Of a DNA stretch of 49,184 nucleotides, positions 1 through 49,184 are shown in pieces. The stretch is from Acidobacteriota bacterium. Its GTDB lineage: Bacteria > Acidobacteriota > Terriglobia > Terriglobales > Acidobacteriaceae. The stretch spans positions 14,338-63,521 of the forward strand of contig QIAH01000346.1 in assembly GCA_003225465.1 (NCBI GenBank). Reading direction: 5' to 3'. The notes under the pieces were generated by a model. The model did no database searches. It was not told where the DNA came from and saw only the letters and a list, made by a program, of their open reading frames with translations. Both the position numbers and the translations under genes were made by a program. Position 1 is the first letter of the stretch, and each line of letters starts with the position of its first letter.

Positions 1-253
1 TTGTGTCGTCATAGACCGAACCATCCTTAAAGCGAAAGATCAGACGGCTCGTCACCCGGTCACCCTCTGGGACTTGGGTCATTTCACCGTCTGCAAGGCG
101 CTTGCCATCAAGGGTGCGAAGTGCAAGAAAGCCGTGCATCAGGCCTTCCATGTGGCGCACGTGGACCTGATCACCAGTCAGCGGGATTGTCTCGAACACG
201 CAGGCCAACAGGATCGCCAGCACGCGAAACCAGAATTGTCCTAACTTCACCAT
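1..253 (-). CDS. Exported protein of unknown function, C-terminus outside window
   Basis: Translating the minus strand from an ATG at 253 gives an open frame that runs off the left edge, so it is absent from the ORF track. The first ~28 residues (MVKLGQFWFRVLAILL...) are a plausible signal peptide. They are followed by a stretch rich in charged and beta-forming residues (DQVHVRHMEGLMHGFLALRT, then GDRVTSRLIFRFKDGSVYDD). I see no catalytic motif and do not recognise the family with certainty; it looks like an envelope or periplasmic protein. A GTG directly follows the ATG, so the start could be one codon later. The gene faces away from the decayed region to its right. Confidence 0.65.
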   Translation of the reverse strand, partial: MVKLGQFWFRVLAILLACVFETIPLTGDQVHVRHMEGLMHGFLALRTLDGKRLADGEMTQVPEGDRVTSRLIFRFKDGSVYDDT

Positions 254-453
254 GTCATCGAAACTATGCGTCGCCCGAGGCTCCCCTTCAACGTAGCATG
301 AGCGCATTCCGGCCGAAATACAGCAAATACTGAATATTCACATACGTAATCTGCCAGAATGAAGCGGTGCCGCGCACACGCCGATACGCAATTCCTGGTC
401 AGCGACGTGACCATTCTCCGTTCCACCCTGATGCCAGGGCTGAAATGCAACGA

Positions 454-744
454 CCAGCTTTGAAGCACCTTGCGCACCGTGGCCTGATCAACACCTAGCA
501 AATCGGCGAACGGCTGAAGGTTTGGTGCAAGCGACACGATATCGCCGACGTTCAAATCGCGATTTGCCCACCCATCTAGCCGATGCCCAATACCTTGAGT
601 TAAGGAGTTCTCAACGGTGGAGTGGCAAAGTGCACACTGAATTCCCACTGATTTCAAACTGCCATCGGAATTGAAGAATCCCGTGACACCGAGTACAGAG
701 TTTAACTTGTGGCTGGCGAATTGTTGTTTCGCCCATGATTTCTT
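454..744 (-). pseudogene. Fragment of a c-type cytochrome-like protein
   Basis: Within the 212-aa minus ORF only the middle ~97 residues look like protein. They contain a CALCH heme-binding motif followed by GHRLDGWANRDLNVGDIVSL, a pattern I know from exported single-heme proteins annotated as hypothetical cytochromes. The expected N-terminal part with signal peptide and the expected C-terminal part are both missing. The residues before KQQFASHKLN are antisense of a transposase fragment, and those after VRKVLQSW lose coding character. No start codon or ribosome-binding site belongs to it. It is best read as a remnant left by the rearrangement that also deposited the adjacent transposase piece. 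Confidence 0.6.
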
Positions 745-774
745 GGGATTTCCCGTCCTGTTACGATTCTGCTG

Positions 775-930
775 ATGCGCGATCTGGTCGTTCTTTTCAT
801 CCACTTCATCGCGACCTTGGCCCGCTTGCTCGGACCTGGCGGCGCCCGCTCCATCGTTGCGGAGTCGCTTCTCCTCAAGCACCAACTCCTGATCCTGAAT
901 CGCTCTCGGCGCCGATCGCCGAAATCGTTT
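775..930 (+). mobile_element. Transposase N-terminal fragment (integrase-type IS)
   Basis: The first ~50 residues of the 438-aa plus ORF (MRDLVVLFIHFIATLARLLG..., ending ...LLLKHQLLILNRSRRRSPK) match the conserved N-terminus of DDE integrase-type transposases. The homology then stops and an unrelated radical SAM protein begins in the same frame. The DDE catalytic core is absent, so this is an inactive IS scar. Inverted repeats or target duplications could not be identified. Confidence 0.65.
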
Positions 931-984
931 GCAAAACTAAAAAAGCATTTCAGCGCTCATCAAAAAGGCATCCTACCGTTAAGT

Positions 985-2091
985 ATGCCCACGACCCGGG
1001 CCAAAATTTGGGATATGTTGCGGCTCCTTCGGCACGGTGGCCCCGCCTTGTGCAATGTCGCCGTTACCAATTCCTGCAATGCAACTTGCGACTTCTGCAA
1101 TTTTGCGAATGGCAAAATCCCTCATAAAGACTTGCGTTGGATAGACGCTACCCGTCTTGACGCTGCGCTCCAGATTCTGCATGGTCGCGGCATCCGTTAC
1201 GTCAGCTTCTTTGGCGGCGAGCCTCTTCTTCATCCATATATCGCCGAAATTGTTGCTCTCTCGATTGAAAAGGGCATGGGAACGGCCTTGATTACGAATG
1301 GCTGGTTGCTACCGGCGAAGCTCGATGAACTGGTGGGTTCCGGACTCAAGACGATTTACATCTCCATCGATGCGGCATCCATCGATGCTCACGAAGCCAA
1401 CCGGGGATTGAAGCGATTGGGCGAACGGATTCGCGCAGCAACGGCAAGAATGCCCCGGCTTGGGATTACACCAATCGCCCAAGTGACCATGAGCAAGCTC
1501 ATCAAGAACTATCACCTTCTCGCGCCTTTTCTTCGTGACCTCGGCTTTGAGGCAGTTGCATTCTCGTATCCACAGCGCACACGATTGGGATCGTCATCGC
1601 TTGCTTGGTCAGATACCTCCAAGCTGGTGGACTTTACAGACCGGGAACTAATTGAGGCTTTTGAAGCAGTGGACGAACTGCGAACCGCTTTTCCGGTCAA
1701 CAATCCTCACGCCTCAATTGCCGATATGAAACGTCACCTTCGGGGCGAGTCGGAGCATTTCGTCTGCTATGGGGGATACAAGAGTTTTTACATGGACTGG
1801 AATTTCGACGTGTGGCGCTGCGATGCTTGGCGAGAACGGATGTGCTCCGTATGGGACTTCGATAAGACCCCGTTTGTGCGCGACGGCTGCACTGCCTGCA
1901 TCGCTGATTGCTACAGGGATTCGAGTGTAATGCTGCATTTTGCCGTCTCTCTAGGTGACACATTGGACGGAATATGTGAAGGAAAACTGGTTGCCACGCT
2001 CAAGACTATCGCGAATACGAGGAACCTTGAATCATTGAGCGCAGTGTTCGAAAATGCCCGGGTACGTTCCCGGTTGGCACGAACAGGATAA
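985..2091 (+). CDS. Radical SAM protein with C-terminal auxiliary-cluster cysteines
   Basis: The ORF track starts at 775, but the first 70 codons are transposase debris and linker, so the ATG at 985 (MPTTRAKIWDML) is preferred; the protein is then ~368 aa. The CNATCDFCNF motif (CxxxCxxC) near residue 37 binds the catalytic 4Fe-4S cluster with S-adenosylmethionine. FFGGEPLLHP is the typical GGE motif, and ISIDA lies on a later barrel strand. Near the C-terminus several cysteines (VCYGG, RCDAW, RMCSV, then GCTACIADCYRD) resemble a SPASM/twitch domain that holds an auxiliary cluster, as in enzymes that modify peptides or other large substrates. No precursor peptide or partner gene is adjacent, so the substrate is unknown. 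The upstream region is disrupted by the IS scar and no good Shine-Dalgarno sequence is seen, so expression may be impaired. Confidence 0.85.
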   Translation: MPTTRAKIWDMLRLLRHGGPALCNVAVTNSCNATCDFCNFANGKIPHKDLRWIDATRLDAALQILHGRGIRYVSFFGGEPLLHPYIAEIVALSIEKGMGTALITNGWLLPAKLDELVGSGLKTIYISIDAASIDAHEANRGLKRLGERIRAATARMPRLGITPIAQVTMSKLIKNYHLLAPFLRDLGFEAVAFSYPQRTRLGSSSLAWSDTSKLVDFTDRELIEAFEAVDELRTAFPVNNPHASIADMKRHLRGESEHFVCYGGYKSFYMDWNFDVWRCDAWRERMCSVWDFDKTPFVRDGCTACIADCYRDSSVMLHFAVSLGDTLDGICEGKLVATLKTIANTRNLESLSAVFENARVRSRLARTG

Positions 2092-2186
2092 ATTGCGGAC
2101 TCCTACGCGCATCAGTCTTCCGCACCCCCTTGATTAATCCCGAACCGTTTCCGTTCCAGAACTATGTTGACCGGCCCGGTTCTCAT

Positions 2187-2222
2187 GAGCCGTCATTACC
2201 AGAGATGACGGCTCGTTTGTTC
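2187..2222 (+). terminator. Rho-independent terminator-like hairpin
   Basis: GAGCCGTCAT and ATGACGGCTC form a perfect 10-bp stem around an 8-nt loop, followed by GTTTGTTCT. It lies ~95 nt downstream of the radical SAM stop codon and is oriented to end that transcript. Confidence 0.65.
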
Positions 2223-2287
2223 TGGTGACGCAGATCACACACCGCAAGGTCTATTTTCTTTAGGCTTCGCGTCACGAGAGATCAGCC

Positions 2288-2470
2288 GTGGAAAAGCCCA
2301 TTATGACGGCAATCGGAAAGCTGGTTCTCGCTGGAGAGCAGGCGGGATTCAGTGTCGAACAGATGATTCAGTTGTTGCAGACCGGCGGGAGCGTGGGAAC
2401 ACTTTTGTGCCTTATCGAGTTGCGACTCTCTCCGCCAACAGGTGGTCGGTCGTCGCGCTGGGTAATGTGA
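2288..2470 (+). CDS. Small conserved-looking protein (about 60 aa)
   Basis: This short ORF begins at a GTG (2288) or at an in-frame ATG at 2303. The product has a helical, coding-like N-terminal half (GKLVLAGEQAGFSVEQMIQLL) followed by TLLCLIELRL and a short basic tail ending SSRWVM. I associate this pattern with tiny unannotated proteins that recur in Acidobacteriota genomes, but no function is known to me. There is no signal peptide or membrane span. The lack of a strong ribosome-binding site leaves the start open. Confidence 0.5.
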   Translation: MEKPIMTAIGKLVLAGEQAGFSVEQMIQLLQTGGSVGTLLCLIELRLSPPTGGRSSRWVM

Positions 2471-2566
2471 CACTAGAAACATTCGCACTGGCCTACGAAT
2501 CGGGCCAGAAAATTTGGATTCTGGAAATTCTCATCGACACACAAAGTTAGCGCGCAAGAAATAAAA

Positions 2567-2630
2567 ACCCCGCACTGATCTCGGTCAGGGTTCAGGCACG
2601 AAGCCGAGAAGCCAGATTCCAGTGCGGGGT
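2567..2630 (-). terminator. Terminator-like branched hairpin downstream of the small helical gene
   Basis: ACCCCGCACTG and CAGTGCGGGGT are perfect 11-bp complementary arms, with an inner TCTCGG/CCGAGA pairing. Read on the minus strand, the stem is followed by GTTTTTATTT. It sits just past the stop codon of the 80-aa minus gene, which fits an intrinsic terminator with an unusually large internal element. Confidence 0.6.
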
Positions 2631-2636
2631 AGACGT

Positions 2637-2879
2637 TCAGTCAGCGGCGTTTGAGGATGATGTCTTTTCAGCAACGTCTCTCGTTACTCCTACGGTCACA
2701 TATTGGAGGAATTCGGCATGCTCATGCAGAGCGGTACGTAAGTCCGATAGCACGGATTGCAATTCTGGCCCCTTCGCCGCGACCGCCTTCGTGCAGAGAT
2801 TCCTGATTCGGTCTTCGAAGAGATTCTTGATTCTCTCTTCGAAGAGATTTCTCATTCGCTCTTCAGATGGAATTTCCAT
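2637..2879 (-). CDS. Small helical protein, first member of a local paralogous family
   Basis: The ORF track extends to 3062, but coding character begins at MEIPSEERMRN (start 2879), giving 80 aa. The N-terminus has three consecutive near-copies of a short unit (RMRNLFEERIKNLFEDRIRNL), predicting a continuous amphipathic helix or coiled coil. LCTKAVAAKGPELQSVLSDLR and ALHEHAEFLQYV follow. The unit R(I/V)(R/K)(N/E)L(C/S)xKA...(A)ELxxLR recurs in the minus genes at 3638-3823 and 4020-4224. It has no known catalytic motif and is probably an intracellular protein-protein interaction module. A terminator-like hairpin follows the stop. Confidence 0.6.
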   Translation of the reverse strand: MEIPSEERMRNLFEERIKNLFEDRIRNLCTKAVAAKGPELQSVLSDLRTALHEHAEFLQYVTVGVTRDVAEKTSSSNAAD

Positions 2880-3047
2880 GAACAGCCCACTTCGGATTGA
2901 AAGATACGGACAGTGTGGCAGAATCACAATACGGAAACCAATGTAGGGAAAGCTACAAAGCCTTGGTACGAGCTGGAATTTGCCTGTGGATCCTATTGGC
3001 ACAGATTTTTTAAGGTGTTCGCTACACTGAAATACAGGAGTTGCTGT

Positions 3048-3254
3048 ATGCACACGAGACATACTGTCCGCAAGTGGCAGGTGATCGCCGCAGAGGTTTC
3101 AAAGGAACGGAATCACGAACGATTCGAAGAACTGCTAAAGGAACTCTCCGAAGCTCTGAATGTAGGGGAACACCGAAAGCTGAAGGCGGAGGACGTGCCG
3201 AAAGTTTCCAACAAAATAACGCAATTTCCGCTTAAAGCAGCTCCGAGCCGATGA
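3048..3254 (+). CDS. Small helical hypothetical protein (68 aa)
   Basis: The ATG at 3048 is chosen because AGGAG lies 7 nt upstream; the longer ORF-track start at 2913 covers sequence without coding character. The product (MHTRHTVRKWQVIAAEVSKE...) is charged and helical, with RFEELLKELSEALNVGEHRKL. It resembles, in length and helical pattern, short proteins found repeatedly in Acidobacteriota. It sits between minus-strand members of the neighbouring small family and is divergent from the 80-aa gene. Function unknown. Confidence 0.5.
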   Translation: MHTRHTVRKWQVIAAEVSKERNHERFEELLKELSEALNVGEHRKLKAEDVPKVSNKITQFPLKAAPSR

Positions 3255-3361
3255 TCTGGCCCCCTGCGACTAGCGCTTGAACCTCTAGAGAGCTTCACAA
3301 CCTACCCGCGATTCCGATAATGCCTACGTCGATAAATCTTGGAGGCGAAGAGTGTCCCACC

Positions 3362-3604
3362 ATGATCAAAAAGAAACGCAAGGAATTGAGGGGCAGGATC
3401 AATAAAGTGCTAAAGCCGATCCTTCCGCATGAACCCGAAAAAGCCGAAATCAGCGTTGAGGATGCCGACGACTTGTATCGAGAAATCCGTGTTGAAAATG
3501 TCTTGACTGATGAGAACGGCGAAAAGACCCGTCTCAAACCCGGAGCTGATGTCGATATCGTCATTGAAGCAGACACGGATGCTACCTCAAAGAAACCTGA
3601 TTAG
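3362..3604 (+). CDS. Small acidic hypothetical protein with basic N-terminus
   Basis: The frame is open from 3320, but the ATG at 3362 (MIKKKRKELRG) is preferred since it begins the well-behaved protein; a GGAGGCGAAGAG purine run ends ~9 nt before it. The 80-aa product has a lysine-rich first 20 residues, then ISVEDADDLYREIRVEN and a beta-rich segment LTDENGEKTRLKPGADVDIVIEAD. It looks like a compact cytosolic domain and I associate it with a conserved family of unknown function. No neighbours suggest a pathway. Confidence 0.55.
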   Translation: MIKKKRKELRGRINKVLKPILPHEPEKAEISVEDADDLYREIRVENVLTDENGEKTRLKPGADVDIVIEADTDATSKKPD

Positions 3605-3637
3605 ATAAATTAGCAGATTTAAGTTCAGGCGGCAGTT

Positions 3638-3823
3638 TTAGATGGGGAGGTTCTTTGTCGAGTCAATTCCAATCGCTTGGCTGCGAGAAACCTGACGGCT
3701 GCAGAATGCTCCTTTAAGCAGTCCGTGCAGTTCGGCAAAAAGTACGGGCACTTCGGCATCATCGACGGTCGTTGCCTTCTCGCAAAGTTCCTTGACTCGC
3801 TCTTCTATAGAGTGTGTCTTCAC
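3638..3823 (-). CDS. Small helical protein, second paralogue
   Basis: Coding character starts at the GTG at 3823 (VKTHSIEERVKELCEKATT); the ORF upstream to 3988 looks random. The 61-aa product shares the (E/D)(E/D)R(V/I)(K/R)(E/N)LC(E/T)KA unit and a downstream hydrophobic-helix pattern (VPVLFAELHGLL) with the 80-aa protein at 2637-2879. The C-terminal HEHAEF segment of that protein is not conserved. The start lacks a clear Shine-Dalgarno sequence, so the gene may be degenerating. Confidence 0.45.
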   Translation of the reverse strand: MKTHSIEERVKELCEKATTVDDAEVPVLFAELHGLLKGAFCSRQVSRSQAIGIDSTKNLPI

Positions 3824-4019
3824 AGCCCATTGAAAGTAGTGAAGAATAACTGTGAATGCAACACACCGCCTTTTGTAGTTTAGGAAACGCCGACCGCCTA
3901 TCCGCCGAGTAGTGGCAGAGCAAACACCAGAGTCACAACGAGACAGTTCTCGCGCTTCAGCCATGCGATCAACTTTTCCGCATTCCATTCAGGTTTACAG
4001 TAGCGAAGATGTCCTCCCT

Positions 4020-4224
4020 TCAGTCAGCCGTCTCGGCAGAGGAGGACGACCGGTTTGCTCTCAAGAACATGTATCCGACGAATTGAGCATGTTCCTGAAG
4101 AGCCGCTCGTAGGTTCGCAAAGGAGAGATTCGAGTTCAGGCCCTTCTGTGACTTTCACTTTCTCGGAGAGTTCCCGGATCGTTCGATGATTGGCTGAATT
4201 TCCAAGAGCCGATTTCGGTGACAA
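4020..4224 (-). pseudogene. Third small helical paralogue, frameshifted
   Basis: The minus ORF reads TIRELSEKVKVTEGPELESLLC and then turns into low-complexity nonsense. Shifting frame at about 4120 continues the homology as FANLRAALQEHAQFVGYMF and ends SSSAETAD at a TGA (4020-4022). Compare ELQSVLSDLRTALHEHAEFLQYV and SSSNAAD in the gene at 2637. One indel therefore splits an otherwise recognisable copy. It shows that this tiny family has duplicated locally and that at least one copy has decayed. Confidence 0.55.
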
Positions 4225-4497
4225 ACCCCAAACGTTCGGGTTTGTTGCCGTGGCCGGGTGAGTGGCTGTACCAAATTTGGTTTCAAAAGCCGCGTGAGGA
4301 TGACGGATTCACCCAAAAGATATCACTTGGGTGGAGTCGGTCTTGTGACCAGCTGCTTGACCACCATGCATTCGGGCCAACCGTCATCGGAGACGGCTAC
4401 AAAATGCGGTGAAGTTCAAGTGGCCGAATTTTCTCGCGGGTCAGGGTCGCTGCTGGGCCGCTGTGCAAAGTGAAGTGCGACGGAGTTTTGGCCGTGG

Positions 4498-4635
4498 CTA
4501 GTGAGGCATCACCACGCTAAGCCTGCAGCGGACCCCTGTCAGGTCAGTGACCGCGGCATGGAAAGTGACCGAGCCAACCTGCATGCCGGCGAGATTCACC
4601 CGCACCTGTTGACCTGGATGCAACATGCGTACCAT
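4498..4635 (-). CDS. Possible 45-aa beta-rich small protein
   Basis: This ORF is too short for the track: ATG at 4635, stop at 4498. The product is MVRMLHPGQQVRVNLAGMQV followed by GSVTFHAAVTDLTGVRCRLSVVMPH. The alternating hydrophobic pattern and the HPGQQVRVNL start look like a small beta-barrel (PilZ-like or translation-barrel-like) fold rather than random sequence. No strong Shine-Dalgarno sequence is visible and the flanks are decayed, so it could be a fragment. Confidence 0.3.
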   Translation of the reverse strand: MVRMLHPGQQVRVNLAGMQVGSVTFHAAVTDLTGVRCRLSVVMPH

Positions 4636-4856
4636 TTTGGTCCTAACGCGTAGGGTTTACAACATACGTTTGACCAACTCGTGGTCCCAAGCCTGTCGTT
4701 GAATCTTGATCTTGTCCACGATCTTTCGACGGCCTGCATACTGGGCCGAATCGAAGAGAGTTGCAGCGTGAGTTCTATTGCGGTGGGGTGTAAAATGGCT
4801 GACAATTTTCGCGTTCGGCGACGGCGCGCAAAAGTCGTCCTGAGTTGGGGGCTAAT

Positions 4857-5168
4857 ATGCATCACTTCTGCACAAGCAGAGTGCTGCCGTGCGTCTTTGT
4901 CTTGGCGGTGCATCTGTTCTGGATCCGGGCGTACGGCGATCAGCCCTATCGTGTGTTCATCGATGGCAAGCCGCTGATGGATTTTTGTTCACCCAGCAAC
5001 ATTCTCGGCTAATTCCGCACCGGTGGGACTTTGGGGCCGGACGGCACGCTGTCGCTTCTGGCGCAGGATGACAATTCGCTGAAACGCATCACGATTAAGT
5101 TTTTGCCGGAGACGAGCCTGGAGACAATGCTCGGCGGGAGCAGTGGGATGGTCGCAGCAAGGCAGTAG
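4857..5168 (+). pseudogene. Small secreted protein interrupted by an in-frame TAA
   Basis: From the ATG at 4857 the frame encodes a signal-peptide-like segment (LPCVFVLAVHLFWIRAYG), then GDQPYRVFIDGKPLMDFCSP, and meets TAA at 5010-5012. Without any frame change it continues with good coding character (GTLGPDGTLSLLAQDDNSLK, ITIKFLPETSLETMLGG) to TAG at 5166. One substitution therefore appears to have split a ~103-aa exported protein of unknown function. Confidence 0.5.
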
Positions 5169-5230
5169 GGGCAACTTTCACTCAACTGTTTTGACGGTGA
5201 ACATAAGTCTTTCAACCAAGCGAGGAATCG

Positions 5231-5551
5231 ATGCAAAAGAAGTTCACTCTATCGAATGCACTTGCGCTGGCGCTGCTCGGGGTGCTGAGCATAACCATTG
5301 GCTGCGGCCGCAAAGTCGAAGGCAATACATATGAGGACAACGGTGGCGTGGTCAAGGTCGAGTTCAAGTCCGGTGGCAAGGCCTATGTTTCAACCGGACC
5401 GGTTACCAATACATGCAGCTACGAAGAAAGCGGCAAGAACGTCACCTTGGTATGTGAAGGCGACAAGACCGTATTCACAGTCGATGACGATGGGGCTCTG
5501 AATGGCCCGCCGGGTGGATTTCTGACGCGATTAACAAAAAAGAAGAAGTAA
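5231..5551 (+). CDS. Putative exported lipoprotein of unknown function (106 aa)
   Basis: ATG at 5231 follows GAGGAA with good spacing. Residues 1-25 are a lysine-started hydrophobic signal ending in ITIGCGRK. The cysteine is a likely lipidation site, although the lipobox (TIGC) is imperfect. The mature part is a small beta-rich domain: EGNTYEDNGGVVKVEFKSGG, then TCSYEESGKNVTLVCEGDKT and a VFTVDDDGALNG turn, with two cysteines that could form a disulfide. A short KKKK tail ends the protein. This looks like a periplasmic beta-sandwich or calycin-like domain; I do not recognise a named family. It lies alone between a decayed gene and a REP-like palindrome. Confidence 0.65.
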   Translation: MQKKFTLSNALALALLGVLSITIGCGRKVEGNTYEDNGGVVKVEFKSGGKAYVSTGPVTNTCSYEESGKNVTLVCEGDKTVFTVDDDGALNGPPGGFLTRLTKKKK

Positions 5552-5618
5552 GCGAACTTCGGCAACTGACTGCCACATTTGCGAACTGCAGCTTAGAGCT
5601 TTTAACCGCACGGTGCGC

Positions 5619-5679
5619 GCAAAGGCCGCCAAGAAAGAGTCTGTCTTTGCGAACTTCGCAAATCCTTGGCGGACTTTGC
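5619..5679. repeat. REP-like palindromic element
   Basis: Outer arms GCAAAGGCCGCCAAG (5619-5633) and CTTGGCGGACTTTGC (5665-5679) are complementary with one mismatch. An inner 8-bp perfect palindrome TTTGCGAA-C-TTCGCAAA occupies 5646-5662. The vocabulary (CGCAAAG, GCGAA, CCGCCAAG) is typical of intergenic REP elements dispersed in several soil bacterial genomes. It lies just upstream of the 616-aa gene and could affect its mRNA. Confidence 0.6.
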
Positions 5680-5706
5680 CGTCAAGAGTTTTTCTTGGGG
5701 GTCGCA

Positions 5707-7557
5707 ATGAAGAATCACAAAGTAACCGCTTTGCTGTTTGGAGTGATCGTTACCGCTTCCGCCGCTAAGGCCCAACAACCGCCACCTCTGCGAGTGAACG
5801 TGCCTTACACCTGTCCCGGCAACATGATCGTCGTCGTAAAGCACTGCGAAATGAGAGGCGGTGCTGAGGTTTGTTCCCTGGTAAAGGGTGCGCCGAATGG
5901 GCCACTCGGTAATGAAATTTCTATGCCGAAGGCACAGGCCGCCGCTCTGGGAGCCATCTGTACGACACAGGGTGGTCCAACATCGCAGTCCGTGGCCGGA
6001 CCGGCCGCGGGCGGAAGAGGACTCAATCCTCCTTATCTCAGCGAAATGCCTTCCCCGGATCGAGTCTTGGCCGCCATGAAAACCAACGATCCGCGCGAGA
6101 CTGCAGTGCGCCAAATATGGGCATTTTATGAACTGACCGAAATTATCAAGACATTGATGGGCGACCGCGAAAGCTCCCGTACGGGCATGCTGCCCGACGA
6201 GGAAAAGATCCTTAGAGATTACCTAGCTGCTCAATACAAGGTGAGCCAGGAGACGGACAAGGCTTTTCCAACCAACAAGCCCAGCGAGGATCTTACCTAC
6301 CACTTCAGCCGCTGGGACCCGAAGTTCGGATTTAAGGGCATCAATATCTGGCAATTTTTTTCCGACAACCTGCAATCGCAATTCACGCAGATCGTCGCGA
6401 AAGATAATGCTCGTTATGCTGCTCTGCGCGCTGAACAGAAGCGCGTCGCGGCTCAGGGAGTAAGCGCGGATCCGCAAGCAACCGTACCCAGGGTCCAACA
6501 GGGGATGAAAAATGACCCCGGCAGAGTTGCCTTGCGTCGCTGCGTCGAGTCGGGACGAAGCGAAATGGAGTGCCTCAGTGAAGGTCTAAAGGTTGGCCTC
6601 AAAGATCTGGCGGGAGGGGACATGGTCGCTGCCATTACCGGGGAGACTGCTCCTCAAGGGCTGCGTTTGACCGGCTCATATTCCGGTTCCACCGGAAACA
6701 AGATTCACCTTGCATTTAATCAGGACAAAGTCGTGGTTACCTGTGGTCCGCTTATCGCCGCGAGCTATCCATATGAGGTGGAAAGGGCGGCAAATCAGAT
6801 ATCCGTGAAGATATCCATCTCTCCCAAGCCGCTCGTTGTGGCGTTCAGGCCAGATAACCGCTTGGCGGGCCCGGCAGATGTGGCCGTGCATGGACTCGTG
6901 CCGATTGGCCATGGCGGAGGAGGATCATCTGCACCCGCCTATCAAACGCAAACCCAAACCACAACTCGGGAGCGGCAGATCGACGCCGCCGAGGCCCAGA
7001 ACTACGCTGGCACTGACGCTGTACATCAAAACGGAATGGAATATTCCGTGACCGAGCAGGTCACAAGCACCTCGTACGAACCAGCGCCAGTTGCTAATTA
7101 CCAGCTGCCACCGATGGCTCCCAAAACCGAGCAGTGCACCGCAGGAATTATGCAGGGCAGCAGCAGTTCCGGAAGCGTTATGGAATCATTGACGCAAGTT
7201 GTGGCTCCGTCCGCTAAGCAGAAACCGCCCGTACCTCCTGGTTTGCGATTGGCAGGCGTGTACGCAGGACAGAGCGGCCTTCGCATTGAATTCCGCGAAG
7301 ATTCCGCGACCGTGGAATGCGGGGAAACGCATGTTGCTCAGACTTATTCCATGCAAGACAACAACGGCCAAGTCTTGCTGAAGATCGAGAATGGCGCGAC
7401 GCCGATAGCGCTCGATTTGCAAGCGAACGGAACGCTGGTCGGATCGGGAGTAGTAGATGTTGCCGGACGCCTTGTCACCGGATCAACCGACAATGCTCTT
7501 ACCTATGCCGCAAGGAATGCTCGCTGCGCAGTGGGGACTCTTACACCCCAAAAATGA
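5707..7557 (+). CDS. Exported protein with two copies of a C-terminal beta domain
   Basis: The start is taken at the ATG at 5707 (MKNHKVTALLFGVIVTASAAKAQ), a clear signal peptide preceded by a G-rich stretch; the ORF-track start runs into the REP-like palindrome. The 616-aa product has an N-terminal domain with paired cysteines (VPYTCPGN, VKHCEMRGGAEVCSLV), a helical middle part, and two related segments: GLRLTGSYSGSTGNKIHLAF...VTCG (~318-400) and GLRLAGVYAGQSGLRIEF...VECG (~530-615). Each repeat has the same order of strands and one cysteine. The linker between them is glutamine- and threonine-rich (AYQTQTQTTTRERQ). No catalytic motif is seen. It is probably periplasmic or surface-bound. Confidence 0.75.
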   Translation: MKNHKVTALLFGVIVTASAAKAQQPPPLRVNVPYTCPGNMIVVVKHCEMRGGAEVCSLVKGAPNGPLGNEISMPKAQAAALGAICTTQGGPTSQSVAGPAAGGRGLNPPYLSEMPSPDRVLAAMKTNDPRETAVRQIWAFYELTEIIKTLMGDRESSRTGMLPDEEKILRDYLAAQYKVSQETDKAFPTNKPSEDLTYHFSRWDPKFGFKGINIWQFFSDNLQSQFTQIVAKDNARYAALRAEQKRVAAQGVSADPQATVPRVQQGMKNDPGRVALRRCVESGRSEMECLSEGLKVGLKDLAGGDMVAAITGETAPQGLRLTGSYSGSTGNKIHLAFNQDKVVVTCGPLIAASYPYEVERAANQISVKISISPKPLVVAFRPDNRLAGPADVAVHGLVPIGHGGGGSSAPAYQTQTQTTTRERQIDAAEAQNYAGTDAVHQNGMEYSVTEQVTSTSYEPAPVANYQLPPMAPKTEQCTAGIMQGSSSSGSVMESLTQVVAPSAKQKPPVPPGLRLAGVYAGQSGLRIEFREDSATVECGETHVAQTYSMQDNNGQVLLKIENGATPIALDLQANGTLVGSGVVDVAGRLVTGSTDNALTYAARNARCAVGTLTPQK

Positions 7558-7581
7558 AGCGGCGTTCGCCGCTGGAAGGCT

Positions 7582-8466
7582 TTGCCCGCCGCGGCTACCA
7601 GCAGTATTCTGAAAAGTTTGGGTGGGCATGAACTCGGCTTAGCGGTGGCGGATCGCATGGACACTCTCTGGCCAAATGAATTTCGCGAACGGATGCGGAC
7701 CTTCGAAGGGAGAAGGAAGCCGCACCCCGGAGAGGCCGCAGTATCGATCAAGCTCCGCGTCAACTCAGGATGCTTCCATCGCGAGCACTCCCCGCACGCG
7801 TACGAAATGATCGACCAGAAACTCCGCAAGCTCGCCAAGACCGACACGGAACTCACACTCCAAGAGCACGAAACGGGTCCGGAGGTTCTCGCGTATATCC
7901 TCTTGGCCACTGCAGGTCTGAGCCTCGCAAAGGAAGTTGTCGGCCTGATCACAGAAATCGTCAAAGCCAGGAACGAAGGCATTGAGAGGGGAGACCGGGC
8001 AAACGAGCCGTTGCACCTTGTCGTCCGTCGCGTTCACGACAAAGACGGGATCAGAGACGAACAGGTCCTCACGATCGGGCACACAGACACCATCGACGAG
8101 GAAGAACTCCGGAAAAAGCTCAACGCATCCATTCGCAAGCTCTTGAAGGATGGCGAACAGCCAGAAACGAAAGCACCCGCCGCGAAGAAGAGGCTGCCAC
8201 AGCGAAAGAATGCATCGTGTTCGTTCTTGAGACGCGCCACTAATCCTCTCCCCTGTCGTTTAAACGGTGCGAACGGTGAAAGGCGCAGGGTTGAACACGC
8301 CACTTCCAGGCACGAACGACATCGAACGACATTCAATAGTCAAGGGTTGGTGCCGGGATCATCCGTTTTTAGCAAGGCCAATACCTCGTCACGCGTCGCA
8401 AAGATCTCTCCGCGCGCAACCAGAACTTTACTCCGAGACAACATGACCCACTCGTTGAGGAAGTGA
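7582..8466 (+). CDS. Unrecognised protein with a central hydrophobic helix; tail probably not genuine
   Basis: The well-coding part is roughly residues 50-205: VSIKLRVNSGCFHREHSPHA, a helical stretch (MIDQKLRKLAK), ELTLQEHETGPEVLAYILLA with a hydrophobic helix running to LITEIVKARNEG, then a beta segment (LHLVVRRVHDKDG) and a charged helix (EEELRKKLNASIRKLLKD). After KAPAAKKR the sequence becomes Arg/Ser/Thr-rich and overlaps the convergent gene by 127 nt. An alternative frame there reads EEEAATAKECIVFVLETRH and stops near 8233. A frameshift or spurious read-through is therefore likely. The true start may be the ATG at 7657. I do not know the function. Confidence 0.5.
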   Translation: MPAAATSSILKSLGGHELGLAVADRMDTLWPNEFRERMRTFEGRRKPHPGEAAVSIKLRVNSGCFHREHSPHAYEMIDQKLRKLAKTDTELTLQEHETGPEVLAYILLATAGLSLAKEVVGLITEIVKARNEGIERGDRANEPLHLVVRRVHDKDGIRDEQVLTIGHTDTIDEEELRKKLNASIRKLLKDGEQPETKAPAAKKRLPQRKNASCSFLRRATNPLPCRLNGANGERRRVEHATSRHERHRTTFNSQGLVPGSSVFSKANTSSRVAKISPRATRTLLRDNMTHSLRK

Positions 8467-8870
8467 TCCACCTTGCGCCCTGGACTACGCTCGATAGCCT
8501 CCATGTCTATGGATTCTTTTCCGTTTTCCTTAGCGAAACAGTTGTAGCCGACGACCAATAACCGTGAGGTTTCGTGAGAAGAGGTAAGCTTTTTCTGGGA
8601 ATCTGCGAAGAGGACGTCGTGTCCATCAAAGAACCCCTCGGAAATCAAGTCCACCGCCCGCTCTAGAGCAACTACGTCGGCGAGGATCATGCAAAGTTTC
8701 TTCCGCCAGAGTTCCAGGAAATCTCCTGCCGTATCCACCTCGAAACGCGTCAACTGGTGTGATGCGGCGAGCATGGAGATCCCAAGCAGGCTGGCCCAGC
8801 TCATGAGCACTCGCCATCCCTGAGCCGCCGTCATCACTGCTCCGTTGACTTCGAATGCGAGGTTGTACAT
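8340..8870 (-). CDS. Unrecognised helical protein (about 164-176 aa)
   Basis: A coding-like minus ORF. It has a hydrophobic start (MTAAQGWRVLMSWASLLGIS), then charged helical segments (FLELWRKKLCMILADVVALE; RAVDLISEGFFDGHDVLFAD) and a basic C-terminal part (VDHFLNEWVMLSRSKVLVA, RDEVLALLKTDDPG). The start may be Met1 (8870) or Met13 (8834). No known motif or family was recognised. It ends inside the tail of the convergent gene. Its position next to the tRNA scar and the conjugation genes suggests accessory-region cargo, but that is inference. Confidence 0.5.
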   Translation of the reverse strand: MYNLAFEVNGAVMTAAQGWRVLMSWASLLGISMLAASHQLTRFEVDTAGDFLELWRKKLCMILADVVALERAVDLISEGFFDGHDVLFADSQKKLTSSHETSRLLVVGYNCFAKENGKESIDMEAIERSPGRKVDHFLNEWVMLSRSKVLVARGEIFATRDEVLALLKTDDPGTNP

Positions 8871-9032
8871 GAGCCCAGCTTCTTCGTCATCGGCCCCCGA
8901 TCTCGGCGCTTAGTCGATGCCGTCATCGAGCAACTACCTGCCGTTCACCTGCCGTTGGCATGTCCTTGTGTGTACTAACATCGCCTAAATCGCCGTCCGT
9001 CGCCTTCGATGTTGTTGAAAGTACGTTTCTCT

Positions 9033-9061
9033 GTGGATTCGAATCCCACTCTCCTCCGCCA
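9033..9061 (+). other. 3' end of a tRNA-Ser-like sequence: probable attachment-site scar
   Basis: GTGGATTCGAATCCCAC followed by TCTCCTCCGCCA matches the T arm, 3' acceptor strand, discriminator G and encoded CCA of a serine tRNA. The upstream 90 nt hold no D arm, anticodon arm or 5' acceptor strand. The T stem carries one A/C mismatch and the acceptor strand appears one base too long, so it is not a functional tRNA. Integrases often duplicate such tRNA 3' ends when elements insert. The adjacent conjugation genes support that reading. Confidence 0.55.
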
Positions 9062-9164
9062 TTCTCGGGGCGCTAACCTCTCGACCTATCAACGCTCGGT
9101 GTCGAATCGTGCAATGGCAGATCACCCGGTCACGTTTCATATTGAATAGCTCGGAGCAACTGAT

Positions 9165-10541
9165 ATGGACAAGCACTCGAAGGCAGCAGTTATCGAGCGA
9201 GATGAGGTCACGTTAGCTTCGGAGAATGAACGCGACCAAGAACTTGCTACGCAAGCTCTCGATGAGATTCGCGGAGCGGAAAGGCTCAGCGGCTTTGGAC
9301 GCTTCGCGACAAAGATGCAGAGTATCTTCCAAGCCTCCCAAGCACAAGCGTCACACTCGACTGGTCACTTACGTGTAGCCCCGATCATGATGTCCGCCGG
9401 AGTGCTGCTGCTTATTGCAACGGGCTTGCTGTTTCTCTTCTCGAAACCCGAGAGCACCATCCCAAGCCATTTCCGTCAGCCCACGAGGCTCAGTGGTGCA
9501 GACAGACAAAAACCTGCTGCTGGCGCAAGCGATGCACGGGCTCCCGTAACCGAAAACCAACTTACCTCCAGCGATACGTCCGCGAGTTCGGAGAAGAAAG
9601 CAGATTTGCAGAACGTGAATGGGAGTCGAGACATGGCTGCGATGCGGCGCCTTAGCATTGCTGGCGTTCAAGCGAATGCGGGCACTCAGAATACCGTTCC
9701 ACCGCAAACGATGACGAATGAATTACAGAGTCCCGCCACAGTGTTCGTCGCAGGAATTCCCTCTGCACTCGCTGCAACCTCACCCAACCCATCTCCAGAA
9801 CCGGGGCGTCAGTCACAGCTTCCAGCGGGCACAGAGATCGTAGCGCATACCACCAATGCCATCAGTAGCGGATGGGAGTCGCCGGTGATCGCTGTCGTTG
9901 ACAGAAATGTCGAACTGAACGATTCCGTTGTTATCCCCCAAGGTGCGCAGGTGATCGGTTACACATCCGGAGCGGTCAAGGACCGGATCAATGTGCGTTT
10001 TACCTCCGTACTGTTGCCCAATAACCGCGAGATGGCGATCTCGGGTCTGGCGCTCATGAAAGACGGAAGTGCCGGTCTGGTTGGCAAGGTTCAGGGCGGC
10101 GGCCATCCGATCCTCTCCGGTGCTGCTCGCATCGGAACTGGTGCGGCTGTTGTCGCGACTGAGTTTGTCGGCCAGGGATCTCTCAATCAGCCTTTTTCCC
10201 AAACCGATTATCTTAGAAACCAGATGGCTGCGGAAGTTGCAGTGCAGGGGAATCGCTTGTCGAATCGTCTTCAGCAGCCGATGAACATCCCGATTGTGAA
10301 CGTGAGCACCAACCAACCATTGCGGATATTTTTGTTAAACGCGCTGGATATTGGTAGCGGACGCAATCAAGGTTCGCAATCAGGGGCATCCTCCACCTTT
10401 GCCACCACGATGCCAGATCAGAGCACACCGTCAGAACAATCGTTGGTTACGGCGCAGACAGCCTACATCCAGGCACTAGAAGCACAATTGGCAGACATGC
10501 GCGCTGCTCTGAATGGAAAGCAGACCAATGGACAGCGTTAG
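9165..10541 (+). CDS. VirB10/TrbI family conjugation protein
   Basis: The ATG at 9165 is preceded by CGGAG. The 458-aa product has a cytoplasmic N-terminal ~70 residues, a transmembrane helix at about 71-92 (APIMMSAGVLLLIATGLLFL), a Pro/Ser/Thr-rich periplasmic linker and a C-terminal VirB10/TrbI domain. That domain contains LPAGTEIVAHTTNAISSGWE, NDSVVIPQGAQVIGYTSGAV and RINVRFTSVLLPNNRE; the protein ends in a coiled-coil-like tail (YIQALEAQLADMRAALNGK). VirB10 proteins bridge inner and outer membranes in type IV secretion and sense ATPase energy. No VirB4, VirB6, VirB8 or VirB9 gene is present nearby, so the secretion module is incomplete here. The gene overlaps the next one. Confidence 0.85.
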   Translation: MDKHSKAAVIERDEVTLASENERDQELATQALDEIRGAERLSGFGRFATKMQSIFQASQAQASHSTGHLRVAPIMMSAGVLLLIATGLLFLFSKPESTIPSHFRQPTRLSGADRQKPAAGASDARAPVTENQLTSSDTSASSEKKADLQNVNGSRDMAAMRRLSIAGVQANAGTQNTVPPQTMTNELQSPATVFVAGIPSALAATSPNPSPEPGRQSQLPAGTEIVAHTTNAISSGWESPVIAVVDRNVELNDSVVIPQGAQVIGYTSGAVKDRINVRFTSVLLPNNREMAISGLALMKDGSAGLVGKVQGGGHPILSGAARIGTGAAVVATEFVGQGSLNQPFSQTDYLRNQMAAEVAVQGNRLSNRLQQPMNIPIVNVSTNQPLRIFLLNALDIGSGRNQGSQSGASSTFATTMPDQSTPSEQSLVTAQTAYIQALEAQLADMRAALNGKQTNGQR

Positions 10542-11442
10542 GGACTCCCACGCTTTGACTTCGGCGGCTGGCGATCTGGGACTGATCTTGGCGAAGCACG
10601 GGTATATTGCGAAGCCGGAGATCACGAACGTGATGTATCTCGCGCTCCGATTACAAAAGCCGTTGTTGTTGGAGGGACCGCCAGGTGCCGGGAAAACTCA
10701 GGTGGCGAAAGTTTTGTCAGAGGCATTCGAAATGCCTTTGATCCGGTTGCAATGCTACGAAGGAATCGATAAGGCGAAGGCGCTTTACCAGTGGAACGAG
10801 TCTCTGCAGCGCATTGCTCTGGAATTCATGCGTCAGTGTGATGATGGATCGCAAACCACGTGGACCGAACTGAAGCGACAACTCTATAGCTCAGATTTTC
10901 TGATTCCGGGCCCGATTCTGCGAGCTTTGCAGTCTGATAGCAAGTCAGTGTTGTTGATCGATGAAGTCGATAAGACTGGCCCCTCGTTCGAGGCATTTCT
11001 CTTGGAGATTCTTTCGGATTTCCAAGTTTCGATTCCTCAACTCGGCACCGTTGTCGCGAAGCGTCGGCCAATTGTGGTGCTGACGTCGAATGCCCAGAGG
11101 AAATTGACGGATGCTCTGCGCGGACGTTGCTTCCTGTTGTGGATGAATTATCCCGCACCAGATCAGGAGGCTGAAATCATCACGACGCATTCGCCCGCGT
11201 TTAAATCTCAGCTTGCAACGCAGGCAGCACGGTTCACCGCCGCCGTTCGTCACTTGGGAATGGCGAAGCCGCCCGAGATCCGGGAATCTTTTGATTGGAT
11301 TGACGCGCTGACTCTGTTGGGAGCAACCGAACTCACTGCTGACGTGGTTTCTGCCACTCTCCCCGTGCTACTGAAAACACGGGAGGACATCGACCGGGCC
11401 GCGGGAAATGTTGCGTTGCTTCTTCAACGCGCGTGCGCTTAG
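10528..11442 (+). CDS. MoxR-type AAA+ ATPase
   Basis: The product has Walker A GPPGAGKT at about residue 52, Walker B VLLIDEVDK and a following sensor region (VVLTSNAQRKLTDALRGRC), the standard MoxR-family arrangement. MoxR ATPases are chaperones that insert cofactors or activate partner proteins, usually with a VWA-domain partner, which is missing here. The ATG at 10528 (MDSVRDS) follows GGAAAG and overlaps the trbI-like stop by 14 nt; the ORF-track ATG at 10513 is an alternative. Its position between a VirB10 and a VirD4 homologue implies a role in conjugative transfer or in cargo function. This is not a standard component of the machinery. Confidence 0.85.
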   Translation: MDSVRDSHALTSAAGDLGLILAKHGYIAKPEITNVMYLALRLQKPLLLEGPPGAGKTQVAKVLSEAFEMPLIRLQCYEGIDKAKALYQWNESLQRIALEFMRQCDDGSQTTWTELKRQLYSSDFLIPGPILRALQSDSKSVLLIDEVDKTGPSFEAFLLEILSDFQVSIPQLGTVVAKRRPIVVLTSNAQRKLTDALRGRCFLLWMNYPAPDQEAEIITTHSPAFKSQLATQAARFTAAVRHLGMAKPPEIRESFDWIDALTLLGATELTADVVSATLPVLLKTREDIDRAAGNVALLLQRACA

Positions 11443-11485
11443 TTCAACACGACCATCCACAATCGCGCCGCATCACCCACCCACA

Positions 11486-13171
11486 ATGAATCGCAAGGAG
11501 CCAGATTTGTCCTTCGCTGTCGCGCAAATTCGACGATTTTCGTACCTGATATTAGGGTGGGCGTTGATAGCCGTCCTGTCTTTCTTGATGCCTGACCGAA
11601 TGTTCTTGAGCAGAGCCCAGGGCCGTTGGTTCGAAATCGCCTTAATGGGGGTCGCGCTCCTGCGTGGATCACGACAAGTTAGTCAGGGTCTGCCAGTCGA
11701 ACTTGATTTGCTCACTCTCTCGCAATTGCCCCGCAAAGACCAAATGCAATACGTGGGACACGGCTTCCTATGGAATTCCGAACGCGCCAATCAAGTGCTT
11801 GCAGTTGAACGGGCGAGCGAAACCATCTCGCGTACACGTGGCCCGGGGGATCTCGGCGGTGTGACTGTGCTTCACGCGGTCGGTCGAAAGCGAGAACAGC
11901 CGACTTTTCTCCCCCTCAGTGATCTGGAAGGGCACATGCTCGTGGCCGGAGCGACTCGAACTGGCAAGACGCACTATCTCCAACTCGACGTTCTGCAAGC
12001 CATTGAACGAGGCGATGAAGCCGTCATCTTCATTGACCCGAAGGGCGATTTGAAAGTTCTGCATCGCGCCTATGACGCAGCTGTGGGGACCGGTCGTGAG
12101 AAAGACTTTTTATTCTTCTCGCTCGCATTTCCTCATATTTCCTGCACGTACAATCCGCTCCACAATTTTGTGCTCGGTATGGAAATTCCTGACCGGCTCG
12201 CTGGCTTACTTCCTGGTGGCGGCCAATCAGAACCCTTCAAGGCCTTCGCGTGGGAAGTAATCAACGTGATCGCGCAGGCGATGCTGCTGGCCGGAGAGCG
12301 CCCACTGCTCTCAAAGATCGCGCGTTACGCGAAGGTCAACGGCACGCTGGAAGAACTGTTGCCCGAGATTCCCGAGCAGACTCCCGAATATGAGTATTTG
12401 CGGGGACTCATCAAGCATCCACCCGACCACTACGACAAGATGGTTTCCTCGTTGAAGCCGCTGCTTTCGAAGCTCGACACGCCGGACTTTCGCAGCCTGA
12501 TGTCGGTCCCGAACCCTGAACTGGACTGGGATTGCGCCATCCGAAACAAGCGCATTGTGTACATGTTCATGGGTTCGATGATCGTCAAAGAAACAGCGTA
12601 CGCAATTGGAATGTTGGCCTTGCAAGACCTGCTGAACTTTATCGGGCGAGCATATGCCTATGAACAAGCGAAAACTCCTGTGAGGCTCGTGGTAGATGAG
12701 GTTGGCAGGCTGGTCTTCCCCGGCTTTGTCGATTTGTTGGCGCAGGCCGGGGCGCAGGGCGTCATGGCTGTGCTGGCATTCCAGAGCGTTGCAGATTTGT
12801 TGAGCGTCCTAGGGCCAGCAGGGGCACAGCAAATTCTTGATAACACGAACACAAAACTGTGGTTCAGAGCCACGGACTACGCGACGGCCAAGGCTTTTGC
12901 TGATGTCGCCGGCCAGGGTCCTGTTCTCACGAAGCGCGAGTCCGCGAGCTATCGCCCTGTCTTGGACGGTAAACACGCACCACGTGGTCTGGCGTTCGAT
13001 GCCACCTTTTCCCAGCAGTCCACAGAGAAGATCGACAACCTCGTTCGCGAAGACTGGCTCATGAAACTTCCGCGTGGGCAGGCTTTCCTGTACGCGAGCG
13101 GCTACACGTATAAAACACGTTTTCCGCTAATGCCCGACCCGAAGCACCGCTTTCCCTTGGAGAAGTCATGA
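11486..13171 (+). CDS. VirD4/TraG/TraD-type coupling protein (conjugative DNA transfer ATPase)
   Basis: Start at ATG 11486 (MNRKEPDLSF) rather than the ORF-track start, since the first 26 codons are non-coding in character; the product is ~561 aa. Two N-terminal hydrophobic segments (YLILGWALIAVLSFLMP and FEIALMGVALL) anchor it. Walker A is VAGATRTGKTHYLQ, Walker B is EAVIFIDPKGDLK, and a second acidic motif RLVVDEVGRLVFPGF is followed by MAVLAFQSVADLL, typical of the TraD/TraG C-terminal ATPase region. Coupling proteins dock the relaxosome to the type IV channel. No relaxase gene is seen nearby. The stop overlaps the start of the next reading frame (ATGA). Confidence 0.85.
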   Translation: MNRKEPDLSFAVAQIRRFSYLILGWALIAVLSFLMPDRMFLSRAQGRWFEIALMGVALLRGSRQVSQGLPVELDLLTLSQLPRKDQMQYVGHGFLWNSERANQVLAVERASETISRTRGPGDLGGVTVLHAVGRKREQPTFLPLSDLEGHMLVAGATRTGKTHYLQLDVLQAIERGDEAVIFIDPKGDLKVLHRAYDAAVGTGREKDFLFFSLAFPHISCTYNPLHNFVLGMEIPDRLAGLLPGGGQSEPFKAFAWEVINVIAQAMLLAGERPLLSKIARYAKVNGTLEELLPEIPEQTPEYEYLRGLIKHPPDHYDKMVSSLKPLLSKLDTPDFRSLMSVPNPELDWDCAIRNKRIVYMFMGSMIVKETAYAIGMLALQDLLNFIGRAYAYEQAKTPVRLVVDEVGRLVFPGFVDLLAQAGAQGVMAVLAFQSVADLLSVLGPAGAQQILDNTNTKLWFRATDYATAKAFADVAGQGPVLTKRESASYRPVLDGKHAPRGLAFDATFSQQSTEKIDNLVREDWLMKLPRGQAFLYASGYTYKTRFPLMPDPKHRFPLEKS

Positions 13172-13705
13172 AACTGCTTTCGATTGGCGCATTTGTTCTG
13201 TTTGTGGCATGTGCCGCTTCGCTCTTCTCTGGCGGACAAGCCACAGTGCTTCTCCATCACACTTGGCGGCGTGCCGCGGATGTGTTGCCCGAACGGGAGA
13301 TCAACGAATTGGCAGTGGTGATTCCAGCATGCAGAGCGCGCGTTTTCGAACTGTTCCCGCCGACGCTTCGTGAGAAGGTTGCCGCCAAGACGTGGACTGC
13401 CGTCGAACTCATAACGCTGCGGCTGCTACTGGCTTTGTATCTTGCGCCGACATTCATTATCGCTTCTGGGATTGGTTTTCTGGAAGGCTCTTGGGCACGA
13501 TCGAATCAGCAGAGCTTAGTGAAGATTCACTCACCGATGCGGTTCAGCCTTTGCCTTGACCGGGGTGGGCTTGTGTCCTGCGGTGATTTTACTGTGGGCA
13601 ACTGTGCCCCTCATGGTGCCGGTAATCATCCTGATTTTGTTTGTGTCCACGTTGGCAGTTTTCAGTGTTCGCAACCTAGTTGTCCACTCACCAACGCAGT
13701 TCTAG
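13168..13705 (+). pseudogene. Integrative-element membrane protein, frameshifted (DUF4400-like, tentative)
   Basis: The frame from ATG 13168 gives a signal/TM segment (MKLLSIGAFVLFVACAASLF), a soluble part and LLLALYLAPTFIIASGIGFL followed by EGSWARSNQQSLVKIHSPMRF. It then loses hydrophobicity. Moving one base into the next frame near 13545 restores a strongly hydrophobic end: AFALTGVGLCPAVILLWATV, VPLMVPVIILILFVSTLAVF and HSPTQF, ending at TAG 13703. A single indel therefore disrupts a ~179-aa inner-membrane protein. Its place after the coupling-protein gene matches the DUF4400-type membrane proteins of integrative conjugative elements, but the family name is tentative. Confidence 0.55.
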
Positions 13706-13764
13706 CCGGGAGGAATCCACGAAGTCGCCTAACAAAATTTGATCGCGATGAAGGTTCACATCAC

Positions 13765-14061
13765 ATGTCTGACCGCTCACAAAATATCACCCTCGTCACA
13801 ATCGACGGCGAATTCACTATTGGAGTGTGGATGCGGATGAGTATTCGGTTTTCCGATCGCCTGGCGTCTCTGGACGCAAAAACGGGCGAGTTCCTGAGAA
13901 CTCTGGGATGCCTGGGCGGATATTGCACGGCCGATCAGGCGCGAAGGCTCGATCTCGCTAACTCGCCGACGCGTGTACTCGAACGGCTGAAGAGGTTGGA
14001 GGACCACAGGTTCCTACGTCGGGTCATTACATACCCGCTCGTGTACCAAGTCACAAAATCT
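13765..14061 (+). pseudogene. Winged-helix gene truncated by an IS fragment
   Basis: Starting at MSDRSQNITLV (13765), the frame contains a helix-turn-helix-like segment: FLRTLGCLGGYCTADQARRL, then NSPTRVLERLKRLEDHRFLR and PLVYQVTKS. This is a winged-helix of the replication-relaxation or transfer-regulator type. The coding sequence ends abruptly at ~14061, where the opposite strand begins transposase sequence. The product would be ~100 aa of a longer protein. The gene belongs to the conjugative-element remnant on its left. Confidence 0.5.
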
Positions 14062-14539
14062 CTTCGGTCCCTGGGTTCCCATGGCCAGTACTTACGCACG
14101 GTTCTGGGGGACACCAGATGCCGAGTTTCAGATATAGTTCCGCTGCCACTCGCATCTGTCCCCAGGTCGGATTCTCTCCTGCCATGCGCAGGATCAATGC
14201 GCGAATCTCAGGATGAAGCGTCGGTCGACCCGGCCGGGACTTCCATCGCCAGAAGAGCCTGAAGCCCTTGCGATGCCAGCCGATCAGAGTGTCCGGCTTG
14301 ACGACCACCAGAGCATTTTTCCAGTCGAACATCCGAGACCAGACGACGAGAGTGTAGCGAGCCGCGTCCGTCAGCCGTTGCGGCTGCATTTTGTGTTCCT
14401 TATAAAAAGCCAACTGCTTTCGCAGAAACAAGTTCTCGGCTACCAACGAGGTGCGAGACCGAATCATCGCTTTCAGGAAGTTGCCGAGGTCGGAAGTGAC
14501 TGCGAGTGCGACCGCAACGATGGATTTCAGACACGGCAT
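14055..14539 (-). mobile_element. Degenerate integrase-type transposase fragment
   Basis: The minus ORF encodes the N-terminal part of a DDE integrase-type transposase: SLVAENLFLRKQLAFYKEHK, DTLIGWHRKGFRLFWRWKSR and GRPTLHPEIRALILRMAGEN. After LYLKLGI the frame shifts; the adjacent frame gives VSPRTVRKYW, the expected continuation. The sequence then ends at the truncated winged-helix gene. No catalytic DDE domain follows, so the element is inactive. It marks the right border of the conjugation remnant. Confidence 0.7.
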
Positions 14540-14687
14540 GGCGACGGGATTCTACCGAATGGGTCAGGGAATGGGAATCAGAAATAGAGTCGCGGCCAGG
14601 AAGAGCAACTCGCGAGGAAGGAACCGTGTCTTCTGAACCGCGTTGGGCGGCTGACGATATTTCTGCGTACCACAGCTCCAAATCGGA

Positions 14688-16052
14688 TCATGACACGCTC
14701 TCCACTGCACGAGTTGCTGTAACCCGAGATGTTGACAAAGACGAGTTGCTTTCACTTTCATCTGCGTGCGAGATAGTCGGAGCGCGGAAAGTCTGAAACT
14801 GCACTAGATCTTTTGTGAACAGGAGATCAAGAGTCCAGTCCAGCGCAACCCGGAGTTTTTTCTCGAACCGCGGAAGTTTGCTCAGATAAATCGTCCGCCA
14901 CATCCACCACGCTATGAATCCTGAAAAGTTGATTCCGAAAATGTTGGCCACTCCAGTGCGCCGTCCGATTGCGGCCAGTTGTCCGATGGTGGAAAACGAG
15001 AATGGTTTAAGCGTTCCACCTTGCACGCTGGCTATTAAGTTCTTGGCCAGCGTTTTTCCTTCGCGCAAGGCATGCTGAGCAGTCGGCGGATGAAATTGGC
15101 CGGTCTTGATGTCAGGCACGAGAGCACAATCGCCGAGCGCCCAAACCCCGGGCCAATCCGGAACGCGCAACATTTCGTCCACTTTCAGACGTCCGCGTTC
15201 TTTCATGCAGGGGAGGCAATCAAGTGCAGGGTTCGGCGACGTGCCGGCGGTCCAGATTAGAGCTTTACTCTCAATTTTCTCGCCACTGCTGAGTTCCACA
15301 CTGCTGTCTGTCACGCCAGTGACGCGCATGTTTACACGAATCTCAACTCCTCGTTCGGAAAGCTTCTTCTCGGTATACCGGCCTAGCTTCTCCCCGAGCT
15401 CGGGCAAGATTACCTTCCCTGGATGTACGAGCACAACGCGCAGCATGTCTTCACGCAGATTTGTGTAAAAGTGCACCGCTTCGCGGATGAAATCATTTAT
15501 CCCGGCTATGGTCTCAACACCTGCAAAGCCCCCGCCAGCGACCACGAATGTAAGCAAAGGCCGTCGCACAGCCGCGGAGCATTCCGTGTCGGCTTCTTCG
15601 AGATGCGCGATCAGCCGGTTTCGGAGGTGGATTGCATCCCCCAGCGACTTCATCGTCAGCGCTCTCTGTTCAAGCCCTGGGAGATTGAAGAAATTGGTAA
15701 TCGACCCCAGGCCGATGACCAGGTGATCATAGGGAAGCTCGTGATGGTGATGGTCGAAGCCGTGAGATACGGTCACGAGCTTGCATTCCAGATCGATGGA
15801 TTCAACCTCTCCTGCAAAAAAACTGATCCGCTTCAGGAGCTTCCGCACGGGGTTCACGATGTTCGTGAGATCGAGATCACTGGCAGCAACCTCATGCAAC
15901 ATGGGAGTGAACAGAAAGAAATTGTCCCTGTTGACTAGCGTGATCTCGATATCGGGATCGCGTGCCAATGTGCCATCCAGGTGAATGGCCGCATGCAGCC
16001 CGGCAAAGCCGCCGCCGAGAATGATTATCCGAGTTTTCTTTTGCTCAGTCAC
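14688..16052 (-). CDS. ndh: Type II NADH dehydrogenase (NDH-2), FAD-dependent
   Basis: The ORF track starts at 16208, inside the upstream gene. The GTG at 16052 (VTEQKKTRIIILGGGFAG) with GGAGG just before it is the likely start, giving ~454 aa. Two dinucleotide-binding folds are visible: RIIILGGGFAGLHAA at the N-terminus for FAD and FVVAGGGFAGVET in the middle for NADH. GVWALGDCALVPD near residue 300 contacts the flavin. A C-terminal hydrophobic/basic part (FSGFIAWWMWRTIYLSKLPR) suits peripheral membrane binding. The enzyme oxidises NADH and reduces quinone without pumping protons. As the last gene after the NAD(P)-linked glucose dehydrogenase, it could regenerate the cofactor used by that enzyme. 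Confidence 0.85.
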   Translation of the reverse strand: MTEQKKTRIIILGGGFAGLHAAIHLDGTLARDPDIEITLVNRDNFFLFTPMLHEVAASDLDLTNIVNPVRKLLKRISFFAGEVESIDLECKLVTVSHGFDHHHHELPYDHLVIGLGSITNFFNLPGLEQRALTMKSLGDAIHLRNRLIAHLEEADTECSAAVRRPLLTFVVAGGGFAGVETIAGINDFIREAVHFYTNLREDMLRVVLVHPGKVILPELGEKLGRYTEKKLSERGVEIRVNMRVTGVTDSSVELSSGEKIESKALIWTAGTSPNPALDCLPCMKERGRLKVDEMLRVPDWPGVWALGDCALVPDIKTGQFHPPTAQHALREGKTLAKNLIASVQGGTLKPFSFSTIGQLAAIGRRTGVANIFGINFSGFIAWWMWRTIYLSKLPRFEKKLRVALDWTLDLLFTKDLVQFQTFRAPTISHADESESNSSLSTSRVTATRAVESVS

Positions 16053-16087
16053 AGAACTCCTCCATCTCCTCCATCGGCACTTGTGAC

Positions 16088-17191
16088 CTAAAGGGCAGCC
16101 ACTTCGCAGAAAACCTTGATCGATCCGTTCGGATTGGTGAGCTTGTTGAATAGCTCGGTGTAGTTCTCTAGTCCGCGAACTGGATCGGTAAGGAGCCGGC
16201 TCAGCCAACCCGGATATTCGGCTTCCGCCTGGGACATATCACGCACGCCCATCTCGAAATATTCACGATTGGCGTTCACTGTGCCGACCATGACTTTGTT
16301 TCCAAGCACAAATTCCAGGTTGATGCGATCGGCTGGAACCTGAACCATGCGATCTCCACCAGTTACGCTGGACAAAACAAGAACACCATTCTTCCCAAGC
16401 GCCTGCATGCTGTCGAAAACGACGCCGGAGTTGCCAGTGGCTTCGAAGATCACATCGAACGGCCCGAATTTCTTCCCACCCTCAATAATCGGTAGTTCCT
16501 GCGTGATCACATAGCGGGCGCCGATCGCTTCGATGAGTTCGGCGTTGAGATTCGGCTTGGAGTTGCGCGCGAACGTAGTGACTTCAATTCCCCGCAGACG
16601 GAGCGCAAGGGTGGCGAGCAGTCCGATGGTGCCAGCTCCCATTACGGCCGCCCGGCGTGGATGCCAAACCTTCAGCCTGCGCTGAATTTCGTAAGCCTGG
16701 TGAATACCTTTTTCAACTACCGTGAATGGTTCGAGCAGCACTCCAACGTGTTTCAGTCCTTGCGGTACCTTCACGATGAATTGGACATCATCGACGTAGT
16801 ATTCCGTCAGATAGCCGTGGCGCAGGTTAATGCCGCGCTCGAAATACGTGTCATCTGTGGTCATGTCGTTCGTGCCGATCAGGTCGTAGATACTGTTGCC
16901 GGGCCGGCGGACAGTAGCTACGACGTAGTCCCCGGGCTTAACCTCGGTGACATTCGGGCCCACAGCTTCCACCTGGCCGAAGCCTTCATGGCCGATAACG
17001 AGAAAGTCGTATCCCGGAGGTGCTGCGCCGTATTCGGCGGCGTTAATTTCCTTGTCGGTGCCATCCACACCGACCCGGAGGACTTTCACTAGGACGCCGC
17101 GTCCGTCCGAGACTTGGTCGAGAGAGGGTTTCGGCAAGTCCGCCACATGGACGCTGTTGGGTTTTCCCGGGAATACACTAATGGCTTTCAT
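16088..17191 (-). CDS. Glucose 1-dehydrogenase, medium-chain, haloarchaeal-like
   Basis: A 367-aa medium-chain dehydrogenase. The zinc/substrate domain contains [11 protein letters not shown] and [14 protein letters not shown]; the Rossmann domain has [37 protein letters not shown] and [14 protein letters not shown] match archaeal-type glucose dehydrogenases. At the usual cysteine of the catalytic zinc site the protein has Asp (GVDGTD), as in the Haloferax enzyme, with the following His-Glu (GHEG). The four-cysteine structural-zinc loop of Sulfolobus-type enzymes is replaced by [16 protein letters not shown]. It likely oxidises glucose or a related aldose to the lactone using NAD(P). Only 19 nt separate it from the upstream GH63 gene. 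Confidence 0.85.
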
Positions 17192-17210
17192 CTTGATCTC
17201 TCCTCATTAA

Positions 17211-19913
17211 TTAATCTGCGGCTACTTCAGCGGGCTCCAGTTCCGTGTTCTCTTTTTCACGAAGGCGTTCACGGGATTCTCCGCTCTGCTGCATTAACTT
17301 GGTGACCACCCCAGTCCATCCGGTCTGATGACTCGCGCCTACACCCGCTCCCGAGTCACCGTGGAAGTACTCATGAAAGAGAACGAGGTCCCGCCAGTGT
17401 GGGTCGGTCTGGAACTTTTCCACATTCCCGAACACTGGCCGGCGTCCGCTTTCATCCTGAAGGAATATATTCGTCATGCGCCGCGACAATTCTCCCGCCA
17501 CCTCCCACAGGGTCATCATCTTTCCTGATCCGGTTGGGAACTCAACCGTGAAGTCGTCGCCAAGGTAGTGGTGAAACTTCTGAAGCGACTCAACCAGCAA
17601 GTAGTTCACCGGGAACCAAATCGGGCCGCGCCAATTGGAGTTGCCCCCGAACAACCCAGTCGAAGACTCGCCGGGTTCATAGTCCACACGATGCTCCATC
17701 CCATTCACGTGGAGTTTGTACGGGTTGTCACGATGGAACTGTGACAGCGCCCGGACGCCGTAAGGCGACAGAAACTCACGTTCGTCCAACATGTATTTCA
17801 AAATGCTGCGCAGTTGGTCCCGCCCTGCGATTGAAAGTAGTCGGCGCTCACCCATCCCCTCGGTCCGCATGCATGCAAGATTCTTGGTGAGATCGGGACG
17901 GTTATCGATGAACCATTCCAAACGACGCTTGAAATCGGGCAACTTGTCGAGGACTTCCGGTTCGAGTGTTTCGACAGCGAACAACGGAATCAATCCCACC
18001 ATGGACCGGATCTTCATTGGAAAATGATTGCCGTCGGGAAGTTTCAGAACGTCATAGAAAAACCCGTCTTCCTCATTCCACAAGCCCATGCCGTCGTGGC
18101 CCCGGTGGCTCATCGCGTTGGCAATGTAGATGAAGTGCTCCCAGAACTTGCTGGCCACGTCCTCGTAGCAGGGTTCTTCCTTCGCTAATTCCAGCGCGAT
18201 CGCGAGCAGGTTCAGGGTATACATCGCCATCCAACTGGTCCCGTCCGACTGTTCGAGGTAACCGCCGGTTGGTAGCGGTGCGCTGCGGTCGAATACTCCG
18301 ATATTGTCGAGTCCGAGAAAGCCGCCCTGGAAAATGTTCATCCCTTCGGCGTCCTTGCGGTTCACCCACCAGGTGAAGTTCAACATCAGCTTGTGGAATA
18401 CGCGCTGCAGAAATGCCCGATCGCCTTTTCCCTTGCGCTTCTTGTCAATCTTGTAGACACGCCACGCAGCCCAGGCATGCACTGGAGGATTCACGTCACC
18501 GAACGCCCACTCGTACGCAGGAATCTGCCCGTTGGGATGCATGTACCACTCCCGCAACATGAGCGTCAGTTGTTCCTTCGCGAAGTCCGGGTCGACAAGC
18601 GCCAGCGGGATGCAGTGAAATGCAAGGTCCCACGCGGCATACCAAGGGTATTCCCACTTATCAGGCATCGAGATCACGTCTGCGTTATAAAGATGGGTCC
18701 ATTCGTGGTTGCGGCCCTGCTTGCGTTCCTCGGGCGGCGGAGGATTGCCCGGGTCGCCCTGCAGCCAGTCTTTGATTACGTAGTAGTAGAACTGTTTGGA
18801 CCAGAGCATGCCGGAAAAGCCCTGGCGCATGACGTTCTTTGCGTCGGCAGAAAGGTCCGTGGGAATTACCGTCGCATAGAACTCGTCCGCTTCGCGCTGG
18901 CGCAGAGCGACTGTCTTATCGAAACCGGCAAAAGCGTTCTTGCCCTGGAAATCGGAGTCGGCAAGGCGCAGGCGAACCACCACGGTTTCTCCGGCACCCA
19001 CCGTAAGCTTGTAGTGAGCCGCGGCTTTGGTGCCCTTATGCTCGGGATTCACCGCTTCCCTGGAGCCGTGCACGACGTAGTCGTTGATGCTGTCCTTGAC
19101 GTAGCGAGTACGGTTCTCGACTCCAAACAGCCGCTTAGCGTTGGTCTCATTTTCTGTGAACAGCAACTCTGGAGTGCCTTCACAATGGAGCCAGCGATTA
19201 CCCGGCTGATCATGATTCAGCTCGATCACGGGATTTGTGCTCGAACCTGATTCGTGAAGCTCAGGCCGTCGCTCACGTCCTCCCCACGACCATGTATTCC
19301 GGAACCACACTGTCGGCAGCAGGCGAAGCTTGGCCGGTTCCGGGCCGCGGTTCGCGACCGTGATCTTGATGAGTATGTCTTCCGTGTCGGCCTTGGCATA
19401 TTCCACAAACACATCGAAATAGCGATTGTCGTTGAACACATCGGTGTCCAACAGTTCGTACTCCGACTGATTCTTACCGCGACGCCGGTTCTCTTCCACA
19501 AGTTGGCCGTAAGGAAATTCCGCTTGTGGGTACTTGTAGAGGTACTTCATATACGAGTGTGTGGGAGTCGAGTCGAGGTAGAAGTAGTACTCCTTCACGT
19601 CCTCGCCATGGTTGCCCTCATTCCCCGTCAAACCGAAAATCCGTTCTTTCAGGATGGGATCGCGCTCGTTCCAGAGAGCCACAGCAAAGCAAATGTTCTG
19701 TTTCCTGTCGCTGATTCCCGCCAGTCCGTCTTCGTTCCAGCGATAAGCACGTGAGCGAGCGTGGTCATGGGACAGGTACTCCCAGGCGTTCCCGTAGGCG
19801 CTATAGTCTTCGCGCACCGTGCCCCACGCGCGTTCGCTGAGATAAGGCCCCCAACGTTTCCAATGCTTTCGGCGCGTGCCAGATTCCGATAGTCGAATCT
19901 CTTCGTGCGTCAT
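17211..19913 (-). CDS. GH63-family glycoside hydrolase
   Basis: Start at ATG 19913 ([20 protein letters not shown]), preceded by GGAG and overlapping the small upstream ORF by ATGA; this yields ~900 aa. The N-terminal beta domain contains [20 protein letters not shown]. The large helical barrel contains [34 protein letters not shown] and [20 protein letters not shown], ending with [20 protein letters not shown]. This matches bacterial GH63 (alpha-glucosidase, mannosylglycerate or glucosylglycerate hydrolase-like), an inverting family. No signal peptide is present, so it should act in the cytoplasm on an imported or stored glucoside. It would release glucose for the dehydrogenase encoded directly downstream. 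Confidence 0.85.
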
Positions 19914-20122
19914 CGGATATCTCCGTGTTCCATGCAAATCAGATTTACCAGGCAGGCAAACTCGTCCGGCATCTGCAGATCCCCGCAACGGGGACCGAGT
20001 CCGGTGTCGTTTACCGGATCGTCGATGCCTGAATCACTGCACAGTACCGTGCGCGGCGACGTGTCGCTATCCAGGTTCAAGTCCGTCCTGATTAACTCGG
20101 CTTGGATAACAGTTCCGCTCAC
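19910..20122 (-). CDS. Small coupled ORF of unknown function (70 aa)
   Basis: A GTG at 20122 follows GGAGGAG at ideal distance just after the stop codon of the VOC gene. The stop TGA overlaps the ATG of the GH63 gene (ATGA). These two signals make translation plausible although the sequence ([20 protein letters not shown]..., containing [20 protein letters not shown]) matches nothing I recognise. It has three to four cysteines and no signal or membrane span. It may be a genuine small protein or a coupling leader for the GH63 gene. Confidence 0.5.
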
Positions 20123-20130
20123 AACTCCTC

Positions 20131-21174
20131 CTACTTCTCCTCGATTTCGACGACGTGGCCGTCGGGATCTCGCACCAGAAAGGCTTTGCTGAATCCCAGC
20201 TGTTCCGTCTGATTCGCAACCACGCCAGAAGAGACAAAGTTCACGCTGTTGGCGCGCAATTGTTGAGCTACGGATTCGGCGGCGCGGGTCAGCAGAACTG
20301 TCTGCCGATGCACGACGTCGCTGGCACGTTCATCTGATGGGAAAGGACGGCCATCGCGTGGGGCCAAATACTCCAGCAATTCAATTCCTGGTCCGCTTGT
20401 TCCGCGCAACGCGGTGATCCGCAAATGGGCTCCAAACACGTTGTTCAGGTGCTCCTGCTCGGTTCCGTAGTTTTCGCTTTCTCCAGCTACGTTCATTCCG
20501 AGGAGGTCGCGATAGAACTTGACGCTGCTGTCGGTGTCCCATACCACGATTGCAGTATGGTCGATGCCGAGAAAAAGCTTCTCCGTCGGTCGGCGCCACT
20601 TCTGCAAGCCCTTGTCTGGCGGAAACTGTAATACCTCCACCGGATGCTCATCTGGGTCCTTGAAGTAGAAAGCTGAGATCCCAGCCGCATTCTTGTTCCA
20701 GTCAGGAAGCCGTTGCGGTCCCGACGAGGCATGTTCCACCTTATTCTGGCGCAACCAGGTGTAGGCTTTGTCCATATCGCTGACGATGATCGCAATGTGT
20801 TGAAACCAGCGATCGTTGCTGCGTGAATCAATGGGGATCGGTCGACTTTTCGGTGCGAGATACTCGGTGAGCTCTATGAACTCGTCACCGAGCCTCATTC
20901 GTACTACGCGGATTCGCAACCCGAACACGCCTTCGAGATGTTCATAGTTCTCGCCGGCGACTTCGGTGTCCGAAACTTTCTCGAACGTGAGCACCTTGGA
21001 ATAGAAGTCCACGGCGCGGTCCATGTCGGAAACGGTGATTCCGATTGCATCGACGCCATCAACCAGTGCGGGGCGCTGTTGGGCCAACCCCTTGGGCACC
21101 GTGATAACCAACAACAGCGTCCAGAGAACCATCAGGGTCTGGCATTGACGACGAAATGAGACGAGTCGATTCAT
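20131..21174 (-). CDS. Exported protein with two vicinal-oxygen-chelate (glyoxalase-like) domains
   Basis: The 347-aa product starts with a signal peptide (LMVLWTLLLVITVPKGLAQ). It continues with glyoxalase-fold repeats: VDAIGITVSDMDRAVDFYSK (first half), WFQHIAIIVSDMDKAYTWLR (second half of unit 1), and LGIDHTAIVVWDTDSSVKFY to the C-terminal DPDGHVVEIEEK. The HT, E and H positions typical of VOC metal sites occur (DHTAIV, IELLEYL, DGHVVEIE). VOC enzymes are metal-dependent isomerases, lyases or dioxygenases; the substrate here is unknown. Its gene lies 6 nt after the GMC oxidoreductase stop, so it could process the oxidation product in the periplasm. The start lacks a strong Shine-Dalgarno sequence, implying translational coupling. 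Confidence 0.8.
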   Translation of the reverse strand: MNRLVSFRRQCQTLMVLWTLLLVITVPKGLAQQRPALVDGVDAIGITVSDMDRAVDFYSKVLTFEKVSDTEVAGENYEHLEGVFGLRIRVVRMRLGDEFIELTEYLAPKSRPIPIDSRSNDRWFQHIAIIVSDMDKAYTWLRQNKVEHASSGPQRLPDWNKNAAGISAFYFKDPDEHPVEVLQFPPDKGLQKWRRPTEKLFLGIDHTAIVVWDTDSSVKFYRDLLGMNVAGESENYGTEQEHLNNVFGAHLRITALRGTSGPGIELLEYLAPRDGRPFPSDERASDVVHRQTVLLTRAAESVAQQLRANSVNFVSSGVVANQTEQLGFSKAFLVRDPDGHVVEIEEK

Positions 21175-21180
21175 CGTCTG

Positions 21181-22824
21181 TCACCGAGCCAACGCAAGTT
21201 CCCGGTCCTGCACGCGGTTCTGTTCATATTCCGTTTCAGACACTCCCAGACGCTTCATCAGGTGATCACCTACCCGCAAAGCATTCGCGATGATGGTTAG
21301 CGCCGGATTTACGGCTGCGCTCGATGGAAAAAAGCTCCCATCGACCACATAGAGGTTGTCGAGATCGTGCGCCTTACAGTTGCTGTCCAGTGCAGACGTT
21401 TGGGGATCGTCACCGAAACGAATCGTGCCGTTCTGGTGGGCGACACCAGCGAGCGGAATTCGCTGTCCCACGTAAAAGTTTCTGCCAAAAAGCCCCTCGC
21501 CAAAAAGCCCCTGATGACAGTCGTGGCCGTGGATCGCGCAATTAGTCTGCTTCATGGCTTCCTTCAGCTTCGCCTGCAGCCGCGCATGCGCTTCGAGGTT
21601 GTTTGGCGTGTAGGTCAGAACGATCTTGCCGTCCCGGCCGATGCTGACCCGATTATTGGGATCGGGCAGATCTTCGGACGTAAGCCAGAAGTCCAGCGAG
21701 TGTTTTGCCATTAGTTCCAGAGTGAAATTCGGGGCAATAGCCGGAGCTCCAGCCTTGAGTGTGATTGCGTCCAGCTTCCCGACGAACGAAATGTGCCCCA
21801 TCGGATACTCGAAGTCCTTCGAGCCAAAGTAGAAATCATTGACTCCAAGCGTCTTCTGAAAAATCGTTGGATTGGGGCACTTTGAAATCGCCATCATCAC
21901 TGAATTCGTATGTCCCATGTAATGGCGCCCTACGATGTCGGAGCTGTTGGCCAGCCCGCGAGGATGTTTGTCATTCGCGGAGCGCAATAGCAGCGCGGCG
22001 GAGTTGATGGCACCACACGATACGACAACGATATCCGCGGAGTAAGTTTCCAGGCTCCCGTTGCGCTCTACAACTACGCTCCGCACCTCACGGCCCGTCG
22101 TATCTGTATCCAGTCGCTTCACAAGCGAATTGGTCAGAAGCGTTACGTTTGAATGTTTCACGGCCTCATCGACACATACAACTTGCGCATCGGATTTGGC
22201 GCCTACCAGACAGGCGAATCCATCGCACGTATTGCAGCGTATGCAGCGGCTTTTGTGGGGGTTCTTTTCGTCGAGCATAACCCCCACCGGGACGTGGAAC
22301 GGCTTCAGACCCGAACGGACGAAATCGTCGGACAATTGCTGAATGCGTGGCTCATGGCTAATGGCGGGCCAGGGGTATTGCGAATTGGACGGCGGTTCAG
22401 TCGGGTCTTCTCCGCGGTTGCCGTGGACTTGATAGAGATTCTCCGCTTGAGTGTAGTAGGGCTCGAGATCGTCATAGCTGATCGGCCACGCCGGCGAAAT
22501 TCCTCCGTGGTGACGCAGTTCACCAAAATCTTCTTTGCGCAATCGGAACAGTGCAGCCCCATAAAACTTTGTGTTGCCGCCCACATAGTAGTTGGTGTGC
22601 GGATGCAGTTCCTTGCCGTCCTTGTCGAGCCAGGATTCTTTGGCGTTGTAATGGGCATCCACGTTCACAACTTGCGGATCCCAATTCGCCTTTTCGCGAG
22701 GAACATAGTCTCCACGCTCAAGGATGAGGATCCGTTTGCCTGATGGAGCCAGGTGGTAAGCTAGCGTTCCGCCGCCGGCTCCCGTTCCGATGATGATTAC
22801 GTCGAACTGATTCTCTCGGCTCAT
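21181..22824 (-). CDS. GMC family oxidoreductase (FAD-dependent sugar or alcohol dehydrogenase)
   Basis: Start at ATG 22824 (MSRENQFDVIIIGTG) preceded by AGGAGACGGTC; the longer ORF-track start overlaps the DM13 gene. The 547-aa product has the FAD motif GTGAGGGTLAYHLAPSGK, the second GMC signature around NYYVGGNTKFYGAALFRL, and the C-terminal GMC domain with DNLYVVDGSFFPSSAAVNPA and ALTIIANALRVGDHL. A cysteine-rich segment RCIRCNTCDGFACLVGAKSD is seen in several bacterial GMC sugar dehydrogenases. The enzyme probably oxidises a sugar or polyol and passes electrons to a membrane or cytochrome acceptor. No signal peptide is present. The neighbouring DM13 protein could be a redox partner. Confidence 0.85.
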   Translation of the reverse strand: MSRENQFDVIIIGTGAGGGTLAYHLAPSGKRILILERGDYVPREKANWDPQVVNVDAHYNAKESWLDKDGKELHPHTNYYVGGNTKFYGAALFRLRKEDFGELRHHGGISPAWPISYDDLEPYYTQAENLYQVHGNRGEDPTEPPSNSQYPWPAISHEPRIQQLSDDFVRSGLKPFHVPVGVMLDEKNPHKSRCIRCNTCDGFACLVGAKSDAQVVCVDEAVKHSNVTLLTNSLVKRLDTDTTGREVRSVVVERNGSLETYSADIVVVSCGAINSAALLLRSANDKHPRGLANSSDIVGRHYMGHTNSVMMAISKCPNPTIFQKTLGVNDFYFGSKDFEYPMGHISFVGKLDAITLKAGAPAIAPNFTLELMAKHSLDFWLTSEDLPDPNNRVSIGRDGKIVLTYTPNNLEAHARLQAKLKEAMKQTNCAIHGHDCHQGLFGEGLFGRNFYVGQRIPLAGVAHQNGTIRFGDDPQTSALDSNCKAHDLDNLYVVDGSFFPSSAAVNPALTIIANALRVGDHLMKRLGVSETEYEQNRVQDRELALAR

Positions 22825-22850
22825 GACCGTCTCCTTTCGAAGTTCAGGCA

Positions 22851-23717
22851 TCACTGGTTCATCGCGCTCATTGCTGTTGGGGTGCTCAACGGAGCCGTCG
22901 CGAAGTTCACGCCGAAGCGCTTGCACCAGATGGTTACCGCACGATACCTGTTGAGGTCCAGATCTGAAGCGAGCTCGTAGTTCTGGTCGCCAAGGTTGCC
23001 CTTCAGAGTCCCAACTTCAACAAAGCCAGCCTGTTTCACTGTCTCGCTGTCGCTGGCATCTTTGGTCGCGACCAAGTAAACGTGGACGTCGGGCCCGTTT
23101 GAAGTTTCGAAGTCCGTGAATCGGAGAATGCGCTTTCCATCGCCCAGTTGGTAAATCGTGGCCTGCCCAACGCCTTTGTGCGCAACACCGTGAAAATTGC
23201 CGGAAGCGATGGCCTGCGCCATGCTCCCCGCAGCGCTGGTTGAGTTCAGAGGCGCAGTGGCGAAGTTCACGCTAAATCGCTGACACCAGATCGTGACGGC
23301 ACGGTATTTCGCGAGATCAACATCAGCAGGAAGTTCGTAATTCTGATCGCCGATATTGCCCTTCAGCGATCCGATCTCACGGAATCCTGCTTTCTTGACC
23401 ATCTCGCTATCGGTCGCATCGTTTGCCGCAACCAGATAAACGTGCACATCCGGACCGTTCGAGGTTTCAAAGTCGGTGAGCCGGAGGATGCGTTTCCCAT
23501 CTGACAGCTTGTAAATACTCGCAGTTCCTTTTCCGTCGTGTGCGACGCTATGGAACGGCCCGGACGCCAAAATTGTTTCTGCACCAGTAGTATTAGCGGA
23601 GGTGGGCATTGCTTCGTTGATCTTCGCATTGACGAACAGCCGTTCGGGCCTGAATGCAGCCCACAGCGCCACTGCCGCGATGAGGAGTAAGCCGTAGATC
23701 AAATTCTTGCGTTTCAT
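22851..23717 (-). CDS. Exported protein with two tandem DM13 domains
   Basis: An N-terminal membrane anchor or signal (MKRKNLIYGLLLIAAVALWA) is followed by two near-identical DM13 units. Each contains G(P/N)FHxVAHxGxGxA(S/T)IY, a KRILR(L/F)TDFETSNGPDVHVY segment, LKGN(I/L)GDQNYEL, and the conserved cysteine in YRAVTIWC(Q/K)RF. DM13 domains are predicted redox or electron-transfer modules built around that cysteine. The two copies are highly similar, so the duplication looks recent. The ATG overlaps the aquaporin stop by one base (TAATG), and the GMC oxidoreductase follows 26 nt later. It likely accepts electrons from that enzyme. Confidence 0.85.
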   Translation of the reverse strand: MKRKNLIYGLLLIAAVALWAAFRPERLFVNAKINEAMPTSANTTGAETILASGPFHSVAHDGKGTASIYKLSDGKRILRLTDFETSNGPDVHVYLVAANDATDSEMVKKAGFREIGSLKGNIGDQNYELPADVDLAKYRAVTIWCQRFSVNFATAPLNSTSAAGSMAQAIASGNFHGVAHKGVGQATIYQLGDGKRILRFTDFETSNGPDVHVYLVATKDASDSETVKQAGFVEVGTLKGNLGDQNYELASDLDLNRYRAVTIWCKRFGVNFATAPLSTPTAMSAMNQ

Positions 23718-24619
23718 TAGATAGTCTCCTTGAGAGTGATTGGTGTTAACAGAGCTTGGTAGTTACAGCGGAAGATGCATCGCTTGTTGTTGTGATGGTG
23801 CAGCTTCGCGCAAAAGACCGCGTGCTTACCGCGCAACCACAGGTAGACCTGTGCGGCTAGCATCATTCCGAGGGGAGGTGCGGTGAAATAAATCCAAAGT
23901 GAGTTCCAGAGTTGTCCCGGGGCGGCTGACGCGAAGGACCGCGCCGGGCTCATGCTCATACCTGATAGCGGTGACTCGATGGTGATGTAAGTTGCAACCA
24001 GTGCTCCGGCAACAACTCCCGTGAATCGTGCAATGCGCGCAGAGTTGGAAACATTCAGGACCATAGTCATCATCAGAAACGAGATGGCTAATTCCGCCAC
24101 GAATGCGACCGCCGTCCCACGACCACCAGGAACGGTGATCGCATAACGAACGTTTTCATCCGCAACCGCTTTTCCCCATATAACAGCACTCAAAAGCACG
24201 CCCAGAGTTCCGCCCAGGAATTGAGCGACGATGTAGAACCATGCGTCCCAGGGTTCAACCTTTCCCAGACGCAGGAACGTCAACGTCACAGAGGGGTTCA
24301 AGTGCGCACCCGATTGCTTGCCCCATGGCGAATAGATAAGCGCGATTGCAGTCAGACCCATGGCGAGGCCAGTAAATAACCGACGAAGGAAAACGCTGGG
24401 GACCATCTGGCGGAGAATCGAACCCGGATGCTGCAACAGAACGGTGAAGCTGCAGGCCGAAACCATGAACAGGCCCAGACACGCAGCTTCGATCAGATAT
24501 TCAGGCCAGTGACTGCTGGCGGCCGAGATCGCGCTCGCAAACCAGGTTCGGTCTGCGCCGTGCGTCTCGGCCCCGGTTGCCGGTTGCTGGTTAATTCCGC
24601 CTGTAGCTTCCGTTTGCAT
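23717..24619 (-). CDS. Aquaporin/glycerol-facilitator family channel (MIP)
   Basis: The ~300-aa protein has six hydrophobic spans. The first pore loop is GAHLNPSVTLTF (NPS instead of NPA). The second is GMSMSPARSFASA, where the usual Asn of NPA is replaced by Ser. The MIP N-terminal signature around YLIEAACLGLFMVSACSFTV is present. It probably passes water, a polyol or another small neutral solute, but the altered second motif makes selectivity hard to predict. The start is taken at ATG 24619; a GTG at 24625 is the ORF-track choice. It is the first gene of the long minus-strand sugar-oxidation operon, so the promoter should lie in 24620-24785. Confidence 0.8.
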   Translation of the reverse strand: MQTEATGGINQQPATGAETHGADRTWFASAISAASSHWPEYLIEAACLGLFMVSACSFTVLLQHPGSILRQMVPSVFLRRLFTGLAMGLTAIALIYSPWGKQSGAHLNPSVTLTFLRLGKVEPWDAWFYIVAQFLGGTLGVLLSAVIWGKAVADENVRYAITVPGGRGTAVAFVAELAISFLMMTMVLNVSNSARIARFTGVVAGALVATYITIESPLSGMSMSPARSFASAAPGQLWNSLWIYFTAPPLGMMLAAQVYLWLRGKHAVFCAKLHHHNNKRCIFRCNYQALLTPITLKETI

Positions 24620-24785
24620 TCGCACATCGGATTCACCGCTACAGCTTTGGTGACAAATGAGCGGGGAATTTATGAACGCAGAGAGCTAGAAAAGCCCGTG
24701 TCACCTTTTCCGGGAACCCGAATCTGATGGTGTTGAGGAACCACTTGATAAGGGAGCTTAGAAGTGTCCCGGACTGGGGGAGTTT

Positions 24786-25016
24786 GTGGAGATTAGTTGC
24801 CTAGAGGTGATCCGGGAGCTTTCAAACTACGTTGATAAAGATGTGAGGCCTAATTTGCGGGCGCAAATCGCGACACACTTGCCGACTTGCGCACACTGCA
24901 CGGCAATTTATGACGGGCTGCGAAACACGATCACCCTGGTCGCAGATGACAGGACTTTTGAATTACCAGTGGGATTCAGTCAACGGTTGCGAGTAAAGCT
25001 AACCCAATCATCCTGA
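24786..25016 (+). CDS. Small zinc-finger anti-sigma-like protein (ZAS / zf-HC2)
   Basis: A GTG at 24786 follows GGGGGAG. The 76-aa product begins MEISCLEVIRELSNYVDKDV and carries the ZAS motif HLPTCAHC (HxxxCxxC), which with an upstream Cys binds zinc in anti-sigma factors. It aligns without gaps to the N-terminal ~70 residues of the sigma54 activator at 26821-29013. It has no membrane span, so it would act in the cytosol. It is convergent with the ECF sigma gene that ends 21 nt away, which makes that sigma its plausible partner. It is divergent from the aquaporin operon and could share a promoter region with it. Confidence 0.75.
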   Translation: MEISCLEVIRELSNYVDKDVRPNLRAQIATHLPTCAHCTAIYDGLRNTITLVADDRTFELPVGFSQRLRVKLTQSS

Positions 25017-25036
25017 GTTGCACAGAGCTGATTCCC

Positions 25037-25726
25037 TCACGCCCCTTGGCCCTGAGATTGTCCCGCCCATGAGCCTCCCCAGCCTGGCGCCATCAGATCG
25101 CGCATCTGCAAACGTGCACGCGAAGTGCGCGTCTTAACGTTCTCTTCTGAAATCCCCAGCATCTTCGCAGTTTCCGCAATGTTCATCTGCTGCACATCTC
25201 GAAGCACAAGGACGGTGCGGTATTTCTCGGGCAATGATTTGAGCGCCTTATTCAACGCTTCTCGCAACTCGCGCTGCTCCAGCGCGTCGGATGGAATCTC
25301 GCGCCAATCTGCAAAGTCGGTGGGAATGTAATCACCATCGTCCGTTTGCTGGCCGCTATCGAGCAACTCGTACAGATGCCGGCGAGCTTTGCGCAGCTTC
25401 ATCTTGGCCTCATTAATCGCGATCTGGATTAACCAGGTACTGAATTTAGATTCCTGCCTGAAGCGTGCGAGATGCTTGTATGCCTTCAGTATGGCCTCTT
25501 GCGCTGCGTCTTCGGCGTCGGCATCGTTGCCGAGGATTGATGCGGCCGCGAGGAACACCCCGCGTTCGTAAGGCCGGATCAATTCATAGAAAAGCTCCGT
25601 CTCTCCGGCAATGACGCGCTGCATCAATTCGCACTCGCGTGCTGTTTTAGCATCGACTGACTGCCCGGGCGCCGGTGCAACAGTAGTTGTGCCGGTGAGA
25701 ACAACGATGGGGCTGGGGCTCGTCAT
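25037..25726 (-). CDS. ECF (RpoE-like) RNA polymerase sigma factor
   Basis: Start at ATG 25726 (MTSPSPIVVL), overlapping the STAS gene by ATGA. Sigma region 2 is seen in ELFYELIRPYERGVFLAAAS and DAEDAAQEAILKAYKHLARF with KFSTWLIQIAINEAK. Region 4 is in LKSLPEKYRTVLVLRDVQQM followed by ISEENVKTRTSRARLQMRDL. Total ~229 aa with a ~35-residue low-complexity N-terminal extension and a Gly/Gln-rich tail. Such factors direct polymerase to stress or envelope promoters and are held by anti-sigma proteins. The candidate inhibitor is the convergent ZAS protein. Transcription comes from upstream of the STAS gene. Confidence 0.9.
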   Translation of the reverse strand: MTSPSPIVVLTGTTTVAPAPGQSVDAKTARECELMQRVIAGETELFYELIRPYERGVFLAAASILGNDADAEDAAQEAILKAYKHLARFRQESKFSTWLIQIAINEAKMKLRKARRHLYELLDSGQQTDDGDYIPTDFADWREIPSDALEQRELREALNKALKSLPEKYRTVLVLRDVQQMNIAETAKMLGISEENVKTRTSRARLQMRDLMAPGWGGSWAGQSQGQGA

Positions 25727-25989
25727 ATGGTTGTCTCCTTCAACTGCTGAGTAAGGAAGGCGGAGCAATTCACGTGTTCGACCTGGCGGGTCGCGAGTTC
25801 TCTCAGCAGTGTGGTTCCTCTCGGATCAACAAACCAGACTTTTGCGAGATCGAGCGTGAGCGTCTTTCTCTCCGACAACGTCTGCTCGCTTTGCTTGCGC
25901 AACTCGTTAACCCACGGACCGACCAGCCAACCTTCCAAGCTCAGCCGAACGCTTCCTTCTGACTCGTCAATGATCGAAATTCTCAGCAC
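25723..25989 (-). CDS. STAS-domain protein (anti-sigma-antagonist-like)
   Basis: A GTG at 25989 preceded by AGAGGAA is preferred over the ORF-track ATG at 26037; the product is 88 aa. The pattern LRISIIDESEGSVRLSLEGW, LVGPWVNELRKQSEQTL, LTLDLAKVWFVDPRGTTLLR fits a STAS fold (four strands and flanking helices). Classic antagonists carry a phosphorylated Ser in the DxSG loop; here the loop reads VDPRGTT, so regulation by serine phosphorylation is doubtful. Its stop overlaps the sigma-factor ATG, strongly suggesting co-expression. It may bind the sigma factor, an anti-sigma protein or another switch component. Confidence 0.75.
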   Translation of the reverse strand: MLRISIIDESEGSVRLSLEGWLVGPWVNELRKQSEQTLSERKTLTLDLAKVWFVDPRGTTLLRELATRQVEHVNCSAFLTQQLKETTI

Positions 25990-26116
25990 TGTTTGTGTTC
26001 CTCTGAACGAGATGAGTAAAGGCAAACGACGTGCCAAGTCTGAGGGAGACAGCGAATGAACTATGTTGTTGGAAAGATGGGGATTCCGCGAAGGGCAGAA
26101 AAAGAACTACGGGGTC

Positions 26117-26178
26117 TTCCCACGAAATCTCGTGGGGAGGTTAGACCATGGGTTCGTGGCCACGAGATTTCGTGGGAA
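26117..26178. repeat. 19-bp perfect inverted repeat with nested CCACGA/TCGTGG sites
   Basis: TTCCCACGAAATCTCGTGG (26117-26135) and its exact reverse complement CCACGAGATTTCGTGGGAA (26160-26178) are separated by 24 nt. Each arm itself contains CCACGA facing TCGTGG, and a further TCGTGGCCACGA palindrome occurs at 26154-26165. It lies upstream of the STAS-sigma genes and downstream of the acetyltransferase gene. It may be a multi-site operator for a dimeric regulator, or a strong RNA hairpin ending the acetyltransferase transcript. No T-tract is seen. Confidence 0.75.
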
Positions 26179-26226
26179 TCGCAGTCACCGTGGAGCCGAT
26201 CTGCTGAGTAGCGAAGGAGGAAGCGT

Positions 26227-26763
26227 CTAAGTTATTGGGCGGACAACTCGACACGGATTGCCTACGGCTAGCTTGTTCGCCGGAATATCTCGTACTACCA
26301 CATTCCCGGCCCCAATCACTGTGTTATCCCCAATGCTCACGCCTGGGCCGACGACGCAACATCCTCCGAGCCAGACGCTGTTCCCGATGGTGACTGGTTT
26401 AGCCCCTTCCAGCCCGCTGCGCCGTGTACTGGAATCAAGCTGATGAAATGCCGTGTAGATATGGACTCCTGGCCCGATCTGAGCATCATCCCCAATTTCG
26501 ATGAAATTGCAGTCCAAGAACACGCACCCGTAATTGACGAACCCGTTGCTGCCGAAGCGGATGTGCCGGCCGTAGTCGCAGCTGAAGGGCGACTTGAGTT
26601 GAGTGCCGCAACCGATGCTACCCAACAAGACTTCCAGCAGCGCTCTCCGAAGCTGGGTGTCTTCATTCGGGATTGTATTCAACCGGCGCAAGTATGTTTG
26701 CGCTTCTGCCAAAGCGGACTGGAGTTGCGGATCAGTTGAAAGATAGAGTTCGCCCGCGAGCAT
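26227..26763 (-). CDS. Maltose O-acetyltransferase-like sugar acetyltransferase
   Basis: The 178-aa product starts MLAGELYLSTDPQLQSALAE, the N-terminal helical domain typical of Maa/NodL/LacA, then runs through left-handed beta-helix hexapeptide repeats (NYGCVFLDCNFIEIGDDAQI, then PVTIGNSVWLGGCCVVGPGV and SIGDNTVIGAGNVVVRDI). The catalytic His is in YTAFHQLD. It transfers acetyl from acetyl-CoA to a sugar hydroxyl. Family members usually have a few more residues before MLAGELY; an upstream ATG is out of frame by one base, so the N-terminus may have been altered. It is between the bEBP gene and the inverted repeat. Confidence 0.85.
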   Translation of the reverse strand: MLAGELYLSTDPQLQSALAEAQTYLRRLNTIPNEDTQLRRALLEVLLGSIGCGTQLKSPFSCDYGRHIRFGSNGFVNYGCVFLDCNFIEIGDDAQIGPGVHIYTAFHQLDSSTRRSGLEGAKPVTIGNSVWLGGCCVVGPGVSIGDNTVIGAGNVVVRDIPANKLAVGNPCRVVRPIT

Positions 26764-26820
26764 CTTTATCTTTTTCGGAGACAGTCATTGCTTTGAGTAT
26801 GCAGGATTCCGATCGGCGGC

Positions 26821-29013
26821 TCACACTGGCGCAGCTGCAGACGAACTCGGTTCAGAAACCGGGCGTTCGATGCCCAGCTTCTTCATTCTGCTGCGGAGTG
26901 TGTTGGGGTGGAGGTTGAGAATCTTCGCGGCGCCGCGAGGCCCTTCAATAACACCGCGCGTTTCAAGCAGTACCTGGACGATGTGAGCTCGCTCGACGTT
27001 CTCCAGCGAGTGGGGGGAATCGATCTGAGTAACGGAGGCACTAGTGCTTACGATCTCGTCTTCGCGCTGTTCGCTAGTGGCTGGCAGAAGGTCTTTTCCT
27101 AGTCGCAGCACAGTACCGGGGCATAACACCACCGCACGTTCGATCACATTCTGTAGCTCGCGAATATTACCCGGCCAGGAATACCGCGACAGCAGATCCA
27201 CGGTCTCCTGAGACATGCCTGTGATCTGTTTGCCGAACTGGCGACTGAATCTCTCCACGAAGAATGAGCCCAGCAGCGGAATATCGGCGCGGCGCTCCCG
27301 CAGGGGCGGTAAGGTAATCGGTAGTACGTTCAAGCGGTAAAACAAGTCCGCGCGGAAACGGCCTTCCTGCACAGCTTTCTCCAGATCACGGTTACTCGCA
27401 GCGATGATGCGCACGTTGACCTGGATCGTGCGGCTGCTTCCTAACGGCTCGAATTCATGCTCCTGCAGAACACGCAGCAATTTGACCTGTGTGTCGAGGG
27501 GGAGCTCGCTAACCTCATCAAGAAAAAGGCTGCCCCCATCTGCCAATTCAAAGCGACCGGTCCGACGTTCGAGCGCACCGGTGAATGCACCCTTCATATG
27601 CCCAAAAAGCTCGCTTTCGACCAGTCCGGTTGGGATCGCTCCGCAATTCACTTTCACTAGGGGTCGATGTTTGCGTCTGCTGTGATTATGAATCGCACGG
27701 GCAATTAATTCCTTTCCGCACCCGGTTTCGCCAAGGATCAACACGGTGGAATCAGTTGGGGCAACCGTCTCCACTCTTCGCAGGACATCCAGCAGACCCT
27801 TGCTGTTTCCGACGATCTCCTCGAAATTGTGCTCTTTGCGGATTTCTTCCTGGAGATAGATGTTTTCAGCTTCGAGCTTCTTCTGCAGCACTTGCACTTG
27901 TTGAAGCGCGGCCTGCAAATCTGCCTCGGCCCGCTGTCGCTTCAATTCCGCTGCAGCTCGGGCTGCAAAAATCGTGACCAGGTCGATGGCGTGAGGATCC
28001 CGCTCCATCGGCTTGTCATCGAGGATCGCGATGTGCCCGATCACCCGCCCACCGCTGTCAAGCATCGGAACACCGAGGTAGCTCTCCGCCTGCCAGTCCA
28101 CGAGGCCTGTGTCGAGAGGAAACAGCGCCTGGAGCCCTTCTTCGTAGTGGCACACCTCGCCTTTCAGCACCTTCATGCAGGGCGTATCTGCGATATCGAA
28201 CTCGAAGGTCTCTCCAAATCCGTCACCAGTCCAGACCGCCAAAACCTTGGCGCGCTTCTGATTGTCGCAGTCGCTGATAAATGCGTAGCGAGACCGAAGT
28301 GCTGTCGCCATGTGGCGTACCAGCGTCGGGAAGAACTCCTTCCCAGTAGCCGATGCGGTGCCGACCACAATCGACTTGAATCTCTCCTCTTCGAGGTGCC
28401 GCTCAGTAACGTCGCGCACCAATCCAATGACTCCGGTGATCGTGCCGTCGGCGTCGTGATGAGGAGCGAAGCTGCAAGATTCCCAAACATCCCTCCCGTC
28501 GGCCGAATGTTTGGGCACCAGAATATCCCGGACATGAACTGTCTCTCCACAGAGCGCCCGTTTCAGCATTTCTTCCAGCCCGCTGGTACGCAAACGGGGG
28601 AACACTTCAGCCGCCACTCTGTCCAAGACTTCTTCGGCATTCTTGCCGGTCAGCCGCTCCATGAATGGATTGAAGAGTTGGTAGCGTAGTTCGCGGTCGT
28701 AGAAGATGACCCCTTCGGCTGCGTCCCTGATGATTTCCTGGCTGATCTGAGTAGCGGCCTCTGCGGTTTTCTCTTGCTGTTTGGTTCGAATGCGAGCCAT
28801 GACCTGGCTCACGAGAGGTTCCATGTCACAGCCCGAGAGCGTAAACGATTCGCTGTCTGTAACAAACCGAATCGTCTTGCGGGTAGTGTCCATGATCACC
28901 TGGCAGGTCTTGCATTCGTGTAAGTGCTCCTCCAGGCGCGCCCTCGCTTGCGGATCGGCAGCATCCTCCAGATACTCCCCGAATTCGGTCAGGAATTCAG
29001 CGCAACTAAGCAT
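26821..29013 (-). CDS. ZAS-PAS-GAF-sigma54 AAA+-HTH activator
   Basis: The ATG at 29013 (MLSCAEFLTEFGEYLEDAAD) overlaps the sigma-fusion stop by 8 nt and is preferred over the ORF-track start; ~730 aa. Order: zf-HC2 anti-sigma-like domain at 1-70 with H30-xxx-C34-xx-C37 (HLHECKTC); PAS at about 95-215; GAF at about 220-370; coiled coil (VQVLQKKLEAENIYLQEEIR); AAA+ with Walker A GETGCGKE, GAFTGA (HMKGAFTGALERR) and Walker B DGGSLFLDEVSE; C-terminal Fis-type HTH (GAAKILNLHPNTLRSRMKKL). It should open sigma54 promoters in response to a ligand or signal sensed by PAS/GAF. The N-terminal ZAS domain suggests it also binds the ECF sigma factor encoded just upstream. I know of no family with this exact layout. 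Confidence 0.9.
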   Translation of the reverse strand: MLSCAEFLTEFGEYLEDAADPQARARLEEHLHECKTCQVIMDTTRKTIRFVTDSESFTLSGCDMEPLVSQVMARIRTKQQEKTAEAATQISQEIIRDAAEGVIFYDRELRYQLFNPFMERLTGKNAEEVLDRVAAEVFPRLRTSGLEEMLKRALCGETVHVRDILVPKHSADGRDVWESCSFAPHHDADGTITGVIGLVRDVTERHLEEERFKSIVVGTASATGKEFFPTLVRHMATALRSRYAFISDCDNQKRAKVLAVWTGDGFGETFEFDIADTPCMKVLKGEVCHYEEGLQALFPLDTGLVDWQAESYLGVPMLDSGGRVIGHIAILDDKPMERDPHAIDLVTIFAARAAAELKRQRAEADLQAALQQVQVLQKKLEAENIYLQEEIRKEHNFEEIVGNSKGLLDVLRRVETVAPTDSTVLILGETGCGKELIARAIHNHSRRKHRPLVKVNCGAIPTGLVESELFGHMKGAFTGALERRTGRFELADGGSLFLDEVSELPLDTQVKLLRVLQEHEFEPLGSSRTIQVNVRIIAASNRDLEKAVQEGRFRADLFYRLNVLPITLPPLRERRADIPLLGSFFVERFSRQFGKQITGMSQETVDLLSRYSWPGNIRELQNVIERAVVLCPGTVLRLGKDLLPATSEQREDEIVSTSASVTQIDSPHSLENVERAHIVQVLLETRGVIEGPRGAAKILNLHPNTLRSRMKKLGIERPVSEPSSSAAAPV

Positions 29014-30721
29014 CTGCTGGGTCCTTCTCGATGCGCATGAAGTGGGGAGCAAGGCTCTCCCGCAACATTAGTCGTCCCCGCAACACGCGCGCTTTCAGCG
29101 CCGGAACACCGAGTTCCAGAGCAGCGGCTGCTTCTTCACTCGAAAGTTGGTTGATGTCTCGCAAAATAAGAGCAATCCGATACTTTTCAGGCAATCGAAG
29201 GATCCCCTCCCGGACTAGCTCGCTTCGCTGGGCTGCGGAAAGCAGTTGCTCCGGATCGTCTGCCCAGCTTTGCACTTGCCGCGGACGAAAATCATCTTCA
29301 TCGTCCGTACTCTCCAGAGTCTCCAATGGTTTGCGTCGCCGGATGATCTCCGTTCCGGTGTTAATGGCGATGCTGAGAAGCCAAGTCGAGAACTTTGATC
29401 TTCCCTTGAACTGGCCTATCTTCTCGTAGGCCTTCAGGAACACATCCTGCGTCGCGTCATGGGCGTCATCCTCGTTCCCTACCATTCCTGCCAGCGTGCT
29501 GAAAACCCGGCGCGAATGACGGCGCACCAGTTCTTCGAATCCATCAACGTCGCCCCCCTGGACTCGTACCACTAGCGGCGCGTCTGGGTCGACCACAGGG
29601 ACCGCATCAACTGTAGGACGGGCTTCGCGGGACGCCGGATACAAATCTTTTGGCGTGAACACCCGGCGCGGCGGAAAATCAGGAACCGCCCCCAGCCCGA
29701 ACTGCAAGGTGTTGAGAAAATTAGTCAATCCGGCCATGACGATGGCTTCTATGATCTGAGGCTCGGTGAAGCCGTGCTGTCGAAGTGTGCCTCTATCGAG
29801 TTGAGCCTGAGGATGGCAGGATGACTGGCTCAGCTTGCGCACCTCGTCGAGCAGGGCTTTATCTTCCGTTGAGATGGGAGCAACCCGATGGTCTTCTACG
29901 ATCTGGTCGCATTCTTCGAGCGGCACACCAAGCGCGTTCAGTATCTGGGTGTGCACCGCGATAAGGTAGGTATTAAGGTTCGCCGCCGAGATCACCAGCA
30001 GGATGTTTTCCTTCTGGATACGACTGAGTAGGTCTTCCGCGAACAAGATGCGCTCGAGAGCCAGAACCTCGGCCTCGACCAGATCTGGTCTGACTGACTG
30101 GGCGCGAAAGAGATTCGGAATAAAGCCGATCTGCTCTCGAAGGCAGATGAAAGGCTGGCAATCAACAGCGTCTTGCGGAGGGGTACGGAGATAGGGTCCC
30201 GGCGTCTGAACCCAGTCTTCTGGAAGTTCCGGAAGCGCGTAGATTTCGTTGATGCGGGGCTGAACCACTTCAGAATCGAGTTTTGGCTGTAGGCCTTCTG
30301 CAAGGGTACAAAGCATTTGGCTGAGCGCCGTTGTGGCGATGGTCTCCAGAATTGCTGCATCGTCGAACCCAAATTTCGCCAGGCCTTCGACATCTTTCCC
30401 CGAAAAGCACGGTCCTTTGTGGGCCAGTTTCAAGGAAAATGCGAGAAGAGCATCGTCTTGGCGATCAGGCGTCGGGAAGGTTTGCGCGTAGAGAGCCTGA
30501 CAGTACTCGTTGTGCGAAGTCCTGGCCAGGGCCTTGAGGAGCGTCTGCTTCTGGTTCGAGGTTAGCTTGCCTCGGCTACCTTGGATTGCTCCCAGCAATT
30601 GTGCCTCTGCATGGATCGCACCGGGCACAGTGCTCAGAGCGCGAAACAGATTTGGAACGAAACCGTAGGCCGCAACCAGGACAGCTTCGATCTCATTCGG
30701 CGTTATGGGCAAGGTGCTCAT
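29006..30721 (-). CDS. ECF sigma factor fused to two AhpD/CMD-like domains
   Basis: 571 aa. Residues ~10-150 and ~188-350 are two alkylhydroperoxidase/carboxymuconolactone-decarboxylase-like helical domains. Domain 1 keeps one cysteine (SHNEYCQALYAQ). Domain 2 aligns closely with the divergent stand-alone protein (REQIGFIPNLFRAQSVRPDL against REQLGFLPNFYVAQTTRPDL) but has lost its cysteines (ANLNTYLIAVHTQ against ANLSTYCVTAHCE). A linker leads to sigma region 2 at ~393-465 (NEDDAHDATQDVFLKAYEKI, KFSTWLLSIAINTG) and region 4 at ~505-560 (LRLPEKYRIALILRDINQLS). It is probably a sigma factor whose activity is set by redox or ligand state of the N-terminal part. It is cotranscribed with the ZAS-containing sigma54 activator. 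Confidence 0.9.
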   Translation of the reverse strand: MSTLPITPNEIEAVLVAAYGFVPNLFRALSTVPGAIHAEAQLLGAIQGSRGKLTSNQKQTLLKALARTSHNEYCQALYAQTFPTPDRQDDALLAFSLKLAHKGPCFSGKDVEGLAKFGFDDAAILETIATTALSQMLCTLAEGLQPKLDSEVVQPRINEIYALPELPEDWVQTPGPYLRTPPQDAVDCQPFICLREQIGFIPNLFRAQSVRPDLVEAEVLALERILFAEDLLSRIQKENILLVISAANLNTYLIAVHTQILNALGVPLEECDQIVEDHRVAPISTEDKALLDEVRKLSQSSCHPQAQLDRGTLRQHGFTEPQIIEAIVMAGLTNFLNTLQFGLGAVPDFPPRRVFTPKDLYPASREARPTVDAVPVVDPDAPLVVRVQGGDVDGFEELVRRHSRRVFSTLAGMVGNEDDAHDATQDVFLKAYEKIGQFKGRSKFSTWLLSIAINTGTEIIRRRKPLETLESTDDEDDFRPRQVQSWADDPEQLLSAAQRSELVREGILRLPEKYRIALILRDINQLSSEEAAAALELGVPALKARVLRGRLMLRESLAPHFMRIEKDPADA

Positions 30722-30869
30722 AGCAGGCGCAATCTAGGGTATCCCAAAGACAAACTCGCAGTCGCGTGCTGCGGAATCGGCTGGACCTCAGCATCCGCCT
30801 GGTGACACACGGTTTGCGCGTTTTGCTCTATAATTTCGCCACTCTGTGAGTTCGCTTGGGGAGAAACAT
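30722..30869. promoter_or_regulatory. Divergent promoter region between the sigma fusion and the AhpD-like gene
   Basis: This 148-nt gap separates two divergent starts. A perfect TATAAT lies at 30829-30834, 36 nt before the plus-strand ATG. A GTGACA at 30802-30807 resembles a -35 box but the 21-nt spacing is too long. The arrangement suggests joint control of both genes; no operator was clearly identified. Confidence 0.4.
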
Positions 30870-31478
30870 ATGAGCTACCTGCGGAACCCTCCGTTTGACG
30901 AAAAGGATTTTCCCTCATTCGCCACGATGCGGGAGCAACTCGGATTCTTGCCGAATTTTTACGTGGCCCAAACCACGCGGCCCGACTTGATTGAGGCCGA
31001 GGTTGCGCTCATGGGCGCCATCTTGTTGAAAGATGGAGCCCTCTCAAGAAAGCAAAAGGAATACGTCTTCCTGGTTACGTCAGCGGCCAACCTGAGCACC
31101 TATTGTGTAACAGCGCACTGCGAAATCGTTCGCATGCTCAAGCTGGAAGGACCTGAGCCCGAGCAAATCGCCATCGATCACGTTCACGCCAAGATTCCGA
31201 TCGCCGACAAGGCACTGCTGAACTTCTGCGCCAAGTTCAACAAACAACCTTCCAAAATTGCCTCCAACGATATCGAGACCTTGCGTACCTATGGCTTCAC
31301 CGAGCAGCAAATAATGGAAGCAATTGTGATCGTCGGCTTTTCCCAGTTTGCCAACACCGTCGCATTTGGACTGGGAACCGTCCCGGACTTCCACAACGCG
31401 AAGATTAATGCCGCCCTCGGCCAGGGTGAGGGAGCGGCTCAGACGACGCAAGAAGCGCCCGCTACCTCTCGCGCTTGA
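30870..31478 (+). CDS. Stand-alone AhpD/CMD-like peroxidase-related protein
   Basis: The ATG at 30870 (MSYLRNPPFD) follows GGGGAG at good distance; 202 aa. The core helix carries AANLSTYCVTAHCEIV, with Cys, His and a second Cys as in AhpD-like peroxidase-related proteins. These proteins use such cysteines for peroxide or disulfide chemistry or act as decarboxylases. The whole protein aligns with domain 2 of the divergently encoded sigma-factor fusion, including DKALL, LRTYGFTEQQIMEAIV and FGLGTVPDF. It may share a ligand or redox signal with the fusion, or compete for a partner. The C-terminal ~20 residues are low complexity. Confidence 0.85.
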   Translation: MSYLRNPPFDEKDFPSFATMREQLGFLPNFYVAQTTRPDLIEAEVALMGAILLKDGALSRKQKEYVFLVTSAANLSTYCVTAHCEIVRMLKLEGPEPEQIAIDHVHAKIPIADKALLNFCAKFNKQPSKIASNDIETLRTYGFTEQQIMEAIVIVGFSQFANTVAFGLGTVPDFHNAKINAALGQGEGAAQTTQEAPATSRA

Positions 31479-31494
31479 CGACCAAGTCTCCCGT

Positions 31495-33138
31495 TCAGGG
31501 ACGGATCCCGGGAATGTTCAGCCGGATTCGATACAGTCCTGTCTTCGCGCAGAGATAAAGTGTCTTCCCGTCATCGTCGCCCCAAGCGAAGTTGTGGGGG
31601 TGCTCGGGGCCAACGATCGTGCCAAGGTGTTTACCCTCCGGCGAGATAATCCACAATCCGCTGGGACCCGACACGTAAAGATTCCCCTTCTGATCGATTT
31701 TCATCCCATCGAGCGCATCTTTGCCTTCGGCCGATGTCATGTCGAAGAAAACTTTCCCGTTCGACAATGTTCCATCAGGATTCACTTCGTACCGCATGAT
31801 GATCTTCTTCTTCTCGTCCCAGTTGTCCACATAGAAATACTTTTCATCGGGTGAGAAGGCGAGGCCATTGGGGCCGCTCAGTTCGTTCGTCAGAAGTTGG
31901 ACGATCTTGCTGTCTGGAGACACGCGGAACACGCCGCTGTACGGCAACTCCTTGCGTGGATCGTCGAAGAACTTTGGGAGTCCGAATGGCGGATCGGTGA
32001 AATACAGCGCTCCATCCGATTTGTAAACCAGATCGTTAGGGCTGTTGAGCCGCTTGCCTTCATAGCGATCAGCCAGCACGGTAAGCTGACCATTCTTCTC
32101 CATGCGAACCACACGCCGATTGCCATGCTGGTTGATGGTGAGCCGGCCTTGCTTATCAAGCGTGAGCCCGTTGGAGCCAGGCTGGCCATACTCGCCAATG
32201 TCCACGCCGCGGTAGCCGGACTTCGTCATGAAGATCGAAAGCTGACCATCTTGTGTCCAGCGGTAGATAAGGTTGTTGTTGGGATCGCTGAATAGGAGGT
32301 AGCCGTCTGTGTCTTCAGTCCGCGGAACCCAAATGGGACCTTCGGTAAAAAGGAACCCTCCTGCCAGTTTCTCGATCTTCGCGTCCCTAGGAACAATCTC
32401 GTCCAGCGCTGGGTCTTTGCGTATCACTTGAGCCGGCGTGTCGTCGATGGCAACCTTGGGTGATTTATAGAAGTCGAGGGTGGCCGATTTGATCCAGATG
32501 AAATTCTGTGGGCTATAGGAGATCGGCCCGTTGATGCCGAAGACAGCGAGCTGAATCCGCTCGCCGGGCTTAACATGCCTCGCGATAATCAGACGGTTGG
32601 GAGCGTTGAATCCCTTGATGACAGGGCCGCCAGGTTGGCCGAGTACACGCGGCATCTTCCCGTCTACCCAGACTTCAGCGTAATCGTCGATCACAATTTC
32701 CAAGGCGACTGTAGAACCCGCGGTTTCAAGGTTGGCAATCCTCTCAGGGATGGTGATGTTGATGCGATACCAGTTGAAACACACCTTGGCCGTGGATCTC
32801 CGTTGGTCAAGGGTGGTGGCATCGATAGCTTCCCATTGCGAATCGTCGAAGTCCGCTGCGCCCGCGTGAGGAGCGTAATCATAGGTCTTGCTCGGTGCCC
32901 CGCTCGGCTTCAGGTCAGGTCCTACCGTGCGGGAGTCGGCATCAACGATCCTCACGTCGTGATACCGCCATTGGCCGTTCACCACTTGCACGCCTTCGCG
33001 TGAAGCCAAATCAACGACTGCGTCGGGGCGGCCGAAAGGAGGGTCCTGGATTGACTGTCCCTCAGCATTCAGAAATGCGAGTGACAAGATCAATGTCAGG
33101 AGTATTGAGAAACACAAAGTTCGCTGTCGGTTGTTCAT
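31495..33138 (-). CDS. Exported SMP-30/gluconolactonase-like protein with N-terminal sandwich domain
   Basis: 547 aa. Residues 1-28 form a signal peptide (FSILLTLILSLAFLNAEGQ). Residues ~40-235 resemble a galactose-binding-like beta-sandwich (NWYRINITIPERIANLETAG, VALEIVIDDYAEVWVDGK). From ~250 an SMP-30/gluconolactonase beta-propeller follows: IEKLAGGFLFTEGPIWVPRT, GVDIGEYGQPGSNGLTLDKQ, LNSPNDLVYKSDGALYFTDP, DALDGMKIDQKGNLYVSGPS. The E-GP, N-D-L and D-G-M positions match metal-binding residues of this family. It should hydrolyse a sugar lactone in the periplasm, which would fit the products of the sugar dehydrogenases in the 14.7-24.6 kb operon. It is the last gene of a three-gene minus-strand set. 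Confidence 0.85.
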   Translation of the reverse strand: MNNRQRTLCFSILLTLILSLAFLNAEGQSIQDPPFGRPDAVVDLASREGVQVVNGQWRYHDVRIVDADSRTVGPDLKPSGAPSKTYDYAPHAGAADFDDSQWEAIDATTLDQRRSTAKVCFNWYRINITIPERIANLETAGSTVALEIVIDDYAEVWVDGKMPRVLGQPGGPVIKGFNAPNRLIIARHVKPGERIQLAVFGINGPISYSPQNFIWIKSATLDFYKSPKVAIDDTPAQVIRKDPALDEIVPRDAKIEKLAGGFLFTEGPIWVPRTEDTDGYLLFSDPNNNLIYRWTQDGQLSIFMTKSGYRGVDIGEYGQPGSNGLTLDKQGRLTINQHGNRRVVRMEKNGQLTVLADRYEGKRLNSPNDLVYKSDGALYFTDPPFGLPKFFDDPRKELPYSGVFRVSPDSKIVQLLTNELSGPNGLAFSPDEKYFYVDNWDEKKKIIMRYEVNPDGTLSNGKVFFDMTSAEGKDALDGMKIDQKGNLYVSGPSGLWIISPEGKHLGTIVGPEHPHNFAWGDDDGKTLYLCAKTGLYRIRLNIPGIRP

Positions 33139-33149
33139 GTCACGCTCTC

Positions 33150-34040
33150 TTAACGAACCTTCACCACGTAATAGAGAAACGGATTGGTCACTTCTAGGAA
33201 CTGATGGGGAACACCGTGCGGCACGATGACGACGTCGCCCTTGGCGATCTGCCGGGTCTGTCCGTTGCGGATGCTGCTTCCACGGAGTTCGTCAGGCGCG
33301 GTGGTTTTCGCGTCGACGGCTTCGCCACCCGTGATGAAGGTGGCCGTCCCATCTAGTACATAGATCACGTCGGCGTCTTTCGTGTGGATCTCTACCTGCC
33401 CGGGCTTTTCCCGGCGACTGGCGTGAACCATGTAGTTGCGGCCATCCCTTCCGTCAAAAAGCACTGACCCTTTGGCAAAGGCTTCTTCGACTTGGCTCTT
33501 GTCCCAATAAGACACGGCCGGCGACGAGTCGCCATTCGTGCTCGTCGCGCTGGTGTCGAATGCCTTCGAGCCTGCGATCGCCAACTGCTCGTCCTGATCT
33601 GCGGTCGCGGCCCCGCTAACGCCCACGCCGCCCACGATCTGACCGTCAACCAAGATCGGGATGCCGCCGATGAGCGGGGTGAAGTTCTCCAGCGCCGTCA
33701 TCACCGTCCGGCCTTTGCCATTGGAGTTGATCAGTTCTTCAAAGAACCGGGTGGGCTTCTTGAACATCACGGCGGTTTTCGCTTTGCCGATTGAAACGTT
33801 GGCGCCGGCGGAGAATGTATTATCGAGCCGTTCAAGCGCCATTAGGTTGCCGCCATCATCAACGACTGCGATCACCGCGCCGGGAGCATTGAGCTGTTTT
33901 GCTTGAGCTTCCGCCGCCGCAATGACTCGCTTTGCGCCATCGAGAGTTAAGGCTTTCTTGTCGGCGATCTGAGCGGATGCAGTAATAGCAGTCATTACTG
34001 CAAGCAAGAAACTGAGAGGAATTGCGCCTTTTTTTCTCAT
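33150..34040 (-). CDS. Exported GlcG/HbpS-domain protein fused to a cupin
   Basis: The ATG at 34040 follows AAGGAG. A signal peptide (SFLLAVMTAITASAQ) precedes a GlcG/HbpS (DUF336) domain at ~30-170: GAKRVIAAAEAQAKQLNAPG, AVIAVVDDGGNLMALERLDN, IGGIPILVDGQIVGGVGVSG. A cupin domain at ~205-296 ends it: HTKDADVIYVLDGTATFITG, GDVVIVPHGVPHQFLEV. HbpS-like proteins bind heme or cofactor-like ligands and occur as extracellular sensors or carriers. The cupin could bind a metal or sugar acid. A second GlcG/HbpS protein is encoded at 43910-44692. It lies 12 nt upstream of the lactonase gene. Confidence 0.85.
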   Translation of the reverse strand: MRKKGAIPLSFLLAVMTAITASAQIADKKALTLDGAKRVIAAAEAQAKQLNAPGAVIAVVDDGGNLMALERLDNTFSAGANVSIGKAKTAVMFKKPTRFFEELINSNGKGRTVMTALENFTPLIGGIPILVDGQIVGGVGVSGAATADQDEQLAIAGSKAFDTSATSTNGDSSPAVSYWDKSQVEEAFAKGSVLFDGRDGRNYMVHASRREKPGQVEIHTKDADVIYVLDGTATFITGGEAVDAKTTAPDELRGSSIRNGQTRQIAKGDVVIVPHGVPHQFLEVTNPFLYYVVKVR

Positions 34041-34108
34041 CTTTTCTCCTTTCCGGCCAATCTTCAGTACAGATTCCGCGCACGATCAGCCGGCTTTTTT
34101 GTCAGTGG

Positions 34109-34501
34109 TTACATGACCGGCGAGGTGAACGATGCTTCCCCAAGTAGCGTCTCTGCAAAAGCGCACCAGATCTGCACTCGCGTGACGTTTGGAATGTACG
34201 GGGGTAGCGTGATCGACTTGTTGAATTTGCCGTTCTTCGCCTGCAGCCGTTCAAGCGTGTAGACGTTGCCCTTTGAGTCGACTACCTGCCAGTGTGGATC
34301 GGGCGTTTCGGGAACCTTAAAATCATCGGAAAGCGTGAGGATATTGCGATCGCCTTGCTTCGAGTGCGTCACAGTTCCGCCGTTCACCTTTACGCCGCGG
34401 AATTCGTTTGTCGTGTGCGCGTCTTGAGCGAAGCCGACGCCCGTCAACAAACATCCGAATACGACCAGCGCCAGGACCCGTGAGCTAGATAGAAATTTCA
34501 T
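34109..34501 (-). CDS. Exported DM13-like single-domain protein
   Basis: The ATG at 34501 (MKFLSSSRVLALVVFGCLLTG) preceded by AAGGAGAATCAG is preferred; upstream ORF sequence is not coding. The 130-aa product has a signal peptide and a single domain with HTTNEFRGVKVNGGTVTHSK, LTLSDDFKVPETPDPHWQVV and a terminal VTRVQIWCAFAETLLGEASF. The conserved Trp-Cys near the end places it with DM13-like redox domains, as in the tandem protein at 22851-23717 (TIWCQRF). It heads the operon with the HbpS-cupin and lactonase genes and may carry electrons in the periplasm. Confidence 0.75.
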   Translation of the reverse strand: MKFLSSSRVLALVVFGCLLTGVGFAQDAHTTNEFRGVKVNGGTVTHSKQGDRNILTLSDDFKVPETPDPHWQVVDSKGNVYTLERLQAKNGKFNKSITLPPYIPNVTRVQIWCAFAETLLGEASFTSPVM

Positions 34502-34673
34502 TTCTGATTCTCCTTGGAAAGTTTTTGTGTTGCGGGCTGTCTGATTCGGAAAACTGCGGAAAGTTACGAACTGAATGCGCGAATAGTGTTTGTCACGTTT
34601 TGCTGGAATCGCAGTCTCACGTAGCGAGACAAGCGACAATCAGTTCTAAGAGTCTGGCGCTACGAGGTGAATT

Positions 34674-34796
34674 ATGGCGAGAGTAATTGAGTTTTACGTA
34701 CCACAGAACTACAAATCTAAACAGCGATGGGTTCCGATGGACGAGCGCGGGAAACTGATCGTATTCACGAAGGTGTTGGCCCAGAAGTCTGCGTAG
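34674..34796 (+). CDS. Conserved 40-aa small protein (RVIEFYVP type)
   Basis: Too short for the ORF track. ATG at 34674 lies just after GAGGTGA; stop at 34794. The product MARVIEFYVPQNYKSKQRWV, then PMDERGKLIVFTKVLAQKSA, matches a tiny family I know from Acidobacteriota (pattern RVIEFY(I/V)P...WVP...RGK(L/V)I.F). Function unknown. It sits alone between the DM13-like operon and the pyrophosphatase. Confidence 0.6.
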   Translation: MARVIEFYVPQNYKSKQRWVPMDERGKLIVFTKVLAQKSA

Positions 34797-35003
34797 GAAC
34801 CACGAACTTCATCGGGTCCAAAGCAATTCGAATCAAAACTAACACTCGCAATGAACTTGTTGTGACCGCTCGCCCTGCTCGCTAAATTCCACAAGGCAAA
34901 ATGCTCTCAATGCAGACGTTGCTCCGTCACCATCGAAACGCCTAAAGGTAGCAGAAACAGAATCAAATACGACCCCTCGCGCCGGCAATTTAAGCTGTCT
35001 AAA

Positions 35004-35405
35004 GTGATGCCCGAGGGCATGATGTTTCCTTACGATTTTGGTTTTGTGCCCCTCACCAAGGCTGACGACGGTGATCCATTGGACGTGCTGGTTCTCACCG
35101 ATGAACCGCTTTTTCCAGGCTGTCTGGTCGAGTGCTCACTAATCGGAGTTCCGAAAGCCGAACAAAAAGAAGAAAGGCACACAAATCGAAATGACCGACT
35201 AATTGCTGTCGCGAATCAATCACTCCTTTATTCCGGCACAAAGACGCTGAAAGACTTGAATCCGAAAATACTGCAACAAGTCGAGGAATTCTTCGTCAAC
35301 TACCAAAAAGTTTGTGGCATTGAGGTCAGAATTCTGGGGCATGCTGGTTCACGCGAAGCGCTGAAGATTCTTACCGGAGCTACAGATATTAAGAAAGCTG
35401 CCTGA
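35004..35405 (+). CDS. ppa: Inorganic pyrophosphatase, 5' end without a clear start
   Basis: The catalytic core is clear: MPEGMMFPYDFGFVPLTKAD, then DGDPLDVLVLTDEP, the soluble family I PPase signature with metal-binding aspartates. It ends with RNDRLIAVANQSLLYSG and VEEFFVNYQKVCG. Homology extends upstream of the ATG: the same frame reads SVTIETPKGSRNRIKYDPSR from about 34920, including the conserved ETPKGSR segment. This frame opens after a TGA at 34863, and no ATG, GTG or TTG start is found before 35001. An out-of-frame ATG (MQTLLRHHRNA) lies nearby. The N-terminus therefore seems damaged, or an unusual start codon is used. It hydrolyses pyrophosphate to drive biosynthesis. Confidence 0.75.
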   Translation: MMPEGMMFPYDFGFVPLTKADDGDPLDVLVLTDEPLFPGCLVECSLIGVPKAEQKEERHTNRNDRLIAVANQSLLYSGTKTLKDLNPKILQQVEEFFVNYQKVCGIEVRILGHAGSREALKILTGATDIKKAA

Positions 35406-35591
35406 AGTTCTGGCAGAGAAAAGCAGTTCCGACTTCCGAAACCATTGTGCCCAGCCGCCAATCGATCACTCCCCAGATGGATGTGTCGCGCGATTTGCAA
35501 TCATCATGAGGAATTCTGCCATCCAACCCGCAAGGCTTTTCCTAACATCTGGAAAGGCCGAAGCGCGCATCAAAGTCGTGCGGGAGGACAT

Positions 35592-35692
35592 ATGCGAAGT
35601 GGATACCGGGAGCGGCATCCGTTTACATCGTTGATCGTCGGAGCGATCAGCGGTTTGGCTGGAACGGTCGTCATGACTCAGTTTCAAAATAT
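35592..35692 (+). pseudogene. Membrane-protein N-terminal fragment joined to truncated Ku
   Basis: A strong GGGAGG precedes ATG 35592. The frame encodes MRSGYRERHPFTSLIVGAIS, then GLAGTVVMTQFQNMWNKLIR, the first transmembrane helix of an unrecognised membrane protein. After this it becomes random, because Ku sequence begins in another frame at 35693. It looks like a deletion junction that placed this gene start next to the remaining Ku coding sequence. Confidence 0.5.
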
Positions 35693-36250
35693 GTGGAACA
35701 AATTGATCCGATTTACTTCGAGCGGTCATACTACGTCGCTCCCGACTCAGGCGCGGAAAAAGGTTACGCACTGCTACTCGAAACAATGAGGAGAGAGGAG
35801 TGTCTTGGGATTGCCCGAATCGGTATGCACCGTCGGGAGCACATGTTGATTCTCCGGCCTTCGGAAGGTTACCTCGTCGCATATACGATGTTCTACGCGA
35901 ACGAAGTACGCCCCGCACCACAACTGGAGTTAACAGCCGAATTCAGCAATAAAGAATTGTCTATGGCGACGGCGCTAATCAAGGGTTATGAGGGAGATTT
36001 CGACCCCAAGCAGTTCAAAGACCTATACCAAGAACGCATAAGCAAAATTATCGAGGCGCAAGTGGACAATCGTATCGAGATGGATCCAGCGCACGCAATC
36101 CCGACGAGTGGTGCTCCAGACCTGATGGAGCAGATTCGCTTGAGCTTGGCTCAGATTGAATCGAAGAAACCTGATGCAAATCCCTCCAAGAAGCCAGGAC
36201 GCAAGGCGCTGACCGTTGTGAAAAAGAAACCGCAAAAAGTACGTGCGTGA
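35693..36250 (+). pseudogene. ku: C-terminal part of Ku (NHEJ end-binding protein), N-terminal third missing
   Basis: From GTG 35693 the 185-aa frame reads VEQIDPIYFERSYYVAPDSG, GYALLLETMRREECLGIARI, GMHRREHMLILRPSEGYLVA and LYQERISKIIEAQVDN, all standard bacterial Ku positions from about residue 95 onward. The lysine-rich C-terminus (ESKKPDANPSKKPGRKALTV) is intact. The first ~95 residues of the Ku core are replaced by a membrane-protein fragment in another frame. The gene may still be translated from the GTG, but a complete DNA-encircling ring is unlikely. The ligase gene follows 84 nt downstream. Confidence 0.8.
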
Positions 36251-36333
36251 GTCTCGGACAATGCCCAAGACCGCGAGAATTCCCAAGCTGGTTTCACTAA
36301 GGTTCTTCAACATAGTCGCGTTTAATTTCGATC

Positions 36334-37305
36334 ATGGCTAGGGATAACTTCAAAGCCCGATTTGTCGAACCTATGCTCCTGCAGCGAAAAGAGCGCCTCC
36401 CCGAGGGTGTCGACTGGCTGTATGAAATCAAACTGGATGGTTATCGTGCTCTCGTAATTAAGAACGACAGTCGGGTCGCGCTACGCTCGCGCAATGACAA
36501 TGATTTCAGCCTGCGTTATCCCACGATCGTCAAGTCTCTCGCCGCCCTGCCGGACGAGACCGTAATCGATGGCGAGGTTGTTGCTTTCGACGAAACGGGC
36601 AAGCCGTCGTTCAACGTCCTTCAGAATTACGGCTCGTCGCCGACGGCGATTTTCTACTACGCATTCGATGTGCTCGTGCTCCGAGGTCGCGATGTGATGA
36701 GCGAGCCGCTCGTCGCACGGCGGGCACTGCTCGAAAACCGCATCCTGCCGAAGCTGCGCGATCCCATCCGATATTCGCGCGAACTTAAGGCTAGTCTGCC
36801 CGACCTTATCGTCTCCGTTAAGGCGCAAGGTTTGGAGGGGCTCGTCGCCAAAAGACGCAGCGGGGTCTACGAACCCGGCCAGCGTTCCGGTAGCTGGCAG
36901 AAAATGCGGGTGAATCAGGGCCAGGAATTCGTAATCGGGGGCTATACACCGAGTGACCGGAATTTTGACGCGCTCATTATCGGATATTACGAGGAAGGGA
37001 AACTCTTTTACGCCGGCCGCACGCGTAATGGCTTCACTCCTCCGCTTCGAGTGGAACTCATGAAACGGCTCCGTCCCCTGCGGACCGAGACCTGCCCATT
37101 CGCCAATCTTCCGGAGAAGAGACCCGGGCGCTGGGGCCAGGGCCTGACCGCCACCAAGATGAAGGAATGCCGTTGGCTCAAGCCCGCGCTCATTGGGCAA
37201 TTTGAATTTGTCGAATGGACCGCCGACCTTCACCTCCGCCACACGCGCTTCATTGCACTGCGCGACGACAAGACGGCCACTGACGTGCAGCGGGAAACGG
37301 CGTAG
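36334..37305 (+). CDS. ATP-dependent DNA ligase, LigD ligase-domain type
   Basis: 323 aa. YEIKLDGYRALVIKN holds the nucleotidyl-accepting Lys (KLDGYR). Further ligase motifs are VIDGEVVAFDETGKPSF, YYAFDVLVLRG, GLEGLVAKRRSGVYEPGQRS and GSWQKMRVNQGQEFVIGGYT, followed by an OB-fold domain (FYAGRTRNGFTPPLRVELMK; WTADLHLRHTRF). It seals nicks during non-homologous end joining. The polymerase and phosphoesterase domains of full LigD are absent, so it is a stand-alone ligase. It is paired with a truncated Ku, so the pathway may be impaired unless another Ku copy exists elsewhere. Confidence 0.9.
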   Translation: MARDNFKARFVEPMLLQRKERLPEGVDWLYEIKLDGYRALVIKNDSRVALRSRNDNDFSLRYPTIVKSLAALPDETVIDGEVVAFDETGKPSFNVLQNYGSSPTAIFYYAFDVLVLRGRDVMSEPLVARRALLENRILPKLRDPIRYSRELKASLPDLIVSVKAQGLEGLVAKRRSGVYEPGQRSGSWQKMRVNQGQEFVIGGYTPSDRNFDALIIGYYEEGKLFYAGRTRNGFTPPLRVELMKRLRPLRTETCPFANLPEKRPGRWGQGLTATKMKECRWLKPALIGQFEFVEWTADLHLRHTRFIALRDDKTATDVQRETA

Positions 37306-37349
37306 CTGAATTCTCGCGTTACAATGAACAGGCTCTTTGATGCCTGGCT

Positions 37350-37766
37350 ATGAAATTCTGGTCCGTATTTTCAGTCGTGACACTAGCGCTTGTATTCACG
37401 TCGCAAGCCAAGACACTCAGTAACGAAGAGCTGCGCTCGGATTTTCAGTCGGCACTCTCGCTTGCTTCGGAAACAGAACTTTTTATCGGTCAGATCGAGA
37501 AGGGCCGCCTGTTGGCGCAATTCCAGGCAGGCCATGCTGATTATCTGCGCGATGCCGCCATGCGACACGCTAGCAAATTGCGCGAATCCTCCCGAGATTC
37601 CGGTGACAGAAAAATAGTTGCGACTTGTGCCGAGCAACTCGAATCCCTTGCCCGCGAACTGGCGCTGTTAAGCACAATGTCCGGCAATGATGAAGCGCTT
37701 CCTAAAGCTCGAGAGCGGGTCGAAGCGATCAAGAGTTCTATCACCGCGGCAAGAGCCGAGCTATGA
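37350..37766 (+). CDS. Exported helical protein of unknown function (138 aa)
   Basis: A signal peptide (MKFWSVFSVVTLALVFTSQA) precedes a mostly helical domain: SNEELRSDFQSALSLASETE, QIEKGRLLAQFQAGHADYLR, ATCAEQLESLARELALLSTM and a helical C-terminus ending ITAARAEL. It resembles periplasmic four-helix proteins, with a single Cys in the mature part. I do not recognise the family. The stop overlaps the Nramp-like transporter start (ATGA), so the two are translationally coupled and may function together, for example in metal handling. Confidence 0.7.
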   Translation: MKFWSVFSVVTLALVFTSQAKTLSNEELRSDFQSALSLASETELFIGQIEKGRLLAQFQAGHADYLRDAAMRHASKLRESSRDSGDRKIVATCAEQLESLARELALLSTMSGNDEALPKARERVEAIKSSITAARAEL

Positions 37767-38998
37767 AGAAACTGCTCGGCGTTACACTCGGGATTATGAC
37801 GGCGCTTGGCGGGTTTGTCGATCTCGGGCAGATCGTGTTCACTACACAGGCAGGCGCTCTTTTCGGGTACAAGCTGCTCTGGACGATTGTCCTTGGCACC
37901 GTCGGCATCATCCTTTATATGGAGATGTGCGGCCGGGTCGCCGTTGTGGCCGGAGAGCCGGTCTTTGCGGTGGTCCGAAGGCGGCTGGGAAATCGCCTGG
38001 GCCTTGCCACGTTGGTAGCGTCGAACCTGCTCAACCTGATTACCTGCGCCGCAGAGATAGGTGGCGTAGCCATTATCCTGCATCTCCTTACCGGATGGCC
38101 GGAACGTGCAGTCCTGATCGGTAGCGGCGTCGCTATCTCGGCCATCATTTATTTATCGAAATTTCAGTGGATCGAGAGGAGTTTCGGCCTTTCGGGCCTG
38201 CTCATGATTGTGTTCGGAGTTGCAGCCGTGGTCCTGCATCCAGACTGGCGGGAGGTCCTCAGCGGATTGAATCCTATCGCTGAAATGTCCGGCAAGAAGC
38301 AGGTACTTCTATATGCCTACTTCGCCGTCGGGATTTTCAGCGCCATGCTGATGGAGTATGAAGTCCACTTCTACTCCTCGGGTGCGATCGAGGAAGAGTG
38401 GAAGCCCAAGGATCTCGGCGAGAATTTCATGGTCGCGGCGCTGGGCTCAATTTTGGGATCGTTCCTGACCATCGCCCTGATGGTACTCGGCGCTCTTCTC
38501 TTTCTGCCGCACCAAATCTTCCCGGCCTTGCTGAGCACTTCCATTATGGCGGGCGCCTTTCCGTTCGCCGGCAAGGCCCTGACAGTAGCGATGTTTGGCG
38601 CCCTCGCCTGCATCGGCGGCGCGGCGGTCGAGACCGCCTTGTCAGGCGCGTACAACATCTGCCAGTTCTACAATCTCGGATGGGGCAAGAATCACCGCGC
38701 AAAAGACGTTCCGGTCTTCAGTGTCGGCTGGCTGGGGATGCTCGCTCTGGCGCTCGTCATAGCTGTGACCGGCGTGCGGCCGCTTACCCTCGTGAACATC
38801 TCGATCATCTTTGGCATGGTGGTGATGCCCCTCACCTACTATCCAATCCTCCGAACGGCAGCCGCCAGGAACGTTATGGGCAAGCACGTCAATGGCCGTA
38901 TCGTGACTTTCCTGGGCGTCGTTTTTCTTACGCTGATCACCGCGGCCGCCGTTGCCGCTATTCCTCTGATGATCCTGACGCACGGTGGACAACCGTAG
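37763..38998 (+). CDS. Nramp-family transporter with altered metal-site motifs
   Basis: The 411-aa protein has about 11 hydrophobic spans. The TM1 region reads LGGFVDLGQIVFTTQAGALF, where Nramp metal transporters have DPGN; here it is DLGQ. The expected TM6 MPH motif is replaced by MEY in IFSAMLMEYEVHFYSSGA. These are positions that coordinate Mn or Fe in classical members, so this is an Nramp-related protein of uncertain substrate, as in Mg-selective or still unassigned branches. It is translationally coupled to the upstream exported helical protein. Confidence 0.75.
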   Translation: MKKLLGVTLGIMTALGGFVDLGQIVFTTQAGALFGYKLLWTIVLGTVGIILYMEMCGRVAVVAGEPVFAVVRRRLGNRLGLATLVASNLLNLITCAAEIGGVAIILHLLTGWPERAVLIGSGVAISAIIYLSKFQWIERSFGLSGLLMIVFGVAAVVLHPDWREVLSGLNPIAEMSGKKQVLLYAYFAVGIFSAMLMEYEVHFYSSGAIEEEWKPKDLGENFMVAALGSILGSFLTIALMVLGALLFLPHQIFPALLSTSIMAGAFPFAGKALTVAMFGALACIGGAAVETALSGAYNICQFYNLGWGKNHRAKDVPVFSVGWLGMLALALVIAVTGVRPLTLVNISIIFGMVVMPLTYYPILRTAAARNVMGKHVNGRIVTFLGVVFLTLITAAAVAAIPLMILTHGGQP

Positions 38999-39471
38999 GC
39001 GAACGCAAGTGTCTCTTGCGGTCGGTTCGAGAAGTTGGTACAGTCCAGAATCCACACAGGACTTTGCCCGACCAGCATTTCGCCCGATGGCATTCCGATT
39101 CGTCCTTCCCCCGTCGAGTGCGGACGGCACACTCCTAGCGCACCTTCTGGTACTTGTCGGCCAGACGCTATGCGCATTGGAACTGAAAAACGGCGGTACG
39201 ACGTGACCACTCTGACATCCGGAGCAAATAAGCGGAGCGCCGGACTATTCCACTACAAATTTGAACCCTCGGCCGATCAGCTTTTCTCCGTTGTCGATAT
39301 TCTTCGTTATGCTGCCACAGGAAACCTAGGGCCTCTTGCAAAGTCCGAATACAAATGAGCATTAAACCATGGCACTCATGCACACCAGAGCGGGAGCGTT
39401 CCGGCACAGCAAAAATTGAAGCAACCAACGCTGGGCGGACGATTTTCATCTATAAGGCAGGAGGGTTTGGT
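38999..39471. other. Gene-poor region
   Basis: ORFs here (for example 39035-39358) lack coding character, ribosome-binding sites and recognisable motifs. The last ~110 nt lead to the DUF3606 gene and end in AGGAGGG. Nothing else is seen. Confidence 0.5.
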
Positions 39472-39648
39472 ATGTGCGACGATAAAAGCAAAACGGGAGC
39501 GCCCGATCGCGACCGAATCAATGTGAACGAGGATTACGAATTGCGGGGCTGGTCGAAAAAGCTTGGTGTCACACCCGAGCAGCTCAAGAAGGCGGTGCAA
39601 AATGTGGGGACGTCGGCCGACGCCGTCAGAAAACATCTGGGCAAGTAA
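39472..39648 (+). CDS. DUF3606 small protein (58 aa)
   Basis: The ATG at 39472 follows AGGAGGG. The product MCDDKSKTGAPDRDRINVNE, then DYELRGWSKKLGVTPEQLKK and AVQNVGTSADAVRKHLGK, matches the DUF3606 pattern (PDRxRI..xExYE..YW...G.(S/T)xxxL..AV..VG.xxxxVR..L). These short helical proteins are widespread in soil and plant-associated bacteria and often lie near stress genes; their role is unknown. The longer ORF-track start at 39355 is not supported. Confidence 0.8.
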   Translation: MCDDKSKTGAPDRDRINVNEDYELRGWSKKLGVTPEQLKKAVQNVGTSADAVRKHLGK

Positions 39649-39707
39649 ATTTAGAAATAGTCCAAGGTCAGTTCCTTTACGTCACAGAATTCCAAAGGAG
39701 ATGGAAT

Positions 39708-39869
39708 ATGCCTGGCAAGGCGCACAGTGGACATGTGAAAGACAGAGATAAATATGAAGCCCTGAAACGCAAGGGCATGAGCAAGACGCGAGCTGCCAAA
39801 ATTGCCAATTCCGGTAAGGCCGGCTCAAAGAGAGGCGGGCGCCATAGCCATAAGAAATCGAGTCACTAA
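39708..39869 (+). CDS. DUF7218-like small basic protein (53 aa)
   Basis: Not in the ORF track. ATG at 39708 follows AAAGGAG; stop at 39867. The product MPGKAHSGHVKDRDKYEALK, then RKGMSKTRAAKIANSGKAGS and a basic KRGGRHSHKKSSH tail, fits a small family with the pattern YExLxxKGMSKxRAAxIAN. The RAAKIAN segment recalls the Rho-N-like or plasmid-stabilisation helical motif. Its basic tail suggests nucleic-acid binding. It is 59 nt after the DUF3606 gene. Confidence 0.7.
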   Translation: MPGKAHSGHVKDRDKYEALKRKGMSKTRAAKIANSGKAGSKRGGRHSHKKSSH

Positions 39870-40418
39870 TCCCTTGTCGCCTGTGAAGGCGAAACGCGAT
39901 CATCTCCGAACTGCGTTATTAAGTGCGGCTGGGGAGCTTGCGGAGATCCGTGTCCCGTGCCGCGGCTGTGCTGCGTTACCAGAATCTGCCCCGATGCCAT
40001 TTGTATCAAACGACGTCCGCCGACACCATTTGATATCAATAAGTTACATCTCAGTGTCGCCGTGTCACCGGCCCGGCGCAAACGGAATCAGGCTTCCGCA
40101 CTGCCTTTGGCCATCGGTAGTTCTCTCCTGTACGTGCACACTCAGCGACATAATTTTATTGCTCGTTTGTTTAGAACGCCTGCCCGTCAGTACGACGCCG
40201 CACGTTCCAGTCCCGGTTTGCTCCGACCATTTGAATGCTCCCGCCCATGGCCCAAGCCCGGTTAAAGATCCCGCAGCGACGCCGTAAGATCTTGGGCTCG
40301 CTGCCAACCCAGCAGGTCTCATTTTCCTGATCTGCGTGAACGATTTCCCTTAACTAAGCCCCAAAATGTGGAGATCCTCCGCTCCTCTTTTAGCTCGCTT
40401 GAGATAAAAAAGAACGAG
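39870..40418. other. Gene-poor region of about 550 nt
   Basis: The ORFs overlapping this stretch (39802-40287, 39957-40265 and minus counterparts) have Pro/Ser/Arg-rich random composition and no ribosome-binding sites. No tRNA, repeat or convincing terminator was found. It separates the small basic gene from the convergent SDR gene. Confidence 0.5.
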
Positions 40419-41432
40419 TCAGGGGACCTGATTGTTCTCTTGCGCCGCCTGTTCGTTCAATGTTGTGATCCAGGATGGCGACGCACTCGAGGAACTTTGC
40501 TTGCCGGTGCGAACATCGCTGCCAATCCCACCGGGCGGAGGCAATAGTACATTCATCAAACCGAGCACATCAGTCGTGGTTCCGGGCAACAAGCCGTGGA
40601 ATTTGACGGCAACCTTGGCAGGTAGGGACAGAACTATCTCGGCTTCGCCCCGGACGCAAGCATTTACGATTCGGCGAGCGGCACGCTTCGCACTCATGGA
40701 AATCACCGGCAGGGCGTCGCTAATACTGAACCAAGCATATTCGGCTTCGTTGTTGCTCTTGAACGAGGCGTTTCTTGGACTGCCAGTGCGCATGAGACCG
40801 GGACATACCGTGGTCACATAAATGTTGTCTTTAACGAGTTCGGAGCGCATGCCTTCCGAAAACCCAGTCAAGGCAAATTTCCCTACGCAGTAGGGAACGA
40901 GATGCGGAACTCCAATTTTGCCGCCAATCGAGGATATATTGACGATGCGGCCGCGCCGTCGTCTTTGAAATGATGGCAAAACGGCCATACTGGCAAAATA
41001 CGGGCCCCAGAAGTGTGTGTTGATCGAGTTGCGATAGTCATCAATGGTCATCGTCTCAACTGGGCCAACGCAAATGGTTCCGGCGTTGTTTACGAGAATG
41101 TCCAGAGAGCCAAAATGTTGCTCGATTTTATGAACCGCCAGCTCAACCTCTTCGCGCATCGTCATATCTGCTTCGAGGGTGAGTACCTGGTCGGTGATCG
41201 TGAGTAGTTGGGTTTCGGCCCGGTGCAGCTCGCTTCGATCTCGCGCCGAGATTGCGATCTTTGCCCCCCGCAGCGCAAATTCCTGAGCCAGCAGCAAACC
41301 AAGCCCTCGCGAGCCTCCAGTCACAAACACAGTTTTGCCGCGTATCGAGATTGGCTTTCGCCGCCCGAGCAACATCGATGCCGCCATACCCAGTACGATT
41401 CCAGCACTCACAGTGAGGTTGCGATGCACCAT
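40419..41432 (-). CDS. Short-chain dehydrogenase/reductase with N-terminal membrane anchor
   Basis: 337 aa. A hydrophobic N-terminal segment (LTVSAGIVLGMAASMLLG) precedes an SDR domain: the cofactor motif TVFVTGGSRGLGLLLAQEFA, NNAG (ILVNNAGTICVGPVETM), the catalytic Ser in IVNISSIGGKIG, and YxxxK in YCVGK. The ARDR after the second strand suggests NADP preference. The C-terminal ~80 residues are an extension with low-complexity Ser/Gln. It likely reduces a lipid-like or hydrophobic carbonyl at the membrane; the substrate is unknown. It is divergent from the small basic gene at 41683. Confidence 0.85.
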   Translation of the reverse strand: MVHRNLTVSAGIVLGMAASMLLGRRKPISIRGKTVFVTGGSRGLGLLLAQEFALRGAKIAISARDRSELHRAETQLLTITDQVLTLEADMTMREEVELAVHKIEQHFGSLDILVNNAGTICVGPVETMTIDDYRNSINTHFWGPYFASMAVLPSFQRRRRGRIVNISSIGGKIGVPHLVPYCVGKFALTGFSEGMRSELVKDNIYVTTVCPGLMRTGSPRNASFKSNNEAEYAWFSISDALPVISMSAKRAARRIVNACVRGEAEIVLSLPAKVAVKFHGLLPGTTTDVLGLMNVLLPPPGGIGSDVRTGKQSSSSASPSWITTLNEQAAQENNQVP

Positions 41433-41682
41433 AAATCAGACCGTAGGCTTTCCAGATCTTGACTGCAGCTTGGATGTCAGTGGGCTACGAGCGGTTGTTT
41501 GTTTTGAGTTCGTGGAAAGTTCGAGATCTAAACGCTCCGTCGCAGCCCTTACCGAATGACTCTTCAAACCGAAAGATTGTTGTTGGCAGCGTATGGGAGG
41601 GCGATGGTTTTTTGGAAGCTGCCTTCAGGAGTGGAAGGTGCATCAAATATTGGCCGAACCGGAATCAATGGAGTGTGGAAAC

Positions 41683-41853
41683 ATGGCTTCAACCAAACAA
41701 AAGAGCGCAGCAAAGAAGAACATTAGGAAAGCGGCGTCTGCCGCAAAAAGAAAGCGCACAATCGCACATTTGCCAAAATCCGTACGGACCGCACTGGGGA
41801 AGAAAGCCTCGTCGGTCGCTAAAAAGAGTAGGAAGTCCCGCAGCAGAGGCTGA
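41683..41853 (+). CDS. Small highly basic alanine/lysine-rich protein (56 aa)
   Basis: The ATG at 41683 (MASTKQKSAAKKNIRKAASA) follows GGAG; the ORF-track start at 41593 is not coding in character. The composition is ~35% Lys/Arg, with AKRKRTIAHLPKSVRTALGK and a KKSRKSRSRG tail. It resembles small histone-like or nucleoid-associated peptides seen repeatedly in Acidobacteriota and rhizobia. It probably binds DNA or RNA. It is followed closely by the DUF72 gene. Confidence 0.7.
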   Translation: MASTKQKSAAKKNIRKAASAAKRKRTIAHLPKSVRTALGKKASSVAKKSRKSRSRG

Positions 41854-41869
41854 GAAGATTGCGCTGCTC

Positions 41870-42634
41870 ATGAAGTGTGACATTCGCATCGGCACATCCG
41901 GGTATCACTACAAGCATTGGCGAGGGTCTTTTTATCCGAATAAGATATCTTCTGACGAGATGCTTGACTTTTACTCGCAACAGTTCGACACCGTTGAGTT
42001 GAACAACAGCTTCTATCGTCTCCCTACAGAGGCCGCCTTCGACAATTGGCGACAATCGACTCCGCCGGATTTTGTTTTTGCGGTGAAAGCCAGCCGCTTT
42101 TTGACCCACCAGAAAAAGCTGAAGGATCCAGAGAATGCATTGGAAAACCTTCTTCCGCGAGCCTCTCGGCTTTCTGCCAAGCTGGGACCGATTCTTTTTC
42201 AGCTTCCGCCGAAATGGCAGGTAAATCCAGGACGCCTCGAGGCTTTGCTTGAGGCTTTGCCCCGCGATCTCCGATACACCTTCGAATTTCGGGATTTGAC
42301 TTGGATTCGCCCTGAGATCACCAAGCTACTTGCAAGATTCGGCGCTGCGTTCTGCATATACGAACTCGCGGGCTACCATTCTCCTCTGACCGTTACCGCC
42401 GACTTTGCATATGTGCGTTTGCATGGACCCGGCCTGGGAAAATATCAGGAGTCGTACAGCACCGATCGCCTGCGCCGCTGGGCCAAACAGGTCGAGGAAT
42501 GGGCGAAGTGCCTGGCTTCAATCTACATCTATTTCGACAACGATCAAGCGGGCTATGCCGCTCGGAATGCCTTAGAAGTCAAGCGACTGATAAACGGAAC
42601 AGACAGCCGCATAGAGAAGACATATGCCGCTTGA
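41870..42634 (+). CDS. DUF72 family protein
   Basis: The ATG at 41870 (MKCDIRIGTSGYHYKHWRGS) is the natural DUF72 start; the ORF-track start at 41459 spans two other features. The 254-aa TIM-barrel-like protein contains FYPNKISSDEMLDFYSQQFD, TVELNNSFYRLPTEAAFDNW, FAVKASRFLTHQKKLKDPEN and YVRLHGPG near the C-terminus. DUF72 proteins are widespread, with unproven metal-dependent or nucleic-acid-related function. The following hydrolase gene starts inside its last codons (11-nt overlap), indicating an operon. Confidence 0.9.
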   Translation: MKCDIRIGTSGYHYKHWRGSFYPNKISSDEMLDFYSQQFDTVELNNSFYRLPTEAAFDNWRQSTPPDFVFAVKASRFLTHQKKLKDPENALENLLPRASRLSAKLGPILFQLPPKWQVNPGRLEALLEALPRDLRYTFEFRDLTWIRPEITKLLARFGAAFCIYELAGYHSPLTVTADFAYVRLHGPGLGKYQESYSTDRLRRWAKQVEEWAKCLASIYIYFDNDQAGYAARNALEVKRLINGTDSRIEKTYAA

Positions 42635-43253
42635 TCGTAGGCGTAGCTTACGGAAGGGCCATGACGATTTGCATGGCAATGCTCCGGATCAGTCGCAAGC
42701 CGTGTTGCTGCTAATCGACGTCATCAATGATCTCAGCTTTCCTGATAACCAGGATCTGGTCCGCCGTTCCGTAGCGCTTGCCAAGTCGATCGCCAAACTG
42801 AAGAAGCGGTGCAAGAAGTCGGGTATCCCAGCAATCTACGTCAACGACAATCGGGGTCGATGGCGTTCCGATCTCTCCGCAGTGTTGCGTCATTGCTTGG
42901 ACACGCGCTCTCCTGGCCGCGAAATGACGAGGATGCTTGTTCCTGAAGCGGACGACTACATTGTCTTCAAGCCTAAACATTCCCCGTTCTATGCAACGCC
43001 GTTGCAGACGATACTCGATTCCATCGGTGCTCGGGTTGCGATCATCGCCGGCGTAACGACGAATGCGTGCGTCCTGATTGCCGCTGGAGATCTTCACGTC
43101 CGGGATTTCAGATTGTTCGTCCCGGCCGACTGTGTGGCTGCCCTCACAGAGCGCGAACACCGGCGTTCACTCGACGTCATGAAGGATAGCTTCGGTGCCA
43201 ATACCACTTCTTCGTCGCGGCTCAATTTGGCACGACTCAGAAAACAACCATAG
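42624..43253 (+). CDS. Isochorismatase-like cysteine hydrolase
   Basis: 209 aa. The catalytic triad positions of the isochorismatase fold are visible: Asp in AVLLLIDVINDLSFPD, Lys in VFKPKHSPFYATPLQ and Cys in GVTTNACVLIAAGDLHVRDF. Such enzymes hydrolyse isochorismate, amides such as nicotinamide or carbamates. The substrate is not indicated by neighbours. The ATG at 42624 lies inside the DUF72 gene; a first ~25-residue basic stretch may be non-native, but no better start is visible. Confidence 0.85.
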   Translation: MPLDRRRSLRKGHDDLHGNAPDQSQAVLLLIDVINDLSFPDNQDLVRRSVALAKSIAKLKKRCKKSGIPAIYVNDNRGRWRSDLSAVLRHCLDTRSPGREMTRMLVPEADDYIVFKPKHSPFYATPLQTILDSIGARVAIIAGVTTNACVLIAAGDLHVRDFRLFVPADCVAALTEREHRRSLDVMKDSFGANTTSSSRLNLARLRKQP

Positions 43254-43294
43254 GCTGTTTTGCGAGGCTTTGCTAGTCTTCATCCAGCCAATGT

Positions 43295-43867
43295 CTACTC
43301 TTCGTACTCATCGGATCCCAGCACCCAAATGAACGACTGAATGTCGATGAGATCTCGAGGGCGAAGGTCGCGGAGATCGCGTCTGATCTCTTCGGCAAAA
43401 GCGAGAAAACTGGAATATGTCTCCCATGACGGTCCGGATCGGTAGAAAAAATCGAAGCCGTATCCTCTGGCAGCCAGGCGAGTCACGGTAGGTTTCAAAA
43501 AGATCTGAGTGTCCGGTTGAGCAATGAACCCGAGCACGGTCGCTAAAGGCCAGGTAAGCACGCGGCTCTGTTTGCGCGGTAGTCCGGCGACAACTTCGCA
43601 CCAGCGGGTGAATTTAGTTTGCAGGTTTCCGCGGCCGTGCAGAAAAGCGTACAGACCTTCAGCAAAAGCTTGCGCTGCGCGCTCGGACTTCAGGGCGTCG
43701 CGAATTGCCATCTTTTCGAAAGAGAAAAGCAGATTTGTGCGCGATTCAATCTTGACAGCCTCCACTCCTATCTCAAGAAACTTTCCTTGGGACAGCTTCT
43801 CTCGCAGAAGAGTTTGGTCGCTCATTTCTTTTCGGCTGCGAAGCTCTGCCTTCGCCTGGTCGCCCAA
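43295..43867 (-). CDS. Conserved hypothetical protein (about 176-190 aa)
   Basis: A helical protein: QTLLREKLSQGKFLEIGVEA, NLLFSFEKMAIRDALKSERA, AEGLYAFLHGRGNLQTKFTR, VVAGLPRKQSRVLTWPLATV, then IFLKPTVTRLAARGYGFDFF and LRPRDLIDIQSFIWVLGSDE. The tail resembles hypothetical proteins annotated next to restriction or methyltransferase-like genes, but I cannot name the family. The ORF-track start is a TTG (43867); ATG 43825 (MSDQTLLREKL) is an alternative. It is 42 nt downstream of the HbpS/GlcG gene on the same strand. Confidence 0.65.
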   Translation of the reverse strand: MGDQAKAELRSRKEMSDQTLLREKLSQGKFLEIGVEAVKIESRTNLLFSFEKMAIRDALKSERAAQAFAEGLYAFLHGRGNLQTKFTRWCEVVAGLPRKQSRVLTWPLATVLGFIAQPDTQIFLKPTVTRLAARGYGFDFFYRSGPSWETYSSFLAFAEEIRRDLRDLRPRDLIDIQSFIWVLGSDEYEE

Positions 43868-43909
43868 ACTTCATCCATACAAGACCCGAATCCACGCCAG
43901 CACCGGATC

Positions 43910-44692
43910 TTATCGGTGCGGGCCGGTGGGGTGAGTCTGGATTAACTTGTTGATTATCTCTTCACTCGGGTTACCGCCCTTGCACGTTGGATGTCCGAAG
44001 CCACTGCTACTAACGCCATTCTGGATATCGAAGATGAGGTTGTCACTCGGACCAGGAGCCACCCCCATTGGCACTGCGTGCAATTCCAGGGCTTGCCGGG
44101 TCTTCCAGGCGATTACGTGGTCGGCGCACGATGTGTCTCCGCTCACTCCCAGGCCTCCGACAATTTTTCCATTTTTGTCGTACAAGGCTAGCCCCCCGCC
44201 AAAGACGATGACCCCTCCAACCGGCTTTCCTACCAGCGGGTCATCGGGCTGACCGAACTTTTCCGGATCACCGGCGAACGCGGAATTCGGATTCGGTCCA
44301 CTTACGATGCTGTACAGGGAGTTGCCCGGCTGAGCAGCGGAATAGATATTGCCACTCGAAAGAGCAAAATTGTCGGTGCTGAAGGCGTTTGCCGTATTCG
44401 CCTTTTCCGCAGAGACGAGGCGACTTCCCGGCCATTCCGCTCCTCGATTCGGGCCAGTGAACACAACGGCGCAAACGATGCCATCGCGATTCACTACCGC
44501 GCCCCATTCCTGATTCCCGAGTCCGCCGTTCGCTCCTTTGCCCTCTTTAACAGCGCTTGTTAATGCTGCCTTAAGCTTGTTGTAGTCCGGAACCTTCGAA
44601 CAATCTTGCGGGTTCTGAGCAAAGGAAGAAAATGAAAAAGCTACGGATGCTAGCAAAGCAACGGCTGTACGCGAGGATATTAAGAATTGCAT
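43910..44692 (-). CDS. Exported GlcG/HbpS-family protein
   Basis: A signal peptide (AVALLASVAFSFSSFAQ) is followed by a DUF336/HbpS-type domain: YNKLKAALTSAVKEGKGANG, WGAVVNRDGIVCAVVFTGPN, SRLVSAEKANTANAFSTDNF, VGGVIVFGGGLALYDKNGKI and VGGLGVSGDTSCADHVIAWK. The G-G-(L/V)-G-V-S-G motif is typical. The ~260-aa protein is longer than simple GlcG proteins and has several cysteines. Members bind heme or other cofactors. It lies 20 nt downstream of the cytochrome c lipoprotein gene at the end of the oxidase operon, which fits heme or electron handling. Confidence 0.8.
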   Translation of the reverse strand: MQFLISSRTAVALLASVAFSFSSFAQNPQDCSKVPDYNKLKAALTSAVKEGKGANGGLGNQEWGAVVNRDGIVCAVVFTGPNRGAEWPGSRLVSAEKANTANAFSTDNFALSSGNIYSAAQPGNSLYSIVSGPNPNSAFAGDPEKFGQPDDPLVGKPVGGVIVFGGGLALYDKNGKIVGGLGVSGDTSCADHVIAWKTRQALELHAVPMGVAPGPSDNLIFDIQNGVSSSGFGHPTCKGGNPSEEIINKLIQTHPTGPHR

Positions 44693-44711
44693 ATCAATCT
44701 CCTGTTGCGCT

Positions 44712-45098
44712 TCATCTTAGGGTGTACAAATAAGCCGCGATGTCGCGGCTGTCCTGCTCGGTGACTCCCATTTCTGGCATTGCGGTATGGGGCTCTACTC
44801 GTCGGGGATGCTGAATCCACAACATGAGATTGTCGGGCGTATTCGGAAGTTCACCAGCGATGTAATAGCGTTGCGCAAGGCCGTCGAGGCGCGGGCCGAT
44901 CAGACCTCGGGCGCCGGGCACGCCGGAAATTTCGTGGCAGGCACTGCACCCATATTTGCGAATTTCGGTTCGACCCATGCGAGCATCGCCGCCGCCGGTT
45001 AATGTCGCAGCATATTGCACCTTGCGGTGCGACAGCGACTCACAGCCAGTAGTCAGCAGCGTGAGAACAGCCGAAGCCAAGAATAGCGTCGTTTTCAC
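44712..45098 (-). CDS. Lipoprotein cytochrome c
   Basis: 128 aa from a GTG at 45098 that overlaps the CtaG stop (GTGA). The N-terminus is a lipoprotein signal with lipobox LLTTGC (C19 lipidated). The heme site is CSACH, with a distal Met probably in TAMPEMGVTE and the RKYGCSACHEISGVPGARGL...IGPRLDGLA pattern of small class I cytochromes c. It should donate electrons to, or accept them from, the terminal oxidase encoded in the same operon. Confidence 0.9.
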   Translation of the reverse strand: MKTTLFLASAVLTLLTTGCESLSHRKVQYAATLTGGGDARMGRTEIRKYGCSACHEISGVPGARGLIGPRLDGLAQRYYIAGELPNTPDNLMLWIQHPRRVEPHTAMPEMGVTEQDSRDIAAYLYTLR

Positions 45099-46036
45099 TT
45101 GAGGCCTCTCTCAGATAAGCGACCCAGTTCCGCCATCCGTGTGTATTGCCATCGAGTCTGCGATTCGTTCATCCATTTCACGAGCAAGAAGAGAGCGACA
45201 ATCAGCAGTAGGGTCCCCGCCGGAATCCACATGATCAATCCACCAAGTTGTTGGTCCTCCAGAGCGGTGAGACCCCAAGCGGGAGCGGTTGTGATGTAGG
45301 ACGAGTACCAAGGTCGAGGCGCAAAGGTCAGAAGAGCTCCGAGGACGCTTGTATGCAGAATTGTGGTGAAGACATAGGCCAATCCTCCGCCGTAACCGAT
45401 GGTCGAAATGCGATTCGCTAATGGCCACCAAAAAATGATTGCTGTGACCAGGAACGTCGTGTGTTGTGCCGCGTGAATCCAGTTGCTGCGCAGGGTTTGG
45501 TCGAAAAGCCACGGGATGTGCCAAGTCCACAGCGCCAACGCCGACAGTAACCATGCCGAGACTGGGGCGGAAAAAGAGGCCCATAGTGTCCTGACAGCTT
45601 TTTCGCGAGCCAAGGTTGCCGCCCGGTCTCGCCATGATGGGGCCAGCGCCCAAAGAAAGGCAACGAGAGGCTGTCCGAGTACGAGTAGCGGGGCCGAGAT
45701 CAGCATCAGAATCTCGTGCTGCGTCATGTGCACCCAAAAAAGCTGCTCGCCGAGTTCGTGGAGTGGAGAATCCAGTGCAATGACCAGCGAAATCCAACCG
45801 AGGACAAACCAGAGTATCCGCCAAAGGAGCGATCGTCGATGGGCGGTCCGCCGTCGCATCCTGGTTACACCGATGCCGTAAAGAGTTGCCGTTAGCACCA
45901 AGGAAATGACGATGAAAGGCGGCCACGTCCAGTCGTTTGCCAGCGAACGACCAGTTGTTTCTAGAGCCCAAGAGGGTGTCGCCGAGAGGAGCGCTACTGC
46001 CGCCACCGCTGCGACTTGGCTACGCTTCAGTGTCAT
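45095..46036 (-). CDS. ctaG: Cytochrome c oxidase assembly protein CtaG (caa3 type)
   Basis: Start at ATG 46036 (MTLKRSQVAAVAAVALLSAT), one base after the upstream stop (TGAAATG); the ORF-track start overlaps the upstream gene. The ~313-aa protein has about seven transmembrane spans. It carries DSPLHELGEQLFWVHMTQHE, WHIPWLFDQTLRSNWIHAAQH and FWWPLANRI, with the histidines typical of the CtaG/caa3 family proposed to help insert the CuB centre. It belongs to the oxidase operon. Confidence 0.9.
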   Translation of the reverse strand: MTLKRSQVAAVAAVALLSATPSWALETTGRSLANDWTWPPFIVISLVLTATLYGIGVTRMRRRTAHRRSLLWRILWFVLGWISLVIALDSPLHELGEQLFWVHMTQHEILMLISAPLLVLGQPLVAFLWALAPSWRDRAATLAREKAVRTLWASFSAPVSAWLLSALALWTWHIPWLFDQTLRSNWIHAAQHTTFLVTAIIFWWPLANRISTIGYGGGLAYVFTTILHTSVLGALLTFAPRPWYSSYITTAPAWGLTALEDQQLGGLIMWIPAGTLLLIVALFLLVKWMNESQTRWQYTRMAELGRLSERGLK

Positions 46037-46037
46037 T

Positions 46038-46409
46038 TCATTCACACGGACCAAGAATCCATCGCGGGACGGAACCCGCAATGACCATTACGGCAAAGGA
46101 AAGACTAAAGGCCATTCCCAGAAGCGCCTGAAAATGCGCACGATCGAAATGGCTCCCGCCTTCTTCCGATGTGGTACCGGGAAAACGTTTGAATTCCACC
46201 CACCCGGTTCCAAAGCCCGTCAGCGCGATTGCGAGGCAGACGATGCTGATGACATGCAGCACATAATGATGACCGGTTGAACAACTGTGCTGTTCGAGCA
46301 CGTAGCTGAAACCGAGGTCGACGGCCCATGCCGCAAAACCCGCGATCTGACTCCACCACAGTCCCAGTGGTGTTCGCCCTGCCTGGATTTGCTGTTCAGA
46401 CCCGCCCAT
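46038..46409 (-). CDS. Small membrane protein of the oxidase operon
   Basis: 123 aa with three to four hydrophobic spans (LGLWWSQIAGFAAWAVDLGF; YVLHVISIVCLAIALTGFGT; ALLGMAFSLSFAVMVIAGSV). A conserved-looking Cys-rich loop (EQHSCSTGHHY) separates the first two spans. Small proteins like this occur between coxC and ctaG in several bacterial caa3/aa3 operons and are thought to be minor subunits or assembly factors. Spacing to neighbours is 8 nt upstream and 1 nt downstream. Confidence 0.75.
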   Translation of the reverse strand: MGGSEQQIQAGRTPLGLWWSQIAGFAAWAVDLGFSYVLEQHSCSTGHHYVLHVISIVCLAIALTGFGTGWVEFKRFPGTTSEEGGSHFDRAHFQALLGMAFSLSFAVMVIAGSVPRWILGPCE

Positions 46410-46417
46410 GATTCTTC

Positions 46418-47041
46418 CTATAGAAATCGAGTCGTCCCGTAAATCAGAAAATCAACCATCAAACCCGTTACCACCACGAAATACCAATAGTCGGAATTGA
46501 TCGCGGCATCGGCAAGTCGTGTCCCCTCCATTTTGGGAGTGAATGAAATAGCGAGAAGAACTAGGGTTTCGATCAGTTCGGTCACGAGATGCCCCGAATG
46601 TATTCCAATCAGGACCCACACCGTGGACGAGTAGGCGTCGTCGGTCCATCGGCAATTGAGGGCGCTGAACTCAAAGACGCGGAGAACCGTGGCCGCAAGC
46701 GCAAACAACGCGAGAACAAGGAGGCCATTCCTGACTGCCCTTCGATTACAATCAGGAGCGCGTCTCTTTACGATCCAGGCGGGAATGGTGCTCACGACAA
46801 AGACCAGCGCGTTCAGCGCACCGTATCTCAAACCCGGCGGCAAGTGCCCAGGAGGCCAGTCCGTCGAGCGCGTTCGCAGGTAGAAATACGCCGCAAACAT
46901 CAGGGCAAACATCATGCCCTCGATCGCCATATAGAAGACGTTTGCCAGCCATGTCGTGTTGCGGTGGCCAAAAGCCACGCTCGGCAAACCGGAAACATCC
47001 AGCGTCAGTGGCCTTCGAATTGGTTCGTTCAATGAACCCAT
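46418..47041 (-). CDS. ctaE: Cytochrome c oxidase subunit III
   Basis: 207 aa with five hydrophobic spans: NVFYMAIEGMMFALMFAAYF, YGALNALVFVVSTIPAWIVK, NGLLVLALFALAATVLRVFE, TVWVLIGIHSGHLVTELIET, and WYFVVVTGLMVDFLIYGTTR. The E in IEGMM and the H-S-GHLV element match subunit III. The start overlaps the subunit I stop by 13 nt. It stabilises the oxidase and its lipid pocket. Confidence 0.9.
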   Translation of the reverse strand: MGSLNEPIRRPLTLDVSGLPSVAFGHRNTTWLANVFYMAIEGMMFALMFAAYFYLRTRSTDWPPGHLPPGLRYGALNALVFVVSTIPAWIVKRRAPDCNRRAVRNGLLVLALFALAATVLRVFEFSALNCRWTDDAYSSTVWVLIGIHSGHLVTELIETLVLLAISFTPKMEGTRLADAAINSDYWYFVVVTGLMVDFLIYGTTRFL

Positions 47042-48981
47042 GATTCACCAGTTTGTCGAGGCGTTGGGGATTGTCCGCGCGGCCAGAGCCATCCGATCAA
47101 AGTAGCTATGACCGGCGGCGCTCCAATCGGAACGGCCCACGGCGTAAAAATCGATCCGACAAATGCGGCCGATACGGTGAGCGCGCTCAAGAATGGCCAG
47201 ATGCTTGGACCGGGATCCTCGTCCTTGTGCTGCGGATCGGCATCGAGACTGTGAGTGACAAGCGTCTCGCGGATGTCGTCGCGCAGCCCTACCACAACGG
47301 GTTGATCCGGTGGGTCTTCCCACAAAGGATCCCGGCCACTGACGGTTGGCACATGAAGAAAGTTGTAGGGCGGAGGCGGAGACGACATCGACCATTCGAG
47401 GCCCGCATCTCCCCAAGGGCTATTGCCCGCAATTCCTCCAACCCGCACACTACGGAAAACATTGACAAGGAAGACCAGCAACCCGGCGGTCATAAAAATA
47501 ACCCCACTGGATGCGAGTACGTTTAATCCCTGCCAATGCATGTCCGGACCGTAGGTGTAAACACGACGGGGCATGCCGCGCAGGCCCAGAAAATGCAGCG
47601 TGAAAAATGTGATATTGAAGCCGATGAAGAAGAGCCAGAAATGCCACTTTCCCAATGTCGCGTTTGCCATTCGTCCCGTCATCTTCGGGAACCAGAAATA
47701 GATGCCCGCGAACATCGGAAAAAGAGCGCCGCCAATCAGAACATAGTGAAAGTGCGCGACAACAAAATAGGTATCGTGGACTTGCAAATCCACGGGCACG
47801 GAGGCCAGCATGACTCCCGACAATCCACCGATTAAAAAAACGAAGAAAAACCCGAGGCACCAGAGCATCGGTAATCGAAGCTGCAGCCGCCCGTACCATA
47901 GGGTCGCCACCCAGCAGAAGAACTGTGTCCCGGTGGGAATCACAATCATCAAGCTCGCGGCTGTAAAAAAACTTTGGCTCAACTGGGGCAAGCCGGTTGC
48001 AAACATGTGGTGGACCCACACACTGAATCCGATAAATCCCGTCGCTACGACAGAGACAACAATGGGCGTGTATCCGAAGATGCGGCGTCGCGAGAAGCAT
48101 TCCACCAGAGTTGAAACAATGGCAGCTCCCGGAAGGAAGATGATGTAGACCTCGGGGTGTCCGAAGAACCAGAACAAGTGCTGGTACAAGAGAACGTCTC
48201 CGCCTTCCGCGGGATTGAAAAAGTGCGTGCCCACCAATCGGTCCAGCAGCAGCAGGCCGCTCGCTACCATCACTGCCGGCATCGCAAATATGACTGCGAT
48301 GGAGATCACCAGCTTCTCCCAGAGCAGGATGGGCATGCGATTGAGCGTCATTCCGGGAGCGCGGTGTCGCAAGATGGTCGTTGCCAGGCAAATGGCCACA
48401 CCGAGGGCCGAGACCTCAGTAAAGGTGATCATCTGAGACCAGATATCGGCGCGGTGTCCGGGGGAATACGCCGGTCCAGAAAGTGGCACATAGGCGAACC
48501 AGCCAACATCGGGGCCGGTATTCGTGAGAAGACCACCCCAAAGGACGAGAGCACCTCCGACGTAGAGGTAGTAGCTGAAGGCATTCAAGCGGGGAAAAGC
48601 GATATTGCGAGCTCCGCACATCAATGGAACGATGTACACACCAAATCCCTGAAACATCATGGGCACGGCAAATAAGAAAATCATCGTGCTGCCGTGCATA
48701 GTGAAGACCTGGTTGTAGAGATCGGGACCCATCAGAGAGTTCTCTGGCCGGATCAACTGGAGCCGGATCATTGCCGCCAGCACTCCTCCCAATAGAAAGA
48801 AGATGAAGGCGGTCACCATGAAACGGATACCGATATCGGTGTGATGGGTGTTGCAAAACCATCCCCAGAGACCCTTCGGTTGAGACCACGTGCGAGCGAG
48901 GCGCTGAGCGAGTTCCGACTGCCCAGTGTCTTGATCATTCGCGAGGATGGGTTCTGCAACTGCCAAGTCTCTGTTCCTCAA
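47029..48981 (-). CDS. ctaD: Cytochrome c oxidase subunit I
   Basis: 650 aa. Heme a and CuB ligands are seen: the His in FTMHGSTMIFLFAVPMMFQG, HLFWFFGHPEVYIIFLPGAA (His-Glu and the cross-linked His-Tyr region), VHHMFATGL and HDTYFVVAHFHYVLIGGALF. The GHPEV Glu marks an A1-type proton path. It reduces oxygen to water and pumps protons. The start is a TTG (48981) whose bases overlap the TGA of the upstream coxB (TTGA); no better start exists upstream. A C-terminal extension (PHNFAWG-free, ending PTPRQTGESWVH) includes two further hydrophobic segments. Confidence 0.9.
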   Translation of the reverse strand: MRNRDLAVAEPILANDQDTGQSELAQRLARTWSQPKGLWGWFCNTHHTDIGIRFMVTAFIFFLLGGVLAAMIRLQLIRPENSLMGPDLYNQVFTMHGSTMIFLFAVPMMFQGFGVYIVPLMCGARNIAFPRLNAFSYYLYVGGALVLWGGLLTNTGPDVGWFAYVPLSGPAYSPGHRADIWSQMITFTEVSALGVAICLATTILRHRAPGMTLNRMPILLWEKLVISIAVIFAMPAVMVASGLLLLDRLVGTHFFNPAEGGDVLLYQHLFWFFGHPEVYIIFLPGAAIVSTLVECFSRRRIFGYTPIVVSVVATGFIGFSVWVHHMFATGLPQLSQSFFTAASLMIVIPTGTQFFCWVATLWYGRLQLRLPMLWCLGFFFVFLIGGLSGVMLASVPVDLQVHDTYFVVAHFHYVLIGGALFPMFAGIYFWFPKMTGRMANATLGKWHFWLFFIGFNITFFTLHFLGLRGMPRRVYTYGPDMHWQGLNVLASSGVIFMTAGLLVFLVNVFRSVRVGGIAGNSPWGDAGLEWSMSSPPPPYNFLHVPTVSGRDPLWEDPPDQPVVVGLRDDIRETLVTHSLDADPQHKDEDPGPSIWPFLSALTVSAAFVGSIFTPWAVPIGAPPVIATLIGWLWPRGQSPTPRQTGESWVH

Positions 48982-49184
48982 TGAAGCGACTGTAAATACG
49001 CGACCACCGCCTGAAGATCGTCTGGGGCCAGTGGATTCGGTGACATTTGAGTCCCCGGCTTAATGCGTTGTGGATCGACGACCCACCCTGCCAGCGCGCC
49101 CGCCGTATTGGGCAGCGTCTCGGCAGCAATCATGTTGCGGCTGGCAACGTGGGTAAGGTCCGGACCGACTCGTGAGCCGGCATC
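48978..49184 (-). CDS. ctaC: Cytochrome c oxidase subunit II, C-terminal cytochrome c domain (partial)
   Basis: Not in the ORF track because it runs off the right edge. The final 68 residues read DAGSRVGPDLTHVASRNMIA, ETLPNTAGALAGWVVDPQRI, KPGTQMSPNPLAPDDLQAVV and AYLQSLH. GPDLTH and the axial Met in GTQMSP are typical of the cytochrome c domain fused to subunit II in caa3 oxidases. The CXXCH site and CuA domain must lie beyond the window. It is the first visible gene of the oxidase operon. Confidence 0.85.
   Translation of the reverse strand, partial: DAGSRVGPDLTHVASRNMIAAETLPNTAGALAGWVVDPQRIKPGTQMSPNPLAPDDLQAVVAYLQSLH

Follow-up and report, generated by a model that had tools for sequence, protein, structure and literature searches.

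What does an ECF sigma factor that carries AhpD-like domains in its own polypeptide have to do with a free AhpD-like protein encoded just across the intergenic region? We took up this question in a stretch of 49,184 nucleotides from an Acidobacteriota bacterium (the window). A sequence-only reading of it had paired the stand-alone protein (SA) with a sigma-fused copy, as an enzyme and its sensor-only derivative. What that reading observed is borne out by our analysis, and its interpretation in part. The two genes, and the domains of the fusion (D1, D2 and sigma), are located as follows.

30870..31478, plus strand: SA, stand-alone AhpD-like protein, 202 aa; start set by homologue alignment
29006..30721, minus strand: D1-D2-ECF sigma fusion, 571 aa; Pfam Sigma70_r2 and r4_2, two TIGR01926 stretches
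30227..30721, minus strand: D1, first AhpD-like domain, residues 1-165; HNEYCQALY, with Cys kept and His changed to Tyr; active-site helix shortened
29660..30196, minus strand: D2, second AhpD-like domain, residues 176-354; NTYLIAVHT, with both cysteines lost and His kept
29009..29599, minus strand: ECF sigma part, from residue 375, regions 2 and 4; Pfam, NCBIfam and Foldseek

The stand-alone gene is real. Its open reading frame stops at 31478 and has two candidate starts, a GTG at 30846 and an ATG at 30870; the latter is favoured because homologue alignments begin there, at MSYLR/MSFLR, and the GTG was rejected on the same ground. SA scores 102.6 bits against the peroxidase-related enzyme family TIGR01926 (curated cutoff 81.8) and 30.4 against Pfam CMD (cutoff 23). 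Its closest solved relative by sequence is 2prr (E 8.7e-26), which is also the nearest by fold (AlphaFold2 model, pLDDT 81.8; Foldseek E 8e-9). At one related locus (L105:6974-7607, plus strand), SA is broken across two frames, either by a frameshift or by an assembly error.

The fusion passes as an ECF sigma factor, with sigma-70 regions 2 (57.3 bits) and 4 (r4_2, 36.5 bits) only, and Foldseek matched its sigma part to SigW, SigE and AlgU. Its TIGR01926 score, 107.2 over two stretches, is likewise above the family cutoff, and all 21 fusions of set A2 contain CMD, Sigma70_r2 and Sigma70_r4_2 by Pfam. The sigma-fused copy that had been described is thus D2, which aligns as quoted, but the fusion holds two AhpD-like domains and D1 had been overlooked. 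Elsewhere, an ECF sigma factor has a single SA-type AhpD domain joined to it in frame (L126:1552-2634, plus strand); NLSTYCVTAHCEIV is intact in this domain, whose first ~20 residues are weak or missing and whose start is unsure.

How closely are the free and fused copies related? SA shares 48% identity with D2 (E 1.7e-44), and the next-best match to SA in the same genome, outside the locus, reaches 28%. A tree was built from 85 domains (22 D1, 23 D2, 14 SA plus L126, and outgroups). It resolves SA, D1 and D2 as three ancient paralogous clades (support 95/89, 100/98 and 100/99, respectively), with the outgroups outside (100/99). SA is probably the sister of D2: the branch that joins them, with D1 and all outgroups outside, has modest support (87/72). 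The family-tree test therefore bears out the proposal that the stand-alone and fused copies are close relatives. The duplication that separated them is old: the nearest relatives of the window's SA are other SAs (77%), not D2.

We then compared the active sites. The proton relay of AhpD consists of Glu, Cys, Tyr/His, Cys and His (PMC3141380). SA holds four of these five residues (Glu64, Tyr78, Cys79 and His83), all invariant in 14/14 SA proteins of our residue table; the first Cys is replaced by Ser76 (Ser in 13/14, Asn in the remaining one). The thioredoxin-like CxxC active site of AhpD is thus absent from SA, the spacing being Ser76-x-x-Cys79 in 13/14. An extra, clade-specific Cys84 follows directly on His83 (YCxxxHC) in 12/14; it is not among the known catalytic residues of AhpD. 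The cysteine changes reported for the fused copy are exact: SA reads AANLSTYCVTAHCEIV and D2 reads AANLNTYLIAVHTQIL, with Cys79 changed to Leu and Cys84 to Thr around the common His83. At the relay positions the window's D2 has Glu, Asn, Tyr, Leu and His, then Thr, and its D1 has Gln, Asn, Tyr, Cys and Tyr; the predicted model of D1 lacks a helix after the motif. Across the loci, D1 and D2 are variable at these positions, unlike SA, and both have Asn, Ser or Asp in place of the first CxxC Cys, except for one D1 that has Cys.

These active-site residues set SA apart from the standard CxxC peroxidases, and enzymatic function is something we infer for it. Because the first catalytic Cys is missing from SA, D2 and D1 alike, peroxidase activity may be absent. 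This loss also favours a different reading, in which SA, D1 and D2 would each sense a ligand without catalysis and the SA motif is kept for binding rather than redox chemistry; a precedent for such an AhpD-like sensor is the leucine-binding SESN-C of sestrins (PMC11429811). We consider this quite unlikely: the relay residues Cys79, His83 and Glu64 are invariant in all SA proteins, the dN/dS of SA is 0.06, and Cys stands where sister genes have selenocysteine, which points to chemistry.

Those sister genes, from about 40 Acidobacteriota loci (L036-L092, L148-L151), are AhpD-like and have an in-frame TGA exactly at the second CxxC Cys (CxYU). They are probable selenoproteins by this alignment; an AhpD-like selenoprotein family with selenocysteine at the second Cys (CxYU) is already known. 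Amber-recoded selenocysteine in AhpD-like relatives, suggested by an in-frame TAG in several matches of a genome search, was rejected, since the alignment places this TAG outside the active site, where Cys stands; we take the TAG of these copies as an ordinary terminator near the C-terminal end. A further sister group of stand-alone AhpD-like proteins (L131-L147) carries SGIN-x-S-x-YC and likewise lacks the first Cys.

Does the presence of a free SA go with decay of D2? Of the cassettes in which SA is linked, 10/11 have a broken YCxxxHC motif in D2, vs. 1/11 of those without (Fisher p 3e-4); this association is not significant after a tree-aware correction, which leaves only 2-4 independent contrasts (sign test). 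No SA-type copy was found elsewhere in the genomes scored as lacking SA; in the L095 genome, SA lies on another contig. There are exceptions in both directions: L094 and L095 have SA together with an intact D2 motif, and L120 is without SA, yet its Cys84 is broken. Cysteine loss in the fused copy, as the sequence-only reading described it, thus holds for the window's genome and its Terriglobia relatives, but D2 has an intact YCxxxHC in most cassettes without SA and in L094 and L095. Each cassette checked retains Cys79 together with His83 in one domain or more.

The constraint on D2 differs in the same sense. Among the seven Terriglobia loci with SA, mean pairwise identity is 76.9% for SA, 72.8% for sigma, 54.5% for D2 and 43.8% for D1; in a clade of five without SA, it is 71.5% for D2, 69.4% for sigma and 56.5% for D1. 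Pairwise dN/dS of D2 is 0.22-0.31 with SA present and 0.08-0.16 with SA absent (the sigma value of 0.28 for L099-L105 is based on very small dS). Cys84 is among the four least kept of 59 constrained D2 columns (kept 0.11; mean 0.74), the reference group for these columns including the SA-bearing L094 and L095. By these measures, cysteine loss in D2 accompanies a general relaxation of the domain, and this relaxed constraint, like the anatomy, the paralogy and the motif distribution, is an observation.

The association of SA with D2 decay could be an accident of shared ancestry or sampling: the independent contrasts number only 2-4, and the pattern scan that supplied loci favoured intact motifs. 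We hold this to be possible but doubtful. The losses took different forms (TYL/HT, TYF/HG, SYL/HS, TYC/HG, TYC/GC, IYW/LLS and, in L106, a segment deletion). In addition, profile searches blind to the motif, run on several hundred genomes, led back to the same loci, added L126 and L130, and gave no new cassette with a broken D2 and no SA, which argues against a large sampling bias. In the motif-blind subset alone, D2 is broken in 3/5 with SA and 1/8 without. The L106 fusion (5188-6759, plus strand), with its D2 active-site segment deleted, has an intact SA just downstream.

Which other parts of the locus might connect SA with the sigma factor? The intergenic region and the flanking genes contain the following.

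30722..30869, no strand: divergent intergenic region common to fusion (minus) and SA (plus); sequence reading, same arrangement in L099, L100, L101, L102, L105 and L109
30829..30834, plus strand: TATAAT, a -10-like box 41 nt upstream of the SA ATG; recurs in relatives
28753..29013, minus strand: ZAS anti-sigma-like domain, MLSCAEF...HLHECKTC (Cys + HxxxCxxC); zf-HC2 23.7 vs. cutoff 22.2
26821..28752, minus strand: PAS-GAF-sigma54 AAA-HTH_8 activator, in frame with the ZAS domain (743-aa ORF); Pfam
31495..33138, minus strand: exported SMP-30/gluconolactonase-like protein; Pfam SGL, conserved neighbour
33150..34040, minus strand: exported HbpS-like plus cupin protein; Pfam, conserved neighbour

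One divergent control region with a clean TATAAT had been proposed. The box itself is conserved, each of the seven orthologous regions with divergent genes having a -10-like hexamer (TATAAT, TATAAA, TGTAAA or TATAAG) between -28 and -41, but it has no good -35, and a scan found no sigma-70 promoter at 30829-30834. A search for a conserved ECF promoter found none: the ECF motif GGAA[CT]-N14-18-[CT]GT gave 3 matches vs. 1.5 expected upstream of the fusions, SA and the SGL operon, and no conserved block was found upstream of the SGL operon.

The ZAS assignment rests on its Cys/His and HxxxCxxC motif, on a gene adjoining its sigma factor and on a zf-HC2 score above the cutoff. The last 8 nt of the fusion gene, at its 3' end, overlap the start of the ZAS gene at its ATG, and HxxxCxxC is present beside each fusion in each of 21 related loci checked. 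ZAS-type pairs include RpoE-ChrR and SigW-RsiW, in which the sigma gene likewise adjoins and overlaps one that encodes a small Cys/His zinc-finger protein; the sigma factor here differs in carrying its own sensor domains, and the ZAS in this genome in being fused to a sigma-54 activator. The ZAS, rather than SA, is more likely the direct regulator of the sigma factor.

The whole arrangement is a rare and conserved cassette that the sequence-only reading had overlooked. Our scans gave about 25 loci, nearly all from Acidobacteriota (one, L111, is labelled Methylomirabilota). The fusion comes first, the ZAS gene overlaps it, and many of the loci then have SA. SA lies downstream within the operon in L094, L106, L107 and L108 and is divergent in the window and in the loci listed with its intergenic region. 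No further fusion was found among 60 genomes related to that of the window, and a cassette member was present in 6/257 genomes of another order in the class. Two relatives (L097, L098) have the sigma factor without AhpD domains, ZAS and SA. Frequent neighbours are SGL, HbpS-cupin and a small exported protein; copies of the SGL protein are 68-87% identical in L094, L100, L101, L102, L105 and L112, and those of the HbpS-cupin protein 72-81% identical in L100, L101, L102 and L105.

ECF sigma factors with fused sensors are already known. Among the closest known systems is ECF41, whose members extend by about 100 aa at the C terminus, lack an anti-sigma gene and have CMD neighbours that all carry CxxC (PMC3426412). 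Both are ECF sigma factors with a fused extra domain and an adjoining, often divergent, CMD-family gene; in contrast, the extension here is N-terminal and itself a tandem of AhpD-like domains, the sigma factor is accompanied by a ZAS gene, and CxxC is missing. Assignment of the fusion to ECF41 was rejected, since region 4 is followed by about 18 aa before the chain ends and the ZAS gene overlaps. Literature searches for an annotated ECF group with an N-terminal CMD, with the ECF re-classification paper outside their reach, yielded ECF41 only, and no published description of tandem AhpD-like domains on an ECF sigma factor with ZAS and a free paralogue was found in the literature.

The ECF41 precedent also bears on the role of SA. 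Its adjacent CMD gene is a target and was shown to lie outside signal transduction (PMC3426412). By analogy, SA could be a mere target gene, with D1-D2 sensing the same compound without chemistry. Its placement would suit this: every linked SA in an Acidobacteriota cassette is in the same operon or divergent, and SA sits with the exported SGL and HbpS-cupin genes. However, the region upstream of SA lacks an ECF-type promoter, its conserved box being -10-like, and a target-gene role fails to explain why D2 keeps an intact motif and sigma-like conservation where SA is absent. We regard such a role as conceivable, though on the improbable side.

The reading we favour is instead that the ECF sigma factor carries a two-domain sensor of the sestrin type, whose thiol partner would act in cis (D2) or in trans (SA); we judge it about evenly balanced between right and wrong. 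SA would be the thiol-bearing member, by virtue of Cys79, His83 and Glu64 plus Cys84, and the tandem D1-D2, comparable to the paired AhpD-like halves of a eukaryotic sestrin, would serve for sensing or docking. A peroxide, an electrophile or a small metabolite may serve as the signal, reacting with SA via Cys79/Cys84, and the reacted SA would associate with D1-D2; assembly into trimers and hexamers is a property of AhpD-like proteins. Contact of SA with D1-D2, presumably through D2, would alter the hold of a sigma-bound ZAS and so transcription of the putative target genes. In cassettes without SA, D2 would bear the reactive motif and act in cis; in those with SA, the fused domains would be freed from chemistry and decay to pseudo-enzyme sensors.

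How far does the likeness to known AhpD-like proteins extend? SA shares its fold and the Glu/Tyr/Cys/His of the relay with the AhpD and TIGR01926 proteins (2prr, 2pfx, 3c1l, 2oyo, 6k40; PA0269; M. tuberculosis AhpD), passes the curated TIGR01926 cutoff, and differs in having Ser for the first CxxC Cys and the extra Cys after His (YCxxxHC). Sestrins, sensors in a regulatory complex, have two AhpD-like halves per chain (SESN-A and SESN-C), one without catalytic cysteines, and tandem AhpD proteins in which one half lacks Cys also occur in bacteria (PMC11429811); unlike the fusion, neither has a sigma factor. By Foldseek, the D1-D2 model aligns with Sestrin2 across about 400 columns at 11% identity (TMt 0.54), but the overall superposition is poor, with an rmsd of about 9 A over the tandem. 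At the sequence level the sestrin matches of SA are weak, with a score of 20.5 against the Pfam PA26 gathering score of 29.4, and no PA26 was found among the fusions. D1-D2 is thus not a sestrin by the Pfam cutoff, but may work in a similar way.

The origin of sestrins from fused AhpD-like dimers is debated, and the cassette would be a bacterial counterpart to them. The broader proposal is a bacterial sestrin-like switch, in which the sigma-fused AhpD tandem would sense redox or a metabolite through a reactive Cys held in cis on D2 or on a free paralogue docking on decayed domains; this we offer tentatively and rate as rather unlikely. If it is true, the chemistry of one signalling pathway has shifted, in the course of evolution, from fused to free copy or the other way. 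The loci form a natural series of fused domains (intact, partly broken, deleted) vs. the presence of the free copy, with which the change from enzyme to sensor and the handover of chemistry from cis to trans become directly testable.

Among the loci seen, the window alone has ZAS in frame with a PAS-GAF-sigma54 activator (26821-29052, minus strand); in L100, L101 and L102 each has an ORF of its own, and the activator carries an additional PAS at its N terminus. Unless it stems from an assembly error, the ZAS-activator fusion would link sigma-54 control with an ECF anti-sigma factor. Another ECF sigma gene lies nearby (25037-25768, minus strand), with homologues at the same place in L099, L100, L102, L105 and L109.
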